Source: Methylobacter sp. (lineage in GTDB: Bacteria > Pseudomonadota > Gammaproteobacteria > Methylococcales > Methylomonadaceae). From it: a stretch of 64,000 bases of DNA. The DNA is taken from NCBI GenBank assembly GCA_030684815.1, contig JAUXXQ010000210.1:1-64000 (forward strand). Direction: 5' to 3'. The translations under genes and the position numbers were made by a program. Numbering within the stretch: the stretch's first letter is position 1; every line of letters begins with the position of its first letter. Shown in pieces: positions 1 through 64,000 of the stretch. The notes beneath the pieces were generated by a model. That model worked only from the letters and a program-made list of their open reading frames with translations. It ran no database searches and was not told the DNA's origin.

Positions 1-377
1 TCAAGAGCATTGTGGCGGTGACCGCCAAACGCGAAGGCAAGGACAAAACGACAGAAGAGACCCGTTACTTTATTAGTAGCATGGATGCCTCCGATCCGAA
101 ACGGTTAGGACAGGTTGTCCGAGCGCACTGGGGCATTGAACATAACCTGCATTGGGTGCTGGGTGCTGGACTATGCCTTTGATGAAGACTCCCAACGCAC
201 AAGGGTAGGTAACAGTGCCGCTAACATGGCGGTTATCGACATATCGCCCTGAATTTGCTCAAGTCAGAAAAAACCGCAAGGGTTGGGGTCAAAAACAAGC
301 GCCTCAAAGCGGGTTGGGATGAAGATTACTTACTAAAAGTCGTTCTGGGAGGGGCGCTGGGAGAAGTGAAAAAATAA
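1..377 (+). pseudogene. ISAs1-family transposase, decayed 3' part
   Basis: The sequence encodes the C-terminal part of an ISAs1 (DDE, H-repeat type) transposase, recognisable by HWGIEHNLHWVL, by SQRTRVGNSAANMAVI and by a GWDEDYLLKVV end before a TAA at 375-377. Two lesions break the frame. A 7-bp tandem duplication (gtgctgg twice, near 159-172) follows HWVL, and one base is missing near 238 where VIRHIALNLL is expected (atcgacata in place of atccgacata). The 5' part lies outside the window. It cannot make an active transposase. The family call is made from motifs, without a search. Confidence 0.85.
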
Positions 378-390
378 GCCAATGATTTGG

Positions 391-416
391 AAGAAATTTT
401 TAATGCGATTGCCCTA
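391..416. mobile_element. Probable right end of the ISAs1-type insertion sequence
   Basis: The segment ttttaatgcgattgcccta, 14-40 bp after the transposase stop, resembles the terminal inverted repeats of ISAs1/H-repeat elements, which end in a TAATGCG...GCCCT motif. The matching left end is outside the window, so this rests on recall of the family's ends. Confidence 0.45.
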
Positions 417-470
417 ACCGGACGCCCGTTACATGGGCCGCACCATCACCGATGTTTTTTAGCTAAGGGC

Positions 471-499
471 TGGTTTATTTTTTTTTGATGCTATATAAT
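471..499 (+). promoter_or_regulatory. Probable sigma-70 promoter of tRNA-Leu
   Basis: A perfect -10 box TATAAT is at 494-499, 24 bp before the tRNA. About 17 bp further upstream there is only a weak -35 (tggttt). The promoter sits between the decayed insertion sequence and the tRNA gene. Confidence 0.5.
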
Positions 500-523
500 C
501 TCCCGCTTACCAACGTTATCGAT

Positions 524-610
524 GCCTCGGTGGCGAAATTGGTAGACGCAAGGGACTTAAAATCCCTCGTTCGAAAGGACGTGCCGGTTCGACTCCGGCC
601 CGAGGCACCA
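524..610 (+). tRNA. tRNA-Leu (anticodon TAA)
   Basis: This is a class II tRNA with a long variable arm. The acceptor strands GCCTCGG and CCGAGGC pair, the anticodon stem AGGGA/TCCCT encloses loop CTTAAAA, the anticodon is TAA at 558-560, the T-loop is GGTTCGACTCC, and CCA is encoded (608-610). It reads UUA leucine codons. Its 3' end (588-610) is the attachment site of the adjoining integrative element, and integration has left the gene intact. Confidence 0.97.
588..610 (+). repeat. attL: tRNA-Leu 3' end, integration site
   Basis: The last 23 bp of the tRNA (ttcgactccggcccgaggcacca) recur near 11575-11596 with one substitution and one deleted base. A tyrosine integrase gene starts about 200 bp downstream. 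That is the usual layout of an element integrated into a tRNA 3' end. Confidence 0.8.
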
Positions 611-644
611 AATCACAGAATCAGGCCGTATCAGACAATAACAT

Positions 645-678
645 AACCCGCAAGCCATAAGGTTTAGCGGGTTTTTTA
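645..678 (+). terminator. Rho-independent terminator after tRNA-Leu
   Basis: AACCCGC (645-651) pairs with GCGGGTT (667-673) and is followed by a T tract. It lies inside the integrated element, just past attL, and would end tRNA transcription before the integrase gene. Confidence 0.75.
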
Positions 679-712
679 TTGCCCCGAATAACACCTTACC
701 GTATCATCAAAT

Positions 713-773
713 AACCAACAAAGTGTTGGTACTTGTGTTGGTATCGGCAATTTACCAGCACCGGATACCAACA
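713..773. repeat. Integrase arm-type binding-site candidates, left end
   Basis: Two direct TGTTGGTA octamers start at 724 and 736 (12-bp period). Related inverted copies are present at 713-720 (aaccaaca) and 766-773 (taccaaca). The same octamer pair with the same 12-bp period occurs at 11501 and 11513, next to the other att copy. The placement beside both att sites suggests arm-type sites for the integrase. Confidence 0.6.
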
Positions 774-817
774 AAACACCCCCCAGACCACAACCCGTAA
801 CCGTTAGGCGCTTTAAC

Positions 818-2035
818 ATGCTGACCGATATTCAACTACGAAGAATCAAGCCAACCGATAAACCACAAAAGCTCAGCGATGGCGGAGGATTGTTTTTGTT
901 GGTCACCGTACAAGGCGGGAAACTATGGCGGTTAGCTTATCGGTTTGCCGGTAAACAAAAGACCTTGTCCATCGGTGAGTACCCCATCGTGTCCCTTACT
1001 GATGCGCGGGCAAAACGAGAAGAAGCTAAAAGACAGTTGGTCAATGGCATAGACCCATCAGCGGCCAAACAAGCGGCTAAGGTGGCAATGCACGGCGTAG
1101 CGGCCAATTGCTTTGAAGTGATAGCCCGTGAGTGGCACCTTACCCACATGACCAGTAAAAGCGAAAAACACGCAAAGAAGACGCTAACCGCGCTGGAAAA
1201 GGATGTTTTCGCTTGGCTGGGTAAGTTGCCGATAACCAAGATTGAAGCCCCCGACATTCTCGCCGTCTTGCGGCGGATTGAGCAGCGTGGAGCCAATGAC
1301 CTTGCGCACAATACCAAGAGCATCATAGGGCAGGTCTTCCGCTTTGCAATTGCCACGGGTCGCGCCGTTAGAAATCCGGTGCCCGATCTGCAGGGCGCAT
1401 TAACGCCGGTCAAGGTAAAACATCATGCCGCTATCACCGACCCAGGGCAGATAGGCGCATTACTAAGAGCCTGCGAAAGTTACACCGGACATTTTGCTAC
1501 ACGGTGCGCCTTGCACTTGTCGTTTTTGGTTATGCTGAGACCCGGTGAAGTCAGAAAAGCGGAGTGGTCAGACATAGACCTTGACCGGGCAGAATGGCGA
1601 ATCCCGGCGGCTAAAATGAAAATGAAAGATGAACACATTATTCCGCTTTCACGGCAAGCTATCGCCATCTTTAACGAGATAAAGCCCTTAACCGGGGCGG
1701 GACATTATGTATTCCCGTCTGTCCGCAGTCATGCCCGGCCAATGTCCGAAAATACCATTAACGGCGCATTGCGGCGCTTGGGTTATACCGGCGACGAGAT
1801 GACCGCCCACGGTTTTAGAGGCATGGCATCAACGCGGCTCAATGAGGCGCACCTATTCCACCCTGACGCAATCGAAAGGCAGCTTGCCCACGGTGAACAA
1901 AACAGCGTCAGAGCCGCTTACAACCGCGCTCAATACTTGCCGGAGCGGATAAAGATGATGCAATGGTGGGCTGATTACCTGGATAGCCTGAAAGCTGGCG
2001 GCGTTGTTGTGCCGTTTCAGATTAAATCGGCATAG
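818..2035 (+). CDS. Tyrosine-type site-specific integrase (P4 integrase family)
   Basis: A 405-residue recombinase that would integrate and excise the element at the tRNA-Leu 3' end. The N-terminal 85 residues form a DUF4102-type arm-binding domain (KLSDGGGLFL), followed by a core-binding domain and the catalytic domain. Catalytic residues are visible: R241 (MLRPGE), H331 and R334 (HGFRG), H358 (QLAHGE) and the nucleophile Y368 (AAYNR). The length is normal for the family and no lesion is seen, so the enzyme may be active even though attR has decayed. It lies immediately inside attL and is read away from the tRNA. Confidence 0.95.
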   Translation: MLTDIQLRRIKPTDKPQKLSDGGGLFLLVTVQGGKLWRLAYRFAGKQKTLSIGEYPIVSLTDARAKREEAKRQLVNGIDPSAAKQAAKVAMHGVAANCFEVIAREWHLTHMTSKSEKHAKKTLTALEKDVFAWLGKLPITKIEAPDILAVLRRIEQRGANDLAHNTKSIIGQVFRFAIATGRAVRNPVPDLQGALTPVKVKHHAAITDPGQIGALLRACESYTGHFATRCALHLSFLVMLRPGEVRKAEWSDIDLDRAEWRIPAAKMKMKDEHIIPLSRQAIAIFNEIKPLTGAGHYVFPSVRSHARPMSENTINGALRRLGYTGDEMTAHGFRGMASTRLNEAHLFHPDAIERQLAHGEQNSVRAAYNRAQYLPERIKMMQWWADYLDSLKAGGVVVPFQIKSA

Positions 2036-2104
2036 GCGCTCAAGGCATGAAAATTTACTAATAAACCCGTCCAAAACCGCAGACAACCAACGGAGTTAAA
2101 ACCC

Positions 2105-2338
2105 ATGATGACCATAGAGCTTGACGACGAAACAGCCGGATTGCTTAACCAATTAATGAGACAGTCCCATGCCGAAGCCACGCAGTTAATCAAACAAGCA
2201 CTTACCTGCTACCAAGGCGCAAGGCAAACAGAACCGCCCGAACTGATAACGGACATTATCGCCACACTTCCCTGCCTGCCCACTTTTGCCGGAGACCCCT
2301 TAGCCATTCAAGAGGCCATGCGTAATGAATGGCGTTAA
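2105..2338 (+). CDS. Putative antitoxin of a VapBC-type pair
   Basis: A 77-residue protein opening with a short beta strand and helix (MTIELDDETAGLLNQLM), like ribbon-helix-helix antitoxins. A good ribosome-binding site (ggag, 9 bp upstream) supports this start. Its 3' end overlaps the PIN-domain toxin gene by 14 bp, the standard antitoxin-first arrangement. It should bind the toxin and its own promoter. The family assignment rests mostly on the partner; the sequence alone is weak. Confidence 0.75.
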   Translation: MMTIELDDETAGLLNQLMRQSHAEATQLIKQALTCYQGARQTEPPELITDIIATLPCLPTFAGDPLAIQEAMRNEWR

Positions 2339-2684
2339 ATATTTGCTGGATACCAATATCATTCTTGGTATGTACCAACACAGCGCGGCGGTTATTACCT
2401 TGATGCAAAGCAAGCAAGTGGGTATCAGCCAATGCGCCTATAGTGCCATTACCCGTATGGAACTGTTGGGCTTTGTCGGCATTACCGACTACGAAGAACG
2501 AACGATTAAGGCCTTGCTGGACAGGATGACCCACTTAAGCCTTACGCCCGTCATTGAAGAACTGACGATCCAATTTAGGCGGCAACATCAAACTAAATTA
2601 CCCGATGCCATTATTGCCGCCACCGCACAAGGCTACGACCTTGAGCTGTTGACGCTGGACAAGAAACTGCAAGCCAAGTTGTAA
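2325..2684 (+). CDS. PIN-domain ribonuclease toxin (VapC-like)
   Basis: A 119-residue PIN-domain protein, predicted to cleave RNA with Mg2+. The four acidic residues of the active site are present: D9 (LLDTN), E46 (RMELLG), D94 (KLPDAIIAATA) and D112 (LLTLDKKL). It overlaps the upstream antitoxin gene by 14 bp, so the two are translationally coupled. The full set of acidic residues suggests an active toxin. It is followed at once by the first copy of the 59-bp structured repeat. Confidence 0.9.
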   Translation: MNGVKYLLDTNIILGMYQHSAAVITLMQSKQVGISQCAYSAITRMELLGFVGITDYEERTIKALLDRMTHLSLTPVIEELTIQFRRQHQTKLPDAIIAATAQGYDLELLTLDKKLQAKL

Positions 2685-2691
2685 CCCGAAT

Positions 2692-2750
2692 AAACCGCAC
2701 CTAGCCCACCGGGGCGAACATGGGACACCTTTCACCCATTGGCGCGGCTT
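2692..2750 (+). repeat. 59-bp structured repeat, copy 1 (after the vapBC-like pair)
   Basis: Nearly identical to 3431-3490. AAACCGC pairs with GCGGCTT (one mismatch), enclosing two hairpins: GCCC-accg-GGGC and ATGGG-(10)-CCCAT. Differences from copy 2 fall almost only in the two loops and one outer-stem base. It could be a terminator, a small RNA or a cassette boundary. Confidence 0.7.
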
Positions 2751-2827
2751 CTTTACGGTAAAGTCCAATAACGTCACAAATCAAAATAGCGTTGAACACT
2801 GAAACGCCATGCTATACACTTTGTCGC

Positions 2828-3106
2828 ATGATTAAATCATTCCAGCACAAAGGCTTAAAGTCCTTTTTCGAGACCGGCAGCAAAGCCGGTATTAAACCGG
2901 ATCATGCCCAAAAACTAACCCGCCAACTGCTACGATTGGACATTGCCCAAACGGTCAACGATGTTAATTTACCCGGCTGGCGATTACATACACTGACTGG
3001 CGGTCTGTCCGGTCATTATTCGATAGTCGTTAATGGCAATTGGCGAATAACATTCAAATTTGAAGGCAAAGACGTTGTTTTAGTCGATTATCTGGATTAC
3101 CACTAA
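2828..3106 (+). CDS. higB: HigB/RelE-family toxin
   Basis: A 92-residue protein of the RelE/HigB killer family (MIKSFQHKGL...GLSGHYSIVVNGNWRITFKFEG...VDYLDYH). Members cleave mRNA on the ribosome. I chose the ATG at 2828, since family proteins begin near MIKSF; an in-frame TTG at 2792 would add 12 residues unlike the family. The sequence tatacact just upstream could be a -10 box, giving a very short leader. The antitoxin follows after 12 bp, in the toxin-first order typical of HigBA. Confidence 0.9.
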   Translation: MIKSFQHKGLKSFFETGSKAGIKPDHAQKLTRQLLRLDIAQTVNDVNLPGWRLHTLTGGLSGHYSIVVNGNWRITFKFEGKDVVLVDYLDYH

Positions 3107-3118
3107 GGAGCATCCCAC

Positions 3119-3421
3119 ATGACGCAAATGCACAACCCACCACACCCCGGCGAAACGCTACGCGAAGACGTTTTGCCCGGTTTATCACTGACTGTAACCG
3201 CAGCAGCTAAACAGTTAGGCGTTACCCGTGCGGCATTATCGCGGGTACTGAATGGAAAGGCCGCTATATCGCCTGAAATGGCGCTAAGAATTGAGGGGTG
3301 GCTAGGCGTAGAGAATGGCGGCAGGGCTGATACATGGATAGCCCAGCAAGCCGCCTATGATCTATGGCAAGCCCGGAAAACCGGAGCGCCTACCGTGCAA
3401 CGAGCCGCGATGCCGCATTAA
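3119..3421 (+). CDS. higA: HigA-type antitoxin (XRE-family HTH)
   Basis: A 100-residue protein starting with the signature HPGETLREDVLP of HigA antitoxins. It has a Cro/CI helix-turn-helix around residues 27-47 (AAKQLGVTRAALSRVLNGK). It should neutralise the HigB-like toxin and repress the shared promoter. A ribosome-binding site (aaggag) lies 8 bp before the ATG. The second 59-bp structured repeat follows the stop by 10 bp, so the toxin-antitoxin pair is bounded by two direct repeats. Confidence 0.93.
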   Translation: MTQMHNPPHPGETLREDVLPGLSLTVTAAAKQLGVTRAALSRVLNGKAAISPEMALRIEGWLGVENGGRADTWIAQQAAYDLWQARKTGAPTVQRAAMPH

Positions 3422-3430
3422 AACCAGTTT

Positions 3431-3490
3431 AAACCGCACCTAGCCCGACGGGGCGAACATGGGCAACCTTTCACCCATTGGCGCGGTTTT
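3431..3490 (+). repeat. 59-bp structured repeat, copy 2 (after higBA)
   Basis: The second copy of the 2692-2750 repeat. The outer stem AAACCGC (3431-3437)/GCGGTTT (3483-3489) is perfect and is followed by a T-rich stretch. Inside are GCCC-gacg-GGGC and ATGGG-caacctttca-CCCAT hairpins. It may act as a terminator for higBA. Confidence 0.72.
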
Positions 3491-3523
3491 CTTTTTGAAA
3501 GGCCGATCATTGAAAGGATGATT

Positions 3524-3595
3524 ATGAAAGAATCACAACACCTTAAAGCTGAAATCAGCTATGTCGATGAATGCCTGATTTTTGGGTGTGCATGA
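3524..3595 (+). CDS. Possible short leader ORF
   Basis: A 23-codon frame (MKESQHLKAEIS...) has a ribosome-binding site (aaagg) 6 bp upstream and stops at 3593-3595, overlapping candidate starts of the next gene at 3592 and 3595. The arrangement would suit translational coupling. Codon content alone does not prove it is expressed. Confidence 0.3.
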   Translation: MKESQHLKAEISYVDECLIFGCA

Positions 3596-4284
3596 TGAGT
3601 CTTACTGAGATTGTTAAACGCGCTAAAGCTCTAGCTGATGAGGAAGAGCAATATAAATTGCATGTTCGATACAAGCAGGAAATTTGTGCAATTGTTGGCA
3701 TACCACCCACCGGAGCTATCCCGGATACATTAACCGCTATCCAAATCGCTAGGCTTGTTATGCCAGATTGCGAGAAAACGCAAAAGATTATTGCTTATTG
3801 CCTTGGAGCTAAATATAAATACTGGTCATTTTACAATAACGATCAGGTATTGACAGAATTGCTAACGGAATTAGCCCTAGAGCTAGAACTTACCTTGCCG
3901 GGCGTTGTGCATTGGTGGCTTAACGGAGCGCGTCCACGCCACGCCATTTGTTCACAACCGCAAGCTGTTATCGGTAATCGCGAAAGCAGCCAAGCAGCTA
4001 TAGAACCGGCAAACACAAAGCACATTGAAAATATGGATAAATCCATTGCCGTTACAGTTCAGCAAGAAAGGGAAAAAGTATTGGTTACGTTGCTTGATGA
4101 ACTTAACGCGAAAAACAACGGGCAATTAAATCTACAGGCATTGGCTCACTCAAAAGAAGATATGAGGAAATTTTTGACCGATAAAAGTAGTTTGTTTGAT
4201 AGTTTATCTGATAGTCAATTTAATAAGTTTTGGACAGCTCAACAGCTTTGTAAACTCAGGCGTGGAGACAAGCCAAAGTCATGA
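3595..4284 (+). CDS. Protein of unknown function in the integrative element
   Basis: A predicted 229-residue soluble protein that I do not recognise. The N-terminal half is helical with a YKYWSFYNNDQVLTEL stretch; the C-terminal half has a glutamine- and glutamate-rich helix and ends with a basic patch (KLRRGDKPKS). There is no signal peptide or membrane segment. In-frame starts exist at 3571, 3592 and 3595; the last two overlap the stop of a short upstream frame, so I chose 3595. It is followed by a palindrome (4291-4330) that probably ends transcription. Confidence 0.6.
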   Translation: MSLTEIVKRAKALADEEEQYKLHVRYKQEICAIVGIPPTGAIPDTLTAIQIARLVMPDCEKTQKIIAYCLGAKYKYWSFYNNDQVLTELLTELALELELTLPGVVHWWLNGARPRHAICSQPQAVIGNRESSQAAIEPANTKHIENMDKSIAVTVQQEREKVLVTLLDELNAKNNGQLNLQALAHSKEDMRKFLTDKSSLFDSLSDSQFNKFWTAQQLCKLRRGDKPKS

Positions 4285-4290
4285 TTTTTT

Positions 4291-4330
4291 AAATACCCCT
4301 ATTTACACCTGTATGAAATAGGGGGTATTT
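4291..4330. promoter_or_regulatory. Palindrome ahead of the AlpA-type gene
   Basis: AAATACCCCTATTT (4291-4304) is complementary to AAATAGGGGGTATTT (4316-4330) apart from one bulged G. It is either a terminator of the preceding gene or an operator for the regulator whose ATG lies at 4407. Confidence 0.5.
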
Positions 4331-4406
4331 AGCCCTATTTCCCCGCCTTACACCTCCCCATAATTAGCCTATTGTTGTTCAACACAGCCCTAAGGAGGCT
4401 CACACA

Positions 4407-4646
4407 ATGGCTACACAAACCCCAACAACCGACCCCCAAACCCCAACAATTGACCACTTAAAACCAGGGTGCTATTTGCGCGTGGCAGTCTTAGCCGCTT
4501 GCCTTGGCATGTCAAAAAATTCCATATGGCGGTTGGCTAGAGACCCAAAAAACAACTTTCCACGCCCCATAAAATTGAGCGAAAAAATTACTGTCTGGTC
4601 TACAGATTCAATATTGCAATGGCTGGCAAGCAAGGCGGCCGCGTAA
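4407..4646 (+). CDS. AlpA-family excisionase/transcription regulator
   Basis: A 79-residue protein with the short MerR-like winged helix of the AlpA family (PF05930): YLRVAVLAACLGMSKNSIWRLARD, then FPRPIKLSEKITVWSTDSILQWLASK. AlpA proteins activate excision and replication genes in P4-like elements. A very strong ribosome-binding site (taaggagg) precedes the ATG. The stop overlaps the next start (TAATG), so it heads a compact operon. Confidence 0.88.
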   Translation: MATQTPTTDPQTPTIDHLKPGCYLRVAVLAACLGMSKNSIWRLARDPKNNFPRPIKLSEKITVWSTDSILQWLASKAAA

Positions 4647-5080
4647 TGACTTCCTTAGCAGAAATGGGCGAGGCGCGGGCGCGTGTCCTTGATTACGTCG
4701 AACAAACCCACAAGGCAGGCGGTTCCATTGCCGCCGCAATCAGTTGGTTTAACGTGCAATACGCAGCCCGACGATTACCGAAAACGCTACAGCGTAAAGC
4801 CGCCCTGGCATGGCAAAAGCCGCGTGACTGTATCCTGACCGAATCAACTTATGGCAAATGGGTTAAACAGCGAAAAGAGCGCGGCCATTCGTTACCCTTG
4901 GTGCGTCAAAAAGAAGTCGGCTCACAGCCTTGGCACTCGCTGGCGCATTCGATCAGACAGCGCAGCCCCAAACAAAAACACAAGGCCATGCTGGCGCAGT
5001 TACACAAAACCTATCCAGATATTAGCATCCATCAACTAAGGCGGCTTTATGCGGTCATAGACAAGGAGCTGGCACAATGA
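4646..5080 (+). CDS. Conserved-looking hypothetical protein, basic
   Basis: A 144-residue, strongly basic, helical protein (RRLPKTLQRKAALAWQKPRD; IRQRSPKQKHKAMLAQLHKT) that I do not recognise. The start at 4646 overlaps the alpA-like stop (TAATG); a start at 4619 is possible but would overlap more. The stop overlaps the next ATG (ATGA). The charge pattern would suit a nucleic-acid-binding accessory protein, but that is a guess. Confidence 0.7.
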   Translation: MTSLAEMGEARARVLDYVEQTHKAGGSIAAAISWFNVQYAARRLPKTLQRKAALAWQKPRDCILTESTYGKWVKQRKERGHSLPLVRQKEVGSQPWHSLAHSIRQRSPKQKHKAMLAQLHKTYPDISIHQLRRLYAVIDKELAQ

Positions 5081-5298
5081 AACATGACACCCAACTCGAC
5101 AAAATCAAAGCCGATCTGCTCAGTGGCCGGCGCGTTGATTCAGTGACCGCATTTAGCCAACATTGCATCACCCGGCTATCGGCAATCATCTACCGGCTAA
5201 GAGAAAGAGGCTGGCCGGTTGTGGCCGATCAGGACGGCGGCAACGGCCTTGCCCGTTACTCAGTGCCCGAAGGCTGGAAACCCGAACCGCCGCTGTAG
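5077..5298 (+). CDS. Small winged-helix-like protein
   Basis: A 73-residue protein whose middle (VDSVTAFSQHCITRLSAIIYRLRERGWPV) reads as a helix-turn-helix followed by a wing (ARYSVPEGW). This layout is common in small helix-turn-helix proteins of prophages and satellites. It overlaps the upstream stop by 4 bp. DNA binding is inferred from the pattern. Confidence 0.7.
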   Translation: MKHDTQLDKIKADLLSGRRVDSVTAFSQHCITRLSAIIYRLRERGWPVVADQDGGNGLARYSVPEGWKPEPPL

Positions 5299-5320
5299 GC
5301 AGTGCTCCAGACATAAAAAA

Positions 5321-5350
5321 GCCAGTGGAAACCATCACATTTCCACCGGC
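5321..5350. promoter_or_regulatory. Hairpin between the alpA-like operon and the ash/vapE operon
   Basis: GCCaGTGGAAA pairs with TTTCCACcGGC across a 9-base loop, with one A-C mismatch. A run of six A precedes it, so on the minus strand it would look like a terminator. It may also act as a leader structure for the following operon. Confidence 0.4.
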
Positions 5351-5380
5351 TCACTTCACCAACCAATTCTATTTCCTACG

Positions 5381-5698
5381 ATGATAATTATAACAGCATT
5401 GACAGCCCGCGAGCGCGGCTTTATGATTGCCCCGCTTTCGCAAAATGTGAAAGACTGGATTCGCACTCCGGCAAAAACAGGCCACAACAGGCCACTATCA
5501 AACGTGGTTTTTTTGTGCCCACCAAAAACACAGGCGGCCTTGTGCCGTGTGTACTCTGTTATGGCGGGATGTATTGAGCAACCCCTCAAAAGGTTGGCCG
5601 GTTCCTGTACCGGTAGTGCGAACTTGATACATTCCGCCACCCAGCGACTCGCACCAATGGGCGGCGGTTATCCCCTCTATACAGGAGCCACCGCATGA
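5381..5698 (+). CDS. Ash-like small protein of P4-type elements (tentative)
   Basis: A 105-residue frame whose C-terminal part (MAGCIEQPLKRLAGSCTGSANLIHSATQRLAPMGGGYP) follows the loose G..G.P.GS.TGS.N pattern I associate with the phage Ash/Icd-like family (PF10554) found upstream of P4-type primase genes. Its stop overlaps the next gene's start (ATGA). No good ribosome-binding site is seen for the ATG at 5381 or 5423. Frames of this sort can also reflect a conserved regulatory RNA in the same place. Both readings are uncertain. Confidence 0.45.
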   Translation: MIIITALTARERGFMIAPLSQNVKDWIRTPAKTGHNRPLSNVVFLCPPKTQAALCRVYSVMAGCIEQPLKRLAGSCTGSANLIHSATQRLAPMGGGYPLYTGATA

Positions 5699-5922
5699 AC
5701 ACGTCACAAAACCATTCAGCTCAAACCGAGCAAACCACCCCAACCCTAAACGATTTAACCCTGGCCTTTGCCAAAGTCTGCTTTGACTATGGCGCTATCA
5801 TCGAAGCCGGTACACTGGATAAAGGTATCACCAACCGCCTGCAATGGCTGATTAGCGACTTAGACAAGCTGTCATTGGCCGCTAAAGACCTTTACAGTGA
5901 TGTTGAAGGCGGTGCGTTATGA
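5695..5922 (+). CDS. Small hypothetical protein
   Basis: A 75-residue acidic, helical protein with no family I recognise (LTLAFAKVCFDYGAIIEAGTLDKGITNRLQWLISDLDKL). A ribosome-binding site (caggag) lies 7 bp before the ATG. It overlaps both neighbours by 4 bp (ATGA) and so belongs to one polycistron with the vapE gene. Confidence 0.72.
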   Translation: MNTSQNHSAQTEQTTPTLNDLTLAFAKVCFDYGAIIEAGTLDKGITNRLQWLISDLDKLSLAAKDLYSDVEGGAL

Positions 5923-6119
5923 ACGTAGATACCATCATCCGAGACATCGACCGGGAGGACAAAATCCACGAACTGCAGCGCTGTTTATCGGTTGTGGTCG
6001 ATTTGATGGAACCCGCCACCGATCTACACGCGGTTAACCGCGCCGATCTGGCGCTATTGCTGGGCTATTTGTCCGGGAAACTAGGCGAGGCAATGCAGGA
6101 GGGCACGAAATGGATTTAA
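5919..6119 (+). CDS. Small hypothetical protein
   Basis: A 66-residue helical protein with no recognised domain (DREDKIHELQRCLSVVVDLMEPATDLHAVNRADLALLLGYLSGKL). It is translationally coupled to its neighbours: its start overlaps the upstream stop by 4 bp, and its end overlaps the vapE-like start by 10 bp. A partner or regulator role for the NTPase is possible from position alone. Confidence 0.7.
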   Translation: MNVDTIIRDIDREDKIHELQRCLSVVVDLMEPATDLHAVNRADLALLLGYLSGKLGEAMQEGTKWI

Positions 6120-7339
6120 GCAAACCGCTTGCCCGTGAATCATTCCCGCACACGTCAGAGAAAGGGCGAATTAAGGCCACTATTGCCAACCTTGCGCACC
6201 TGTTCAAATCCTACGGTATTACTTGCCAATACGATGAAATGCTGAAGAAGCAAACCATTGCAACCGCCAACGCCGAAGACGATAACGACCTAAGCGGCAA
6301 TGCAATATTAGCGGAAATACAAAGCGCTTTAGCATTGAATGATATGCCGGTTTCTTGCCTGAACTTAATCCCGTCACTGATGAAACGGAATATTGTTAAT
6401 CCGGTGCTGGCATTCATTCAATCCGAACCGTGGGATGGAAAAGACCGCCTACCTACGTTTTATGAGTCACTGCAAGTGGAGGCGAAAGACGAGGGCTACC
6501 GGGATTTAGCGGTTAGGACGTGGCTTTTGCAATGCGTAGCCGCCGCCGACAGCGCAAAAAGTACGCCGATCAAACACGCCACGGCCAAATTTGAATTGGT
6601 GTTGGTGCTGCAAGGCGGACAGGGCGCATTAAAGACAACGTGGTTTAGGTCACTTTTGCCCAAAGACATGAGCGCCTATATCGTTGACGGCGCACACCTT
6701 GACCCCGCCGACAAGGACACGGTGAAACGCTGTATTAGTTGCTGGATATGCGAATTAGGCGAACTTGATGCAACCTTTAGACGCGCCGACGTTGCCCGGT
6801 TAAAGGCGTTTTTGTCCAGTGAGCGGGATAATATCCGCCTGCCCTACGACCGCGCCGATTCGTCATTTATGCGGAGAACATCGTTCGGCGCTTCCGTAAA
6901 CCCAAAGACTTTTCTTGTGGACGACACCGGCGCCAGGCGTTTTTTGCCGCTGGCCATTAGCAAATGCCGACCGATCAGCCATGATATTCAACAAATTTGG
7001 GCGCAAGTCTGGCACTTGTACATAAACGGTTCACAGTGGTGGTCAAGTCCAGAGCTTGAGCGATTGCTTATAGATATTCACGCCGAACATGCCGAAGATA
7101 GCCCTGTTATCGAAATGATTAGCGAGGCCTTTAATGTGTCCGAGCCGGTGAAACGCGATTTTTTACGGTTTGAGCATCTTACGGCCATTCAAATTATCAG
7201 AGAATCAGGCATAGACAGCCCGAATAAAACGCAACTGCAGCAAGCCCGCGCATTTTTGGAAGCCAAAGGATTTAAGAACGTCCAATCAACCAGCAACAAA
7301 CGGGGGTATTGGATAACCAAAGAAATAGACGGCCTATAA
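6110..7339 (+). CDS. VapE-family P-loop NTPase (replication helicase-like)
   Basis: A 409-residue VapE-type protein, the presumed replication NTPase/helicase of the element. The Walker A motif is GGQGALKT (169-176) and the Walker B-like strand is WICELGELD (212-220). The following RRADVARLKAFLSSERDNIRLPYDRA...RRTSF block and the NPKTFLVDDTGARRFLP block (264-280) are typical of the family. There is no N-terminal primase domain; that role may fall to the toprim protein encoded at 8098. It overlaps the upstream gene by 10 bp. A repeat array suited to an origin follows directly. Confidence 0.9.
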   Translation: MDLSKPLARESFPHTSEKGRIKATIANLAHLFKSYGITCQYDEMLKKQTIATANAEDDNDLSGNAILAEIQSALALNDMPVSCLNLIPSLMKRNIVNPVLAFIQSEPWDGKDRLPTFYESLQVEAKDEGYRDLAVRTWLLQCVAAADSAKSTPIKHATAKFELVLVLQGGQGALKTTWFRSLLPKDMSAYIVDGAHLDPADKDTVKRCISCWICELGELDATFRRADVARLKAFLSSERDNIRLPYDRADSSFMRRTSFGASVNPKTFLVDDTGARRFLPLAISKCRPISHDIQQIWAQVWHLYINGSQWWSSPELERLLIDIHAEHAEDSPVIEMISEAFNVSEPVKRDFLRFEHLTAIQIIRESGIDSPNKTQLQQARAFLEAKGFKNVQSTSNKRGYWITKEIDGL

Positions 7340-7428
7340 TTGAAACACTTTTGAAACACGGCTTGAAACATTTCAGGCCGTTTTTTTTACCCCCATTTCA
7401 TAAAAAAAAAGTTTTTTGTGTTTTTTAG

Positions 7429-7620
7429 TGTGGGTAGTGTGGGTTTTTAGTAATGGCGCGGCCTATAGAGATTTTGTAGTGTGGGTTAGCTGTGGGTTTT
7501 CATGTGGGTCTGTGGGTTTTTGATGTGGGTAATGTGGGTGCTGTGGGTCGTTTTTTAGCTTAATGTGGGTCGTTTCTGCCTTTTAACTCAATTACTTATA
7601 TAAAACCCACACGACCCACA
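7429..7620. other. Candidate replication origin: TGTGGGT iteron array
   Basis: Ten direct copies of TGTGGGT start at 7429, 7438, 7480, 7491, 7503, 7511, 7524, 7533, 7542 and 7564. Two inverted copies (ACCCACA) start at 7605 and 7614. An AT-rich stretch (7571-7604) separates the two groups. The array lies between the vapE-type NTPase and the ssb-like and toprim genes, in a 390-bp gap without genes. Repeats of this kind beside replication genes are typical of iteron origins. Origin function is inferred. Confidence 0.7.
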
Positions 7621-7648
7621 CTAAAAACAGCAAACTTTTAAAAACAAA

Positions 7649-7675
7649 AAAAGCCTACCGGGGAAAAGAAGAGGT
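7649..7675. repeat. 27-bp inverted repeat, left arm
   Basis: This arm is the exact reverse complement of 8055-8081. Together the arms enclose the ssb-like gene, which starts 53 bp downstream. See the right arm. Confidence 0.95.
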
Positions 7676-7728
7676 AAAAAGCGTTTCACCACCGGGCAGC
7701 ATAAGCCCCCAACAACAGGTAAAAAATT

Positions 7729-8055
7729 ATGATTGAAGCACTTGTAAGCGGAAAAATGATAAAGGATGCAGAGCTTAAGACCGGAGCCAAGTCTACCTAC
7801 TGCAATTTCTTGGTATCGGTCGATATAAACGAACCGGATAGGGCGGTAGTATCGTGCATTGCCTTTAATGAAGCGGCGGAACGCATAGCCAAACTAAAAA
7901 AAGGCGATGCCGTCACCGTTATTGGCGCGTTAAAGCCGAGCCAGTGGACGGACAAGGCCACCGGCCAAACAAAACACGGCCTCAACGTAACAGTGTCATC
8001 GTGCCTCAGCGTGTACGACCTTAAGCAGCGCAAAGCATCAGGCAGCCATGAATAA
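7729..8055 (+). CDS. Single-stranded DNA-binding protein-like (OB fold)
   Basis: A 108-residue protein that reads as a minimal OB fold without the acidic C-terminal tail of bacterial SSB. It begins MIEALVSGKMIKDAEL, has YCNFLVSVDI and VVSCIAFNEAAERIAKLKKGDAVTVIGALKPS (the strand-helix-strand order of SSB proteins), and ends NVTVSSCLSV. It probably coats single strands during replication of the element. The whole gene is enclosed by a perfect 27-bp inverted repeat whose right arm starts at the last base of the stop codon. That repeat may control its expression. Confidence 0.85.
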   Translation: MIEALVSGKMIKDAELKTGAKSTYCNFLVSVDINEPDRAVVSCIAFNEAAERIAKLKKGDAVTVIGALKPSQWTDKATGQTKHGLNVTVSSCLSVYDLKQRKASGSHE

Positions 8056-8081
8056 CCTCTTCTTTTCCCCGGTAGGCTTTT
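8055..8081. repeat. 27-bp inverted repeat, right arm
   Basis: A perfect inverted copy of 7649-7675. It begins on the last base of the ssb-like stop codon and ends 16 bp before the start of the toprim gene, whose ribosome-binding site (aggaag) lies just after it. The 14-mer AGGCTTTTAACAGG at its outer edge (8074-8087) recurs at 10898 and 11116. Confidence 0.95.
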
Positions 8082-8097
8082 AACAGGAAGCTTAACA

Positions 8098-8943
8098 ATG
8101 GATATTGAAAATTTAAGAGTGTTGGACTTGGCTGCGGTCTGTTCGTTGCTGAACTTGGAACGGGACGAAAAAGACCCGAAGCAATTTAAAACCGATGGCT
8201 TTAGGATTAGCGTTACAGGGCTAAAGTGGTTCGATCATAGCGCCGGGAAAGGGGGCGGCGGAGCAATTGATCTGGTCATGCACGTTAAGCATTTGTCGTT
8301 TATGGCTGCAGCCAATTATTTGAGCAGTGCAGGCGGCGAACTGCCCACGGCATCGACGAAGGCCGCCACCGCAAAAACCACTGCAGCAGCAACCAAGCCG
8401 CCCACACCCAATAAAAACAACCTGCCAAGGATATTGGCCTACCTCACCGAGCAACGCGGGTTAAATGCCGCATTGGTGCAATGGTGCGTGGACAAAGGCC
8501 TGATTTATGCCGATTGCCGCAATAATTGCGTTTTCAGATACGGGCACCAGGGCGCGGAATTGCGTGGCACCGGCGCGGTTCAATGGCGCTCTGTGTACGG
8601 CACGATTGAACACGGCTTTATTTTGCCAGCGCGTTTACCTGTTGGCGTTGCCGTGCTTGAATCGGCCATAGACGCGCTGAGTTACCGGCAGATTCACCGG
8701 GACATGATAACGCTATCCATTGCCGGGAACGGAAACCATAAAATCATCCAGCAAGCCGTCAACATAGCCAAGGCAAACAAATTGCCGGTGTTCAGTGCGT
8801 TTGACAGCGACAGCGGCGGTAATGTTGCCGACAAGATTCTGTGCGGTTATGCGGCGAGCGATGGCGTAACCGTTATGCAAGACAGACCCCGCCGCAAGGA
8901 CTGGAACGAGCAATTAAGAATAATGCCGAAAGACATTATCTAG
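8098..8943 (+). CDS. Toprim-domain primase-like protein
   Basis: A 281-residue protein with an N-terminal DUF3991-like region (FRISVTGLKWFDHSAGKGGGGAIDLVMH, 35-62) of the kind placed before toprim domains in mobile-element primases. A linker rich in Ala, Thr and Pro (83-108) follows, then a toprim fold: E188 in VAVLESAIDAL and D236/D238 in FSAFDSDSGG. No zinc-binding motif is seen. With the VapE-like NTPase and the ssb-like protein it would make up a compact replication module. It may prime at the iteron array upstream. Confidence 0.87.
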   Translation: MDIENLRVLDLAAVCSLLNLERDEKDPKQFKTDGFRISVTGLKWFDHSAGKGGGGAIDLVMHVKHLSFMAAANYLSSAGGELPTASTKAATAKTTAAATKPPTPNKNNLPRILAYLTEQRGLNAALVQWCVDKGLIYADCRNNCVFRYGHQGAELRGTGAVQWRSVYGTIEHGFILPARLPVGVAVLESAIDALSYRQIHRDMITLSIAGNGNHKIIQQAVNIAKANKLPVFSAFDSDSGGNVADKILCGYAASDGVTVMQDRPRRKDWNEQLRIMPKDII

Positions 8944-8954
8944 GCCGCCAAAAA

Positions 8955-9000
8955 CGTTAATACCCTGTTAATGCTGTCGTAGATTAACAGGGTATTAACG
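8955..9000. terminator. Perfect 18-bp palindrome between convergent genes
   Basis: CGTTAATACCCTGTTAAT (8955-8972) is the exact reverse complement of 8983-9000, with a 10-base loop. On the minus strand it is followed by TTTTT, so it can terminate the 9029-9358 gene. On the plus strand the T tract is weak. It may double as a protein-binding site. Confidence 0.65.
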
Positions 9001-9028
9001 CCGACGATTTTATTAAAAACAGGCTTAA

Positions 9029-9358
9029 TTATGCACAAGGCCGCGCTTGTGCTTTTTCAGTATTAACCCGCTTGATAATGCTATAAATTTGTTTAACGGT
9101 TACGCCGTATTCTTTGTGTAATTCATCCGTATTTTTCCCGTTGTATTTTTCATAAATTTCAATATCCCGCTGTCTTTTTTGGTAGTTATCGCCTTTAGGG
9201 AAATACAGCGGCGTACCTGAATAATGGATTCTAATCATTTCAGTAACGCACCATGCAACCTCATAGCTGGTTTTCGGCTTTAGCTTATCCAGCTCATGGC
9301 GCAGCCTTTCGTGCATATCGGTCAACTTTTCGGGGTAATTTTCTGGAAGTTCGTTCAT
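9029..9358 (-). CDS. Mor-family transcription activator
   Basis: A 109-residue protein matching the C-terminal part of Mor/C activators (PF08765): GTPLYFPKGDNYQKRQRDIEIYEKYNGKNTDELHKEYGVTVKQIYSIIKRV. The last section is the helix-turn-helix that, in Mu Mor, activates a middle promoter. It is the only reverse-strand gene in the element with a clear function. It probably acts on promoters in the divergent region 9359-9598. The 18-bp palindrome follows its stop. Confidence 0.85.
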   Translation of the reverse strand: MNELPENYPEKLTDMHERLRHELDKLKPKTSYEVAWCVTEMIRIHYSGTPLYFPKGDNYQKRQRDIEIYEKYNGKNTDELHKEYGVTVKQIYSIIKRVNTEKAQARPCA

Positions 9359-9598
9359 TGTTAGGCTAATTGATTAAGGGTTTATAAATCTATTTGATAC
9401 GGCTTGAACGTGATTGATGCTATTTGATACAACCTATTGATATTTAATGAATTAGGTTACTAAATAAAATAATAGCACGTTATAATAAGCCGACTCATTA
9501 AATTAAAAGAATCCCGTTTTAATAATCGTAACGCGTAACGATTAACCGGCCTGCCGGTTATTTCCCCGTCATCACCATTTAATTTTTACAGAGGTTTT
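9359..9598. promoter_or_regulatory. Divergent AT-rich promoter region
   Basis: A 240-bp gene-free region between the Mor-like gene (leftward) and the 9599 gene (rightward). It contains two related tracts, tatttgatacggcttgaacgtgat and ctatttgatacaacctattgat (near 9391 and 9420), which could be activator sites. No convincing consensus promoter is visible. Confidence 0.4.
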
Positions 9599-9745
9599 AT
9601 GAAACATTGCGGCATTTCCATTAAGCCCAAACCGCCGACCCGGAGAATAAAATACAAGGATAACCCGGCGTATAAAGCGCAAATCAAGAAAACCATAAGA
9701 GAACAGCAGGCAATGGCCGAAAGTATCCGGCTCTATGCTAAATGA
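9599..9745 (+). CDS. Small basic protein (48 residues)
   Basis: A short frame (MKHCGISIKPKPPTRRIKY...) with an excellent ribosome-binding site (agagg, 7 bp before the ATG). Its end overlaps the start of the coiled-coil gene by 11 bp, which argues that it is real. The product is rich in Lys and Arg and could bind nucleic acid. No family is recognised. Confidence 0.6.
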   Translation: MKHCGISIKPKPPTRRIKYKDNPAYKAQIKKTIREQQAMAESIRLYAK

Positions 9746-10739
9746 AATTAAGGCTTATTTGTCAAAACCAACCCCATCAACCAACCGGAAAAGAACAATG
9801 GAAAATAAAAGCTACGCCGCATTGAAACAAAATGTGGAAAAAAGAGAACAGCTTGAAAGTGAGTTGAAACTAAAACAGCAAGAAGCCGACCTATTACTAG
9901 GCAAAATAAAAATCCGAGAAAGCCGTTTGATTGAAAAAAAAGCCGTTTCAGAATCCCTATACAGCTACGAAACAGTGGCGTATAAAACAGCCAATGAAGA
10001 AATAAGCTTGATTGAAAATGATCTGAATACCGACCAGTTAATAATGAAAAAAATAAATCAAAGAATAGCCACCCTAGAGGCTGATTTATTGTCATGCAAT
10101 TCGAACGTGAACGTGTCAGACCTTTTAGAGCATCAAAAAGCCATTGAAACGGCGCAGGCAGAGCTTGATAAATACCAGTCTCTTATCGATCAACAAGAAA
10201 GTAAAATAGCAGGCGCAGCCGCTAAGGAATGCAAGGTAACGCCGCTTATCAGTAAGCGCGAGGAATTAATGGCCGATATTGCCCTAGGCAAAACCCCCGC
10301 CGAAAATCTTGCCAAACTCGATAACGAGATAGACCGGACGCGAAAAGCGCAAGAAGCCGAACAGACCAGCAATGCAAATATAATTACTGATGCCAAAAAC
10401 ACCATTGCAGGACTTGAGCGCAGAGCCCAAACCGTTAAGTACAGAATCAGAGACCTAAACGATAGAACGCCTATTTTCTTTGATTTTGTGCTGATGGACA
10501 TGGCTAAAAAATCCCGCGAAGACTACGAGCGCATAATTCAGGAACTTGGTAGAAAGTTGATTGAACTAAGGGCGCTGGATACGATTATTTCAACGTCTGG
10601 CAAGCGCGTAGAAACCGAATTATTCCCCGGTGATTGGTGGTTTTATCAAATCCCCAACATGAACAACGTGAAGCTAAACGAGGAAAATGCCATAAACTTA
10701 TTGAAGCAAGGCATGATTGAGCAAGGCATTAAAATTTAA
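9735..10739 (+). CDS. Coiled-coil protein of unknown function
   Basis: A 334-residue protein that is almost wholly heptad-like helix to about residue 290 (repeated E/K/Q-rich segments such as REQLESELKLKQQEADLLLGKIKIRE). A short globular tail follows, with FPGDWWFYQIPNMNNVKLNEENAINLL. There is no signal peptide or membrane segment. It overlaps the small upstream gene. Its place at the far end of the element, away from the replication genes, suggests a cargo or late function. I do not recognise it. Confidence 0.75.
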   Translation: MLNEIKAYLSKPTPSTNRKRTMENKSYAALKQNVEKREQLESELKLKQQEADLLLGKIKIRESRLIEKKAVSESLYSYETVAYKTANEEISLIENDLNTDQLIMKKINQRIATLEADLLSCNSNVNVSDLLEHQKAIETAQAELDKYQSLIDQQESKIAGAAAKECKVTPLISKREELMADIALGKTPAENLAKLDNEIDRTRKAQEAEQTSNANIITDAKNTIAGLERRAQTVKYRIRDLNDRTPIFFDFVLMDMAKKSREDYERIIQELGRKLIELRALDTIISTSGKRVETELFPGDWWFYQIPNMNNVKLNEENAINLLKQGMIEQGIKI

Positions 10740-10791
10740 TGCCCCATGAATCAGGCATGATCTACGCGGCTTACAGTCCGGCAGAGATGCC

Positions 10792-10913
10792 TTAGAGATG
10801 CCCGAAAAAGCCGCCGAAACGGGCGGCTTTTTTTTGCCTTGAATTTTGGAACCTGTTAAATCTTCTCTCTAAGCCACTGTGCAAATAATTTCACAGCAGG
10901 CTTTTAACAGGCA
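10792..10913 (+). repeat. 122-bp direct repeat, copy 1, with terminator
   Basis: It contains a terminator hairpin (AGCCGCC-gaaacg-GGCGGCT then eight T). It then carries a larger palindrome whose ends are cctgttaaa and tttaacagg around ataatttcacagcaggc. Copy 2 starts at 11010, a period of 218 bp, with roughly 90% identity by eye. Confidence 0.85.
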
Positions 10914-11009
10914 ACTTGAATGATGTAACACCAATCAAGTTACCTGAACCCGCACCGGCAAGCCCGACCTTTCGCAGCCGATCTAATCCAGCCCCTATCA
11001 TACGAAGCT

Positions 11010-11132
11010 TTAGAGATGCCCGAAAAAGCCGCCGAAACGAGCGGCTTTTTTTTGCCTTGAATTTGTGCGCCTGTTAAATCTTCTTTCTAGTCCACCGTGT
11101 AAATAATTTCACAGCAGGCTTTTAACAGGCAA
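11010..11132 (+). repeat. 122-bp direct repeat, copy 2, with terminator
   Basis: The second copy of 10792-10913, with the same terminator (one stem base changed) and the same AGGCTTTTAACAGG motif (11116-11129). The motif is also found beside the ssb-like gene at 8074. Confidence 0.85.
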
Positions 11133-11500
11133 AATACCAATTAAGCCAGCGCCGTATAAATGAAATTATCAGGAAAGCGGCATTAACCCGGCATTGATAC
11201 AGCCTAGCTATAATATTTGTCCGGGACTATTAAAGACTATACGGGATGTATTGAGCCGCCATTTATTTTAAAACCGGCTGATATGCAAAACCAGCTACAG
11301 ACAAATTAAACGGCTTTACCAGAGTTTTTAAAAAGTATATTCCGGTAAGAGCCGTTACGTTTCGATATGCTGATAGCGCCATACTGGCCGGCACTATTAA
11401 GAACGATGTGATTAAGAAAAAAATAGGGCAAGGCTTGCGGTTACAAATCTGTTTTTTGTTCCATGACGCACCATACAAAACCGCTTTAACACGTGCTATT

Positions 11501-11520
11501 TGTTGGTATTTTTGTTGGTA
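11501..11520. repeat. Integrase arm-type binding-site candidates, right end
   Basis: TGTTGGTA octamers lie at 11501-11508 and 11513-11520, with the same 12-bp period as the pair at 724/736 near attL. They are 55 bp from attR. Confidence 0.6.
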
Positions 11521-11574
11521 TGTTAAAAAACAATTTAATTTTTTCAATTAAAAATCATTATGTTGTATGGTCAA

Positions 11575-11596
11575 TTCGACTCAGGCCCGAGCACCA
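11575..11596 (+). repeat. attR: degraded copy of the tRNA-Leu 3' end
   Basis: ttcgactcaggcccgagcacca matches tRNA-Leu 588-610 except for C to A at one position and one missing G. No other tRNA sequence is around it, so it is the far attachment site of the element and not a tRNA gene. The two changes may impair excision. Confidence 0.8.
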
Positions 11597-12291
11597 TAAA
11601 AATTAATCTCTTACGTTCAGGCGAAGGGATTTTTTTATGCCTGGAATTTAAAATGGCGCAATTTTGGCGTACTTTTAAAAAACAACCGCAACACTTGCCA
11701 GAATTTCAGCAACAAAAAACCGGCATTAACCGGCTTTGATTATTGCAACAGTTTTCAAGTGCCGCCAGATTTCAAGCCGTGGCAGATATTTTCCGTTACG
11801 GGGTTTCACTGGTGCGAATTATGCGCCAGCGGATCCAGTGACCCATACCGCCAAAAACTACCCGCTTGGTACGCCATCCCGATTAATCCGCCTTAGTTGT
11901 TGCTCGGTCAGTTCTAAGGTAATCATAGGTACCCAGGGCGTTAATCTCCCACTCTTCTACAATATTTTCGGCAAATGTAAAACCGAAAAATCGACCGTTC
12001 GGACTAAACGTCCATGTTTTCGGTTTTTGCAATCAGCGGCAGCTATTCCGCGCCAAAAAACTGAAAGCTTTATCTTTTCAAAATGTTGCGAGTTAGACCT
12101 TCCAAAGTTTTTAAAACCTGGAAGGTCTGTATACCGGCCTGTTTCACGGTAACACCGGGCAAGGCGTGCGCCCCGCAGATAGTTGTGCATAACAATGAGC
12201 GCCGACAAAATCCGTGTAAATCCGTCTAATCTGTGTTTTCCGCGTTCTATTTCTTTTTTCGCTGAGCCGTTACATTTCATCCGGCTCTTTG
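11597..12291. other. Gene-free region with decayed and repeated sequence
   Basis: About 700 bp without a credible gene. Near 11890-11930 the minus strand reads as a short coding remnant (MITLELTEQQLRRINRDG before a stop). Positions 12005-12128 are a repeat shared with 41624-41745. Positions 12206-12259 share a segment with 57980-58056 in the opposite orientation. Confidence 0.6.
12005..12128. repeat. MITE-like repeat (class 2), copy 1
   Basis: About 122 bp similar to 41624-41745 (ttttcggtttttgcaatcagcg..agctattccgcgc.aaaaaact). It ends in the palindrome agaccttcca..tggaaggtct (12095-12128), which is shared with all the class 1 repeats of the window. Confidence 0.8.
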
Positions 12292-12312
12292 TAAACTAAA
12301 CGGTTCAGTTTA
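12292..12312. promoter_or_regulatory. Probable operator of the TetR-type regulator
   Basis: TAAACT-aaacggttc-AGTTTA is a near-perfect palindrome just before the regulator gene, and it is the size of a TetR-family operator. It overlaps the region where the promoter should lie and suggests self-repression together with control of the efflux operon. Confidence 0.6.
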
Positions 12313-12314
12313 TA

Positions 12315-12965
12315 ATGAGCGCCTCACTCTACATTCCCTTGGCGAATCACATTATGGAAGCAGGACTGAGCCATTCAAAACGGCAGAGCATTATTAAAGG
12401 TGCAACCGCGATGTTTTTGAGCCATGGCTTTAATGCGGTGAGCATGGATAAAATCGCCCAAGCGGCGCCGGTTTCCAAGGCCACGTTATACAAGTATTTT
12501 GACAGCAAACATGATCTGTTAGCAGCGGTGATTAACGAGTTATGCACATCACTGTTGCAAGTGATGGACGAGCTGGTGATAGATTCGGGCAATGTGGAAA
12601 ACAATCTGAAAACCATTGCTTCGGCTTTTATCGATTTGATTTTCGCCGAAGAGTCGCTGGCTATCTATCGGCTGGTCATTGCCGAATGCTATGTTTTTCC
12701 TGAGCTGGGTCGCTTGGTTTACGAAAGCGGGCCGAAAAATGCACTGACGCTGTTAGAGCTCTATTTGGAAAATGTTAATCGGCGCAAGCAGGTCAATATT
12801 CCAAATACCGGATTTGCCGCCGACGCTTTTTTTAGCCTGTTAAAAGGCGATTTGCATTTCCAATGCCTGCTCGGCATAAAAGCCCCGCCTTCTGCTGAAG
12901 AAAAGACTGTGTTAATTAATCAAGTGGTGAGTTTGTACTTGCAAGGCTTCACTTATGAACACTAA
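12315..12965 (+). CDS. TetR/AcrR-family repressor
   Basis: A 216-residue regulator with an N-terminal helix-turn-helix of the TetR type (about residues 22-67: IIKGATAMFLSHGFNAVSMDKIA, VSKATLYKYFDSKHDLL) and a ligand-binding domain of AefR type. It probably represses its own gene and the RND pump that follows; its stop overlaps the TolC-like gene by 11 bp. The ATG at 12315 abuts the operator-like palindrome, so a start at 12354 (MEAGLSHSK) is equally likely. Neither start has a good ribosome-binding site. Confidence 0.9.
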   Translation: MSASLYIPLANHIMEAGLSHSKRQSIIKGATAMFLSHGFNAVSMDKIAQAAPVSKATLYKYFDSKHDLLAAVINELCTSLLQVMDELVIDSGNVENNLKTIASAFIDLIFAEESLAIYRLVIAECYVFPELGRLVYESGPKNALTLLELYLENVNRRKQVNIPNTGFAADAFFSLLKGDLHFQCLLGIKAPPSAEEKTVLINQVVSLYLQGFTYEH

Positions 12966-14229
12966 AAATAGCCTGCTGTTAATGGCTGTTATGTTTTCCC
13001 GGCAAGTTGTGGCGGCGGAAACCTTGGAACAGGCTTTTGCCGAGGCCTTGAACCAAAACCAACATATTGTTGCCGCGAAAGCCGATAGCCAGGCCGCTGA
13101 ACAGCAACTTTTTGCGGCTCAAGGGCAACGGATGCCGCAGTTCAATGTACGCAGCGGCTACACGCAATTGAGCGAAACGCCTTCAGCACAAACCTCAGTA
13201 GGCGGGCAGCAGGCTGTCTTTGCAACGACACAATCCGGCAGTGCCAATGCCCAGGCCATCGTCAGCGTGCCGGTTTTCACTAGCGGCCGCATCAGCCGCA
13301 GCATTGAAGCCGCCGAAGCGAATAGGATGGCGAGCGAACACAATGAATCGACGACCGCTTTAAATGTCAAGTTACAGGTGGCCAACGCTTTTATTGTTAT
13401 TTTCCGCACGGAAAAAGCGCTGCAAGTGGCGCAGAGCCATGTCGAGACGCTCAAGGCTCACGCTAAAGATGTTAATAATTTTTACCAAGAAGGCATGGTG
13501 GCGCGCAATGATTTATTGGCGGCTCAGGTCGAACTCAGTAATGCCGAACAACGGGTACTGCAACAAGAAAATCAGCTGAATATTGCCAAAGCAAATTTTA
13601 ACCAATTGCTCAATCGCGATTTGGCGACGGAGGTCAGTCTGGTCGAAGAATTTCCAGAAGCCATGACCGGTACTCTGGCAGAACTGAATGAACAGGCCTT
13701 TTCCCAACGCCCTGAAATCATCACACTGGGGGAACAAATACATGCACTTGAAGCGCAGGCCTCCAGCGAAAAAGCCCATTTGTGGCCGCAAGTCAATGTG
13801 AACGGCGGCTATCAATACCAACAAAACCGCTATCAGGCGTTCGAGGGCATGTGGGTGGCTAATGCCACGGTGGATTGGAAAATCTATGACGGTTCCACGG
13901 CGCACCGCAGCAATGCCTTTAGCCATCAAGCCTCTGCCTTAACCTCCCAACGCAATGATTTGATGGGCGCGATTACGCTGCAGGTGCGGCAGGCGTGGCT
14001 GGATACTCAAGAGACCCGAAAGCGGGTCAATGTTGCCGAACAGGCGATTGCTCAAGCCGATGAAAACCTAAAAGTCAGTACCGAGCGTTATCAGCAAGGA
14101 CTTGCCGCACATACCGAGGTGCTGGATGCGGAGGATTTACGTATCAGAACCTACGATAATTTCAATAACGCCCGTTATGACGCGGTGATGGCGACGCTGA
14201 ACTTGCGCCGGGCGCTGGGCGTTTTGTAA
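12955..14229 (+). CDS. TolC-family outer-membrane efflux protein
   Basis: A 424-residue protein with a short signal peptide (cut near VVAA-ETLEQ) and two repeats of the OEP domain, rich in long Ala/Gln/Asn helices (ALNQNQHIVAAKADSQAAEQQL; ERYQQGLAAHTEVLDAEDLRIRTYDNFNNARYDAVMATLNLRRALG). It would form the trimeric outer-membrane channel for the adaptor and pump encoded next. It overlaps the tetR-like gene by 11 bp. Confidence 0.93.
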   Translation: MNTKNSLLLMAVMFSRQVVAAETLEQAFAEALNQNQHIVAAKADSQAAEQQLFAAQGQRMPQFNVRSGYTQLSETPSAQTSVGGQQAVFATTQSGSANAQAIVSVPVFTSGRISRSIEAAEANRMASEHNESTTALNVKLQVANAFIVIFRTEKALQVAQSHVETLKAHAKDVNNFYQEGMVARNDLLAAQVELSNAEQRVLQQENQLNIAKANFNQLLNRDLATEVSLVEEFPEAMTGTLAELNEQAFSQRPEIITLGEQIHALEAQASSEKAHLWPQVNVNGGYQYQQNRYQAFEGMWVANATVDWKIYDGSTAHRSNAFSHQASALTSQRNDLMGAITLQVRQAWLDTQETRKRVNVAEQAIAQADENLKVSTERYQQGLAAHTEVLDAEDLRIRTYDNFNNARYDAVMATLNLRRALGVL

Positions 14230-14362
14230 GGAATACACATAAGGTAACGCGCAAACAATAACATCCGCCGCCCTGTCGGAGTTCAAAGCCAGCTTTGGAC
14301 TCCAGCTATCTTTAAAGTCCGCGCAAAAAGACATTCTCGAATCCAGTTAATAAGGCTAACGC

Positions 14363-15454
14363 ATGATTTTCCACACCTCCAAACCCTCTTCATCCTTCGG
14401 TTTTTTCTCCCTGCGCGGGCTGTCGGCATTAATGCTGCTGGCTTTGTTATCCGCCTGCAATGACAGCGTCGACATCCCTGAACCACCGCTACGCACGGTG
14501 CGCGTTGAAGCCGTATCGGCTAACACTACCTTGTTGCAACGACAGTTTGTCGGTCGTGTCGATGCGGTCAGCACGGTCGATTTGTCTTTTCAGGTGCCGG
14601 GACAGATAACCCAACTGCCTGCCCAAGAAGGCCTGCTTATCGCTAAAGGCCAGCTGGTGGCCGCTTTAGACCAAAGCGATTTTCGCCTCGCAGTCGAACA
14701 GGCGAAGGCGCAATTCAATCTGGCCAAGCTGGATGTGACGCGCAAACGCAATCTGTTCACATCGGGTTCGCTGCCGAAAGCCATGCTCGATCAAGCCGAA
14801 ACCACCTTTACCTTAAATCAGGTGGCGTTAAAAACGGCCGAACGCAATCTGTCATATACGCGCATTGTCGCGCCTTTCGATGGTTTGGTTAGCCAACGCC
14901 TGCAAGACAATTACACCAATGTGGCCGCGCATCAGGCGGTCGTCCGTGTGCAAAAATTAAGCGAGTTACGCGTGCGCATTAATATCCCGGAAAACATGGT
15001 TAAGCTACTGGCACAGACCACAGACTTCACAGCGGAAGCGGTGTTTAAAGACAGGCCAGAACAGCGTTTTCCGCTCAGTTACCGTGAGCATATCACCGAG
15101 GCGGGTAGCGTGGCGCAAACCTACGAAGTGATTTTCGGTTTAGCCAGGGACAATAACCGCCATGTGCTGCCGGGCATGACGGTTACTGTCATTATCAGCA
15201 AAAAGGAAGGCATAGAAGCGCCGCAACTAGCCATTCCGGTGTCTGCTCTTGATTACGACGAGCAAGGCGCGCCCCGGGTGTGGGTTTTCGATGCGCAAAC
15301 GGAAACCGTATCGTCGCGTGCTGTCACGCTGGGCGCCATCAAAAAAAATACCATTCCGGTGTTATCAGGCTTAACACAAGACGAGCAAATCGTGACCGCT
15401 GGCGCGCATTTGTTGCGCGAAGGTATGGCCGTGCGCCGTTTCATTTCATTTTAG
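14363..15454 (+). CDS. RND efflux periplasmic adaptor, lipoprotein (MFP family)
   Basis: A 363-residue HlyD/AcrA-type adaptor. The N-terminus has a lipobox (LLALLSAC), so it is probably anchored to the inner membrane by a lipid. It carries a lipoyl-type half-motif (VDLSFQVPGQI...LIAKGQLVAALDQSDF), a helical hairpin and a second half-motif (NLSYTRIVAPFDGLVSQRL). It bridges the TolC-like channel and the RND pump. It lies 133 bp after the channel gene and 11 bp before the pump gene. Confidence 0.93.
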   Translation: MIFHTSKPSSSFGFFSLRGLSALMLLALLSACNDSVDIPEPPLRTVRVEAVSANTTLLQRQFVGRVDAVSTVDLSFQVPGQITQLPAQEGLLIAKGQLVAALDQSDFRLAVEQAKAQFNLAKLDVTRKRNLFTSGSLPKAMLDQAETTFTLNQVALKTAERNLSYTRIVAPFDGLVSQRLQDNYTNVAAHQAVVRVQKLSELRVRINIPENMVKLLAQTTDFTAEAVFKDRPEQRFPLSYREHITEAGSVAQTYEVIFGLARDNNRHVLPGMTVTVIISKKEGIEAPQLAIPVSALDYDEQGAPRVWVFDAQTETVSSRAVTLGAIKKNTIPVLSGLTQDEQIVTAGAHLLREGMAVRRFISF

Positions 15455-15465
15455 AGGCCTGAGCT

Positions 15466-18400
15466 ATGAGTTTTGCTATTGCGCGCAGCGCCATTGAACG
15501 CCCTGTTAATACTTGGTTACTGATTTTACTGTGCCTTATTGGCGGGCTTTGGGGGTTAAATAGCGTAGGCCGGTTGGAAGATCCGGCCTTCACCATTAAA
15601 CAGGCCTTAGTGGTCACTGCTTATCCGGGGGCAACAGCGGTTGAAGTGGAGCAGGAAGTCACCGAGTTGCTGGAATCCAGAATCCAGCAGTTGCCCCAGG
15701 TCAAAAGGATTACCTCGAAATCCAAACCGGGGATGTCGGAAATTACCGTCGAAATTAAAGACACCTACGACAGCCATACCATGCCGCAGGTCTGGGATGA
15801 ATTGCGGCGCAAGGTCAATGATGCGCAAAAAAACCTGCCGTCAGGCGTACGCCCTTCGGTTGTCAATGATGATTTCGGTGATGTTTACGGCATCTTTTAT
15901 GCCGTAACGGCAGCGGATTTTTCAGCGCAGGAAATTCTGGATATTTCCACCTTTTTGCGACGCGAGCTATTAACCGTGACTAATGTAGCAAAGGTAGAAA
16001 CCGCCGGTGAGCGCAAGGAAACCATTTACATCGAAATCCCCAGTGACCGCATTACCCGCCTGGGTTTGTCTACGCAACAGGTGCTTGCCACCATACAGGC
16101 AGAAAATACCGTTGCTGAAGCTGGCGCCATCACGCTGGATGGCCGTCGTATCCGCATTGTGTCCAGCGGCGGCTTTGATTCTCTGGCGCAAATTGAAGCG
16201 CTGCGTATCGGCAAACCCGGCAGCACCGAGCAAATCAGCCTTATCGATATTGCCGAGATACGCCGCGAACCCACAGAAATCCCCCGGCATTTGGTGCGTT
16301 TCAACGGTGCCGACGCCTTTACGCTGGCCGTTTCCGGGGTGGCCGACGCCAATATTGTCAATATTGGCCACGCCGTTGAAGCGCGGCTTGAAGAACTCAA
16401 AGCGCGCATTCCGGCGGGTATTGAGATCCATCCTATTTACGAGCAGCACAAGGTCGTTGATGAATCGATTAATGGCTTCATTGAGAATCTGGTTGTCTCG
16501 GTGGCGATTGTCATTTTGGTGTTGTGCCTGATGATGGGCTGGCGCATCGGCTTGATTGTCGGCGCGACGCTGCTGCTCATCGTCTTGGGTACGCTGTTGT
16601 TTATGAGCCTGTTCAGCATTGATATGGAACGGATTTCCCTAGGCGCGTTGATTATTGCCATGGGTATGATGGTGGATAATGCCATTGTCGTGGCCGAAGG
16701 CATGCTGATTAATATGCAGCGCGGCATAGCGGCTAAAGAAGCCGCTTGCACGGCAACCGACCGCACCCAGATTCCTTTGCTCGGCGCGACTGTCATCGGC
16801 ATTATGGCGTTTTCCGGTATCGGCTTGTCATCCGATGTCACCGGTGAGTTTTTGTTCTCCTTATTTGCGGTCATCAGCTTTTCCCTGCTGTTAAGCTGGG
16901 TTTTGGCGATTACCGTAACCCCGCTGTTCGGTTATCTGTTCCTCAAAGTGGACGCCGCAAATAGCGAGGCAGACCCTTATGCCAATCCGGTGTACAAAAT
17001 TTACCAGTCGCTGCTCGAAGGTGTGTTACATGCCAGAGTACTGACCCTCATTGCCTTGATGCTGATTACCGTCGCCTGTTTTGCCGGTTTTGGCGCAGTC
17101 AAACAGGAGTTTTTTCCGTATTCCAACACGCCGCTGTTTTATCTCGATTATCAATTACCGGAAGGGACTGATATTCGCACGACCGCGCATGATATGGCCG
17201 AAATTGATGCCTTGATCCGCGCCAAAGACAATGTGCTTACTGTGGCCGATTTTGTCGGCCAGGGTGCTAGCCGCTATATGCTGACTTATGCCCCCGAACA
17301 GCCTAACAGTTCTTATGGGCAGTTTATTATCCGCGTGACCGATATTGCTGTAATTGATGCCCTCGCCGCCGAACTCAAAAACGAACTGAGCGCGGCCTAC
17401 CCGAATGCGGAAATTCGCACCCAACGTTTGGTGTTCGGGCCAGGTGCCAGCGCAAAAATAGAAGCCCGTTTTTCAGGTTCCGACCCGGCCGTATTACGCC
17501 AACTGGGCGCCAAAGCAACCGACATTATGGCGGCCAATAAGGAACTGATTGATGTGCGCACCAATTGGCGGCAAAAAGAACCGGTTTTGGCACCTATTTT
17601 TAATGCCGAACGCGCAAGAATAGCGGGCATTGATTTGCGTGAAGTCGCCACCAGCCTGCAATTTGCCACCACCGGCGTGGAGGCCGGTACCTACCGCGAA
17701 CATGACAAATTAATCCCTATCGTAGCCAGGTTGCCCGACACAGAGCGCCATAATCCCAGCCGCCTCAATGACCGTCTGGTGTATAGCGCGCTCACCCAAA
17801 CCTTTGTACCGATCACCCAAGTGGTCGACCGCATTGACACCCTCAGCGAGGACACCTTAATCCATCGCCGCGACCGCGTCCGCACACTGACGGCACAGGC
17901 CGACCCGGCGGCTGGATTAACCGCCGACCAGGCCTTTAAGCATATCAAAAGCCAAATCGAGGCGATTGAATTACCCGCCGATTATAAAATGGAATGGGGC
18001 GGCGAATATGAAAGCTCACGCGATGCACAAACCGCACTGAACTCGAAACTACCGGTTAGCCTGTTGGTCATGCTGATTATCAGTATCTTGCTGTTCGGCA
18101 AAGTGCGCCAGCCCCTGATTATCTGGCTGGTTGTGCCGATGTCGGTCTGCGGCGTGGTCATCGGCTTGTTGGCATTCGGCAAACCGTTCAGCTTTATGGC
18201 CTTGCTCGGCTTATTAAGTTTGTCGGGGATGTTGATGAAAAATGCGATTGTATTGGTCGATGAAATCGACACGCAAATCGCCGAAGAAAAGGATCATTAC
18301 GAGGCCATTTTACATGCCAGCGTCAGCCGTATCCGCCCCGTATTTTTAGCCGCAGGCACTACCATTCTGGGCATGCTGCCATTATTGAACGATGCTTTTT

Positions 18401-18522
18401 TTGCCAGCATGGCCGTGACCATTATGGGCGGTCTAGCCTTCGCGACGCTGTTGACTTTAATTGCCGTGCCTGTGCTTTATGCGCTATTTTTTAGGATACG
18501 GCCGGATAAGGCCATTTCCTGA
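15466..18522 (+). CDS. RND-family efflux pump, inner-membrane permease
   Basis: A 1018-residue AcrB-type proton-driven exporter with 12 membrane segments and two large periplasmic loops. TM4 carries MGMMVDNAIVVAEG, with Asp-Asn where AcrB has Asp-Asp; this variant is common in related permeases. TM10 keeps the conserved Lys (GMLMKNAIVLVDEID). It forms a tripartite pump with the two preceding products. The substrate cannot be told from sequence; the TetR gene in front suggests induction by a small molecule. Confidence 0.95.
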   Translation: MSFAIARSAIERPVNTWLLILLCLIGGLWGLNSVGRLEDPAFTIKQALVVTAYPGATAVEVEQEVTELLESRIQQLPQVKRITSKSKPGMSEITVEIKDTYDSHTMPQVWDELRRKVNDAQKNLPSGVRPSVVNDDFGDVYGIFYAVTAADFSAQEILDISTFLRRELLTVTNVAKVETAGERKETIYIEIPSDRITRLGLSTQQVLATIQAENTVAEAGAITLDGRRIRIVSSGGFDSLAQIEALRIGKPGSTEQISLIDIAEIRREPTEIPRHLVRFNGADAFTLAVSGVADANIVNIGHAVEARLEELKARIPAGIEIHPIYEQHKVVDESINGFIENLVVSVAIVILVLCLMMGWRIGLIVGATLLLIVLGTLLFMSLFSIDMERISLGALIIAMGMMVDNAIVVAEGMLINMQRGIAAKEAACTATDRTQIPLLGATVIGIMAFSGIGLSSDVTGEFLFSLFAVISFSLLLSWVLAITVTPLFGYLFLKVDAANSEADPYANPVYKIYQSLLEGVLHARVLTLIALMLITVACFAGFGAVKQEFFPYSNTPLFYLDYQLPEGTDIRTTAHDMAEIDALIRAKDNVLTVADFVGQGASRYMLTYAPEQPNSSYGQFIIRVTDIAVIDALAAELKNELSAAYPNAEIRTQRLVFGPGASAKIEARFSGSDPAVLRQLGAKATDIMAANKELIDVRTNWRQKEPVLAPIFNAERARIAGIDLREVATSLQFATTGVEAGTYREHDKLIPIVARLPDTERHNPSRLNDRLVYSALTQTFVPITQVVDRIDTLSEDTLIHRRDRVRTLTAQADPAAGLTADQAFKHIKSQIEAIELPADYKMEWGGEYESSRDAQTALNSKLPVSLLVMLIISILLFGKVRQPLIIWLVVPMSVCGVVIGLLAFGKPFSFMALLGLLSLSGMLMKNAIVLVDEIDTQIAEEKDHYEAILHASVSRIRPVFLAAGTTILGMLPLLNDAFFASMAVTIMGGLAFATLLTLIAVPVLYALFFRIRPDKAIS

Positions 18523-18890
18523 AAAGGACAATTTTTGATCATCAAGGGATGTTATTTCTCAAAAATCGCCCAAGCGCTCCGAGTATTCACTGAACAGCCA
18601 CGGGAAAACTGCCCGGCAACTCGGCTCCTATCGGAAAACTTTACAGTTGTGTTACAGCCCCGCCCTCGCGGTTGACGCCCTCTTGTTTATCCAGTAACCT
18701 TTGCGCGCTGAATTGATCAGCGCCATTTAACGAGTTTGTTATGGAAAGCCCCAGTCGATATTTCATTATTGAGCCACAAAATACCCACTTGATGTTTTTA
18801 CGCGCATCATTGCCCCGCCGTTAATTGACTGTCTAATTCAGGTTGTCTCCAGGGCGGTCAAACAACCGCGCCTTAACTGGAGATATGCCT
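18523..18890. other. Intergenic region with a degenerate repeat
   Basis: No gene is seen. Positions 18526-18570 hold gatcatcaagggatgttatttctcaaaaatcgcc, a repeat also found near 45189-45230 and, inverted, near 57707-57746. A small hairpin (gggcggtc..gaccgccc-like, near 18852-18872) lies ahead of mgtE. No Mg-sensing riboswitch could be recognised. Confidence 0.5.
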
Positions 18891-20243
18891 ATGTCAACCG
18901 CCATTCTGAATGCCTACCTGCGCCATGCCATAGAGCGTAAGGATTACCTTGCCGTCCGTCAATTCCTTAGCGAATTCCAGGCTGTCGATTTAGCCGATTT
19001 ATTACAGCTTGAATCGATTGAAAATGCACACGAACTGTTGACTTATCTTCCCGATGAGCAGCGCGCCGACGCCTTCGGACATTTACCGGCATCCCGGCAA
19101 CAACAATTGGCCACGGCAATGGCCGATGACGAGGTGTCGCAACTGCTCAGGCACCTGGATGCCGATGAAGGCGCCGACTTACTCCATCTTTTGCCCGAGC
19201 AACGCCATGACCGTGTGTTGCGCTCTATCGCCCGCAAGGAACGCGAAAATTTGCGTCGTCTGGCCGGCCATCAGGAAAGCACCGCCGGCGCCATCATGAC
19301 CTGTGACTATGCCACGGTGCCCGCCGATGTCACCGTAGGCAAGGCCTTGACGATTGTGCGTTCAACCGCGCCGGACGTCGAGCTGATTTATCAGCTTTAT
19401 GTCGTCGACGCCCACCATCATTTGTTGGGCACTCTATCTTTGCGCGAATTGATCCTCAGCGCACCCGGCGCCTGCATCCGTGACCTTATGACTACCGACC
19501 TGATCACTATTCCAGTGATGGACGACCAGGAGCGAGCCGCCAAGCTGATCAGCCGTTATGACTTAATGTCGCTGCCGGTGGTTGACGATGACAACCGCTT
19601 GGTCGGCATCATCACTTATGACGACGCAATGGATGTCGCCGAAGCTGAAGCAACGGAAGACATACACAAGGGAGCAACCGTCAGCCATTTAGCCGTTAAT
19701 TTTCGCGATGCCCATTTTTTTACCCTGTATCGTAAACGTATTTTATGGCTGCTCTTATTGGTCTTCGGCAATCTGTTTTCCGGTGCCGGTATTGCCTATT
19801 TTGAGGATATTATCGCCACCTATGTGGTGCTGGTATTCTTTCTGCCGCTATTGATTGACAGCGGCGGCAATGCAGGCTCCCAAGCGGCAACCCTTGTGAT
19901 TCGGAGTATCGCTACCGGAGATACCAACCTCCGCGACTGGGGCAAGTTGCTCAAAAAGGAACTGATTGTGGCAACCGGGCTGGGTCTGACCATGGCTGCG
20001 GCCGTTTCGCTGATCGGTGCTTATCGCGGCGGCCCCGACATTGCATTGGTCGTTGCCTTAAGCATGATTTGTACTGTACTGGCAGGTAGCCTGGTCGGAT
20101 TATGCCTGCCGTTCATGCTGATTCGTTTTGGTTTTGATCCGGCAACCGCCAGCACCCCTTTAGTCACCACAATTGCCGATGCGGCTGGCGTAGTCATTTA
20201 TTTTTGGATTGCCACCTTAGTGCTGCATTTGCCGGCACCCTGA
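18891..20243 (+). CDS. mgtE: Magnesium transporter MgtE
   Basis: A 450-residue MgtE-type Mg2+ channel. It has the N-terminal superhelical domain (about 1-130: LADLLQLESIENAHELLTYL), a CBS pair (about 135-255: STAGAIMTCDYATVPADVTVG; IRDLMTTDLITIPVMDDQE) and a C-terminal domain of five membrane helices with the pore stretch DSGGNAGSQAATLVIRS. I chose the ATG at 18891 because ggag lies 8 bp upstream. A start at 18885 is too near the site, and the in-frame TTG at 18843 is unlikely. Confidence 0.95.
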   Translation: MSTAILNAYLRHAIERKDYLAVRQFLSEFQAVDLADLLQLESIENAHELLTYLPDEQRADAFGHLPASRQQQLATAMADDEVSQLLRHLDADEGADLLHLLPEQRHDRVLRSIARKERENLRRLAGHQESTAGAIMTCDYATVPADVTVGKALTIVRSTAPDVELIYQLYVVDAHHHLLGTLSLRELILSAPGACIRDLMTTDLITIPVMDDQERAAKLISRYDLMSLPVVDDDNRLVGIITYDDAMDVAEAEATEDIHKGATVSHLAVNFRDAHFFTLYRKRILWLLLLVFGNLFSGAGIAYFEDIIATYVVLVFFLPLLIDSGGNAGSQAATLVIRSIATGDTNLRDWGKLLKKELIVATGLGLTMAAAVSLIGAYRGGPDIALVVALSMICTVLAGSLVGLCLPFMLIRFGFDPATASTPLVTTIADAAGVVIYFWIATLVLHLPAP

Positions 20244-20339
20244 GCATCAGCCCTCCCAATACAATCGCCGACAATCAATTGCCCAGGCGAAAATCGCCTG
20301 CGCCTCCTGTTTATCTTTCAATTCAATCTGGAATAGCTT

Positions 20340-21251
20340 ATGCAAGGCTTAGTAAGAAGGCAAAATCCGATTTTTGCAGACATCTTATTTAAAAAAATTC
20401 CCTTATCCGCCAAGGTCAATATCCGTAAGGCACCGTCCGTACTATTGGCCATACTTGCCTTGGCTGCAAGCGATGCGATGGCTGTGCGCCCTTTCGTGAC
20501 CGACGATGCCCGTATTATTGATGAAGGCCAAATCGAAGCGGAAACCTGGCTTGAGACCGGTTATGGCGGCAGAACATGGTCGCCCGCGCCCGCTTACAAT
20601 GTCATGTTGGGTACGTCGCTGAACCAATGGCTGGAAGTTATCGTCGGCGGCGCCATAGGCCGCGATGGCGAGGCCGACCAATTGGCCATTGCCAATCCTG
20701 CGTTCCAATCGAAACTATTGCTCAATAAAGCCCAAATCGACAGCATTATGCCCGGATTTGCACTAGGCGCAGGCGCGACCATCGACACCGGGCGCGGCGA
20801 CCTGCACCATAAAGGCAGCAACTATTATCTGACCGGCATGTCCAGCTGGCGTCTCTATGACGATGCCTTGATGCTGCATATTAACTACGGTGCGCGCATG
20901 GACAGGGAACGCAACGGCCCGCAGCGGATAACGCCGTATTGGGGCGTCGGTTTCGATGCCCAAGCCTTTCATCCTGAGGTAAGAATCATCGGCGAGGCCT
21001 TCGCGGGCGACCCGCTGGAACTGAACGAACCTAAATATGCCGGACAATTCGGCGTGCGCTGGCTGCCCAGCGATTATATCAACCTCGACATCACCTTCGG
21101 TTTGCAGCCCGAACTCGACGAACAGCGCCGGGATACCGGCCGAATCGACGCTACCGGGCAAATCGGGCTTAGGATGTTATTTGATGCCTTTACCCCCGGC
21201 GGCAAACCCGGCCGAGCAGACGGCGCCGATGGGTTATTTCCAACACCCTAA
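20340..21251 (+). CDS. Predicted outer-membrane beta-barrel-type protein
   Basis: A 303-residue exported protein. A hydrophobic stretch (LLAILALAASDAMA) ends at about residue 48, after an unusually long basic n-region, so the true start could lie later. The mature part (VRPFVTDDARIIDEGQIEAETWLE...) alternates aromatic and polar residues as in small barrels. Its opening VTDDA..ID.GQ.E.E is often seen in proteins annotated as putative transporters or phenol-degradation MetA-like proteins. The function is unknown. Confidence 0.8.
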   Translation: MQGLVRRQNPIFADILFKKIPLSAKVNIRKAPSVLLAILALAASDAMAVRPFVTDDARIIDEGQIEAETWLETGYGGRTWSPAPAYNVMLGTSLNQWLEVIVGGAIGRDGEADQLAIANPAFQSKLLLNKAQIDSIMPGFALGAGATIDTGRGDLHHKGSNYYLTGMSSWRLYDDALMLHINYGARMDRERNGPQRITPYWGVGFDAQAFHPEVRIIGEAFAGDPLELNEPKYAGQFGVRWLPSDYINLDITFGLQPELDEQRRDTGRIDATGQIGLRMLFDAFTPGGKPGRADGADGLFPTP

Positions 21252-21727
21252 TTGACAGGACAATGACCGGCTAAAAGCGCCATTTTTAACCTTGTGCTGG
21301 AAAAGCATGAAAGCCACGAAATTTTCGTGTTTTTTTCGTACTTTTCGTGGACAATTTTTGGTATATCTTTTTCAGGAAATCGCCTAACCCAGCAATTCTC
21401 ATTATGTAAAATATATGTTAATCAAAGCGTTGTAAATTAAATCCCCCTGATTTGTTTTTCATTTTACAGAATTCTATTTTTCATAGGTATTGCAAAGTCT
21501 TATAGAACAAGGGGTCTGATATTGCTACCCATTCGACTCTTCGCTTACCTTGCAAGTATTGCGGTAGAACGCGTTTCAATTTTAAAAATCAAATCAGTAT
21601 CTATTTGATTTTATTTGAATTCCCATGATGATAATTGCTGAAGGAAGGGGGCTTTACGGACTTTTTTGGTAAAATGATGTTGGAAAGAGATGATAAAATA
21701 GCGCTAAAAATAAAGGGGTTTTAAGCC
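21252..21727. other. 476-bp intergenic region
   Basis: No gene is seen. It includes cacgaaattttcgtg-type inverted repeats (21313-21350) and tcaggaaatcgcctaa (21372-21387), also present at 41889-41904 and near 45218. The last 20 bp contain the ribosome-binding site (aagggg) of the next gene. A promoter is likely in the AT-rich stretch 21560-21700 but is not clearly identified. Confidence 0.5.
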
Positions 21728-22882
21728 ATGACCATTAACCAGTTGATCCGTTTCATTATTGTTGAGCCGGTAAATTTGAAATTTAAGGACAAGCTCCTCG
21801 CTGTCGGTTCCAGTTTTTGTGCCATTTTGATTATGGCGTTGGTTGCCCAAGAATTGGTCACCGCTGCAGCTTACCCAGTCCTCATTGCCTCGATGGGGGC
21901 GTCCGCAGTCATTTTATTTGTCATCCCCGGCAGTCCTTTGGCGCAACCTTGGTCGCTTTTGGGCGGACATTTAGTGTCGGCCATTATCGGCGTTGTGTGC
22001 GCACAGTGGTTGGCTGACATCGCTATCGCCTCGGCCTGCGCGGTTAGCGGCAGCATTTTTGCCATGCTGTTGCTGCGTTGCCTGCATCCTCCCGGCGCCG
22101 CCACCGCACTGGTGCCTGTTTTGTCAGGCGGTTCTTTGGGTTATGGTTTTGTGCTAATGCCGGTGGGGTTAAATGTGTTGGTTATGCTGGTGATGGCAAT
22201 CATCATTAATCGCTGGTTGTTGCGGCATGACTACCCTACTGTGTCCGGCAAGAAAAGTGCCGCAGTGACGCCTGAACGGCAATCCGGCATTTCAGACCAG
22301 GATTTGAAACGGGCATTGAATAATATGGATATGTTCATGGACGTTTCCGCCGCCGACTTACGTAAGCTGTTGAACTATGCAGAAATACATAGTTTTCAAC
22401 GTGTTAAGGGTAATATCACGTGTGGGGATATTATGGTCAGGGAGGTGTTGACGGTTGAATACGGGACAGAAGTCGAAGAGGCCTGGAATATGATGCATAA
22501 GCAAAAACTCAAGGCTATGCCGGTCATCGATAGGGCGCGGCGGGTGATTGGCATTGTCACCTGGAATGATTTTTTTAAGTTTGTCTCCCTCGGCGCTTAT
22601 GAGAATTTTCAGGACAAGTTCCGCGCTTTTATCCGCCGTACACCGGATATATCAACCGACAAGCCGGAATCTGTCGGCCATATCATGAGCGCATCGGTGA
22701 CCGTAATGCCTGAAACTACGCATATCGTTGAGCTGATTGCGCTAATGTCCAGCCAAGGCGAAGGCTACCGGCAAATTCCTATTGTAAATGGCGAAAACCG
22801 TCTGGTAGGCATGGTGTATCAGGCGAATTTAATTGCTGCGCTTTATGATGAACAAGTGGCGGCCCTTGCCAATCAATTGTAG
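21728..22882 (+). CDS. HPP-family membrane protein with C-terminal CBS pair
   Basis: A 384-residue protein. The N-terminal 165 residues form an HPP domain with four to five membrane helices and the name-giving motif CLHPPGAATAL. After a linker come two CBS domains (about 235-380: CGDIMVREVLTVEYGTEVEEAWNMM; VGHIMSASVTVMPETTHIVELIALM). HPP proteins have been linked to nitrite transport in plastids and cyanobacteria. Its position just ahead of the nitric oxide reductase genes, 77 bp away, would agree with a nitrogen-oxide role, but that is inference. Confidence 0.88.
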   Translation: MTINQLIRFIIVEPVNLKFKDKLLAVGSSFCAILIMALVAQELVTAAAYPVLIASMGASAVILFVIPGSPLAQPWSLLGGHLVSAIIGVVCAQWLADIAIASACAVSGSIFAMLLLRCLHPPGAATALVPVLSGGSLGYGFVLMPVGLNVLVMLVMAIIINRWLLRHDYPTVSGKKSAAVTPERQSGISDQDLKRALNNMDMFMDVSAADLRKLLNYAEIHSFQRVKGNITCGDIMVREVLTVEYGTEVEEAWNMMHKQKLKAMPVIDRARRVIGIVTWNDFFKFVSLGAYENFQDKFRAFIRRTPDISTDKPESVGHIMSASVTVMPETTHIVELIALMSSQGEGYRQIPIVNGENRLVGMVYQANLIAALYDEQVAALANQL

Positions 22883-22959
22883 GCATAAAATAAGGCAATC
22901 AATTGCTAACGCCATTCACTTTTCGCCACTTCCAATAACCGTTATTCGGATTAACCCAC

Positions 22960-23301
22960 ATGATAGAACCTGTCGCTTTAGAAGACTTCTTTATTACTTT
23001 TTTTTCATCCGCGTTAATCATACTGGCAGGCGCGGGCTATGCATTATTGTTTTCCTGGTCTAAAGTAAATCCATCAATTCGGATAAAAATTGCGGCTTAT
23101 GTGTCTTATGCGGTGTTGGTGCTCGCTGTGGCGGTATTAACGCGGGCCGCCCATTTTCAAGGTTATTGGCTGATTATTTCCGTGTTGATGGCGGTCGGCT
23201 ATTTTTTTGCACCGATAGGCATTTGGCATCTGTGTGTTAAAACACATGCCGGTTCTAATTTAAAAAATAACAACAATAACAACAATAACAACAGAGGATA
23301 A
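22960..23301 (+). CDS. Small membrane protein of the nor operon, with Asn-rich tail
   Basis: A 113-residue protein with three hydrophobic helices (about 11-30, 43-62, 68-90) that ends in nine consecutive Asn before Arg-Gly. The run is encoded by an AAC/AAT array (23265-23291) open to slippage, so the tail length may vary. It lies 3 bp before norC and so probably belongs to the nor operon, perhaps as an assembly factor. I do not recognise a named family. Confidence 0.8.
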   Translation: MIEPVALEDFFITFFSSALIILAGAGYALLFSWSKVNPSIRIKIAAYVSYAVLVLAVAVLTRAAHFQGYWLIISVLMAVGYFFAPIGIWHLCVKTHAGSNLKNNNNNNNNNRG

Positions 23302-23304
23302 GTT

Positions 23305-23901
23305 ATGAATGAAACACCCTTATGGGCTTCGGAATCATTCTGGAAGAAAACGGCAATATGGGTAACAGCCGGGTCGTTTTTAATTCTAGTGGTGCTGACC
23401 ATGGATTCATTAAGCAAAACCAGCGCAGGCAGTAAGCGGGTACCCGCCTACAGTGTCATTAACAAAAAAATCGATTACCAATACGATAAGGAACTGCATA
23501 AATTTATGCCGGTCATCGGTGAAACCGAGCTTCTGTTCGGAAAAGAATACAGCGAGGAGGAAGCGCGGCAGTTAGTCGATTTAGGCAAAAAAACCACGCA
23601 AGCCAAAAATTGCATGAATTGCCATACCTTGTTGGGCAATGGCGCTTATTACGCCCCTGATTTGACCAAAGCCTGGCTGGATAAAGGCTGGATTTCCAAG
23701 GAAATGCGTGAAGATATGATGGTGAAGTTTTTAATGGATCCTGAAAATAATGCCCGTACCTATGGCAGCAACCGGAAAATGCCGAATTTGAAGATCACTG
23801 AACAGGAAGCAAAAGGCGTTATTGCTTTTTTAAAGTGGATGTCGAGTATTGATACCAACGGCTTCCCTTATAACTTCAAAACCATTAATGCCGAGGAATG
23901 A
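23305..23901 (+). CDS. norC: Nitric oxide reductase subunit C (cytochrome c)
   Basis: A 198-residue membrane-anchored cytochrome c. One N-terminal helix (about 17-33) is followed by a periplasmic haem domain with C103-M-N-C106-H107 and a likely Met ligand at M159 (RKMPNLKIT). It passes electrons to NorB for reduction of NO to N2O. The ribosome-binding site (gagg) lies within the Asn codons and end of the upstream gene. The stop overlaps the norB start (ATGA), so the two subunits are translationally coupled. Confidence 0.95.
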   Translation: MNETPLWASESFWKKTAIWVTAGSFLILVVLTMDSLSKTSAGSKRVPAYSVINKKIDYQYDKELHKFMPVIGETELLFGKEYSEEEARQLVDLGKKTTQAKNCMNCHTLLGNGAYYAPDLTKAWLDKGWISKEMREDMMVKFLMDPENNARTYGSNRKMPNLKITEQEAKGVIAFLKWMSSIDTNGFPYNFKTINAEE

Positions 23902-25421
23902 GCATGAATACAAGTGGATTAAACGAGGCCGCGCAAAAAGCGGCTGCTTTATGTGAGAAGTCGCGTGCCTGTGTCAACGATTTCAAAGCCTGGGTGCAGT
24001 TGGACAGCCGTAATTTAAGCGACGGGCAACAATTGGCGGTTAAATATTTCATCGTCGCCGTTATTTTGTTTTTCGCGCAAATCCTGTTTGGCCTGTTGGC
24101 CGCGACACAATTTATCTTCCCCGGCTTCCTTTATGAAATCCTGGATTTCAGCGTCAACCGCATGATCCATATCAACGCGATGATCGTGTGGATGTTGTAT
24201 GGTTTCATCGGCTGCGTTTACTGGTTTCTTGAAGAAGAGAGCGGCACGGAAATTGTCGGCCTGAAGCTGGGCAATATCGCCTTTTGGGTGCTGACTGCGG
24301 CGGTTACCCTGGTGGTGCTGGTTTATTTGTTGGTGCAAATAGGCCCCGGCAAGGATTCCAGCCTTTGGTTCATCAACGAAGGCCGCGAATATATCGAAGC
24401 GCCGCGCTGGGCGGACATCGGCATTGTCGTGGTCATGCTGATCTTTTTCTATAACGTGGTCGCCACCTTCAGCAAAGGCAAATGGTCGGGCATTGCCGGC
24501 GTCCTAACCCTGGATTTGGTCGCATTGGCGGGTTTGTATACGGCCGGTATGTTTTACATGACCAACATCACTCATGAGCAATATTGGTGGTGGTGGGTCA
24601 TCCATTTGTGGGTCGAGGCCACCTGGGAAGTCTTGGTCGGCGTGATTATGGCCTGGTCGCTAATGAAACTGTTAGGCGTCAGGCGCAAAATCGTCCAAAC
24701 CTGGCTGTATATTGAAGTCGCGTTGATGTTCGGTTCGGGTATTTTAGGCTTAGGGCATCATTATTTTTGGATCGGCACCCCCGAATACTGGCTGACCATC
24801 GGCGGTTTTTTCTCGGCGCTCGAACCCATTCCGCTGGTCGCGATGGTGGTTCATGCGGTTTACGATTCCGGCAGCCACGCCCTTAAAAGCGGCAATCACC
24901 CCGCTTTAGCCTGGATTATCGCCCAAGCCTTTGGCAATTTTTTTGGCGCGGGCGTTTGGGGCTTTATGCACACGCTGCCGCAAATCAATCTGTACACCCA
25001 TGGCACCCAGTGGTCGGCATCTCATGGCCATTTGGCCTTTTTCGGCGCTTACGCCACGATTAACATTGCCTTCTTTTACCTGGCCATACAACACTGGCGC
25101 GGCGATGTCTGGATGGGCGGGGGCAGCCAAAATGCCTGGCGTTGGAAATGGGCTTTAGGTTTGCTCAATGGCGGCGTTCTCGGCATGACCATCGCGCTGC
25201 TGATAGCGGGTTACGAACAGTCCTTTATCGAACGGGCGGTAGAAGGGTCAACCTGGGGCGGTTACTTTACCGCGCAAAACCATCCGTCATTTCAAAGCGC
25301 GATGATCTGGCGCTTGTTTTTTGGCGGCATGACCTTTGCCGGGTTTATTTTGCTGGTTTGGGATTTATTGACCATAGGCAAGGGTGAAACCCGAAAAGCA
25401 CCGGAAATTATTGAAAGTTAA
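23898..25421 (+). CDS. norB: Nitric oxide reductase subunit B
   Basis: A 507-residue haem-copper-family membrane protein, the catalytic subunit of cNOR. The His ligands are visible in RMIHINAMIVW, VIHLWVEATWEVLVG, GLGHHYFWIG and SHGHLAFFGAYA; the Glu residues of the WVEATWE segment are typical of NO reductases. It is longer than most NorB proteins because of an N-terminal extension of about 40 residues before the first helix. With norC it would detoxify or respire NO. No NorR, NsrR or NorQD gene is nearby. Confidence 0.95.
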   Translation: MSMNTSGLNEAAQKAAALCEKSRACVNDFKAWVQLDSRNLSDGQQLAVKYFIVAVILFFAQILFGLLAATQFIFPGFLYEILDFSVNRMIHINAMIVWMLYGFIGCVYWFLEEESGTEIVGLKLGNIAFWVLTAAVTLVVLVYLLVQIGPGKDSSLWFINEGREYIEAPRWADIGIVVVMLIFFYNVVATFSKGKWSGIAGVLTLDLVALAGLYTAGMFYMTNITHEQYWWWWVIHLWVEATWEVLVGVIMAWSLMKLLGVRRKIVQTWLYIEVALMFGSGILGLGHHYFWIGTPEYWLTIGGFFSALEPIPLVAMVVHAVYDSGSHALKSGNHPALAWIIAQAFGNFFGAGVWGFMHTLPQINLYTHGTQWSASHGHLAFFGAYATINIAFFYLAIQHWRGDVWMGGGSQNAWRWKWALGLLNGGVLGMTIALLIAGYEQSFIERAVEGSTWGGYFTAQNHPSFQSAMIWRLFFGGMTFAGFILLVWDLLTIGKGETRKAPEIIES

Positions 25422-25435
25422 AGCGCTGGGTTGGC

Positions 25436-25473
25436 TTTATGGCGGTTGAAAAGTATTTTTCAATCGCCATAAA
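25436..25473 (+). terminator. Stem-loop after norB
   Basis: TTTATGGCGgTTGAAAA pairs with TTTTCAAtCGCCATAAA over a 3-4 base loop, 15 bp after the norB stop. It lacks a run of T, so it may act as an RNA 3' end rather than a classical terminator. Confidence 0.6.
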
Positions 25474-25541
25474 AACACCTTGTGCAAATAACGGACTGGT
25501 TCCAGAATTACGCCTCATCTTAATTTACGGATTGTTTTGTT

Positions 25542-27014
25542 ATGGCACGCACGCTTTTGGTTGTCGATGATTTGGCTGATTGGAACCCCTATTATCCGAG
25601 TGAACAGGTTATCACCTTTGAAGGCTATCTTGCGGCGGGCTTAGGAGAGCCTGAACAGCGTGTCCGTATCATTAACCTTTGCAGCAGCTACCGTTATTTG
25701 TCCGACGGTTATTATTGCTCGTTGCTGGCCGAGGCCAGGGGGCATCACGTCATCCCTTCGGTTAAGGTGTTGAATGATTTGGGTAAAAAGGCGCTGTACC
25801 GGCTGCAGCTTGAAGATTTGTCGCAAACATTGGCACGGGCCTTTAAAGCTGTCGATAAGCATAGCGAAATAACCTTAATGAGTTATTTCGGCACCACAGT
25901 GGATCCGGTATTTCAAGAGCTGACTAGATTGTTGTTTGAACGCTTCTCTTGCCCCCTTCTGGAGGTGACGCTGCGTTACCGGCAGAGCTGGGAAATTATC
26001 GGCTTAAAGGCGGTGTCACATCGGCATTTGGATGATGAAAAGCAAACTGTTTTTGCCGAGGCATTGGATAAATTCAGCAAGAAAGTCTGGCGTAAGGGCC
26101 GCACACGAAAAGCAGCGCGTTTCGATTTGGCGATATTGGTTAACCCGGAAGAACAATTGCCGCCCAGCAATAGGGGGGCGCTAAAAAAATTTATCAAAAT
26201 CGGCAGGGAATTGGGTATTGAAATAGAGCTGATTACCCAGCAACATTATGTGCGTTTACCTGAGTTTGACGGCTTGTTTATCCGCGAAACCACTAACATC
26301 GATCACCATACTTACCGGTTTGCGAAAAAAGCCGAGGCTGAAGGGCTGGTCGTCATCGATGACCCGACTTCAATGCTGCGTTGTACCAATAAAGTCTATT
26401 TGGCCGATTTGTTCCGCACCCACAAAGTCCCGACACCGAAGACGTGGCTGCTGCATAAAGGCAATGCGGCGCATTTGGATAGGGTGGAAGCGGAGGCCGG
26501 TTTTCCGGTGGTGATCAAAATCCCGGACGGCTCTTTCTCGCGCGGCATCGTTAAAGTCAATGACCGCAAAGAGTTGGAACTTAAAGTGGAAGAACTGTTC
26601 CAAAAATCGGCGCTGCTGCTGGCGCAGGAATTTCTCTACACCGATTTTGATTGGCGTATTGGCATCTTCAACAACAAGGCTTTGTACGCGTGCCGTTATT
26701 ACATGGTTAAAAACCACTGGCAGATTTATCGCCACGGCGCGGGGCGGATCGATAGCGGCAACTTTGCCACCTTGCCGACGTTTGAAGTGCCAAAAGCTGT
26801 GCTGGATGCGGCCTTAAAAGCGACCTTGCCGATAGGCAACGGCTTGTACGGTGTCGATGTTAAAGAAAAAGGCGGCAAAGGTTATGTGATAGAAGTCAAT
26901 GACAACCCCAACATCGACAGCGGCATCGAGGACAAATATCTGGGTGACGAACTGTACCGCCTGGTCATGGCGGAGTTATTGCGGCGCATGGAAAACCGCA
27001 GTAAAGGGATTTAG
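25542..27014 (+). CDS. RimK-like ATP-grasp ligase
   Basis: A 490-residue protein. The N-terminal half is a RimK-like N-terminal domain found in stand-alone ligases (LVVDDLADWNPYYPSEQVITFEGYLA). The C-terminal half (about 285-485) is an ATP-grasp fold with NKVYLADLFRTHKVPTPKTW, GFPVVIKIPDGSFSRGI and the metal-binding end YVIEVNDNPNIDSGIED. Such enzymes join an amino acid, often Glu, to a carboxylate; the substrate here is unknown. It lies 85 bp before fbp in the same direction and may be cotranscribed with it. Confidence 0.88.
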   Translation: MARTLLVVDDLADWNPYYPSEQVITFEGYLAAGLGEPEQRVRIINLCSSYRYLSDGYYCSLLAEARGHHVIPSVKVLNDLGKKALYRLQLEDLSQTLARAFKAVDKHSEITLMSYFGTTVDPVFQELTRLLFERFSCPLLEVTLRYRQSWEIIGLKAVSHRHLDDEKQTVFAEALDKFSKKVWRKGRTRKAARFDLAILVNPEEQLPPSNRGALKKFIKIGRELGIEIELITQQHYVRLPEFDGLFIRETTNIDHHTYRFAKKAEAEGLVVIDDPTSMLRCTNKVYLADLFRTHKVPTPKTWLLHKGNAAHLDRVEAEAGFPVVIKIPDGSFSRGIVKVNDRKELELKVEELFQKSALLLAQEFLYTDFDWRIGIFNNKALYACRYYMVKNHWQIYRHGAGRIDSGNFATLPTFEVPKAVLDAALKATLPIGNGLYGVDVKEKGGKGYVIEVNDNPNIDSGIEDKYLGDELYRLVMAELLRRMENRSKGI

Positions 27015-27098
27015 CCAAGCGAAAGGGTTTTGCCTTTCAGCTGCTTTGTGCGTATCGTGCACAGCCATTTTAACGATCACTTGCTACGGAGCAAAACA

Positions 27099-28121
27099 AT
27101 GACCAATCATGTCACTTTGACCCAATTTATTATTGAGCAACAGCGCGAATTGCCGGGCGTTTCAGGCACCTTTACCTCGCTCTTGAACGATGTGGTAACG
27201 GCCTGTAAAAAAATATCACATTTGGTTAATCGGGGCGATCTGGTGGGCGTGTTAGGCAGCGCCGGGTCTGAAAATGTACAAGGCGAAGTGCAGAAAAAAC
27301 TGGACATTATCACCCATGACATTATGGTCGATGCGCTGAATTGGACGGGGCATTTGGCCGGCATGGCATCGGAAGAAATGGACGGCATTATCCGTATCCC
27401 GCCGCAATATCCTAAAGGCAAGTACCTGGCCTTATTTGACCCACTGGATGGCTCGTCCAATATTGATGTCAACTTGGCGGTAGGCACTATATTTTCAATC
27501 TTGCGCTGCCGGGAAGGCGTAGAACCGGAACTAGAGGATTTCTTACGTAAAGGTGCCGAACAGGTGTGTGCAGGTTTCGTCCTTTACGGGCCGTCAACGA
27601 TGATGGTGTTAACCACCGGCCATGGTGTTAACGGCTTCACCCTCGACCAGGATATAGGCGAATTTATCCTGACCCACCCCGGCATGACAATTCCTGATGA
27701 AACCTGTGAATTTGCGATCAACATGTCCAACCGGCGTTTTTGGGAAGAGCCGGTGCGCCGCTATATTGATGAATGTTTACAGGGCAGCGAAGGGATACGT
27801 GAAAAAGATTTCAATATGCGCTGGATTGCGTCGATGGTCGCCGAGGTGTACCGGATACTGACGCGCGGCGGCGTTTTTATGTACCCGTACGACTTGCGCG
27901 ATCCGTCCAAAGCGGGCAGGTTGCGCCTTATGTATGAAGCTAACCCCATGGCGTTTATTATTGAACAAGCGGGCGGGGCGTGCTCTACCGGCCGCGAGCG
28001 GGTTCTCGATATCATGCCTACCGGGCTACATCAGCGAGTCCCGGTTATTTTAGGTTCGAAAAATGAAGTTGGGCGGATTGTTGATTACCACAAAAATGAA
28101 GGCGCGGTTGAAGCGGTTTAA
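27099..28121 (+). CDS. fbp: Fructose-1,6-bisphosphatase class I
   Basis: A 340-residue enzyme that hydrolyses fructose 1,6-bisphosphate in gluconeogenesis and in the Calvin or ribulose-monophosphate cycles. The metal site [14 protein letters not shown] and the later [24 protein letters not shown] are unmistakable. I chose the ATG at 27099, preceded by cggag; the upstream in-frame start at 27030 gives a tail unlike the family. Length is normal. Confidence 0.96.
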
Positions 28122-28485
28122 AGTGCCAGCAACTCTCAATTTAAAACTTTAATTCCTAACAGGTTGAGCGTGGCCATTATGGGTGAACTTCATTACTCCG
28201 CGTTACCCTGTCAGTCCATAAATTTGGATTGATTCGTTACCTTCGGCTTGCTTCCAGTTGCCCTCCACACCACATCGCTATGACGCAGTTACTTTCAGTT
28301 ATGACGCGTTATGGTTTACGTCGATAGTGTGCTGATTTTGTGCCATCCTGGGCGCACTGGGAGCGGCGCCTACGTTGTAACTGGAGTTCGCAATTTTTAG
28401 CCCTATTCACTGATTCTGGCAACTCTTGGTAATTTCATTTTCTGCTATACTTGCCAGCAATTTAGTCGAATTTGGAGTTATCTTA
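28122..28485. other. 364-bp intergenic region, unexplained
   Basis: No gene was recognised. The middle (28220-28380) is more GC-rich and structured than the flanks. It includes cttcggcttgcttccagttgccctccacaccacatcgctatgacg and a cactgggagcggcgcc segment slightly like the REP-type insert described at 44000. It may be the remnant of a mobile element. Confidence 0.4.
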
Positions 28486-28857
28486 ATGAAAAAATCCCCT
28501 GCTTTTTTGCTTACAGTTTTAACGCTATCGCTATCGGTTGCCCATGCTGAAGAGCGTCAAAACTATTCGCGTAATGTGCTTGATAAGGCCGGTAACGGTT
28601 TTGCCAATATTCTCACCGCGCCGCTGGAAATACCCAAAAATATGATTAACACCACCAATCAAAGTAATGTGATCTATGGTATTTTTGGCGGTATTATAAA
28701 AGGTACGGTACACATGGCAGGGCGTATGGGCGTTGGCGTGGCTGATTTAATTACCGCGCCTATACCGACTAAATCTATCGTTTATCCTGTGCTGATTTGG
28801 GATGATTTTGACGTTGATACTCAATATAACAATGTATTTCGTTTGTCTGACGAATAA
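28486..28857 (+). CDS. TIGR04073-type exosortase-system-associated protein
   Basis: A 123-residue exported protein: signal peptide MKKSPAFLLTVLTLSLSVAHA, then LDKAGNGFANILTAPLEIPKNMINTT, which is the pattern of the TIGR04073 family found in genomes with exosortase systems. The ribosome-binding site (ggag) 9 bp before the ATG at 28486 supports this start over the in-frame one at 28426. Its function is not known. Two lipoprotein genes follow in the same direction. Confidence 0.82.
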   Translation: MKKSPAFLLTVLTLSLSVAHAEERQNYSRNVLDKAGNGFANILTAPLEIPKNMINTTNQSNVIYGIFGGIIKGTVHMAGRMGVGVADLITAPIPTKSIVYPVLIWDDFDVDTQYNNVFRLSDE

Positions 28858-28957
28858 TACAGATTAAACAGATTTTTATGCGTGGCTTGGGTGTTTGATT
28901 TTGGCATTTTAAAGTCTACGCTTACCGTTCAAAAAACGAATTTTTAGGGAGAGGTTA

Positions 28958-29623
28958 ATGAAAAGAATAGCTTTATTTTCAGCGGCATTATTAATATCCG
29001 CTTGCGCACATGAGATGCCTAAGGGCGAGGCATTTGAATCGACCGATCAACTCAAATTAAACTCAGCATCGCACTGGGATGTGCTGGCGCAACACGAAGC
29101 CGACATGATAAAACAGACGCTATCAGCATCATCGTTACCTGTTTTTATTCAGGAGCCTAAGGCCGGATTTCCTTTTGCCAGAGCATATCACCATTTACTG
29201 ACCAGCCGTTTGGCGGAAAAAGGGGTGCAGGTGGTTACCCGACCCGACTTAAATGCGGCGACTATTAGTTATGTGGTCGATGTGGTCGAGCATTCACCGC
29301 GCTACCGGGAAAACAGGGCGTTAGCCACACCGTTGGCGCAGGGTGTGTATTATCTGGCGGGCACTTATTTGGCCAAAGGCGCCTACGACGTGACCACCAC
29401 CGCGATGGAAATTGTCAAATCGCCTTTTTATGCGTTCGGCAATCAGGTCGCGCCCGGTTTTTCTACTTCGGTTGAAGTGGTTATCACCACACAAATCATC
29501 AAAGAGCGGCGCGTACTTAACTCCGACTCACGGGTTTATTATGTCGACAAGGGAAATTTAGCGCATTATTCGCATCAGGCGCCTATCCCGCTTCCACATC
29601 GTTTTACTCTCACAGACCGCTAA
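28958..29623 (+). CDS. Predicted lipoprotein
   Basis: A 221-residue protein with a lipoprotein signal (LLISAC-AHEMP). The C-terminal portion (LTSRLAEKGVQVVTRPDLNAATISYVVDVVEH) suggests an outer-membrane lipoprotein fold also seen beside FlgO-like proteins. The ribosome-binding site (ggagagg) is strong. It lies 17 bp before the FlgO-like gene, with which it probably works. No specific function can be given. Confidence 0.82.
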   Translation: MKRIALFSAALLISACAHEMPKGEAFESTDQLKLNSASHWDVLAQHEADMIKQTLSASSLPVFIQEPKAGFPFARAYHHLLTSRLAEKGVQVVTRPDLNAATISYVVDVVEHSPRYRENRALATPLAQGVYYLAGTYLAKGAYDVTTTAMEIVKSPFYAFGNQVAPGFSTSVEVVITTQIIKERRVLNSDSRVYYVDKGNLAHYSHQAPIPLPHRFTLTDR

Positions 29624-29640
29624 TCAAGGGATAAATAATC

Positions 29641-30153
29641 ATGAGGACATTGATGAAGTTTTTTGTATTGGCAGCGGGCTTGGTTTTGGCGGGCTGTCAA
29701 ACATTAGATAATAAATATTATTCGATTAATCACAATCATGCAGCGGCACAGCAGTTGGTCGATCATGCGAAAAACCGCTTAAGCAGGGATCCGTTGATAG
29801 CGGCCAGTTTTGTCAATATTAATAACCTAAGCGAATCATCGGCGTTAGGCCGGAGCATCTCGCAGCAGTTTGCCACCGTTTTCACTTCAAATGGTTATCA
29901 GGTTTTTGAACTGTTGTTGCGTAAAGATATTTATGTCAAACAAGACAGCGGCGAATTTATGCTGTCGAGGGAGTTAAAAGATATTTCCAACAGCCATCAT
30001 GCGCAAGCTGTCATCGTTGGAACCTATGCGGTCGGCGAAACTCGGGTCTATATCACGGCAAAAGTGATTAACGCCGATAGTGGGATTGTCATTTCAGCCC
30101 AGGATTATTCAATACCGATTGATAAGGATACTAAGACGCTGTTGCTCCGGTAG
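29641..30153 (+). CDS. FlgO-domain lipoprotein
   Basis: A 170-residue lipoprotein (lipobox LVLAGC) with a FlgO-type domain: AQQLVDHAKNRLSRDPLIAASFVNINNL, QFATVFTSNGYQVFELLLRKDIYVKQDSGEFMLSREL and AQAVIVGTYAVGETRVYITAKVINADSG. In Vibrio, FlgO affects flagellum stability. No flagellar genes are in this window, so a general envelope role is as likely. It ends a three-gene run closed by a terminator. Confidence 0.87.
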   Translation: MRTLMKFFVLAAGLVLAGCQTLDNKYYSINHNHAAAQQLVDHAKNRLSRDPLIAASFVNINNLSESSALGRSISQQFATVFTSNGYQVFELLLRKDIYVKQDSGEFMLSRELKDISNSHHAQAVIVGTYAVGETRVYITAKVINADSGIVISAQDYSIPIDKDTKTLLLR

Positions 30154-30176
30154 CCGTTATATTCATTCAAGAGAAT

Positions 30177-30215
30177 AAAAAAGCCGGGAAGGTCAGTCCT
30201 CCCCGGCTTTTTTTG
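30177..30215. terminator. Bidirectional terminator
   Basis: AAAAAGCCGGG...CCCGGCTTTTTTT, with A and T tracts on opposite sides, lies between the convergent FlgO-like gene and tex and can serve both strands. Confidence 0.9.
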
Positions 30216-30221
30216 TTAGCG

Positions 30222-32501
30222 TTATTTAACTCGCGCCTTGGCAAAGGCGCTCGCCATGGCGCTTTGCACCGGCGCTTGGGCTTTGGGTTTATGTGCCGCC
30301 TGCCTTGAGTTATCGCGTTCGGGTCTGGCTTCACTCGCTTCGGGATTGGTTTTCATCGACAGCGAAATGCGTTTGCGCAGGGCATCGACTTCCATTACCT
30401 GCACTTTGACCATGTCGCCGGTTTTGACTGCATCTCTGGGGTCTTTGACGAAAGTGTCGGACAAATGGGAAATATGCACCAAACCGTCCTGATGCACGCC
30501 GATGTCGACAAATGCGCCGAAGTTGGCGACATTGGTGACCACGCCATCCAGCCTCATGCCGACTTCAAGGTCGGTAATTTTCTCTATGCCGGCCTTGAAC
30601 TCGACGCTTTTGAATTCCGGCCTCGGGTCGCGGCCAGGCTTTTCCAATTCCTGCAAGATGTCGGTGACCGTCGGCAAGCCGAAATGCTCATTAGTGAAAT
30701 TGGCGGGATTCAAACCTCTTAAAAATTGGCTTTGTCCGATCAAATCGCGTATCGATTTTCCGGTGCTGCCGATGATGGCTTCAACCACCGGATAGGCTTC
30801 GGGATGCACCGATGAAGCATCGAGCGGGTTGTCGCCGTTCATGATGCGCAAAAATCCCGCTGCCTGTTCATACGCCTTGTCGCCCAAACGCGGCACTTTT
30901 TTCAATTGCTTGCGGTTGGCGAACGGGCCGTTTTCATTGCGGAACGCGACGATATTTTCGCTGATGCTGGCGGACAGGCCGGACACCTGTTTCAGCAGCG
31001 CGACCGAGGCGGTATTCACATCAACGCCGACCGCATTTACGCAATCTTCGACCACAGTATTAAGGCCTTTGGCCAATTGCACCTGGTTGATGTCGTGCTG
31101 GTATTGGCCGACGCCGATGGATTTGGGGTCGATTTTGACCAGTTCAGCCAGCGGGTCTTGCAAGCGTCGGGCGATCGACACCGCGCCGCGCAACGACACA
31201 TCCAGTTCGGGAAATTCCTTGGCCGCGAGTTCTGACGCTGAATACACTGAGGCGCCAGCTTCCGACACGGTGATTTTGGTAAATTTCAATTCGCTGTGCT
31301 GTTTCATCACATCGGCCACCAGCTGATCGGTTTCCCGTGAGCCGGTGCCGTTGCCGATACTGACCAAATCGACGCTGTGTTTTTGTATCTGTTTGGCCAG
31401 TGTATTGATTGCCCCATCCCAATCCTTGCGCGGCGGGTGCGGGTAAATGGTGTCGGTAGCCAGTAATTTTCCGGTCGGGTCGACGATTGCCACTTTAACG
31501 CCGGTGCGGATGCCGGGATCAAGCCCCATCGTGGCTTTTGGCCCTGCCGGTGCGGCCAGCAACAAGTCGCGTAAATTGCTGGCGAACACGCGGATGGCTT
31601 CGAGTTCGGCGGCTTCGCGCAACCGGAGTTTTAAGTCCAGGTCGATGCGGGTGTAAAGTTTGACTTTCCAGGCGAAACGCGCGGTTTCTGCTAGCCAGGC
31701 ATCGGCCTGTTTTGATGTATCGGTAATATTTAAACGACGCGCGACAAACTGGGCGCACATATCATGCTCCAGTTTATCGTCAGCGCCGGGTTTCAGCGCT
31801 AAATTCAGCAAATCCTCGTTGCGGCCGCGAAACAGCGCCAACGCGCGGTGTGACGGAATTTTGTTGATGGCTTCCTGGTAATCGAAATAATCTTTGAATT
31901 TTTCCGCCGCCTGTTCTTTGCCGCTGGCAACGCTGGCATGAACGATTCCTTTTTGCCAGATGCGTTCGCGCAGTTCGGCCAGCAGTTCGGCATCCTCGGA
32001 AATGCGTTCCATGATGATTTGCCGTGCGCCGTCAAGCGCTGCGGCAGTATCGGCCACGCCTTTTTCGGCGTCGATAAAGCCTGCGGCGATTTGGTCTGGA
32101 ATCAGGCTGCGGTCAGCCAATAAGGCATCGGCCAGCGGTTCGAGTCCGGCTTCGCGGGCAATCTGTGCTTTAGTGCGGCGCTTGGGTTTGTAGGGCAGAT
32201 ACAAATCTTCCAGCAGCGTTTTGGTGTCGGCAGCGTTGATGGCCCGTTCCAATTCCGGCGTCAGCTTGTCTTGGGAGGCTATGCTGTCGAGTATGCTAAG
32301 GCGCCGTGCGTTGAGTTCGCGCAAATAACCCAAACGTTCTTCCAACAAGCGCAATTGGGTATCGTCCAGGCCGCCGGTCACTTCTTTCCGGTAGCGGGAA
32401 ATGAACGGGACGGTGGCGCCTTCATCGAGCAATGCGACAGCGGCGCTGACCTGTTTGATGTTGACGGCTAATTCTTCGGCAATACGTTGGATGACATCCA
32501 T
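30222..32501 (-). CDS. tex: Tex-family RNA-binding transcription accessory protein
   Basis: A 759-residue Tex/Spt6-like protein. It has the N-terminal helical region ([42 protein letters not shown]), a YqgF-like RNase H fold ([18 protein letters not shown]), helix-hairpin-helix repeats ([27 protein letters not shown]) and a C-terminal S1 domain ([34 protein letters not shown]). It acts in the cytoplasm on transcription complexes or RNA. The length matches the family. It follows a two-component pair on the same strand by 9 bp. Confidence 0.96.
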
Positions 32502-32510
32502 TTTTTTCTC

Positions 32511-33197
32511 CTAGGGCAAATGCAGTTTAAACCGGGCACCGCCCAGTTGGCTGTTGTTGTCGGTAGTGATGAATCCTTGTTTATCGCCTTGGGTATGCAG
32601 TTGGGCAATGGTCTTGGTGAAAAATAATCCCAAGCCGGTGTTGCCGTTGGCTAAATCAAGCTGATGCAGGGTTTCGCCATCGGATGATATGAATTCGGCC
32701 GGATAACCCAAGCCATCATCTTCAATGGAAAAAACAATATAACCGTCTTCCTCGGTGACAGAGAGCAGGACTTTATTTCGGCAATAACGCTGGGCGTTAT
32801 TAACCAGCGTGCACAAGGCATGGCTGATGAGGGTGCTGTCGCAATAACAAAACAGGTCATCGTATTCGGTCAGGAGTTCGACGTTACCTAAGTCCAATAA
32901 AGTGGATTGCTGGGCGACCACATCTTCGACAATATCGGCGACGCTATGTTCGTCGATCGCCAGGCTAAACCGGGACAAGTCGATTTTATACAGCGTCAGC
33001 AGATGCATCAGGCAATTGTTCATGCGGTTGGTTTCAAACTCCAGCTGTCTGAATTCCTTAGGTTTAACCCCTTCCTGATAGCTGTTTTCGAGCTGGCTGA
33101 GCAGTGCCCTGAGTGTGGTCAGTGAGTTTTTTATATCATGTACCGATGACGCTAAAATGGCGGGGAAATCGATGGGGGGGGTAGGGGTGTTAGACAT
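32511..33197 (-). CDS. Small cytoplasmic histidine kinase
   Basis: A 228-residue kinase with no membrane segment or sensor domain. It has the dimerisation helix with H20 (SSVHDIKNSLTTLRALL) and an ATPase domain with N box (ALCTLVNNAQRYC), G1 (SIEDDGLGYP) and G2 (GNTGLGLFFTK). Its start overlaps the end of the response-regulator gene by 8 bp, and the pair should form a two-component system. The signal must come through a partner, possibly the TPR part of the regulator. Confidence 0.9.
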   Translation of the reverse strand: MSNTPTPPIDFPAILASSVHDIKNSLTTLRALLSQLENSYQEGVKPKEFRQLEFETNRMNNCLMHLLTLYKIDLSRFSLAIDEHSVADIVEDVVAQQSTLLDLGNVELLTEYDDLFCYCDSTLISHALCTLVNNAQRYCRNKVLLSVTEEDGYIVFSIEDDGLGYPAEFISSDGETLHQLDLANGNTGLGLFFTKTIAQLHTQGDKQGFITTDNNSQLGGARFKLHLP

Positions 33198-34830
33198 TTT
33201 GGCGGGTTATGGGTTGTTTTTGCAGTGAAATGGTATTCAGCTCCGTTTGCAGCCCGCTGATTTGTTCATGGGGGATGCCCACTTCAATGGCTTTATTGAT
33301 ATAGGACTGGACGTGCGTTACCTTTTCCGCGTTAGGCTTGGAGGATTTAATGTCATGGATGCTGATTTTTATCATATTTAAAATGATGGTGTGGTTGTCG
33401 GGCATTTTTTTAATGGCCTGTTCAAAAACGGCCAGTGCGCCTTTGATGTCGCCTTCTTGGAACAGGATGACACCTTTATTGTTGATGTCGACCAGTTCTT
33501 TTTGCGCTTGTTGGATCAGGTTGTTGGCGTAGTTTTCGTCGATAAGGGTGTTGCATAGGGTGACGAGGTCTTTGATGAATGGCTTGTCATCAATATTGGT
33601 TTGAATCAAATCACGGATAATTTGCTCGCAAACTTCGGCATTGCCGTTCAAATAAAAAGTTTTTGCCATGTCCAAGCGTAACGATTTGGAGACCTGCTTG
33701 CCGAATTTTTCGTTGAGTTTAAAAGTCTTGCTGTAGGCTTGCTGGGCTAGCCCTTTGTTGCCTTTCGCCTGGTGGATATTGACTTCCAGCAGCGCCGCCC
33801 GCAGTTGTGCTTCGGGGTTGTTATGGAATTGCTGGTTTAACTCATACACCAATTTGAGCGCCTCATTAGAGGCGTTGCTTTTCAAATACACATTGGCTAG
33901 ACCTGAATAGTCGGCGGGTGAGCGGTGGATGGAGTATTTGCCCAGTTTAATGGTTGCTGTGTAGGCTTTTTTTGCGACCGGCAGGTTTTCGGTCTTGTCG
34001 GCCAGAAAAGCCAATTTTTTTTGCCTTAGAATGGACATCGGCGACAGCGTGACGGCGGAATTTAATGACGATATGGCATGTTCGTCGTTACCTTGTGCTT
34101 CGTGCGCTTTGACCAGCCAATCGTAAACTTCGAGCATCATGGGGTATTGGTTGATGAGCCCATGAAAAGTGTCGATGGCTTGGTCGTAATAACCGAGAAA
34201 AAAGGCGGTGATGCCTAAGCCTAGCCGGGCCCAGGGAATTTCCCTTTCTTGCAGGATGTTCTGATAGATGGTTTCAGCCGTTTTAAAATCACCGACTTTA
34301 ATGGTCAGTTCGGCATACATTTTTAACAGCGGCATGCGCATTTTTTTATCATTGGTCTGGAGCAGTTTTTCGCAATTATCGATGGCTTGGTAAAGGTTGC
34401 CGCTATCGATTTCATGTTCAATGCTGGACAGGTATGTTTTGCGGGAGTAGCAGCGTTGGATACGGTTTAACAGCTGTTGCCAGTTAAACGGTTTGATCAG
34501 GTAGTCGTCGGGTTTGTTGTCGAGAGCCGTCAATACCATGTCTTGGTTCTGTTCGCCCGTGACCATGATAAAGATGGAGTTGAGCGGCAATAATTTAAGG
34601 TAGCGGGCTTCTTCCAGTACCTGTTGGCCGTTTTTTTCTTTGAGCAGGTTGTAATCGCAGAGCACAATGTCGAATTTTTCTATCCTCATTGCTGTTATTG
34701 CGCTGACGCCCGATTCCACTTCAACAATATGGCGTATGCCGAATGAACCCAGTATATGCTTAATGGTTTCGCGCATGATCGCCTGGTCTTCGACGACTAA
34801 TGTTTTTTTTGATGAGAGGTCTAGGATCAT
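33190..34830 (-). CDS. Response regulator with TPR repeats
   Basis: A 546-residue protein. The N-terminal receiver domain (1-125) has the acidic pocket VVEDQ and the phosphoacceptor D59 (IVLCDYNLL), with the Lys in DDYLIKPFNW. The rest, about 130-540, is a run of TPR-like helical pairs (LYQAIDNCEKLLQTNDKKMRMPLLKMYAELTIKVGD; IPWARLGLGITAFFLGYYDQAIDTF). There is no DNA-binding domain, so output is by protein contact. It is translationally coupled to the histidine kinase. Confidence 0.9.
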   Translation of the reverse strand: MILDLSSKKTLVVEDQAIMRETIKHILGSFGIRHIVEVESGVSAITAMRIEKFDIVLCDYNLLKEKNGQQVLEEARYLKLLPLNSIFIMVTGEQNQDMVLTALDNKPDDYLIKPFNWQQLLNRIQRCYSRKTYLSSIEHEIDSGNLYQAIDNCEKLLQTNDKKMRMPLLKMYAELTIKVGDFKTAETIYQNILQEREIPWARLGLGITAFFLGYYDQAIDTFHGLINQYPMMLEVYDWLVKAHEAQGNDEHAISSLNSAVTLSPMSILRQKKLAFLADKTENLPVAKKAYTATIKLGKYSIHRSPADYSGLANVYLKSNASNEALKLVYELNQQFHNNPEAQLRAALLEVNIHQAKGNKGLAQQAYSKTFKLNEKFGKQVSKSLRLDMAKTFYLNGNAEVCEQIIRDLIQTNIDDKPFIKDLVTLCNTLIDENYANNLIQQAQKELVDINNKGVILFQEGDIKGALAVFEQAIKKMPDNHTIILNMIKISIHDIKSSKPNAEKVTHVQSYINKAIEVGIPHEQISGLQTELNTISLQKQPITRQNV

Positions 34831-34932
34831 AAAAGGGTTAGTTGGCCTTGTATTTCATCTGCTGGTTTGGTCTTGAAAAAAAACAATGTGTCCCAATATT
34901 GGCGTTAATCTTAATAATTAATCAGGATTAAA

Positions 34933-36864
34933 ATGATGACTGTTGAAACAAAAAAAGAAACCCTAGGCTTTGAAACTGAAGTTAAACATCTGTTGCATTT
35001 AATGATCCATTCATTATATAGCAACAAAGAAATATTTTTGCGCGAATTAATTTCCAATGCCTCGGATGCGGCGGACAAGCTGCGTTTTGAGGCGTTGTCC
35101 AACGACAGCCTGTATGAAGGCGACAGCGAACTGAAAATCCGTCTGGAATACGACAAAGACAAACGCACCATCACTGTCATTGATAACGGCATCGGCATGA
35201 CCCGGGCGGAAGTGCAAGAGCATATCGGCACTATCGCCAAATCCGGCACCAAACAATTTTTTCAGGCTTTGACCGGTGACCAGGCTAAAGACAGCGAACT
35301 GATCGGCCAATTCGGCGTCGGGTTTTATTCGGCGTTCATCGTTGCCGATAAAGTGACCTTGACCACCCGCAAGGCCGGCGCCGACAAGAGCGACGGCGTG
35401 TGTTGGGAGTCGGCGGGCGAGGGCGATTACACCATCGAATCGGTCGAAAAAGCCCAACGCGGCACCGAAATCGTGCTGCATCTGAAAGAAGACGAAAGCG
35501 AGTTCCTGGACGGTTACCGCATCCGTTCCATCGTCAGAAAATTCTCCGACCATATTTCCTTGCCTATCGTCATGGACAAAGAAGTTCCACCGTCAATGGG
35601 CGAGGAAGGCGAGGAAGAAAAACCGGCGGAAATCGTCGAAGAAACCGTCAACTCGGCGTCGGCCTTATGGACCAAGGCGCGTCAGGAAATTACCGACGAG
35701 GCCTACAACGAATTTTACAAACACGTAGGCCACGACTTCCAAGACCCGCTGACCCATGTCCACAGCAAGGTCGAAGGCACTAATGAATATACCTTGCTGC
35801 TGTATGTGCCGTCGCGCGCGCCGTTCGATTTGTGGGACAGGGATGCTAAACACGGCGTGAAGCTGTACATCCGCAAAGTATTTATCACCGACGATGCCGA
35901 GCAGTTGATGCCGCGTTATTTGCGCTTTATCCGGGGCATTATCGACGCCAATTCACTGCCGCTGAATGTATCGCGGGAAATCTTGCAACAGAGCAAGCAA
36001 ATCAGCTCAATCAAATCCGGCGCGGTCAAAAAGGTGTTGGGGATGCTTGAAGATTTGGCCAAAAACGATCCAGAAAAATACGAAACATTCTGGGCGCAGT
36101 TCGGTCAAGTCATTAAAGAAGGCCCGATTGAAGACCATGGCAATAAAGGGCGCGTCGCCAAATTGCTGCGTTTTGCCTCGACCCATGCCGACACCGACAA
36201 ACAAAATGTGGCGCTGGAAGATTATGTGAGCCGCATGAAGGAAGGCCAAGACAAAATTTATTATGTCACTGCCGACAGCTTTTCAGCGGCAAAAAACAGC
36301 CCGCATTTGGAAATTTTCCGTAAAAAAGGCATTGAAGTCTTATTGCTGTCGGATCGTGTTGATGAGTGGTTGGTGTCCAATTTGGACGAATTTGACGGCA
36401 AGCATTTACAGTCTGTCGCCAAAGGCGATTTGGACTTAGGTGTTTTGGATGCTGAAGAAGACAAAGCCGTTCAGGAAGAAGTGAGCAAGGATTTTGAAAC
36501 GGTACTCAAGCAAATCAAGGACGTGTTGGCGGATAAGGTTAGCGAAGTCAAATTGAGCCATCGTTTGACCGAATCGCCTGCTTGTCTGGTTGCCGATGTT
36601 TACGGCATGAGCCTGAACATGGAACGCATCATGAAAGATGCAGGGCAGGGCTTTGGTATGGGCATGGGCAGAAAGCCGATTTTCGAGCTTAACCCGACCC
36701 ATCCGTTAGTGGTTAAAATGAAAGAAGAGCAAGACGATGCCCGTTTTGCCGATTTGACCCATATTCTGTTCGACCAGGCCATCCTCAGCGAAGGCGGGCA
36801 GCTGGATGACCCGGCGGCCTTTGTGCATAAACTGAACGGCTTGTTGCAGGGCTTATTGCACTAA
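34933..36864 (+). CDS. htpG: Chaperone HtpG (Hsp90)
   Basis: A 643-residue Hsp90 homologue: N-terminal GHKL ATPase ([43 protein letters not shown]), middle domain and C-terminal dimerisation domain ([34 protein letters not shown]). It is a cytoplasmic ATP-dependent chaperone. ATGs at 34933 and 34936 are both possible behind the aggatt site. The length is normal. A terminator follows the stop. Confidence 0.98.
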
Positions 36865-36882
36865 AATTAAAGCGTCTACAAC

Positions 36883-36914
36883 AAAAAAGGCTGGATACTC
36901 TCCAGCCTTTTTTT
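36883..36914 (+). terminator. Rho-independent terminator of htpG
   Basis: AAAAAAGGCTGGA-tactc-TCCAGCCTTTTTTT, 18 bp after the htpG stop. Confidence 0.93.
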
Positions 36915-37023
36915 ATGCCCGGCGGAAACATTTTTGCAGATAGCGCATTTGATATGCGGCAAAGCGCTTTATACTTATCCGCTGTGTGAACGATAAGTAA
37001 ACTTTTTATAAAGGCAGTTGATT

Positions 37024-37533
37024 ATGTTGAAATTATTAAGGTTTAATTCGAGAATCTGGTTTTCCCTGGGCTTTCTCGGTTGTGTTTTTTTGCTGGCCAT
37101 GGGCGCTTATTTTCAGTTTGTCGGCGGCCTCGACCCTTGCCCGTTGTGCATTTCCCAGCGCATTGCCATCTTGCTGACCGGTCTGGTTTTTTTGGTGGCG
37201 GCTCTCCATAATCCGGGACAACGCGGTGTCACCGCTTATGCCATTGCTGGTGCGGTGACGGCTTTGTGTGGCGGCGCGATTTCCACCCGCCATGTTTGGA
37301 TACAGCATTTGCCGCCTGATAAAGTGCCTGAATGCGGCCCCGGATTGGAGTATGTGCTGCAAAATTTTCCGTTGCTGGAAACGGTTAAGTTGATGCTCAG
37401 CGGTACCGGGGATTGTGCTAAGGTCGATTGGACGCTGTTTGGCTTCAGTATGCCGGCCTGGACTTTGTTGGCTTTTTTGATGTTGGCGACGTTAAGTGTG
37501 TTGCAAATATGGAATTATAAGCAGGCCGATTAA
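37024..37533 (+). CDS. DsbB-family disulfide bond formation protein
   Basis: A 169-residue inner-membrane protein with four predicted helices and the two cysteine pairs of DsbB: C39/C42 (DPCPLC) and C104/C131 (PECGPG; GDCAKVDW). It would reoxidise DsbA with quinone. I chose the ATG at 37024 (ggcag upstream); an in-frame TTG lies 6 bp before. No dsbA is in the window. Confidence 0.9.
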   Translation: MLKLLRFNSRIWFSLGFLGCVFLLAMGAYFQFVGGLDPCPLCISQRIAILLTGLVFLVAALHNPGQRGVTAYAIAGAVTALCGGAISTRHVWIQHLPPDKVPECGPGLEYVLQNFPLLETVKLMLSGTGDCAKVDWTLFGFSMPAWTLLAFLMLATLSVLQIWNYKQAD

Positions 37534-37736
37534 TGTCGACGGAAGGCACACAAAAAACACGAAATTTTCTTGTTTTTTGTGATCTTCGTGACCTTCGTGG
37601 CGATAATCTTTTTAGTGAAAAGTTACTCGAAAACAACCTTATTTGCCTTTGCCCCGCTGTGGTGAATAAGTTGCGGTGTAAGGTATTAGGCATGATTTGA
37701 GTCCCGGTTAAGGTAGAATGTGCGCTTTTATTTTTT

Positions 37737-37828
37737 GGCTTCCCATTTAAAGCGGGACAATCCATGCCGAAGTAGACCTTCCAGGTTTTTAAAACCTGGA
37801 AGGTCTGTCCCGTGTTAAGTTGATAGCC
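37737..37828. mobile_element. MITE (class 1), short form, with 8-bp target duplication
   Basis: A 92-bp imperfect palindrome from GGCTTCCCATTTAAAGCGGGACA to tgtcccgtgttaagttGATAGCC, centred on agaccttccaggttttt/aaaacctggaaggtct. It is flanked by the perfect 8-bp duplication TATTTTTT (37729-37736 and 37829-37836), which proves that it was inserted as a unit. Confidence 0.88.
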
Positions 37829-37853
37829 TATTTTTTGCCTTGGAGCCGTTGCC

Positions 37854-38237
37854 ATGAATTTTGAGAAGGTCGTTTTCGGGTTCTTTATTGTCTTGTCATT
37901 AACCTTGAATTTTGGTTTTTTTCTAGGGGATATTGATAATGTTGCACATCATAATGTTTTCGAGTTGTTTGCCATTATTGTCGTCAACTTTATTGCGACC
38001 GGTTTAAAGTTGGGCGACCGTTCGCAGGTTGGCGCGGTGTTGCTGGCGACCAGTTTGGTGGCCGACTTGCATTTAATCGCGGCGGCAACCTATTGGACTG
38101 TTGTGGTGCATGTCACCGAAACCGGGCTGACGCCCGATGTGATGGCCAGCATCATTTCGTTGAGCGGCGGCGCTTTGCTGGCTAATTTTATCTCGGTGAT
38201 TATTTTGGTTTCCGACACGTTGATGTCAAGGCTTTAA
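37854..38237 (+). CDS. DUF6394-family membrane protein
   Basis: A 127-residue protein with three to four membrane helices (VVFGFFIVLSLTLNFGFFLGDID; FAIIVVNFIATGLKLGDRSQVGAVLLATSLVADLHLIAAA; SLSGGALLANFISVIILV). In other proteobacteria, relatives lie next to genes for RCK-type potassium channels, as here (21 bp apart). A role as a channel subunit or assembly factor is inferred from that linkage. No site suggests enzymatic activity. Confidence 0.8.
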   Translation: MNFEKVVFGFFIVLSLTLNFGFFLGDIDNVAHHNVFELFAIIVVNFIATGLKLGDRSQVGAVLLATSLVADLHLIAAATYWTVVVHVTETGLTPDVMASIISLSGGALLANFISVIILVSDTLMSRL

Positions 38238-38258
38238 CGAGGTTTCGGGAGATAGCTT

Positions 38259-39992
38259 ATGGCGGAATTTACCGATTTAAGCCGGGTCAGGTTTATCGTT
38301 ATGCGCGAAATGCGCCGTCCGGTGATGGCCTTGATTGTGGTTTATGCGGTGTCGGTTTTGGGCATGGTGTTTATTCCCGGCAATGAAATTGACGGCAAGG
38401 TGCAATATTTAAGTATATTTCATGCGTTTTATTTCATGAGTTATACCGCAACGACCACAGGATTTGGCGAGATTCCTTTTGAATTCAACGATGCGCAACG
38501 GCTTTGGGCGATGGCTTGCCTGTATGTCAGTGTCATTACCTGGTTTTACGCAGTCGGTAGTATTGTCCGTTTGTTTCAGAACCGCTTTTTTCTGCGCGCT
38601 GTTGCGGAACGCCACTTTTCCCGGCAGGTTCATCGAATATCGGCGCCTTATTTCATAATCTGCGGTTTCGGCGATACCGGCAGCGTGTTGGCGCGAGGTT
38701 TAAGCGATTACGGTGTGCCGGCGGTTTTTATCGATACCGATGAGGAGCGGATACGGGCGTTATCGTTCAGGGATTACCGGGTACCGATGCCGGGTTTATG
38801 CGCTGATGCTAGCGCGCCTAAATATTTGCTGGAAGCCGGTATCAGGCGTGACAATTGCCAAGCCATTGTGGCGATTACCAATAACGAAGAAATCAATTTA
38901 AGGATTTCGGCATTGGCGCGGCTGTTGAATCCCAATATCAGAATCATCACGATGTCTAAAGTTGATGTTTTCGAGGAAACACTGGCTAATCTGGGCGGTG
39001 AGGTTCATATCGTCGACCCGTTCAAGATGTTTGCGAAATTTTTTGTGTCGACGATGACCCATCCCCGCTTCTATGCCCTGAATGACTGGTTGGTCAGGGC
39101 GCCGCGCGTTTATTTAAAGGATTCCATTGAGCCGCCGGTTGGCAAGTGGATTGTCTGCGGTCACGGGCGAATGGGGCATGAAATCAATCGGGCATTGATA
39201 AAGCAAGGCATGAAAACGGTGGTGATCGATCCGCATGATAATAAAGATACCGGAGCCGATAATTATATTGTCGGGCGGGCTACGGCTAAGACGCTGGCAA
39301 TGGCCGGTATTGACGATGCCGTGGGTATTTTGGTCGGCACTGACGATGACGGCTACAATTTGAGCATTCTGCTCAATGCGCGCAAACTGAACGCCAACGT
39401 GTTTATGCTGGTGCGGCAAAACCGCCATGAGAACCGGATAGCCTTCGAAGCTTCGCAAATCGATATGATTATGCAGCCTACTTTGGTCACAGCGCGGCGC
39501 GTCTTATTTTTGCTGGTTGCGCCATTGTTGAAGCCATTTTTTCAGTATCTTTTGGAAAACGCGCCGGGCAGAAAAGAAGAAATGGACGCAGTCATTGAAC
39601 AGCTAGCGCAAAAAATAGGCCAAAGGCAGCCCCATTTGATAACCGTCAATGTGACCAAGGCGCGTTGCAGCGCAGTGGTGGCCTGCTTGGAACAAGGCGG
39701 GCGGGTGCTGCTAGGCGATGTGATGACGCATCCCGACAATATCAACCGGCCTTTGGATTTGGTTGCCTTTGTCGTGAAGTCGGCTGAAACAGTCTATGTG
39801 CTGCCGCCTGATGATTATGAAATTAAAGCCGGCGACCAAATCTTGTTTTGCGGAACCGGGGCGGCCAGACGGCTGCTGAATGCGACGCTTAATAATGAAT
39901 ATAACTTATTTTATGTGTGCAACGGTGTGCATTTGCCTAAAGGCTATTTTATGCAATGGTACGCAAACAGGCACAACAGGCCGGCATTGTGA
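38259..39992 (+). CDS. Potassium channel with two RCK (TrkA-N) domains
   Basis: A 577-residue protein. The N-terminal part has two membrane helices around a pore loop with the filter TTGFGEIP (66-73), a variant of TVGYG. Two NAD-binding Rossmann RCK domains follow (ISAPYFIICGFGDTGSVLARGL about 128-150; GKWIVCGHGRMGHEINRAL about 285-305), then a C-terminal TrkA-C-like part. It probably mediates ligand-gated K+ flux. It is preceded at 21 bp by the DUF6394 gene and followed at 24 bp by a histidine kinase. Confidence 0.88.
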   Translation: MAEFTDLSRVRFIVMREMRRPVMALIVVYAVSVLGMVFIPGNEIDGKVQYLSIFHAFYFMSYTATTTGFGEIPFEFNDAQRLWAMACLYVSVITWFYAVGSIVRLFQNRFFLRAVAERHFSRQVHRISAPYFIICGFGDTGSVLARGLSDYGVPAVFIDTDEERIRALSFRDYRVPMPGLCADASAPKYLLEAGIRRDNCQAIVAITNNEEINLRISALARLLNPNIRIITMSKVDVFEETLANLGGEVHIVDPFKMFAKFFVSTMTHPRFYALNDWLVRAPRVYLKDSIEPPVGKWIVCGHGRMGHEINRALIKQGMKTVVIDPHDNKDTGADNYIVGRATAKTLAMAGIDDAVGILVGTDDDGYNLSILLNARKLNANVFMLVRQNRHENRIAFEASQIDMIMQPTLVTARRVLFLLVAPLLKPFFQYLLENAPGRKEEMDAVIEQLAQKIGQRQPHLITVNVTKARCSAVVACLEQGGRVLLGDVMTHPDNINRPLDLVAFVVKSAETVYVLPPDDYEIKAGDQILFCGTGAARRLLNATLNNEYNLFYVCNGVHLPKGYFMQWYANRHNRPAL

Positions 39993-40016
39993 CCGCCTTT
40001 TATTTTAAAGATTAAC

Positions 40017-41534
40017 ATGCAAGAATTAATTGATTTTTTTGGCCTTGACGGCCTTATTCCTCATGGCTATTGCCTGTCTTGGAGCCCGGTATTGCTGTGG
40101 CTCCATGTCCTGTCAGACCTGTTGATTGCGCTGGCTTATTATTCCATCCCGCTGACGATCATTTATTTTATTCGGCAGCGTAAAGACATGCCTTATCCGT
40201 GGCTATTTTGGATGTTTGCCGGTTTTATTGTCGCTTGCGGCACTACCCATTTGTTCTCGGCGATTAGCATCTGGATACCCTTATATTGGTTGGATGGCCT
40301 ATTGAAAATAGTCACGGCGGTTATTTCGGTTGCTGTTGCCATCATGATGCTGCGGATTGTCCCGCAGGCTTTGGCTTTGCCCAGTTCCGCACGGCTGCAA
40401 GTTGAAGTGCAACAAAGAAAAGCCGCTGAGGAAGCGTTACATAGTGCCAATGTAGCGTTACAAAACACGGTGACGCGTATGCAATTGCTGTTGGATTCGG
40501 CGCTTGATGCCATCATTAGCGTGGATCATGATGGCAGTGTCATAGCCTGGAATACCCAGGCCGAACGCATTTTCGGTTACTCCAGCGAACAGGCTGTGGG
40601 CTGTAAAATAGCCGATTTAATTGTGCCTCCGGCTTACCGGGACGGGCATCGGCAAGGTATGGCCCGGTTTATGGCGACCGGCACAGGCAAGCTTATCGGC
40701 ACACGTTTGGAAATTACCGGTTTGCGCGCCAATGCCACCGAATTCCCTATCGAGCTGGCCATCAGTGCGTTAAACATAAAAGGCCGTTATTTTTTTAGCG
40801 CTTATATTCGTGACATTACCGAGCGCAAACAAGCCGAAGCCGAACTGACCCGTTCCAATGCCGACTTGGAACAATTCGCTTACGCGGTCTCCCATGATAT
40901 GCGCCAGCCATTACGCATGGTGTCCAGTTATTTATTCTTGATTGAAAATGCACTGGCCGGACGATTAGATGAAGAAACCAAGCAGTGCCTTAATTTTGCA
41001 ATCAATGGCGCCAAACGCATGGATGCCATGATTTTGTCGTTGTTGGATTATTCTCGGATAGGGCGTGTTTTTGAAAGCAAAGTGGCGCTGAGCAGCAAGG
41101 CTGCTTTGGATGAGGCCTTGGTTTTTTTGGGGCCGGAAATCAGTGCTTGTCATGGCGAGGTTAAAGTAAGCGGTGATTGGCCGGAACTGTTTGCCAGCCG
41201 TGATGAGTTGACGCGCTTGCTACAAAACCTCATCGGCAATGCGCTTAAATATCATCAGGATGGGCAGCCGCCGCAGGTAGAGGTGCATGGTACGGTGCAC
41301 CGGGCATCGTTACGGGTGGAAGTGCGCGATCAAGGTATCGGTATTGAGCCTGAGCAAATGCACCGGCTGTTTAAGGTGTTTTCGCGCTTGCAGGCGCACA
41401 GCCGCTTCGAGGGTTCCGGCGTGGGTCTGGCCTTGTGCCGGAAGATTGTCGAGCATCACGGCGGCAGTATTGGTGCAGAATCGGCAGGCGCAGGGCAGGG
41501 CTGTGTGTTTTGGTTTGAATTGCCCATGCAATAA
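40017..41534 (+). CDS. Histidine kinase with ethylene-receptor-type membrane domain
   Basis: A 505-residue sensor. Residues 20-120 form three membrane helices that align with the ethylene-binding domain of plant ETR1 without a gap: D34, Y41, C74 and H78 match ETR1 D25, Y32, C65 and H69, with the same 7-, 33- and 4-residue spacings (IALAYYSIPLTIIYF; FIVACGTTHLF). C74 and H78 would hold Cu(I). A PAS domain (about 150-272), a HisKA domain with H293 (AYAVSHDMRQPLR) and an ATPase domain follow. Ethylene or another small ligand is a plausible signal. No response regulator is adjacent. Confidence 0.9.
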   Translation: MQELIDFFGLDGLIPHGYCLSWSPVLLWLHVLSDLLIALAYYSIPLTIIYFIRQRKDMPYPWLFWMFAGFIVACGTTHLFSAISIWIPLYWLDGLLKIVTAVISVAVAIMMLRIVPQALALPSSARLQVEVQQRKAAEEALHSANVALQNTVTRMQLLLDSALDAIISVDHDGSVIAWNTQAERIFGYSSEQAVGCKIADLIVPPAYRDGHRQGMARFMATGTGKLIGTRLEITGLRANATEFPIELAISALNIKGRYFFSAYIRDITERKQAEAELTRSNADLEQFAYAVSHDMRQPLRMVSSYLFLIENALAGRLDEETKQCLNFAINGAKRMDAMILSLLDYSRIGRVFESKVALSSKAALDEALVFLGPEISACHGEVKVSGDWPELFASRDELTRLLQNLIGNALKYHQDGQPPQVEVHGTVHRASLRVEVRDQGIGIEPEQMHRLFKVFSRLQAHSRFEGSGVGLALCRKIVEHHGGSIGAESAGAGQGCVFWFELPMQ

Positions 41535-41951
41535 GGTGATTGGGTGATTTCTAATAAAAAATGTCCCTGATAATCGAAAGCTGTAGAAAAACAGAGTCCA
41601 TGAAAAGCACGAAAGCTATACTTTAAACGTTCAGGTTTTCGGTTTTTGCAATCAGCGTTAGCTATTCCGCGCTAAAAAACTAAAAGCTTTATCTTTCAAA
41701 ACGTTGCGAGTTAGACCTTCCAGGTTTTTAAAACCTGGAAGGTCTGTAGTTCGGCAGTTTTTTCGCCTAACATAAGTCGAAAACTTAACCGTTCAAAGTA
41801 TATAGCTTTGCTTATTTTCGTATCGCCTGGATATGCCTGCTTTTGGATTTTCGTGTTAAGCGTGGACAATTATTTGGGGCTGTTTTTTTCAGGAAATCGC
41901 CTAATGCCGTTTTTTCACAGCCTTCGATCACCTTAAACCTGTCCCGCCTGT
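41535..41951. other. 417-bp intergenic region with a MITE-like element
   Basis: No gene is seen. Positions 41612-41809 form an imperfect palindrome (class 2 repeat, listed apart). Positions 41889-41904 repeat tcaggaaatcgcctaa, known from 21372 and 45218. Confidence 0.6.
41612..41809. repeat. MITE-like repeat (class 2), copy 2
   Basis: About 198 bp with inverted ends AAAGCTATA...TATAGCTTT; the next 20 bp inside are also roughly complementary (ctttaaacgttcaggttttcg / cgaaaacttaaccgttcaaag). Its middle carries the palindrome agaccttccaggtttttaaa..aggtct (41713-41745). Positions 41624-41745 match 12005-12128. Confidence 0.75.
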
Positions 41952-43778
41952 CTATTTTTCCAAATAAGTATAAGACGTCAATCCAGTAATTAATTCCCGC
42001 TCATAATCCTGCCGCTGTTGTTCGCTAAGGCCGCTGTCCGCCAGTTTTTTCCGGTAAGCGGTTTTCAGCTCCTCGCTGTTGATATGCACATAATCCAGCA
42101 AATCGGAGACATGCTCGCCTTCGTGCAGATCGTAAAAATGATAGCCCTGGCCGTCGAGTTCGATGTTGATGGAATGGGTGTCGCCGAACAAATTGTGCAT
42201 ATCGCCCAATATCTCCTGATAGGCGCCGAGCATAAAAAAACCGATTAAATACGGCTGTTTGCTGTCGATGTTATGCACCGGCAGGGTTTTTTCAATATTC
42301 TGCCCTTCAATATATTGGTCGATACGGCCATCGGAATCGCAGGTTAAATCTTGTATCACCGCACGGCGCGTGGGCTGTTCATCGAGCCTGTGTATCGGCA
42401 TGATCGGGAAAATTTGGTCTATGCCCCAGACATCGGGCAAGGATTGGAACAAGGAGAAATTACAAAATACCTTGTCGGCCAGTTTTTCGTTCAGTTCCTG
42501 CAATATCGCGGCTTCGCTGTGATTATGCGGATTCAGTTTGGCCTGAAGTTGATGGCATAATAGCGCATAATTATTTTCCGCTTCGGCCAAGCCTGTCATG
42601 CTCAGTTTGTCCTGGGTAAACTGGGTTCTGGCTTCCGCTAAATTGAATTGCGCATCGTGATAATACTCGACCGGATTATGCGGTTCCGGCAGCGCTTCCA
42701 GCTCGGCGTGGTTGGTGTAAATCGATTCAATATCGGTTACGTTAGTGATCAACACCGCATGATGCGCGGTCAGCGCACGGCCCGATTCGGTGATGATGTC
42801 CGGCTGCGGTACCTGTTTCTCCGCGCAAATGTCGGCAAAACTGCGCACGATATTCTGAGCGTATTCCTCCAGGCTGTAATTGATTGACGACTCGCGCCGT
42901 GAATGGCTGCCGTCATAATCTACACCCAAGCCGCCGCCGGCATCGACGACCTTGATTTTCGCGCCCAGACGGTGCAATTCAACATAAAACTGCCCGGCTT
43001 CTTTCAGCGCAATTTTGATGTCGTGGATATTGGCGATTTGCGAACCCATGTGAAAGTGCATCAGTTTTAGCGTGTCCAGCAAACCGGTCTGTTTGAGGCG
43101 GCCGATTAATTGCAGCAGTTCGTGGGCATGTAGGCCGAATTTGGATTTTTCGCCGCCGCTGTTTTGCCATTTTCCGGCGCTGATGCTGGACAATCTGACC
43201 CGGACGCCCAGTTGCGGCGTGATGTTAAGCTTCGCCGCTTCCTCGATAATCAACTCCAGTTCCAGCGGCTTTTCAATGACCAGATACAGGTTCAAGCCCA
43301 TTTTCAGCCCTATCAGCGCCAGCCGGATATAGGCGCGGTCTTTGTAGCCGTTGCAGACCACCACGCCGTTATTGGACAGCGCCATAATCGCCAGCAATTC
43401 CGGCTTGCTGCCCGCTTCGAGGCCGATATGGTCGGCCGCCAAAATGCCTTCGACCACTTTGCGCTGCTGGTTGACTTTAATCGGGTAAACCGGTGTGTAG
43501 CGGCCTTGATAGTCATTATTGGCACAGGCTTTGTCAAAGGCGCGCGACAGCTGGGTGACGCGGTCTTTTAGAATATCGGTAAAGCGCACCAGCACCGGCA
43601 ATGACAGTTGTTTGTCGTTCAGCGATTGGGCAATTTCGTACAAATCCAGCGCCACGTCCTGATCGGAACTGGGTTTCACCGAAACATGGCCGTCGGCATT
43701 GATGGAAAAATAACCTTGCCCCCAGCTGTCTATGGCGTAGGTTTCGGCGGATTGTTTAATTGTCCAGGTTTTATTCAC
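41952..43778 (-). CDS. speA: Biosynthetic arginine decarboxylase
   Basis: A 608-residue PLP enzyme that makes agmatine from arginine for polyamine synthesis. It has the PLP-lysine region YPIKVNQQRKVVEGIL, the AGSKPELLAIMAL segment, the glycine loop VVDAGGGLGVDYDGSHS and the C-terminal catalytic part (WGIDQIFPIMPIHRLDEQPTRRAVIQDLTCDSDG). It is a little shorter than the E. coli enzyme, with no conserved block missing. The aactgggaca-rich repeats on its upstream side carry no clear promoter. Confidence 0.96.
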   Translation of the reverse strand: MNKTWTIKQSAETYAIDSWGQGYFSINADGHVSVKPSSDQDVALDLYEIAQSLNDKQLSLPVLVRFTDILKDRVTQLSRAFDKACANNDYQGRYTPVYPIKVNQQRKVVEGILAADHIGLEAGSKPELLAIMALSNNGVVVCNGYKDRAYIRLALIGLKMGLNLYLVIEKPLELELIIEEAAKLNITPQLGVRVRLSSISAGKWQNSGGEKSKFGLHAHELLQLIGRLKQTGLLDTLKLMHFHMGSQIANIHDIKIALKEAGQFYVELHRLGAKIKVVDAGGGLGVDYDGSHSRRESSINYSLEEYAQNIVRSFADICAEKQVPQPDIITESGRALTAHHAVLITNVTDIESIYTNHAELEALPEPHNPVEYYHDAQFNLAEARTQFTQDKLSMTGLAEAENNYALLCHQLQAKLNPHNHSEAAILQELNEKLADKVFCNFSLFQSLPDVWGIDQIFPIMPIHRLDEQPTRRAVIQDLTCDSDGRIDQYIEGQNIEKTLPVHNIDSKQPYLIGFFMLGAYQEILGDMHNLFGDTHSINIELDGQGYHFYDLHEGEHVSDLLDYVHINSEELKTAYRKKLADSGLSEQQRQDYERELITGLTSYTYLEK

Positions 43779-43812
43779 GGTTTGTCTCTATTTGGGCCAA
43801 TGTTATTTTGAT

Positions 43813-43906
43813 GTAACTCTCAGCGGTTGTTAAAAAATGACCAAATGGAACATGGATGGCATTGATACCCATCTGGGGCACAAGTAAAACGGGTGGTCAC
43901 TGATTA
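43813..43906. repeat. Repeat X, inverted relative to 58065-58157
   Basis: About 94 bp (gtaactctcagcggttgttaaaa...tctggggcacaagtaaaacg...cactgatta) is an inverted, roughly 85% identical copy of 58065-58157. Both copies lie just outside a long-form class 1 MITE. Confidence 0.8.
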
Positions 43907-43931
43907 AGGAATGAAAATTTATTAACTTGTA

Positions 43932-44073
43932 GGCTTCCCATTTAAAGCGGGACAAGCATGCCGAAGTAGACCTTCCAGGTTTTACGACTGCCATGGATGG
44001 CGGAAGTGCTGGAGCCGCCGGGAGCGGCTCCAGTAAAAACCTGGAAGGTCTGTCCCGCATTAAGTTGATAGCC
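43932..44073. mobile_element. MITE (class 1), long form with REP-like insert and 8-bp target duplication
   Basis: A 142-bp element with the same arms as 37737-37828. About 50 bp are inserted at its centre: GCCATggATGGC and the strong hairpin CTGGAGCCGC-cggga-GCGGCTCCAG. It is flanked by the perfect 8-bp duplication AACTTGTA (43924-43931 and 44074-44081). Confidence 0.88.
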
Positions 44074-44208
44074 AACTTGTACAAAAAAGAATGTATTGGC
44101 TATAGTCGCGACTAGCGTTCATCAATAGATTTAGGTGATCAATAATGGTTCTTATGATTGCAGAGCCTGATTTATCGGGATTTTTTAAAATCAAGATTGA
44201 ATTCAATC

Positions 44209-45036
44209 TCAATCAACCGTCCATTGCACTAAACCGCTGTACGAGGTGGCAATGACAATCAGGCCGAAGGCGATGCGGTACCAGGCAAAAATAATGAAAT
44301 CATGGTGGCTGATATAACGCAATAAGGCTTTGATGGCTAACAGCGCGCTGAAAAATGCGGTGACCAAGCCGGCGGCAAAATAAGGCGCGTCGGTGGCTAA
44401 ATCCAATAAATCGCGGTGTTTGTACAGGTCGTAGATGCTGGCGGCAATCAGTGTCGGAATCGCCAGAAAAAACGAAAATTCAGTGGCCGCTTTGCGCGAT
44501 AACCCAAATAGCAGGCCGCCGATGATGGTTGAACCGGAACGCGATGTGCCCGGAATCAATGCAAAAGACTGGGCAATGCCCAGTTTCAAAGCATCCCAGG
44601 CTGACAAATCTTCAATCTCAAAAATGCGGATTTTATGTTCGCGTTTTTCTGCCCATATAATCACGAATGCGCCAATGATAAACGCCAGTGCCACCGGTAT
44701 TGGTTTGAATAATAAGGCTTTAATGTGTTTCCCGAATAGCAGGCCCAATGTTGCCAACGGTATGAAAGCAATGATCAAATTAAAGGCAAATTTCCGCGCC
44801 GCCGCAGAGCTGGGCAAGCCTTTGATGACGGTGGCTATTTTGATGCGGTATTCCCAGCACACCGCCAGGATGGCGCCGACCTGAATAACAATCGAAAATA
44901 GTTTGCCTTTGTCATCGTTAAAATCGAGCAAGTCGCCGACCAGGATTAAATGCCCGGTGCTGGAGATCGGCAAAAATTCGGTCAAGCCCTCAACAATGCC
45001 TAAAATAATGGCTTTAATTATTAATAGAATGTCCAT
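44209..45036 (-). CDS. uppP: Undecaprenyl-diphosphatase UppP (BacA family)
   Basis: A 275-residue inner-membrane enzyme that recycles the lipid carrier for peptidoglycan synthesis. Both signature motifs are present: [21 protein letters not shown] near the N-terminus and [36 protein letters not shown]. The ATG at 45036 ([11 protein letters not shown]), behind a cgggatt site, gives the usual length. A longer in-frame reading from 45132 adds 32 residues unlike the family. Confidence 0.96.
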
Positions 45037-45226
45037 GTGTGAATCCCGGTGGGTAAAAAGTGGTGGCGGTTTTTTTTGTAATGTCCCATTAACGAAATAC
45101 CAAAAATTGTCCACGCTTAGCCTGAAAAACACGAAAATTTCGCGGCTTTCGCGGTTTTCGCGCTAAGCGTGGACTTTGTTTTTACAGGCCATGATCATCA
45201 GGGGTTATTATTTCCAGGAAATCGCC
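45037..45226. other. Intergenic repeat region between uppP and rimO
   Basis: Contains attgtccacgcttagc...gctaagcgtggac, an inverted repeat at 45107-45174, and gatcatcaggggttattatttccaggaaatcgcc (45192-45225). The latter is related to repeats at 18536 and 57710. No gene is seen. Confidence 0.55.
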
Positions 45227-46546
45227 TTACTTGGCATGAATGAGCCGTCCCCACAAATCATATTCATCCGCTTCTTCCAATTCGACTTCGACAAAGTCGC
45301 CGACTTTAAGGTGGGTGGCGCCATCAATAAACACCTGACCGTCGATTTCCGGGGCATCGGCTTTGCTTCTTGCCACTGCGCCTTCTTCGACCACTTCATC
45401 AATCAGCACGGTTTCAATCCGGCCAATCCGTTGCTGCAGGCGCGCGGCGCTGATGTCGGCCTGATGCGCCATAAACCGCGCCAGACGTTCCTGTTTGACT
45501 TGTTCCGGTATCGGGTCGGGCAAGTCATTGGCGATTGCGCCTTTGACGGGTGAATAGGCAAACGCGCCTACTCTGTCCAGTTGCGCTTCGCTCAAAAAAT
45601 CCAGCAACTGTTCGAATTCCTGCTCGGTTTCGCCCGGAAAGCCGACGATAAACGTACTGCGCAAGGTAATGTCAGGACAAACCTCACGCCAAGCTTTAAT
45701 GCGCTCCAGATTGTTTTCGCTGGCCGCCGGGCGTTTCATTAATTTAAGGATGCGGCTGTTGGCATGTTGAAAAGGGATGTCCAGATAAGGCAGGATTTTG
45801 CCTGCGGCCATTAACGGGATCACTTCATCGACATGCGGATAAGGATAAACGTAGTGCATCCTGACCCAGATGCCTAAATCGCCCAGCGCCTCGGCCAGAT
45901 CGTAAAAGCGGGTTCTGACCGGACGGCCTTTCCAGTCGTAGCTTTGATATTTTAAATCCAGGCCGTAGGCGCTGGTGTCCTGAGAAACTACCAGCAATTC
46001 CTTAACACCTGCATTGGCCAGGCGTTCGGCTTCGAGCAGCACATCATCAACCGGCCGGCTGACTAAATCGCCGCGCATTGAGGGGATGATGCAGAAAGTG
46101 CAGCGATGGTTGCAGCCTTCGGAAATTTTCAAATAAGCGTAATGGCGTGGCGTCAGCTTAATGCCTTGCGGCGGCATTAGGCTGATAAACGGGTCATGCG
46201 GCGGCGGTAAATGCTCATGCACAGCGGCGACGACTTCTTCCAGTGCGTGCGCGCCGGTAACTTTTAACACTTGCGGATGGCGTTCGCGGATTTCGGCTTC
46301 CCTAGAACCTAGGCAGCCGGTGACAATGACTTTACCGTTTTGCGCCAGCGCCTCGCCGATGCTGTCGAGCGATTCTTCCACTGCCGCATCGATAAAGCCG
46401 CAGGTGTTGACCACCACCAGGTCGGCGTCCTGATAAGTCGGCGAAATGGTGTAACCCTCTGAACGCAGCTTGGTTAAAATCCGTTCGCTATCGACCAGGG
46501 CTTTAGGGCAACCCAAACTAATAAAACCAATATGTGGAGCAGTCAT
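45227..46546 (-). CDS. rimO: Ribosomal protein S12 methylthiotransferase RimO
   Basis: A 439-residue radical-SAM enzyme. It has an N-terminal UPF0004 domain with three cluster cysteines ([24 protein letters not shown]), a radical-SAM core with CNHRCTFC and a C-terminal TRAM domain (about 375-439). It adds a methylthio group to an aspartate of ribosomal protein S12. [12 protein letters not shown] separates RimO from MiaB. The length is normal. Confidence 0.97.
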
Positions 46547-46635
46547 TTAAATCTCGGTAAGGTAAAAGCGCGCTAGTTTATAGGAGTGCTTGATTAAATA
46601 GAAATTTAACTCGTGTGCCGCATAGGCTTCGCCGC

Positions 46636-47235
46636 TTACCAAAAGTCTGGCTGATCCGAGGGTTGCGGTTTGTGTGTGCGGGTATTTTTTTGCAGAAAAC
46701 GTTGCTCTTGTTTAATTACCGCTTGTTCTTCGGCGTGTTCAATGCTTTTGACATAAACGGAAAAGTCGCTGGCCAGAAAAAAAATATTGCGCCCTATATG
46801 CCCACCCAAACCGGAAGCGACTAACGGGATATGTTCAGTCTGCAAAAAGGTTTTGATGAATTCGCAATTGATTGCACCGATGGATTGTCCTCCGCGCGAC
46901 TTATTACCTAATTTCAGCACATCGCCGCCGCCAAAGGCTTTAGCTTTTATATGGATACGTTGCGCGCCGTGTTTTAGCATTTGATTGATCAATAATTCCA
47001 TTGCGTGGATGCCATAGCGTCCGCCTTCGGAACCTAATAAAGCGGCATTGTGCGCCACATGTTGCTGAGCCAGTAGAAAATGGTTCATGCCGATGATGCG
47101 GTTGACCGGATCGTACAAACACGCGGCGACGCAAGAACCTAGTAGCGTGGAAATAATTTCATTTTTTCGGGTGACATAACTTTCGCCGGGATCAATGATG
47201 ATCCTCGGCAGTCCTTGATATTGTCCTATTTGCAT
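46636..47235 (-). CDS. cheD: Chemoreceptor glutamine deamidase CheD
   Basis: A 199-residue protein with the CheD core: STLLGSCVAACLYDPVNRIIGMNHFLL (catalytic Cys and His), IKAKAFGGGDVLKLG and GQSIGAINCEFIKTFLQ. It deamidates glutamines of chemoreceptors and can bind phosphatases. The start overlaps the cheR stop by 10 bp, so the two receptor-modifying enzymes form a two-gene operon, divergent from the main chemotaxis cluster. Confidence 0.95.
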   Translation of the reverse strand: MQIGQYQGLPRIIIDPGESYVTRKNEIISTLLGSCVAACLYDPVNRIIGMNHFLLAQQHVAHNAALLGSEGGRYGIHAMELLINQMLKHGAQRIHIKAKAFGGGDVLKLGNKSRGGQSIGAINCEFIKTFLQTEHIPLVASGLGGHIGRNIFFLASDFSVYVKSIEHAEEQAVIKQEQRFLQKNTRTHKPQPSDQPDFW

Positions 47236-48041
47236 GGTTTCTGATAAATGGACGGTGTTACTGTTGATAGCTCGGTTTTAATGCTGTGCAAGGTTTCGGA
47301 ATGGCTGATAAAAAAATAACCGCCCGGTTTTAGCGCGGAAATGACGCGCTGCACTATATCTTGTTTTGTTTCGGTGTCAAAGTAGATCAACACATTGCGC
47401 AGGAAAATCACATCGAATTGGCCAAGGCTTTTGGGTAGTGGGCTTTTCAGGTTAAGTTGGCCGAAACTGATATGGTTCCTTATTTTTTCATCGACGCGAA
47501 AATAGCCTTCTTGCGAGCGCACACCTTTCAGGCAATACTTATCCAGATAACGTTTGTCCATATTATCCAGCCTGTCCATTAGATAAACGCCTTTTCGTGC
47601 GGTTTCCAGCACATCGGTGTTGACGTCGGAGCCGAATATCTCCCATTTTCTCATGCCCAAGCCTTCTGCCAAGGTCATGCCGATAGAATAACTTTCTTCC
47701 CCAGTGGAACTGGCGGCGCTCCATAAGCGGAAGTTTTCACCGCGCCAGGGTTTTATAATCTGATCTTGGAGGAATTGAAAATGCTTGGGCTCACGGAAAA
47801 AATAGGTTTCATTGGTGGTTAAAATATTAACCATCAATTGAAATTCCTGGGGATGTTGTCCGGCTTTGACCAATTGGTAGTATTGGCCGTACGTTTGCAA
47901 ACCATAATGCAGCAGGCGCTTAGCTAAGCGGCTGGCCACCATAATTTTCTTTTCGGGCGCCAACGCGATGCCGGCGTGGTCATAGATTAAACGCCTGAAA
48001 TGAGCGAACTCTTCGGCGCTGATAGGTTCAAGGCTGATAAT
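47226..48041 (-). CDS. cheR: Chemotaxis protein methyltransferase CheR, probable ATT start
   Basis: A 271-residue SAM-dependent methylase for chemoreceptor glutamates. It has an N-terminal CheR helix bundle (AEEFAHFRRLIYDHAGIALAPEKK) and a catalytic domain (LWSAASSTGEESYSIGM; FDVIFLRNVLIYFD; GGYFFISHSETL). The family-like N-terminus extends upstream of the first TTG at 47963 to an in-frame TAA. In that interval there is no ATG, GTG or TTG, but an ATT at 48041 lies 5 bp after ggag. Initiation at ATT, or a sequence error, is indicated. A start at the TTG would cut into the domain. Confidence 0.88.
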   Translation of the reverse strand: MISLEPISAEEFAHFRRLIYDHAGIALAPEKKIMVASRLAKRLLHYGLQTYGQYYQLVKAGQHPQEFQLMVNILTTNETYFFREPKHFQFLQDQIIKPWRGENFRLWSAASSTGEESYSIGMTLAEGLGMRKWEIFGSDVNTDVLETARKGVYLMDRLDNMDKRYLDKYCLKGVRSQEGYFRVDEKIRNHISFGQLNLKSPLPKSLGQFDVIFLRNVLIYFDTETKQDIVQRVISALKPGGYFFISHSETLHSIKTELSTVTPSIYQKPCK

Positions 48042-48261
48042 TAGAACTCCAGGTTAAAGGCCCAATACGCAAGACAGCGTTTTTTCGTGTTGCGCCTGAT
48101 TTTTACTTTAGCGGCTATTCTTTACACCGATATGACGGAGATGGGCATTCACTAACAAACTTGAAGCAGGTAAAAACGCCTGTATTTGTAATGAAATTGA
48201 AATGGCACTAAGTATGAATACATACTAGACTATGCAATTTATAAGAACAACAGGGATTTTA
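48042..48261. promoter_or_regulatory. Divergent promoter region of the chemotaxis genes
   Basis: A 220-bp region between cheR (leftward) and the MCP-like gene (rightward). The stretch tatgaatacatactagactatg (48213-48234) could include a -10 box for the rightward operon. No sigma-28-type promoter was recognised with confidence. Confidence 0.35.
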
Positions 48262-49401
48262 ATGCAGCACGTCCAAAGTAACAATAACACTAAGTTTTTG
48301 TACACTTTTCTACCCGCGTTACCGGTGATTTTAGGGGCGGCGGCGATTGTCTGGCAACATGGGGCAGGCCTATATGGGGTGATTGCCGGTGTCGTGTTGG
48401 TATTTTGCGGCGTAGGCGGCGGTTTGTTTTTGTGGTCTCGCCATGTAACGGAATTGGCGCGTATCAATGCCTACTGGGCGGAGGATGAAAACCGCAAAAT
48501 GGAAGCCGTTGTCACTTATACGAACGAGTTGGAACGGCTGCTGTTAACAATCACGCCAATCTTGTCGCAACACGTCATGGCGTCGCGTGAACATACCGAG
48601 CAGGAAGTGATCTCGCTGACCAACCGTTTTGCCGATATGGTCACTGAGCTGCAGCAAATTGTGAGCCGTGCTGATGATGCCTTGAACGGACAGCAACATT
48701 ATCATTTGGATAATGTCATTGGCACCAGCCGCGCTTTGTTGCAGCCTATTTTAGAGTCGCTTAAACAAATCCATCAGGTCGAGCATCAGGCTACAGTCGA
48801 GTTGCACAAGCTCAGCCCGCATATCGAAGGGTTAAGTTCAAGCGTCATTGATGTGCATAAGCTGGTCGGGCAGCTTAATGCACTTGCCGCCGATGGGGCT
48901 GAAGCCGAGGATCTGCGCCAATTGGCGGATGAGTCCGCGCAAACCGACCAGCAACTGGCAGTAAAGGTCAATGATATTGTGACGGCGGTCAATGCCGCGC
49001 TGGCAACCGCAGACAGCTCCATTTTGGTTGACGATTCAACCTTGTATCAAGCCGAAGACAACGTCAAACAAACCTTGGCGCATTTGACCGAAGCCTTGGC
49101 GCATTACCGTAATGATGTTGAAGTGCTCAGGAATAACGCCGAGCAAGTCCGTAGCGAAATCAACAATGTGTTGGTAGCCTTCCAGTTTCAGGATCGCGTC
49201 AGTCAAATATTGACCCAAGTCGAGAATAACTTGCTGAACCTGCAAGAAACCATCGAAAAAATACAGCAACAAGGCAGCGAACGTAACGGCACCATGCTTC
49301 AAGTCGATGAGGCGGTGGAGCATATAGAAGAAAATTACAAGTCGGTCAGTTCGCGGCCTAATGCTGAGCAAGATAATTCAGACGACTTAACTTTTTTTTA
49401 A
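48262..49401 (+). CDS. Membrane-bound methyl-accepting-chemotaxis-like protein, atypical
   Basis: A 379-residue protein with two N-terminal membrane helices in a hairpin (FLPALPVILGAAAIVW; YGVIAGVVLVFCGVGGGLFLW), no periplasmic sensor domain, then long coiled coils (LLLTITPILSQHVMASREHTEQEVISLTNRFADMVTEL; VLVAFQFQDRVSQILTQVENNLLNLQ). FQFQDRVSQIL resembles the phosphatase or tip helices of CheZ- and MCP-like proteins. A classical receptor tip is absent. The ATG at 48262 has the better ribosome-binding site (aggga). It heads the cheY-STAS-cheA operon and could be a phosphatase or signalling partner. Confidence 0.75.
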   Translation: MQHVQSNNNTKFLYTFLPALPVILGAAAIVWQHGAGLYGVIAGVVLVFCGVGGGLFLWSRHVTELARINAYWAEDENRKMEAVVTYTNELERLLLTITPILSQHVMASREHTEQEVISLTNRFADMVTELQQIVSRADDALNGQQHYHLDNVIGTSRALLQPILESLKQIHQVEHQATVELHKLSPHIEGLSSSVIDVHKLVGQLNALAADGAEAEDLRQLADESAQTDQQLAVKVNDIVTAVNAALATADSSILVDDSTLYQAEDNVKQTLAHLTEALAHYRNDVEVLRNNAEQVRSEINNVLVAFQFQDRVSQILTQVENNLLNLQETIEKIQQQGSERNGTMLQVDEAVEHIEENYKSVSSRPNAEQDNSDDLTFF

Positions 49402-49428
49402 CCTAAATTTACTAACAGGCTTTAACTT

Positions 49429-49797
49429 ATGGCAAAAACAATTTTGATTGTAGATGACTCCGCTTCAATGCGACAGGTAGTCGGCATTGCGCTGAAAGGC
49501 GCAGGTTACGAGGTCATTGAAGCATGTGATGGTAAGGATGCGCTGAGTAAGCTGACCGGGGTTAAAATTCATTTGATTGTCAGTGACATTAACATGCCGG
49601 TGATGGACGGCATTACCTTTGTTAAAGAGGTCAAACAGCTCGACAATTATAAATTCACGCCCATCATTATGTTGACCACCGAAATGGAAGATGACAAAAA
49701 ACGGGCAGCTAAAGAAGCGGGTGCTAAAGCCTGGGTCACCAAACCTTTCCAGCCGCCCATTTTATTGGCAGCCATTGCCAAGCTAGTGTTGCCTTAA
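49429..49797 (+). CDS. cheY: Chemotaxis response regulator CheY
   Basis: A 122-residue single receiver domain with the complete site: D9/D10 (LIVDDS), phosphoacceptor D53 (VSDINMPVMDG), T84 (MLTTEM) and K105 (WVTKPFQPP). It would be phosphorylated by the CheA encoded 350 bp downstream. It lies between the MCP-like gene and the STAS gene. Confidence 0.95.
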   Translation: MAKTILIVDDSASMRQVVGIALKGAGYEVIEACDGKDALSKLTGVKIHLIVSDINMPVMDGITFVKEVKQLDNYKFTPIIMLTTEMEDDKKRAAKEAGAKAWVTKPFQPPILLAAIAKLVLP

Positions 49798-49817
49798 AAC
49801 CTTATCCGGGAGTTGTC

Positions 49818-50150
49818 ATGAGTGCAAAAGCTAAGAAAAACGAAGGGATGTTGCAGTTGTCCATTAAGGATGACATGACTATCTATAATGCGGAGTCGTT
49901 AAAGGAGACTTTGCTGGGCTATTGCCAACCCGGCACTCAGGAGCTGCAACTCGATTTGTCGGCGGTCGCCGAGATAGACAGCGCCGGTTTGCAGCTGTTG
50001 CTATTGTTAAAGGCCGAAGCGAAAAAGCGCGGTTTTGTCCTGCGTTTGTTGCGGCATAGCGAAGCCGTGATTGAGGTTTTTGAATTGCTCAAATTGGGCA
50101 TGTATTTCGGCGACCCTATTGTTATTCCTGCTAACTGGAAAAAATCATGA
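49818..50150 (+). CDS. STAS-domain protein
   Basis: A 110-residue STAS domain of the anti-sigma-factor-antagonist type: MTIYNAESLKETLL, LQLDLSAVAEIDSAGLQLLLLLKAEAKKRG, with the usual phosphorylatable Ser in IDSAG (about residue 55). Such proteins often sit in chemotaxis-like operons of this design and may switch by phosphorylation. Its stop overlaps the cheA start (ATGA). Confidence 0.9.
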   Translation: MSAKAKKNEGMLQLSIKDDMTIYNAESLKETLLGYCQPGTQELQLDLSAVAEIDSAGLQLLLLLKAEAKKRGFVLRLLRHSEAVIEVFELLKLGMYFGDPIVIPANWKKS

Positions 50151-52336
50151 GCAACATCAATCCCGCACTGGAAACTTTTTCCCAAGAAGTTGATGAATTA
50201 CTGACGGCGATGGAAGATGCCCTGTTGGTTTTGGAAAGCACGCCCGACGACGCCGATTGCATCAACAGCATTTTCCGCGCCATGCACACCATTAAAGGTT
50301 CTTCGGGGCTGTTCGGCTTTGACGAGGTGGTGGCTTTTACCCATGAGGCGGAAACCGTATTAGACCGGGTCAGAAATGGCGAACGTGAAATTAATGCCGA
50401 TCTTATCGCTGTGTTGCTGGCCTGTAAAGACCACACTGCACAGATTATCCAGCATGTTTTGTTCAATGAAGAAGAGCCGTTGCCGGAGGAGCTACAGCAA
50501 CAAGGCCAAGCGCTGATTATACAATTAACCGGAACTTCATCAGCGGGCACAGGCATGCCGACAACACAAGAGGAAAAAGCCGATCATTTTGAAGTTGATG
50601 TCAATACCACTGACAGCAGCGATAACTGGATGATCAGTTTGGCGTTCAAGCCCGATGCTTTGCGCAACGGCATGGATCCGCTGTCGTTTATCCGTTATTT
50701 GCAGACGCTGGGTAAAATCATTGAGGTGGTTATCACCATGCCCGCAATGGCGCGCATTGAGGATATGAACCCCGAAGATTGTTACCTTAATTTCAAGATT
50801 GCTTTCAACAGCAGTGCGGACAAGAAAACCATAGAAGACGTGTTCGAGTTTGCCGAAGACGATTGCGAGATTGCCATTCTGCCGCCCAATTCCAGACAGG
50901 AACATTATCTGAAATTACTGGAGAATCTACCTGAAGACCAATTCAAACGTTTAGGCGAAATACTGGTTGAAATCGGCGCGTTGACTGAGAAAGAAGTCGC
51001 GTTGATTCTAAATGAGCAAAACCAAAACGATAACGACGAAATCAAGCCGCTCGGCGAAATGCTGGTGGACAAAAATATTTTGCAGCAACCGGTTATAGAA
51101 CAAGCGCTAAAAAAACAGGAAGCAGTCAAACAAAAAATCAACAAAGAATCCAACTATATCCGTGTCGATGCGGCCAAACTCGGCTATCTGATTAACTTGG
51201 TCGGTGAACTGGTCATCTCAGGCGCGGCAATGCGGCTGATGGTTGACAAGCACGGTTTATCCGATGTCGATGATGTCGCCTCGACCATGAGCCATTTGGT
51301 GGAAGACATACGCGACACAGCCCTGCAGCTGCGTATGGTGCAAATCGGCGAAACATTCACCCGTTTTCAGCGGGTGGTACATGACGTCAGCAAGGAATTG
51401 GGCAAGCAAATTCAGTTGCAAATCACCGGCGGCGATTCCGAACTGGACAAAACGGTAGTCGAAAAAATCAATGATCCGCTGACCCACTTGGTGCGCAATT
51501 CGCTTGACCACGGCATTGAAACGCCGGCAGTGCGTGCGCAGGCCGGTAAGCCGGAAAAAGGCACCATACATCTGAATGCTTACCATGACTCTGGGCGCAT
51601 TGTGATTCAGATCAGCGATGACGGCCAAGGCCTTGATCCGGAACGCATCCTTGCCAAAGCCGTTGCTAAAGGCTTGGTTAAGCCAGACCAAACACTCAGC
51701 CATAGCGAAATTTACAACCTGATTTTTGAGCCCGGTTTAAGTACCAAAGAAGAGGCCAGCAATCTGTCCGGCCGTGGCGTCGGCATGGACGTCGTCCGGC
51801 GCAATATCGAGGCTTTGCGCGGCAGCGTCTTCGTTGACAGCGAATTAGGGCAGGGCACGACCGTGACCATACACCTGCCGTTAACGCTGGCGATTATTGA
51901 CGGCTTTATGGTGGAGGCGCAAAAGGAGCGCTACATCATCCCGCTGAGCATGGTTGAAGAATGCGTTGAAATGAGCAGCGATGAATGGCAAATCGACGAC
52001 ACCCAGCATTATGTCAATTTGCGCGGTCACGTTTTACCTTATTTACGCTTAGGCGATTTTTTCCATAAGAATAAAAAACACACCCACACCGAGCGCGAAA
52101 GTCTGGTTGTGGTGCGTTTTGGTGAGGCCAAAGCCGGGTTTGTGGTTGATGAGTTGCATGGCGAAAATCAAACGGTCATTAAACCGCTCGGCAAGTTGTT
52201 TGAAAATCTGGACGGTATTGGCGGTGCAACCGTGTTGGGCAGTGGTGATGTGGCGCTCATTCTTGATGTTCAAGGGCTTATCCAACATGCCAAAAAGCGG
52301 GTACGTCCTGGTTTGGCTTTGTCGTCGGCAGTTTGA
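50147..52336 (+). CDS. cheA: Chemotaxis sensor kinase CheA
   Basis: A 729-residue CheA with an N-terminal Hpt domain (phospho-acceptor H47 in IFRAMHTIKGSSG), a long linker (about 130-330) with no clear P2 fold, a dimerisation domain P3 (NYIRVDAAKLGYLINLVGELVISGAAM), an ATPase P4 (DPLTHLVRNSLDHGIE; DDGQGLDPERI; GRGVGMDVVRRNIEALRG) and a CheW-like P5. It couples receptors to CheY. It overlaps the STAS gene by 4 bp. Confidence 0.96.
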   Translation: MSNINPALETFSQEVDELLTAMEDALLVLESTPDDADCINSIFRAMHTIKGSSGLFGFDEVVAFTHEAETVLDRVRNGEREINADLIAVLLACKDHTAQIIQHVLFNEEEPLPEELQQQGQALIIQLTGTSSAGTGMPTTQEEKADHFEVDVNTTDSSDNWMISLAFKPDALRNGMDPLSFIRYLQTLGKIIEVVITMPAMARIEDMNPEDCYLNFKIAFNSSADKKTIEDVFEFAEDDCEIAILPPNSRQEHYLKLLENLPEDQFKRLGEILVEIGALTEKEVALILNEQNQNDNDEIKPLGEMLVDKNILQQPVIEQALKKQEAVKQKINKESNYIRVDAAKLGYLINLVGELVISGAAMRLMVDKHGLSDVDDVASTMSHLVEDIRDTALQLRMVQIGETFTRFQRVVHDVSKELGKQIQLQITGGDSELDKTVVEKINDPLTHLVRNSLDHGIETPAVRAQAGKPEKGTIHLNAYHDSGRIVIQISDDGQGLDPERILAKAVAKGLVKPDQTLSHSEIYNLIFEPGLSTKEEASNLSGRGVGMDVVRRNIEALRGSVFVDSELGQGTTVTIHLPLTLAIIDGFMVEAQKERYIIPLSMVEECVEMSSDEWQIDDTQHYVNLRGHVLPYLRLGDFFHKNKKHTHTERESLVVVRFGEAKAGFVVDELHGENQTVIKPLGKLFENLDGIGGATVLGSGDVALILDVQGLIQHAKKRVRPGLALSSAV

Positions 52337-52374
52337 AATAGCTGAATTTAAAAAATAAGGGTGGGGAGTGGACA

Positions 52375-52881
52375 GTGACAACGGTTAATTACGATGCAGA
52401 TATTGTTGCTTGAGCTAATGAGCAAGCATGGCTAGTGCGTAATAGAAAATTTGAATTACTGGATATTCAACATATTGCTGAGGAAATAGAAGACGTGGGC
52501 AAAAGTGAGCAACGTGAATTGGCAAGTCGTATGGCTGTACTTCTTTGTCATTTGCTCAAGTGGCAGTACCAGCCTGCGCGACAGGGCGCAAGTTGGCAGG
52601 CGACCATTGCCGCGCCTGTTCCCGACAGGCTTGCGGCATACACACCATCCTTGGCGATAAAGACACAAAGGGAGCGTATTAAACATCGTTTAAAGCGAAC
52701 ACCCAGTTTGAAAGGTTGTTTAAAAGATGATGAGTGGTGGGCTGACGCTTGGGGTGATGCCCGTGATGCAGCAGAAAAGGAAACGGGTATTTCTTTCGAC
52801 AAATTCCCTGAACAATGCCCTTGGACGACTGACGATATTTTATCGGATCACTGGTTTCCCAGGTTTTTTGAAGCGAATTAA
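52375..52881 (+). pseudogene. DUF29-family gene with in-frame stop at codon 13
   Basis: From a GTG at 52375 the frame reads VTTVNYDADIVA-stop-ANEQAWLVRNRKFELLDIQHIAEEIEDVGKSEQREL. This is the DUF29 family layout with TGA (52411-52413) where a Trp is expected. The remaining 148 codons after a GTG at 52435 are intact up to WFPRFFEAN. Either a restart at 52435 gives a protein lacking about 20 residues, or the gene is dead. It interrupts the chemotaxis operon; it is not a chemotaxis gene. Confidence 0.8.
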
Positions 52882-52958
52882 AGGCTTGTAAATAATAGGC
52901 GCAGGTGCCCTATGAATATCAATGAATTAGTAATAGAAATATCAACCGGAGTTTTATC

Positions 52959-54662
52959 ATGCTGAATAATCTGACTATCAAAGCCCGTTTGATTATCGTC
53001 GTGAGCCTTATGTCTGTGCTTGCCGTTACCTTGGGGGGGCTCGGCTTAAATGGTATGAAAAAAGCCAATGAAGGTTTGCGCACCGTTTACGAGGATCGTG
53101 CGGTTCCAATGGGGCAGATTGCTGAAATCAATGGGAAATTGTTGGATAACCGTATCGCGATGGGCAATAGTTTGGTGTTCAAGGGAGAGGATCAGGAAAA
53201 TATCAAACGCGTCAGACAAAATATTCTCGATATTAACCGGATATGGGACGCTTACATGGCAACTAAGTTGACTGAGGGGGAAAAGAAACTTGCCGATCAG
53301 TTTGACAGGGATCGTAAGCGCTTTATTGTCGAAGGGTTGAATCCTGCTATGGAATATCTAGCGGCAGGAAATACTCAGGCATTGGAAAAAATCGTTGGGA
53401 AAGAGGTACGCCTATTATTTAGACCCGTCCGCGAAGACATGAGAATGTTGATGCAGTTACAGCTGGATGTTGCCAAACAGGAATATGAGGCCGCCCAAGC
53501 CCGTTACGAAGACAGCCGGTTTATCGCGGTTACACTGTTAATACTGGGTTTGCTGCTGTCAACGGTGATTAGTTTTATGCTGGTTCGCGGCATTTCACGC
53601 TCCCTGTCGTCCATGCAGCAGTTTACCGAATCGTTGGCGAAAGGCGACCTGACTGCCCGTATCGACCTCGAACAAAATGATGAAATCGGCATTTTGGCAC
53701 AGTCGATGACAGGCATGCGCGATCAGCTTAGCAGCGTGGTGCAGCAAGTCCGCACCAATTCGGACGCTTTAGGCAGCGCTTCGCAGGAAATCAGCGCAAC
53801 CGCCCAGTCAATTAGCCAAAGCGCGACTGAACAGGCCTCCGGCGTTGAAGAAACGACCACTTCAATTGAGGAGTTGAGTTCATCGGTTAAACAAAATGCC
53901 GATAACGCCAAGCTAACCAATGGCATGGCAATGACCGCAGCCGAAGAGGCGGCCAATGGCGGTGCTGCGGTGAAACGTACTGTAGAAGCAATGAAAGAAA
54001 TCGCTGACAAAATCGGCTTAATTGAAGATATTGCCTATAAAACCAACTTGTTATCGCTGAATGCCGCTATTGAGGCCGCATTGGCCGGTGAACACGGCAA
54101 AGGCTTTACTGTGGTGGCTGCTGAAGTCAGGAAACTGGCGGAAAACAGCCGGGTCACTGCACAGGAAATCAATAGCCTGGCAAAAAACAGCGTCAAAATC
54201 GCTGAAGATGCGGGTAATCTGTTAGAACAAATGGTGCCCAATATTCAGAAGACTGCCGATCTGGTCGAAGAAATTACCGCGTCTTCACAAGAACAGGCGC
54301 AAGGTATAGCCCAAATCAGCGATGCGGTCGGCCAACTGGATAAAGCGGCACAACAAAACGCCTCCGGTTCAGAGGAGCTGGCCGCCACTGCAGAAGAGTT
54401 GAGCGGACAAGCCATGCAGCTGCAACAAGTGATGTCATTCTTTACCGTGGACGCCAACCAAAAACGTGCAAGCAAAGGCCAACCGTTGCCGCAAGTCGGC
54501 AAACAGCCGCCTGCAGCCAAGAAAACCAACAAAACCAACAAAAAAACAGCACCTCATTTTACCTCGACAGAGTCGTCTCCGGTATTGCCTAAGCCAATGC
54601 CCATCAGCAAGTCTGGAGGGGGTAAACCTGAATTTAATGAAAATGATTTTGAACGCTTTTGA
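52959..54662 (+). CDS. Methyl-accepting chemotaxis protein
   Basis: A 567-residue receptor: membrane helix (about 9-29), a periplasmic four-helix-bundle domain of the Tar/4HB type, a second membrane helix (about 186-207), HAMP (about 208-262) and a long signalling coiled coil. The hairpin tip reads ALAGEHGKGFTVVAAEVRKLAENS, where L375 replaces the Arg that is almost always found (AARAGE). The C-terminus ends in a Lys/Asn/Ser-rich linker and EFNENDFERF, possibly a tether for CheR or CheD. The tip region is nearly identical to the receptor at 55814. Confidence 0.94.
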   Translation: MLNNLTIKARLIIVVSLMSVLAVTLGGLGLNGMKKANEGLRTVYEDRAVPMGQIAEINGKLLDNRIAMGNSLVFKGEDQENIKRVRQNILDINRIWDAYMATKLTEGEKKLADQFDRDRKRFIVEGLNPAMEYLAAGNTQALEKIVGKEVRLLFRPVREDMRMLMQLQLDVAKQEYEAAQARYEDSRFIAVTLLILGLLLSTVISFMLVRGISRSLSSMQQFTESLAKGDLTARIDLEQNDEIGILAQSMTGMRDQLSSVVQQVRTNSDALGSASQEISATAQSISQSATEQASGVEETTTSIEELSSSVKQNADNAKLTNGMAMTAAEEAANGGAAVKRTVEAMKEIADKIGLIEDIAYKTNLLSLNAAIEAALAGEHGKGFTVVAAEVRKLAENSRVTAQEINSLAKNSVKIAEDAGNLLEQMVPNIQKTADLVEEITASSQEQAQGIAQISDAVGQLDKAAQQNASGSEELAATAEELSGQAMQLQQVMSFFTVDANQKRASKGQPLPQVGKQPPAAKKTNKTNKKTAPHFTSTESSPVLPKPMPISKSGGGKPEFNENDFERF

Positions 54663-54664
54663 CA

Positions 54665-54940
54665 GGTAGAGTCAACTACCCCGCCCTAAAGTGCGGAGCT
54701 TGCAAGAGCTAGGTTGACCAGACTCAGTGCTAGAAATAGCGCTACGCACATAACAGGTCGTTAAGACTTACCAGCGAATGCTTCCTTAGTTCGCTGCTCT
54801 AAAAGGATCGGATCACGCTGGGGAAAGGTAAAGCCCCGAAGGTTCTTCCCGCCACTGGCAACAGTGGGAGCCGGTTATGTGCATTGTCGAAGGGAGATGT
54901 TTTTTAAACACGTTACAAGTCCCGTAAGGGAAGGAATTTA
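54665..54940 (+). ncRNA. HEARO / omega-RNA of IscB
   Basis: The 280 bp upstream of the iscB remnant have the look of the HEARO RNA that guides IscB. gagtcaacta pairs with taggttgaccagactc near the 5' end. ggttcttcccgccactg leads to the stem CCACTG-GCAA-CAGTGG (54852-54867) with a GNRA loop, then gggagccggttatg and gtcgaaggga. In IscB systems the guide comes from DNA just outside the left end, here the last codons of the mcp gene. The assignment rests on recalled motifs and on the adjoining PLMP-domain frame. Confidence 0.82.
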
Positions 54941-54942
54941 AA

Positions 54943-55144
54943 ATGGCAGTATTTGTTTTAGATAAGAAGAAACAGTCACTAATGCCTTGTTCTGAAAAAC
55001 GGGCAAGGTTGTTGCTTGATAGAGGTCGTGCTGTAGTTGTAAAAATGTACCCATTCACTAAAGAGTTGCCGTCTAATCGCCCGTAATGATGGTTACGGGT
55101 ACAAATTTCAACCAAAGATAGCAAACTCAATAGGAGATGCGTGA
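54943..55144 (+). pseudogene. iscB: iscB remnant: PLMP domain joined to the C-terminal end
   Basis: Positions 54943-55086 encode 47 residues that match the IscB PLMP domain: MAVFVLDKKKQSLMPCSEK, then RARLLLDRGRAVVV and YPFTKEL, followed by a stop. In another frame, 55070-55144 encodes RLIARNDGYGYKFQPKIANS and a stop, which resembles the C-terminal end of IscB. The RuvC, bridge-helix and HNH parts, several hundred codons, are gone. This is an internal deletion that left both ends and the RNA. The remnant cannot cut DNA, but the short PLMP peptide could still be made. Confidence 0.85.
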
Positions 55145-55215
55145 GTTGGAGTCGGCTGCCGCCGACGCGCTATCCCTCCCCGACCTAAAGGACGGGGTAT
55201 CTCGCGCAAAAATTG

Positions 55216-55755
55216 ATGAACCAATTGACACATAAAAAAGAACATAAAACTGAGGTGATGGCTCAGGATCAGTTACGTCAGTATCTGACTTTTCAGGCAG
55301 GCAATGAGAATTTGGCCATCAGTATTTTGGATGTTAAAGAAATTATCGAAATTAATACCATTACCGATGTGCCGATGACGCCTGACTATATACGGGGTGT
55401 TATTAATTTGCGCGGTAATGTTGTGCCGGTCATTGATTTGTCGGCGCGTCTGGGGCGGGAAAGCAGCGAAGTGACCAAGCGCAGTTGTATTGTGTTGGTG
55501 CAGGTTGAATACCATGATGATGCCCAGTTGTTGGGTATGTTAGTTGATGCTGTTGATGAAATTTTGGAAATCCCAGAAGTGAATATTATGCCGCCGCCGG
55601 ACTTTGGCGCTGATATTCGGACTGATTTTATCCAGTCCATGGGTAGGGTAGGCGATGAGTTTATTATTTTATTAAATATCAATCGTGTATTGTCAATCAA
55701 AGAATTATCACAGCTTAAGCAGGTTGCTGAATATGAAGCAGGCGGTACAAATTAA
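55216..55755 (+). CDS. cheW: Chemotaxis coupling protein CheW
   Basis: A 179-residue CheW: LRQYLTFQAGNENLAISILDVKEIIEINTITDVPMTPDYIRGVINLRGNVVPVIDL, then LLGMLVDAVDEILEIPE. It links receptors to CheA. The ATG at 55216 follows the insertion element by about 9 bp, and no good ribosome-binding site lies before it. A start at 55258 (MAQDQLRQYL), behind gagg, would fit the family equally well. The insertion may have removed the native leader. Confidence 0.94.
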   Translation: MNQLTHKKEHKTEVMAQDQLRQYLTFQAGNENLAISILDVKEIIEINTITDVPMTPDYIRGVINLRGNVVPVIDLSARLGRESSEVTKRSCIVLVQVEYHDDAQLLGMLVDAVDEILEIPEVNIMPPPDFGADIRTDFIQSMGRVGDEFIILLNINRVLSIKELSQLKQVAEYEAGGTN

Positions 55756-55813
55756 AAAAGCTAACGTTGCAGCATCGAATTGAACTAACCCCTATTTAAA
55801 GGACGCATTTTTT

Positions 55814-57697
55814 ATGAACATAAAAGATTTAAGTATCAAGACCAAAATATTGACCGGCGCATTGCTGTTGGTATTAATTACCTGCGCCTTTGGCGCCTTA
55901 TCCAAACTTTACATCGGCAGGGTGTCGGACTCGCTGTTCGGCATTACCGACAACAACGGTAAGGCGGTTGAGTATGCAACCGGGGTTGAGCGTATGGCGC
56001 TGTCGACCATCATGGAAGAAAAAAATTACCTGTTACAGGAAAAAGATGAAATTCACCAACGTGCTGAAGATAACGTCAAAGAACTGATGGGCTATTTGGA
56101 TAAAGTGGATGCTGTGGCACGGGAATATAACAATACCGAGTTATTGGCCCAATCGAGAAGCGCCAGGGAAGGGACAACACAATACGCCGAAAAATACCGG
56201 GCAGGGGTTGCTGCCCTTAAAGGCAATAGGCAGGCCGTTGTAGATATGGTTGAGAGAGGGAATGTTGTCGCCAATGCTGCCGATGTTTTTTTGAAAAGGC
56301 AGGTGGCACTGTATACCGAAGCGCAAAAAAAAGGTGTCACCGGTCAGGAGCTTGATGCATATGTGCAGCGCTACATTATTGCGACCAATATTTATGTGAA
56401 AGCACTTGAAATCATGCGCGCTGAAAAGGAAGAGGTCAATTATAAGGATAGGGTCGCCTGGAAAAAAATGGGGGTTTTATTGCCGGAACTGATGGCTTTA
56501 TATGACGATCTGCAAAAAATAGTTTTTAGTCAAGAAGGGCTTGACTTGATTACGCAAGCGCGTAACGCAACCAGCGCGTATACCGAGTCAGCTAAAAGTT
56601 GGATAGAAAACGACAACCAACTCAAGGTTATCTTGGCGGACATGGCAAGTTTGGGCGGTAATGTCATTAGGCAAGCGCAAGATGCAGAAAATGCGGGTTA
56701 CGTCCAGTTAGGCGTTGCCAGGAATGACGCCGAGCAATTGGTTTCTGAGGCCAATACAATCATTATCGGCACTATCATCCTTTCTATTGTGTTGGGTGTG
56801 ATGATTGCCTTGTTTCTAGCGGCCATGATCACCAAACCGATCATTTTAGGTGTTAAATTTGCCGAGTCGTTATCGGAAGGTGATTTGACTGCGCGGATTG
56901 ATATTGACCAAAAAGATGAAATCGGTGTGTTGGCCAGCGCCTTGCAAACCATGCGCGACCAGCTTAGCAATGTGGTGCAGCAAGTCCGCACCAATTCCGA
57001 TGCCTTGGGAAATGCCTCGCAGGAAATCAGCGCAACTGCCCAAGCTATCAGCCAAAGCGCAACCGAACAGGCTTCAGGCGTTGAGCAAACCACCAGTTCT
57101 ATCGAAGAGTTAAGTTCGTCGGTCAAACAAAATGCCGACAATGCTAAGGTAACCAACAGCATGGCCACTACAGCAGCGGAAGAAGCCGCTAATGGCGGCG
57201 CTGCTGTAAAACGTACCGTAGAAGCGATGAAAGAAATTGCCGACAAAATCGGTTTGATTGAAGACATTGCCTATAAAACCAACCTGCTGTCACTGAATGC
57301 CGCCATTGAAGCGGCGCGCGCCGGTGAGCACGGCAAAGGCTTTACCGTGGTGGCTGCCGAAGTCAGAAAGCTGGCGGAAAACAGCCGGGTCACTGCGCAG
57401 GAAATCAATACGCTGGCTAAAAGTAGTGTCAAAATTGCTGAAGACGCGGGCATTCTGCTGGAAAAAATGGTGCCTAATATCCAAAAAACCGCCGACCTGG
57501 TCGAAGAAATCACCGCGTCATCAGAAGAGCAGGCACAAGGCATCGGGCAAATCAGCGATGCAGTAGGGCAACTGGACAAAGCGGCGCAACAAAATGCCTC
57601 GGGGTCGGAAGAGCTGGCCGCGACAGCAGAAGAGTTGAGCGGTCAGGCGATGCAGTTGCAACAAGTAATGTCGTTCTTTAAAGTGGATAACCGTTAA
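55814..57697 (+). CDS. Methyl-accepting chemotaxis protein
   Basis: A 627-residue receptor: membrane helix (about 12-32), a periplasmic helical sensor domain of about 270 residues unlike that of the preceding receptor, a second membrane helix (about 315-340), HAMP (about 341-395) and a signalling domain. The tip has the normal AARAGEHGKGF (R502). From HAMP to the end it is very close to the 52959 gene in protein and DNA, pointing to duplication or conversion with exchange of the sensor part. Confidence 0.95.
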   Translation: MNIKDLSIKTKILTGALLLVLITCAFGALSKLYIGRVSDSLFGITDNNGKAVEYATGVERMALSTIMEEKNYLLQEKDEIHQRAEDNVKELMGYLDKVDAVAREYNNTELLAQSRSAREGTTQYAEKYRAGVAALKGNRQAVVDMVERGNVVANAADVFLKRQVALYTEAQKKGVTGQELDAYVQRYIIATNIYVKALEIMRAEKEEVNYKDRVAWKKMGVLLPELMALYDDLQKIVFSQEGLDLITQARNATSAYTESAKSWIENDNQLKVILADMASLGGNVIRQAQDAENAGYVQLGVARNDAEQLVSEANTIIIGTIILSIVLGVMIALFLAAMITKPIILGVKFAESLSEGDLTARIDIDQKDEIGVLASALQTMRDQLSNVVQQVRTNSDALGNASQEISATAQAISQSATEQASGVEQTTSSIEELSSSVKQNADNAKVTNSMATTAAEEAANGGAAVKRTVEAMKEIADKIGLIEDIAYKTNLLSLNAAIEAARAGEHGKGFTVVAAEVRKLAENSRVTAQEINTLAKSSVKIAEDAGILLEKMVPNIQKTADLVEEITASSEEQAQGIGQISDAVGQLDKAAQQNASGSEELAATAEELSGQAMQLQQVMSFFKVDNR

Positions 57698-57755
57698 TCG
57701 GATAAAGTGATTTCCGTGAAATAACATCCCTTGATGATCAGGAGCTGCAAAAAAA

Positions 57756-57898
57756 GGCTATCAACTTAACGCGGGACAGACCTTCCAGTTTTTTACGACT
57801 GCCATGGATGGCGGAAGTGCTGGAGCCGCCGGGAGCGGCTCCAGTAAAAACCTGGAAGGTCTACTTCGGCATGCTTGTCCCGCTTTAAATGGGAAGCC
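57756..57898. mobile_element. MITE (class 1), long form, inverted arms and no target duplication
   Basis: A 143-bp element whose arms are reversed relative to 43932-44073: it begins GGCTATCAACTTAACGCGGGAC and ends GTCCCGCTTTAAATGGGAAGCC. The 50-bp central insert is nevertheless in the same orientation on the plus strand as at 43932, so the insert is flipped relative to its arms. No 8-bp target duplication is present. Confidence 0.85.
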
Positions 57899-58220
57899 GA
57901 TAATTTTTTGTCTGTATCTTTCAGAAAATCGTCTTGTACTGATTTTTTGTGTTGCTCGTTGTTTTTCGTAACTACTCAGCCAAAAAGAAATAGAACACGG
58001 AAACCAACAGTAGGCGCTTTAGGCGACACAGATCAGACAGATTTACACGGATTTTTTAAATTTTTAATCAGTGATTATCCGTTTTACTTGTGCCCCAGAG
58101 GGTATCAGTGCTATCCGTGTTCCATTTAGGTATTTTTAACAACCGCTGAGCAGTTACTTGTTTTCAGCATAACATACTGTTTTATTAGTTGTTTACTAAA
58201 ATTTTATCAAATAATGACTC
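57899..58220. other. Intergenic region with repeat X
   Basis: No gene is seen. Positions 57980-58056 contain agaaatagaacacgg... gacagatttacacggatttttt, related to 12206-12259 in reverse. Positions 58065-58157 are an inverted copy of 43813-43906. Confidence 0.65.
58065..58157. repeat. Repeat X, inverted copy of 43813-43906
   Basis: taatcagtgattatccgttttacttgtgccccaga...ttaacaaccgctgagcagttac is the reverse complement of 43813-43906 at roughly 85% identity by eye. Confidence 0.8.
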
Positions 58221-60839
58221 ATGGACAAGACATCAACCGAGCTTAATCTGTTACGGATTAAGGCTGAGGCACAGCTTACCTCCGCAAAGGAACCTGAGCT
58301 CCGTTCGGCTGATGAATTGCTGCATGAGCTTCACGTGCATCAAGTCGAACTGGAAATTCAGAACGAAGATTTGCGCCATGCCCATGCAGCCCTCGAAGAC
58401 GCCTATGACCGCTATGTCGATCTCTATGACTTTGCGCCAGTCGGTTATCTTACCCTGACCAGAGAAGGGGTGATTACTGAGGCCAACCTTACTGCCGCTA
58501 ATTTGCTTGGCACAGACCGCAAAAAGTTACTCAAGCGCCGTTTTTCTGCTTTTGTTAATTCGAGGGATGCTGATGGTTGGCATCTTTTTTTCTCTAATAT
58601 CATCAAACAAGGCCAGCGGAAGCACACCGAGCTGACGCTAACATGCAGTGACGGTGCTGACTTTTGCGCGCAGCTCGATTGCCTGCGCGTAACTTCAGCT
58701 GAGCAAAGTCCGATGCTGCGCATTGCACTGACTGACATCAGCGAAAGAAAACACACCGAGTCGGCCTTGCGCGAGGTTGAGGCGCATACACTGGCGATTG
58801 CTTTGGCTTGTGCCGAGATGGGTTCATGGGATTGGGACATTAAAACCGGCCAAGTGACCTTCAATGAACGTTGGGCGGCCATGCGCGGCCTGCGTCTGGA
58901 AAACATAGAACCGCACATCGATAGTTGGGAAAAGGCTATTCACCCTGATGACTTCCCTACCTGTGATGCGGCGCTGATGGCGCATTTGGAAAACCGTACC
59001 CCGTTTTTTCAGGCGGAATACCGTGTCCGCACCCCATCCGGCGTGTGGGTTTGGCTATCAAACCGCAGCACCGTGGTCAAGCGCGATAGCGAAGGAAATC
59101 CTCTGCGCATGGCGGGCATTGAGATGGATATTACTGAGCGTAAACATCACGATGAGGAACGGCGTATTGCTGCCATTGCCTTTGATTGCAAAGATGGCAT
59201 GATGGTGACTGATGCCAATGCCGTCATCATACGCGTCAACAGGTCTTTCACCCGGTTGACCGGCTACAGTGCGGCGGAAGCGGTGGGTCGGACGCCCCAA
59301 TTGCTCAGTTCCGGGCGGCATGACAAGGGCTTTTATCAGCGCATGTGGAATACGCTTAAAGATAAGGGGTTCTGGCAGGGTGAAATTTGGAACCGGCGTA
59401 AGGACGGTGCCATTTATGCCGAATGGCTGCATATTTCAGCCGTTACTGCAAATAATGGCGACATTACCCATTATGTTGGCTCTTTTTCCAACATCACCAC
59501 TAACAAAACAGCGGCTGCCGAAATTCACCGTTTGGCTTATTACGACCCCATCACGCTATTGCCTAATCGCCGCCTGTTCCAAGAACGGCTGGGCAGGGCG
59601 CTTGCCGCTAGCGGCAAAGACCAAAACTATGGTGCCTTGCTGTTTATTGATCTGGACAACTTTAAAGTATTGAACGATACCTTGGGCCATGATATGGGGG
59701 ACATGTTGCTGACACAGGTTGCTGCACGTCTTATAGGGTGTATGCACGAGAACGATACCGTAGCCCGCCAGGGTGGCGATGAGTTTGTGGTGATGCTGGA
59801 ACAGTTGGGTCGGGATCGGGAAGAAGCCACCGTTCAAGCGGGGCGTGTAGGCGAGAGAATACTCGCGGTACTGAACCAAGTTTATCAATTTGCGGATTAT
59901 GAGTACCACAGCACGCCAAGTATTGGCATTACCTTGTTTAACGATCACCAGGATACGGTCGATGAATTGTTGAAACGGGCAGATATCGCCATGTACGCGG
60001 CTAAAGCCGCAGGGCGCAATACGCTGCGTTTTTTCGATCCGGAGATGCAGGCTGCGGTTATCGAACGTGCCATGCTGGAAGCCGACCTGCACCGTGCCTT
60101 AACAGAAAATCAGTTCAAACTTTACTTTCAATTGCAGGCGCACCATGATCATCAGATTACCGGTGCCGAAGTGCTGTTACGCTGGGAGCATCCTGAGCGC
60201 GGTTTGATCTCACCGCTGGATTTTATCCCATTGGCCGAAGAGACCCGGTTAATTTTACCTATAGGCTTATGGGTGTTGGAAGCGGCTTGCGCCCAGCTGA
60301 AAATATGGGCGGATATTCCCCAGTTCCGACATTTGCAGTTAGCCGTCAATGTCAGTGTGCATCAGTTTCATCAGGATTGTTTTGTTGAGCAGGTTTGCGC
60401 TGTGTTGGAGAAATATTCGGTTCAGCCGCATCTGCTCAAGCTCGAACTGACCGAAAGCCTGATTTTGGATAATGTAGAGGACAACATTATCAAAATGCAG
60501 GCGCTCAAGAAAATCGGCGTGCATTTTTCCATGGATGATTTTGGCACCGGTTATTCATCGTTGGCTTATTTGACACAACTGCCGCTTAACCAGCTTAAAA
60601 TCGACCAGTCCTTTGTCCGTAATATTGGCGTGAAAGCCACCGATGCTGTGATTGTGCAGACGATTATCGGCATGGCCAATAATTTAGGTATTGAGGTCAT
60701 TGCCGAGGGCGTGGAAACGGAGGAGCAACGTGCATTCCTTGAACAGCACGGCTGCCCTTCTATCCAGGGTTATTTGTTCGGCAAGCCTTCGCCATTGGAA
60801 GATTTTCAGGCGTTTTTGGGCAAGTTAAAAGACTTTTGA
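58221..60839 (+). CDS. PAS-PAS-PAS-GGDEF-EAL protein (cyclic-di-GMP turnover)
   Basis: An 872-residue cytoplasmic protein. After an N-terminal coiled coil (DELLHELHVHQVELEIQNEDLRHAH) come three PAS domains (about 55-170, 180-310, 310-430). The GGDEF domain keeps GGDEF (518-522), so cyclase activity is plausible. The EAL domain has EVL (650-652), DDFGTGYSSL and LTESLI, the residues needed for phosphodiesterase activity. No membrane segment is seen. It acts alone, with MITE-filled DNA before it. Confidence 0.95.
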   Translation: MDKTSTELNLLRIKAEAQLTSAKEPELRSADELLHELHVHQVELEIQNEDLRHAHAALEDAYDRYVDLYDFAPVGYLTLTREGVITEANLTAANLLGTDRKKLLKRRFSAFVNSRDADGWHLFFSNIIKQGQRKHTELTLTCSDGADFCAQLDCLRVTSAEQSPMLRIALTDISERKHTESALREVEAHTLAIALACAEMGSWDWDIKTGQVTFNERWAAMRGLRLENIEPHIDSWEKAIHPDDFPTCDAALMAHLENRTPFFQAEYRVRTPSGVWVWLSNRSTVVKRDSEGNPLRMAGIEMDITERKHHDEERRIAAIAFDCKDGMMVTDANAVIIRVNRSFTRLTGYSAAEAVGRTPQLLSSGRHDKGFYQRMWNTLKDKGFWQGEIWNRRKDGAIYAEWLHISAVTANNGDITHYVGSFSNITTNKTAAAEIHRLAYYDPITLLPNRRLFQERLGRALAASGKDQNYGALLFIDLDNFKVLNDTLGHDMGDMLLTQVAARLIGCMHENDTVARQGGDEFVVMLEQLGRDREEATVQAGRVGERILAVLNQVYQFADYEYHSTPSIGITLFNDHQDTVDELLKRADIAMYAAKAAGRNTLRFFDPEMQAAVIERAMLEADLHRALTENQFKLYFQLQAHHDHQITGAEVLLRWEHPERGLISPLDFIPLAEETRLILPIGLWVLEAACAQLKIWADIPQFRHLQLAVNVSVHQFHQDCFVEQVCAVLEKYSVQPHLLKLELTESLILDNVEDNIIKMQALKKIGVHFSMDDFGTGYSSLAYLTQLPLNQLKIDQSFVRNIGVKATDAVIVQTIIGMANNLGIEVIAEGVETEEQRAFLEQHGCPSIQGYLFGKPSPLEDFQAFLGKLKDF

Positions 60840-61213
60840 GTGAATTCTCTACGTACCTATAGTTGTGAATTCCATAGAAAAACAGCCTATTTTCATCTAA
60901 ACGCTTCATCGCCAATAGCTGCCCGATAAATCGGATGAGTCTCACATCAGCTCTGCGTTCGTATAGCATTGCCAACTCTCAATGCCCCTTTCGCAATCAA
61001 GTCGAAAGTGGCGGTAAGTGTAGTTGATGACTGAAATGTTTCAACTATTTTTAATGAATAGTGTAGAAATTGTATTTTTGAATGACAAAATATAGCTATA
61101 TATATTTTGATATGGATTAGCATGAACAATGTAAAAGAAAAACATACTTTTTTAAATAACCTGAATTAAAATACGGGTAATGTAAAAACTTAACTTTAAG
61201 AATTAACAAAAAT
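60840..61213. other. 374-bp intergenic region, AT-rich
   Basis: No gene is seen. The last 150 bp are strongly AT-rich (aatgacaaaatatagctatatatattttgatatgg at 61080-61115) and should hold the promoter of the next gene. No clear consensus can be assigned. Confidence 0.5.
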
Positions 61214-61999
61214 ATGCGCAACATTAAATTATTTGAATCGGCCGGTCATTGCTTTATCTTGCTCAACGAGAGCGAACCGGGTGAAGAGGACGGTGTACGT
61301 TCCAACCAGTATCTGATTACCCATCATGATGACGGCGTATTGCTTGATCCCGGCGGTTTTGGTGTGATGCCGCGTGTCTTGACGGAAATGTTGCGTTACA
61401 TGAGGCCGGAACAAATCAAGGCGATCTTTTTGTCGCATCAGGATCCCGACATTGTCGGCGGCTTGTCAACCTGGCTGGAACTGTGCCGTTCGCCGGTTTA
61501 CGTGTCCAGCATCTGGATACGCTTTTTGCCCCATTACGGCTTAAAAGACATGGCGCGGTTCATTGGTGTCCCCAATGAAGGTATGGATTGCGAGCCGGCA
61601 CCCGGCTTTAACCTGAAAATTGTGCCCGCGCATTTTTTGCATTCCGAAGGCCAGATTAATGTCTACGATCCGGTTTCCAAAATTTTGTTCACCGGCGATA
61701 TTGGCGCGGCTATGCTGCCGGTAGATAAAAATGAAGCCTTTGTCGATGATTTTTCCAGCCACATCCCTTATATCAAAGGCTTTCATCGCCGTTATATGTG
61801 CTCTAACAAGGCCATACGTTGCTGGTTAGACACCATTGCCGATTTGGATATTGATATGATTGCGCCGCAGCACGGGCCGATTTACCGGGGTGCTGCAGTG
61901 CAAGATTTCTTGGGTTGGCTCAAAGACTTGCAATGCGGCATTGACCTAATGCAGTCCGGCGGACGTTTCCTGTTGGATGACGGCATGGCCGAGGATTGA
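61214..61999 (+). CDS. ODP-type di-iron metallo-beta-lactamase-fold protein
   Basis: A 261-residue protein of the oxygen-binding di-iron (ODP/FprA-like) branch of the metallo-beta-lactamase fold. The metal residues are present: H75 and D77/D79 (LSHQDPDIVGG), H140 (VPAHFLHSEG), D162 (LFTGDIGAA) and H220 (APQHGPIYRG). There is no flavodoxin domain, so it cannot work as a whole NO or O2 reductase. It stands 2 bp before a GGDEF-EAL gene and could act as its gas sensor, as ODP domains do in other bacteria. That link is inferred. Confidence 0.88.
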   Translation: MRNIKLFESAGHCFILLNESEPGEEDGVRSNQYLITHHDDGVLLDPGGFGVMPRVLTEMLRYMRPEQIKAIFLSHQDPDIVGGLSTWLELCRSPVYVSSIWIRFLPHYGLKDMARFIGVPNEGMDCEPAPGFNLKIVPAHFLHSEGQINVYDPVSKILFTGDIGAAMLPVDKNEAFVDDFSSHIPYIKGFHRRYMCSNKAIRCWLDTIADLDIDMIAPQHGPIYRGAAVQDFLGWLKDLQCGIDLMQSGGRFLLDDGMAED

Positions 62000-62001
62000 C
62001 C

Positions 62002-64000
62002 ATGAGTGAATTATCGCATACCGGTATTGATGCAGCCGCTAAAACAGCGCATGGAACAATTATCGAGCATAGTCATTTGGAGGCTTTGCGTCTTAAGGTT
62101 ATCAGCCAGATTGCTGAAATTTTAGAAAATCAAATACGTTCCCAGCGCTATGGGAACAGCTTGTCAGAGCTGAACCATAATGTGCATCAAGAAATTGTCA
62201 GTAAATTGGTGGCCGCAATGGCAACCATGGCCGCCGACGATTCCACCGCCATGGTGGCGATGATCCCCACGATTGCGCATATCATCAACACCTGCACCCG
62301 GCTGGACTACAGCCTTGACTTATTGTTTAAACAGCGCAGCGAACAGTGGGCGTCTAGCGACCAGCACATCCAGGAACTGATGATCGAGTTCAATCAGACC
62401 CTGCTTGAGCTGTCTTCAGTCCTGGTTGAAAAAGACCTCTTGGAGCGGCAAAGCCAGGTTTTGGAACGCATTATCCTGTCGCATGAACACATCTCGCAAT
62501 GGAAAGAATTTGTGCAGGAAATTTTGTCCGATTTTTACGGCATTTTCCCGTTTAATTTCTTTTATATCGCGTTTGCCGAAGAAAACGGCTTATCGCTGTA
62601 TTTATACTATTTGGGCCATTGTTCCGATGAAGTGCGCGCCCAAGCCCGGGGCTTATTGAGCAAGCAAATGCTTACCAGCATTGGCTTACCGGATAACTCG
62701 CCGCTGGACATCGAAGAGTTCAATATTAATTGCGGGGCTGAAATAAGGCCGGAACTGGACATTAATATGATCAGCGTACCAGTGCCCGACCATTCGACCA
62801 ACCTGGCCGGTCTGCTGGGCGTTGCTTACGCCGCCGACAACAGTTTGTCGCCGCAGGAAGCCAGCGTTATCCGTGCGATATTGGCCGTCATGGTCATGGT
62901 GGTGGGTTCCAGTAAGGTGTTGTCGCGCACCTTGTTGGAGCTTGAATATTACGCCGTGCATGATCCGCTGACCGGCTTGCACAATCGCCGCCAGTTCAAT
63001 GACATTTTGCATTATGAAATTGGCCGTTCCGAGCGCCATAGGCATGAATTTAGCGTATTGATGCTGGATCTTGATGATTTTAAAGACATTAACGATTCCT
63101 ACGGCCATCCTACCGGCGACACTGCATTATGCTCAATCGCCAGTGTCCTGCTCGAACATACCCGCAATGGCGACATGTGCGCCCGTATTGGTGGGGACGA
63201 GTTTGCCATTATCCTGACTGAAACCGGGCCTAAAGGCGCACGTATCGTTGCTGAAAAAGTGGGCGAGGCACTACGGGAAATGACCATCACTTCGGCACAA
63301 GGCAACCGTTTTCATTTGACCGTTTCCATCGGCGTCAGCAGTTATCCGGTCGATGGGACAACCATCGATACCTTGCTTGAAGGCGTCGATACCGCCATGT
63401 ACAAAGCCAAGGATATGGGCAAAGACAGCGTTTGCTCCTTTGATGCCACGGAAAAGCGCATCAGTATCCGTGAGACCCGTGATAATGTGGAAAACCTGCG
63501 CGAAGCGTTAAAAGAAGGCCGTATCATCCCTTATTACCAATCAATCGTTAATTGCCAGACCGGCGAGCTGTATGCCTTTGAAACGCTGGCCCGGCTACAG
63601 TCGCCAACCGGCGAGACCACGTCGGCGGCGATGTTTATTGAAACCATCGACAAATATGGTTTGGCGCGTGAACTCGACTTGGCGATGATTAACAATTCTT
63701 TTGCCGCGAAACGTGCGGCAATGAACACTGACACCCCGGAAGCGAAGGCAAAAGTGTTTATCAATTTATCGGTGCAGGAAATCCAGGGGCGCGGCATTTT
63801 GGGCTATGCCGAAGAGTTGTGCCAGAAACTGGAGCTTCCGCCCGAAAGCATTGTGTTTGAATTGCTCGAACGTGAGGCGATTGGCGACATGACCAACATG
63901 CGCCGGTTTTTGACGAATTTGCGCCGTAAAGGTTTTTCCTTTGCCTTGGATGATTTCGGCACCGGTTATAATTCGTTCCATTATTTGCGCGAATTACGTT
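62002..64000 (+). CDS. GGDEF-EAL protein, 3' end outside the window
   Basis: A frame open to the edge, at least 666 residues. The N-terminal 300 residues are helical and then GAF-like (WKEFVQEILSDFYGIFPFNFFYIAFAEENG; ISVPVPDHSTNLAGLLGVAYAADN). The cyclase domain keeps GGDEF (397-401, RIGGDEFAIIL). The EAL domain begins with ETL (527-529) in place of EAL and still has FINLSVQEI and DDFGTGYNSF. The start overlaps nothing; it lies 2 bp after the ODP-like gene, making a two-gene sensory unit. Confidence 0.93.
   Translation, partial: MSELSHTGIDAAAKTAHGTIIEHSHLEALRLKVISQIAEILENQIRSQRYGNSLSELNHNVHQEIVSKLVAAMATMAADDSTAMVAMIPTIAHIINTCTRLDYSLDLLFKQRSEQWASSDQHIQELMIEFNQTLLELSSVLVEKDLLERQSQVLERIILSHEHISQWKEFVQEILSDFYGIFPFNFFYIAFAEENGLSLYLYYLGHCSDEVRAQARGLLSKQMLTSIGLPDNSPLDIEEFNINCGAEIRPELDINMISVPVPDHSTNLAGLLGVAYAADNSLSPQEASVIRAILAVMVMVVGSSKVLSRTLLELEYYAVHDPLTGLHNRRQFNDILHYEIGRSERHRHEFSVLMLDLDDFKDINDSYGHPTGDTALCSIASVLLEHTRNGDMCARIGGDEFAIILTETGPKGARIVAEKVGEALREMTITSAQGNRFHLTVSIGVSSYPVDGTTIDTLLEGVDTAMYKAKDMGKDSVCSFDATEKRISIRETRDNVENLREALKEGRIIPYYQSIVNCQTGELYAFETLARLQSPTGETTSAAMFIETIDKYGLARELDLAMINNSFAAKRAAMNTDTPEAKAKVFINLSVQEIQGRGILGYAEELCQKLELPPESIVFELLEREAIGDMTNMRRFLTNLRRKGFSFALDDFGTGYNSFHYLRELR

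Follow-up and report, generated by a model that had tools for sequence, protein, structure and literature searches.

The iteron array at positions 7429-7620 of the window (the whole 64,000-nt stretch of Methylobacter sp. DNA analysed here) is very probably the origin from which an integrated satellite-like island replicates, with the VapE-type protein encoded upstream of it serving as the Rep of that island. The dedicated iteron origin proposed in the original prediction was strongly supported by the position of the array 3' of a SaPI-Rep-like helicase gene, the spacing of its copies, the presence of such arrays on plasmids, and a circular relative.

The array comprises ten forward-strand copies of TGTGGGT, starting at 7429, 7438, 7480, 7491, 7503, 7511, 7524, 7533, 7542, and 7564, and two reverse-strand copies at 7605-7611 and 7614-7620; the ten direct and two inverted words first counted within 192 bp were all recovered as exact matches. 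It starts 90 bp past the vapE stop. The order from vapE onwards is a terminator-like hairpin with a T run (7358-7381, forward strand), an A/T tract, an iteron pair 9 bp apart (iterons 1-2, 7429-7444), a spacer carrying an AGTAAyGGCGCGGyCT element (7445-7479), eight further direct iterons (3-10, 7480-7570; spacing 11, 12, 8, 13, 9, 9, and 22), an AT-rich gap that is a possible melting segment (7571-7604), an opposed iteron pair 9 bp apart (11-12, 7605-7620, reverse strand), and a mirrored A/T tract. The outer iteron pairs and their flanking A/T tracts (76-81% AT) together form a 33-nt inverted repeat with 88% complementarity, its left arm at 7415-7447 on the forward strand and its right arm at 7602-7634 on the reverse strand. 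The AT-rich segment predicted between the two groups exists in the window, where the gap reaches 73.5% AT and falls within the top 1.8% of island 34-mers, but not in the nearest relative, whose matching gap is 49% AT. The predicted gene placement was borne out by Pfam, with the array lying between a VapE-like gene (8e-47) and genes for an SSB (2e-9) and a Toprim_2 and DUF3991 protein. No exact DnaA box was found near the array; one site with a single mismatch sits inside an iteron.

In the 64-kb window, TGTGGGT occurs 22 times, whereas 100 dinucleotide shuffles gave 5.7 ± 2.3 copies with a maximum of 11; the excess is due to the 7429-7620 cluster, whose 192 bp hold 12 of the 22 copies. Counting across the 4.29-Mb genome gave eight TGTGGGT pairs within 10 nt of each other, all of them in the array, and none for a reversed-pattern control. 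A first-order Markov model trained on the array, harsh by design, produced 12 copies once in 2000 runs. By itself the word lacks specificity; more than 120 stretches with three spaced copies of TGTGGGT were found in viral contigs. To our knowledge, TGTGGGT has not been published as an iteron word.

The VapE-type initiator helicase (Rep; 409 aa, 6110-7339, forward strand, PF05272) was modelled from 38 sequences with a mean pLDDT of 90; a three-sequence version of the model was confident only in the C-terminal domain. The best PDB match of the model was 7pds (Z 24.1 over 374 residues, model range 7-408), with the next entry at 14.4, and a sequence-profile match to 7pds had an E value of 2e-41. 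This entry is titled 'structure of PriRep1 with dsDNA', and its depositors note a similarity to D. nodosus VapE; it corresponds to the complex of SaPI Rep with DNA reported by Qiao et al. (2022). The match includes the C-terminal domain, a predicted winged helix at about residues 331-406, in which residues 354-404 of the model fold into a strand, two helices, and a wing of two strands, with helix 373-385 placed as the putative recognition helix. The window VapE can thus be described as an AAA+ Rep helicase with a C-terminal DNA-binding domain, which would load itself. The SaPI Rep binds iterons directly downstream of its own gene via its C-terminal domain (PMC7581432).

A search with a VapE alignment yielded 80 genomic loci, as well as 80 loci in each scan of viral contigs; an alignment query was needed, as a scan of the viral contigs with a single VapE protein returned nothing. 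The nearest relatives by VapE identity were L026 from Methylovulum (72% in the best segment), L024 (62%), and L025 (55%), and among these three no related island with the same genes was found to lack an array. The array of L026 consists of nine direct TGGATG[T/C] and two inverted copies, and that of L024 of six TGGAGGT, while L025 uses the word TGCTTC, keeps the outer 9-bp pairs with a different inner spacing, and has its array without an ssb gene behind it. The start-to-start spacing was 9, 42, 11, 12, 8, 13, 9, and 9 in the window, 9, 42, 11, 12, 7, 14, 8, and 9 in L026, and 9, 41, 11, 12, and 8 in L024. The comparison of spacing suggested by the original prediction therefore showed that L026 and L024 keep the window pattern (9, 41-42, 11, 12, 7-8) despite their different words. 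In the alignment of the window with L026, 39 of 77 iteron positions were identical against 103 of 152 in the rest of the region, which indicates a preserved scaffold on which the words shift in concert. The spacer element is partly kept in L026 and L024 and recognisable by eye in L025, and the L026 stretch homologous to the hairpin at 7358-7381 likewise closes with a T run and has a G-C pair in place of the T/G of the window. The helicase and ssb frames of L026 are interrupted in its assembly, so this locus supports the DNA layout and not a working element.

The L024 contig (9,665 bp) carries a 141-nt exact terminal overlap and corresponds to a circle of 9,524 bp, which might represent an excised form, a plasmid, or a concatemer; all three imply extrachromosomal DNA. 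Its order matches that of the window: integrase, AlpA, VapE, array, ssb, and toprim. The opposed iteron set of L024 lies about 1.4 kb away, as a second array of six inverted TGGAGGT copies after toprim with a partly mirrored spacing (9, 41, 12, 9, 32). L024 also has a phage cement (decoration) protein gene (PF09956) at 1001-1342, and so may be a plasmid of phage origin or code for part of a capsid. Complete natural plasmids with an array 3' of vapE are pPSEST02 (9,865 bp), pSCU-121-2, and pAURM-2, and no other Rep was recognised by Pfam among the ten proteins of pPSEST02 scanned. Separately, a 7355-bp contig of Pseudomonas sp. UMAB-08 (L087) that contains vapE and whose ends overlap exactly over 70 nt is probably another small circular VapE element.

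At least six copies of one 7-mer were present in the 600 bp 3' of vapE at 29 of 158 loci, compared with 2 of 145 for the 600 bp of its 5' flank (Fisher p 4e-7), and 3' of vapE in 22 of 83 cases versus 7 of 384 random segments, where the p-values overstate the evidence because related loci are not independent. A strict exact-word array within 2.6 kb was absent from 116 of 160 VapE relatives, a count based on the narrow criterion of short perfect words, which L104/L338 and L337 miss with arrays visible by eye and by alignment. Many of the 116 are phages, which may place or build their origins differently.

The array lies in what is clearly the left half of an integrated element. A tRNA-Leu (TAA) gene, the likely integration site, was identified by ARAGORN at 524-610, followed on the same forward strand by Pfam-annotated genes for a tyrosine integrase with Arm-DNA-bind_3 (818-2035), an AlpA-type regulator/excisionase (4407-4646; PF05930, 8e-08), a winged HTH_39 protein (5077-5298; PF14090), and, past vapE and the array, a small SSB (7729-8055; PF00436) and a DUF3991 and Toprim_2 primase-like protein with a weak PHROG DNA primase match (8098-8943). 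Between the integrase and AlpA genes lie a HigB/HTH pair and a PIN-domain gene accompanied by a small partner. The integrase, AlpA, and rep genes are all present and transcribed rightward, with a Mor-type gene on the other strand. This transcription activator gene (9029-9358, reverse strand; PF08765, 1e-21), opposite to the replication genes, points to a possible tie to phage induction. The exact ssb-toprim arrangement appears to be rare, given the single marginal match obtained when 369 class genomes were searched for Toprim.

Several repeats were noted around the island genes. A 27-nt perfect inverted repeat (AAAAGCCTACCGGGGAAAAGAAGAGGT; 7649-7675 and 8055-8081) exactly brackets ssb, and a diverged copy was found on both sides of the gene in L024 and on the left side only in L026; a transcript stem, a protein site, or a cassette boundary are possible candidates for it. 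The right arm of this repeat runs into AGGCTTTTAACAGG at 8065-8099, which recurs at 10889-10923 and 11107-11141, in and beside a 129-nt direct repeat (10786-10914 and 11004-11132; 91%) close to the island's putative right end. The HigB/HTH toxin-antitoxin pair is bracketed by a 68-nt direct repeat (2683-2750 and 3422-3489; 88%), an arrangement that would fit insertion or movement of the pair as a cassette.

A whole-genome search allowing up to three mismatches turned up no attR copy of the tRNA-Leu 3' end. This end occurs once in the assembly, so excision, the step after which the original prediction expected the island to replicate itself, cannot be assumed. In two congeners, 57-61 bp of the tRNA-Leu 3' end are repeated about 7 kb (G012) and 3 kb (G017) away, so that tRNA-Leu is a used integration site in the genus. 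The TetR/RND genes at 12.3 kb of the window are conserved in the genus and lie on other contigs or about 107 kb from tRNA-Leu in congeners G005, G020, and G012; accordingly, the right flank of the island here is rearranged or not represented. A different island occupies the same tRNA-Leu in G012 (L325, contig C40, 1.3-8.5 kb); it is bounded by a tRNA duplication of about 57 bp and, judging by eye from the protein sequences, encodes an integrase along with a zinc-finger primase-like protein and a large toprim-like one.

The iteron word was found to vary together with the helicase C-terminal domain. For 39 non-redundant elements, iteron similarity correlated with C-terminal-domain similarity after removal of the core (partial Mantel r 0.21, permutation p 0.0002), against 0.08 (p 0.08) for core similarity after removal of the C-terminal domain. 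The signal stayed when the window's own clade was left out (0.26, p 0.0004) and vanished for pairs below 42% core identity, and it therefore reflects changes within clades. In the window clade, where the words of the window, L026, L024, and L025 are TGTGGGT, TGGATGT, TGGAGGT, and TGCTTCA, the C-terminal 75 columns were 53% identical versus 80% for the core between the window and L026, and 49% versus 64% between the window and L024. A separate trio (L336, L337, and L338), with helicase cores 80-87% identical, has aligned origins with the words GTGCCC, GTGCCA, and GTGCAC, and the recognition-helix residue following a constant N is H, Q, and I, respectively. The best single co-varying column was residue 377, in the putative recognition helix, with T accompanying TCA/ACA-type words and K accompanying GTAG words (Fisher p 0.002 each), an association that is a lead only, with post hoc classes and shared ancestry uncorrected. 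The same genome harbours a second VapE primase-helicase element (L322, contig C140) with an array at 3108-3156, composed of GAGGTTG pairs in both orientations about 750 bp after vapE; a further GAGGTTG pair was seen on contig C151 (10722-10737).

A VapE-family code may be tentatively proposed from these patterns, in which the start of the recognition helix (window residues 377-378) would set the short word, sister origins would switch all copies while keeping scaffold and spacing, and satellites sharing a host would avoid cross-fire or origin-directed attack; we regard it as a plausible idea held with some reserve. The switching of words could be driven by incompatibility between sister elements or by origin-directed nucleases, and the action of one such nuclease, Odn, against PLEs has been shown (PMC8263062).

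For the origin itself, we infer the following course of binding, melting, and initiation. The C-terminal winged helix of the hexameric VapE helicase would bind each TGTGGGT, and binding at the forward copies and at the opposed outer pair would load helicase rings on both sides. The loaded rings would melt nearby AT-rich DNA, after which the island SSB, the primase-like toprim protein, and the host polymerase would start replication, presumably also from the window copy. The co-variation of word and winged helix and the circular L024 lend indirect support to iteron binding by this Rep and to replication driven from its origin. The outer opposed pairs with their A/T tracts were the most constant features of the array, and it may therefore be these tracts that melt and not the central gap, which is not AT-rich in L026.

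Other explanations of the array were weighed against an origin. It could be an operator, that is, a multi-site platform for a regulator of the ssb-toprim operon with no part in the start of replication. The array does lie in the ssb leader, set off from vapE by the terminator-like hairpin, and the iteron arrays of plasmids often serve also as autoregulatory operators. Nevertheless, no promoter-like site was found in the array, it persists in L025 with no ssb behind it, plasmids and phages have arrays after vapE with other downstream genes, and the word co-varies with the helicase C-terminal domain, all of which makes a purely regulatory role improbable. A partition (parS-like) or packaging site is less probable still: centromere-like and packaging sites can also be short repeat arrays, but neither ParA/ParB nor TerS was recognised among the island proteins scanned with Pfam, and the position 3' of an initiator helicase is that of experimentally tested SaPI/PICI origins. 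Neutral tandem-repeat expansion or a low-complexity GT-rich stretch might be suspected from a word made only of G and T that recurs three at a time in the viral contigs. The copies, however, are irregular (8-42 bp apart) and not tandem, two of them are inverted, and the cluster is unique in the genome; the reading was refuted by the spacing conserved in relatives with different words and is given almost no weight. A classical iteron plasmid origin of the Rep_3/RepA kind was likewise rejected, as no such Rep was present among the scanned proteins, the iterons are 7 bp instead of about 17-22 bp, and there is no exact DnaA box.

A further possibility, compatible with an origin, is that the array is a genuine origin that no longer fires here, the island being a stranded remnant that has lost its right attachment site. 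This would agree with the assembly containing the tRNA-Leu 3' end just once and with the downstream TetR/RND genes, which are not near tRNA-Leu in the congeners where both could be placed. Against this, the twelve letter-perfect iterons and the open vapE, ssb, and toprim frames argue for recent function, and the assembly of 235 contigs may miss the right junction. A dead copy is possible but somewhat doubtful.

Among known systems, the Rep-ori of SaPI1 and SaPIbov1 is similar in having an AAA+ helicase with a C-terminal DNA-binding domain and iterons directly 3' of its gene, whereas the window belongs to a Methylococcales gammaproteobacterium and its helicase is followed by ssb and a toprim/DUF3991 gene. 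The origins of Gram-negative PICIs lie 3' of rep and always contain two iteron sets flanking an AT-rich region, and a PICI rep-ori segment drives plasmid maintenance (PMC6092414). EcCICFT073 and others share with the window the order int, AlpA, rep, and then two opposed iteron sets, with rightward transcription (PMC6092414, Fig. 2), and region 7429-7620 shows the SaPI/PICI layout of two sets around an AT-rich region. In contrast to these PICIs, the window Rep has no primase domain, no helper phage is known for the island, neither TerS nor a capsid-remodelling gene was recognised among the proteins scanned with Pfam, the opposed set has only two copies, and the AT-rich centre is not kept in L026. 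In the PLE satellites of Vibrio cholerae, iterons co-vary with the DNA-binding domain of the initiator and modules are swapped (PMC7145576, PMC8263062); however, PLE RepA is a RepA_N protein and not a helicase, PLE iterons are about 30 bp long, and whole modules are exchanged, whereas elements of the window type keep the scaffold and change only the word. The iterons of geminiviruses are 5-8 nt long, their variable core corresponds to a variable residue in the iteron-related domain of Rep, and a change makes strains incompatible (PMC2974675), although theirs is a rolling-circle Rep of plant viruses unrelated to the window VapE.

Each part of the proposal has a precedent: PICI iterons 3' of rep, recognition by the SaPI Rep C-terminal domain, and the co-variation of initiator and origin in PLEs and geminiviruses. 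Among the PMC papers searched, none was found that combines VapE, helicase, and iteron. The part worth specialist testing is the concerted switch of the word on a fixed scaffold, which was seen twice. With the origin assigned as above, a SaPI/PICI-style replicon is now placed in methanotrophs, and the widespread and uninformative name 'virulence-associated protein E' is tied to the initiation of replication at a concrete DNA target. The paired changes of word and winged helix pose the question of whether the replication specificity of satellites can be switched by one helix and a word of three to four letters; if so, this would be a possible way for satellites to avoid mutual cross-talk or nucleases such as Odn (PMC8263062).

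Follow-up and report, generated by a model that had tools for sequence, protein, structure and literature searches.

A small ssb-like gene in a Methylobacter genome is enclosed by the two arms of a long inverted repeat, one arm before the gene and the other between it and a primase gene. This raises the question of how the arms act: as ends of a mobile DNA unit, as halves of an RNA stem, as operators or as signals for DNA replication. We approached it from the window (the whole 64,000-nt stretch of DNA that was analysed), the genome around it and related elements.

The arms lie in the replication module of a satellite island

The region is a P4/PICI-like satellite, integrated beside tRNA-Leu. 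Its replication module runs in the order VapE helicase, iterons, left arm, ssb, right arm and DUF3991-Toprim (DnaG-like) primase. The features are as follows.

818..2035, + strand: tyrosine integrase gene, adjoining tRNA-Leu (524-610)
3433..3502, + strand: int-alpA RNA, with a second int-alpA RNA at 2694-2764
4407..4646, + strand: AlpA regulator gene
5557..5644, + strand: C4 antisense RNA (P4/P1-type immunity RNA; RF01695, 60.4 bits)
6110..7339, + strand: VapE-like helicase gene (PF05272, E 8.4e-47)
7429..7620, no strand: iterons, 10 direct copies of TGTGGGT and 2 inverted; probable origin
7649..7675, + strand: left arm, motif CCTACCGGGGAAAA within the 27-nt inverted repeat, 5' of ssb and about 29 nt past the iteron block
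7729..8055, + strand: ssb-like gene, 108 aa (Pfam SSB PF00436, E 1.8e-9)
8055..8081, − strand: right arm, the 27 nt of the left arm read on the bottom strand, in the gap from the ssb stop codon to the start of toprim
8098..8943, + strand: DUF3991-Toprim, DnaG-like primase gene, 281 aa (PF13155, PF13154; phrog_510 DNA primase, E 2.8e-5; weak match to the dnaG model, E 0.019)

The tRNA-linked tyrosine integrase, AlpA, the C4 antisense RNA and a replication block with iterons make the island similar to the P4, PICI and PICMI satellites. However, unlike the fused primase-helicase of the P4 alpha type, the VapE helicase and the DUF3991-Toprim primase are encoded by separate genes with ssb between them. 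No psu, sid or delta was found among the island proteins scanned (a subset of the ORFs), and the literature on P4-like satellites that we searched contained no description of paired arms. A Mor-like gene lies in the island on the strand opposite to ssb and toprim. The two int-alpA RNAs lie either side of toxin/antitoxin-like genes. The loop of the C4 antisense RNA, TTCCTGTA, is complementary to the ribosome-binding site TACAGGAG of the next gene (5660-5700); in the closest related island, described below, both loop and target are changed (TTCCTTTG / CAAAGGAA), a covariation seen by eye.

The arms are a perfect, unique and old pair

The left arm (7649-7675) reads AAAAGCCTACCGGGGAAAAGAAGAGGT and is complementary to the right arm (8055-8081) at 27 of 27 positions across 379 nt, exactly as the earlier note had described. 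The ssb ORF (7729-8055) ends with TAA at 8053-8055; hence the right arm begins on the last base (A) of the stop codon, a further detail that holds. In 64 kb of DNA, a perfect pair of this length (27 bp) lying within 1 kb should not arise by chance; simple counting gives about 4e-9. When up to 3 mismatches are allowed, a 20-nt part of the arm matches the window at the two arms only and gives no pair in 100 shuffles, and for the full 27-mer the two arms are the sole places in the whole 4.29-Mb genome. No target duplication is seen at the arm flanks in the window.

The same pair occurs in a diverged relative. The closest island (G175:C257, L050), whose VapE, SSB and Toprim proteins are 63, 60 and 54% identical to those of the window, carries a left arm (AAAAGCCTACTGGGGAAAGAAAG) and a right arm (AAAAGCCTGCTGGGGTAAGAGAAAG, given as reverse complement) at the corresponding positions. 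The two ends of its contig share an overlap of 141 bp; it is therefore probably an assembled circle of about 9.5 kb and probably represents the excised or episomal form of the satellite. Single arms are kept in two more genomes: the left one (AAAGCCTACTAGGGAAAGAAAGAG) in G258:C68, next to a truncated ssb, and the right one (AAAACCTACTAGGGAAAGAAAGAG) in G089:C130, a contig that starts 104 nt before ssb. Thus the arms are old and their position is conserved, and the recent origin that the earlier note had allowed for does not hold. Judging by these sequences, the arms are neither a recent insertion nor a duplication unique to the window genome.

Two explanations of the pair as a product of DNA rearrangement lose their ground here. 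The arms might be the terminal inverted repeats of a small mobile cassette carrying ssb, as the earlier note had suggested, and both their perfect geometry, typical of terminal repeats, and a related inverted pair around a different small gene in another element (G162, see below) are in its favour. But the genome holds no other copy, target duplications are absent, and the arms go with Toprim, other ssb genes having none. This explanation, which we find scarcely credible, is largely refuted by the conserved position in G175. Alternatively, the left arm might be a recent, functionless inverted copy of the right arm, made by recombination or a template switch, as the identity of 27/27 within the window exceeds that between elements. 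G175 has both arms, diverged yet alike, and G258 keeps its left arm alone, which makes this origin very improbable.

The sites are exactly two in the window genome (G000) and in G175, inverted and confined to the element; these are the only two satellites with both arms. In three satellites with different iteron units, the left arm lies 27-35 nt past the array. The arrays share one layout with the units TGTGGGT, TGGATG and TGGAGGT in the window (7429-7620), L171 (4467-4636) and L050. The unit differences among the three related satellites, which include those of G258 and G175, represent a concerted change of the origin repeats.

In most related ssb loci (54-66% identity) the gene has other neighbours; such arms are lacking there, and downstream no Toprim was found. 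The earlier note had named, as grounds for giving up its proposal, homologous islands that have the gene but no arms, together with absence of the arms from all other loci. The outcome is mixed: ssb homologues without arms are many, yet arms recur in other Toprim-carrying elements. No vapE-toprim island missing only the ssb unit was seen.

We also note several observations on the related genomes. In G089:C130 (L048) a TnpB-type insertion, recognised by eye, breaks the satellite soon after the start of the toprim gene. A CRISPR spacer in G089:C57 (L128, 1420-1460) holds CCTACTAGGGAAA, 14 nt of which match the arm of the G258 satellite, a match too short to prove targeting. The sequence AAAACCTACTGCGGAAAAG, repeated in many relatives, was rejected as a candidate: it is a shared repeat, always flanked by CTAGGAGCCTGTCCGAGAATAG, and looks like one end of an unrelated insertion sequence.

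The motif accompanies the primase gene in other elements

The sites of the different elements have in common the motif (C/G)CTACYR(C/G)GGAAA followed by an A-rich tail. In G162:C162, a MobV-Toprim element or plasmid, another small gene stands between inverted copies of the motif (CCTACTACGGAAAGAAAAAATGTCGA / CCAACTACGGAAAAGAAAAATGTCGA). The motif also occurs, as GCTACTACGGAAA or in a closely similar form, in conjugative or related plasmids from Xanthomonas, Pseudomonas and Serratia whose DUF3991-Toprim is about 30% identical; there it precedes the DUF3991-Toprim gene by about 30 nt, on the strand of the right arm. Both G162 and the plasmid loci were retrieved solely for their Toprim gene. In the Pseudomonas and Serratia plasmids an inverted 21-23-nt copy of the motif lies 1.2-20 kb from the copy at the primase gene. 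The cores differ by one base, GGG in the satellites versus CGG in the plasmids.

With at most 1 mismatch, six DUF3991-Toprim plasmids hold 7, 7, 5, 3, 3 and 2 sites against 0.27-0.50 in shuffles (for the top three, 7 vs 0.50, 7 vs 0.37 and 5 vs 0.43), a comparison that is not fully blind, since the wider motif pattern was refined after the first plasmid sites were known. Ten other plasmids, weaker matches to the same protein query, have no site in nine cases and one site in the tenth. Cleaner support comes from a motif-free test, which took the sequence preceding the Toprim gene and looked for its best inverted partner. The sites found in this way were again those of the motif, with matches of 27/27 in the window, 23/23 in pKF715D (8.6 kb away), 23/23 in pMRVIM0812 and pBYT5-5, 22/23 in pDCPR1 and 20/21 in pPENP1. 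Ranked by such a partner among all genes of three plasmids, the Toprim upstream region came 2nd, 3rd and 2nd, behind unrelated inverted repeats.

The plasmid sites are not one single pair: there are up to 7 in each plasmid, some of them inside genes. The motif is weak or absent beside the Toprim genes of G236, G159 and cyanobacterial and Gram-positive plasmids. Loci with ssb or vapE and without Toprim have no site at the expected place, just scattered matches with 1 mismatch, and low-level matches elsewhere are background. Scans of IMG/VR for the paired or the single motif and blastn against phage and plasmid collections gave no matches. Wider searches for Toprim and DUF3991 in class and phylum samples added few further elements, and our literature search found neither a paper joining DUF3991 with Toprim nor a description of the motif.

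The distribution bears on the possibility that the arms are operators for a regulator encoded by the element, such as an AlpA-like protein, a plasmid regulator or a self-repressing primase, acting before ssb and toprim. The sites do lie just upstream of these two genes, and several plasmid sites are in divergent intergenic regions (before toprim, between mobC and SprT, and beside trfB). However, the motif is not palindromic, several other plasmid sites fall within coding sequence, the right arm is inside a gene cluster, and the primase family is the only candidate regulator that was seen in all of the satellites, the MobV plasmid and the conjugative plasmids. We therefore consider operators unlikely.

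A motif that is present on both strands, beside iterons and confined to the element, and that recurs in elements with nothing but the primase family in common, looks like a replication signal. The confinement in G000 and G175 points to a reader encoded by the element itself. Since similar pairs accompany the same type of primase in other satellites and plasmids, the arms probably mark where the primase starts DNA synthesis.

The arms can also pair in the transcript

The earlier note had offered a transcript stem as the second possibility, one that hides the ribosome-binding site of the next gene or blocks RNases. Such a stem would join the left arm, upstream of ssb in the leader of the ssb-toprim mRNA, to the right arm, which is in the leader of toprim, and would thereby hide the ribosome-binding region of toprim or protect the message. 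The stem is present in the minimum free energy (MFE) fold of the window transcript (z -4.4), and 0 of 100 shuffles are as stable. The arms pair in the MFE fold of G175 too, where the arm regions reach -36 kcal/mol against -31.4 for the best of 200 shuffles. The compensatory evidence comes from two satellites only: between G000 and G175 there is one pair changed on both sides, from C-G to U-A, and the G175 stem has one A-C mismatch and one bulge. In both G089 and G175 the right arm contains an AGG a short way upstream of the toprim ATG, but in G000 a good AGGAAG sits outside the stem.

A stem explains the 27-bp perfection better than initiation sites do. The identity in G000 is longer than the recognisable motif, as base-pairing would predict, and the right arm lies within a 5' leader, where translation control is also plausible; both points count against primase sites. 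On the other side, the sequence itself, beyond its pairing, is conserved across elements that enclose different genes, and the plasmid copies are kilobases apart (6-20 kb), in different transcripts. What stands of the earlier proposal is the strong fold, found in G175 as well, whereas motif pairs kilobases apart with the same primase family favour a DNA signal.

In full, this proposal is a long-range RNA switch, in which a ribosome finishing ssb would open the base of the stem and thus couple primase synthesis to SSB synthesis. In the RNA phage MS2, long-range pairing between coat and replicase couples their translation. The present arrangement is similar in that distal complementary segments surround one gene and the second lies near the start of the next. 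Unlike in MS2, the sequence itself (from which the pairing is here predicted) is conserved, and it turns up also where the two copies could not pair within a single transcript. We consider the RNA stem and switch, taken together, unlikely. A DNA signal kept in two inverted copies pairs in RNA too; therefore both a DNA signal and an RNA stem could be present together. The C4 antisense RNA was considered as a partner of the arms and rejected: the complementarity, judged by eye, is 5-7 nt only, and C4 matches the ribosome-binding site of its next gene instead.

Proposed primase recognition sites, one per strand

Returning to a replication signal, the closest known arrangement is that of the IncQ plasmid RSF1010, with ssiA and ssiB as single-strand initiation sites, one on each strand, which are read by the plasmid's own primase (PMC4434180). 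Together with the distribution of the motif and the DnaG-like signatures of the Toprim protein, this is why initiation sites of a primase are favoured. We suggest, as a possibility that falls somewhat short of an even chance, that the arms are element-specific primase recognition or single-strand initiation sites, one per strand, analogous to this pair.

Step 1: An initiator, probably VapE, would open the DNA at the iterons adjoining the left arm.

Step 2: SSB would coat the strands thus exposed.

Step 3: The DUF3991-Toprim primase would recognise CCTACYRSGGAAA in single-stranded form. The protein matches a phage DNA primase family (phrog_510, E 2.8e-5) and has DnaG-like signatures, weak in the window (dnaG model, E 0.019) and clearer in the G162 protein (1.6e-4), so that it may be the primase cognate to the motif.

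Step 4: One primer would be laid on each strand, and synthesis would leave the ssb region in both directions. We propose that the need to fit one and the same cognate primase keeps the two copies of an element alike.

As in RSF1010, each strand has one site, the two sites face opposite ways close to iterons, the element encodes its own primase, and the pair is confined to the element. The RSF1010 sites are 40 nt with a hairpin, whereas the satellite arms have no conserved hairpin. No hairpin is consistent across 25 sites; since the ssiA-type hairpin is not conserved, the arms are not classed as members of the ssi family, only as working alike. The primases also differ, RepB' of RSF1010 being of the archaeo-eukaryotic type (AEP) and the satellite primase of the DnaG/Toprim type, and the spacing of the sites, unlike that in RSF1010, ranges from 0.4 kb in the satellite to many kb in the plasmids. 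A single-sequence structure prediction of the Toprim protein (pLDDT 39) was left out of the argument.

With a little more reserve, we suggest that DUF3991-Toprim primases of phage satellites and of conjugative or mobilizable plasmids may recognise a long initiation motif of their own, the (C/G)CTACYR(C/G)GGAAA with its A-rich tail, set in inverted pairs of which one copy directly precedes the primase gene. These sites would then form an undescribed family of single-strand initiation sites that the two kinds of mobile element share. DnaG-type primases are usually held to start at trinucleotides. If the suggestion is true, a recognition motif of a dozen bases in inverted pairs would indicate how small satellites and plasmids prime without the host DnaG, it would serve as a sequence handle for locating origins in unannotated elements, and one replication signal would tie phage satellites to conjugative plasmids.

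Elsewhere in the window, a hairpin-forming repeat that includes CAGCAGGCTTTTAACAGG occurs twice, in direct orientation, within 10840-11130. This repeat has 14 exact nt in common with the right arm plus the sequence just downstream of it (AGGCTTTTAACAGG), and a further near copy lies on contig C215.
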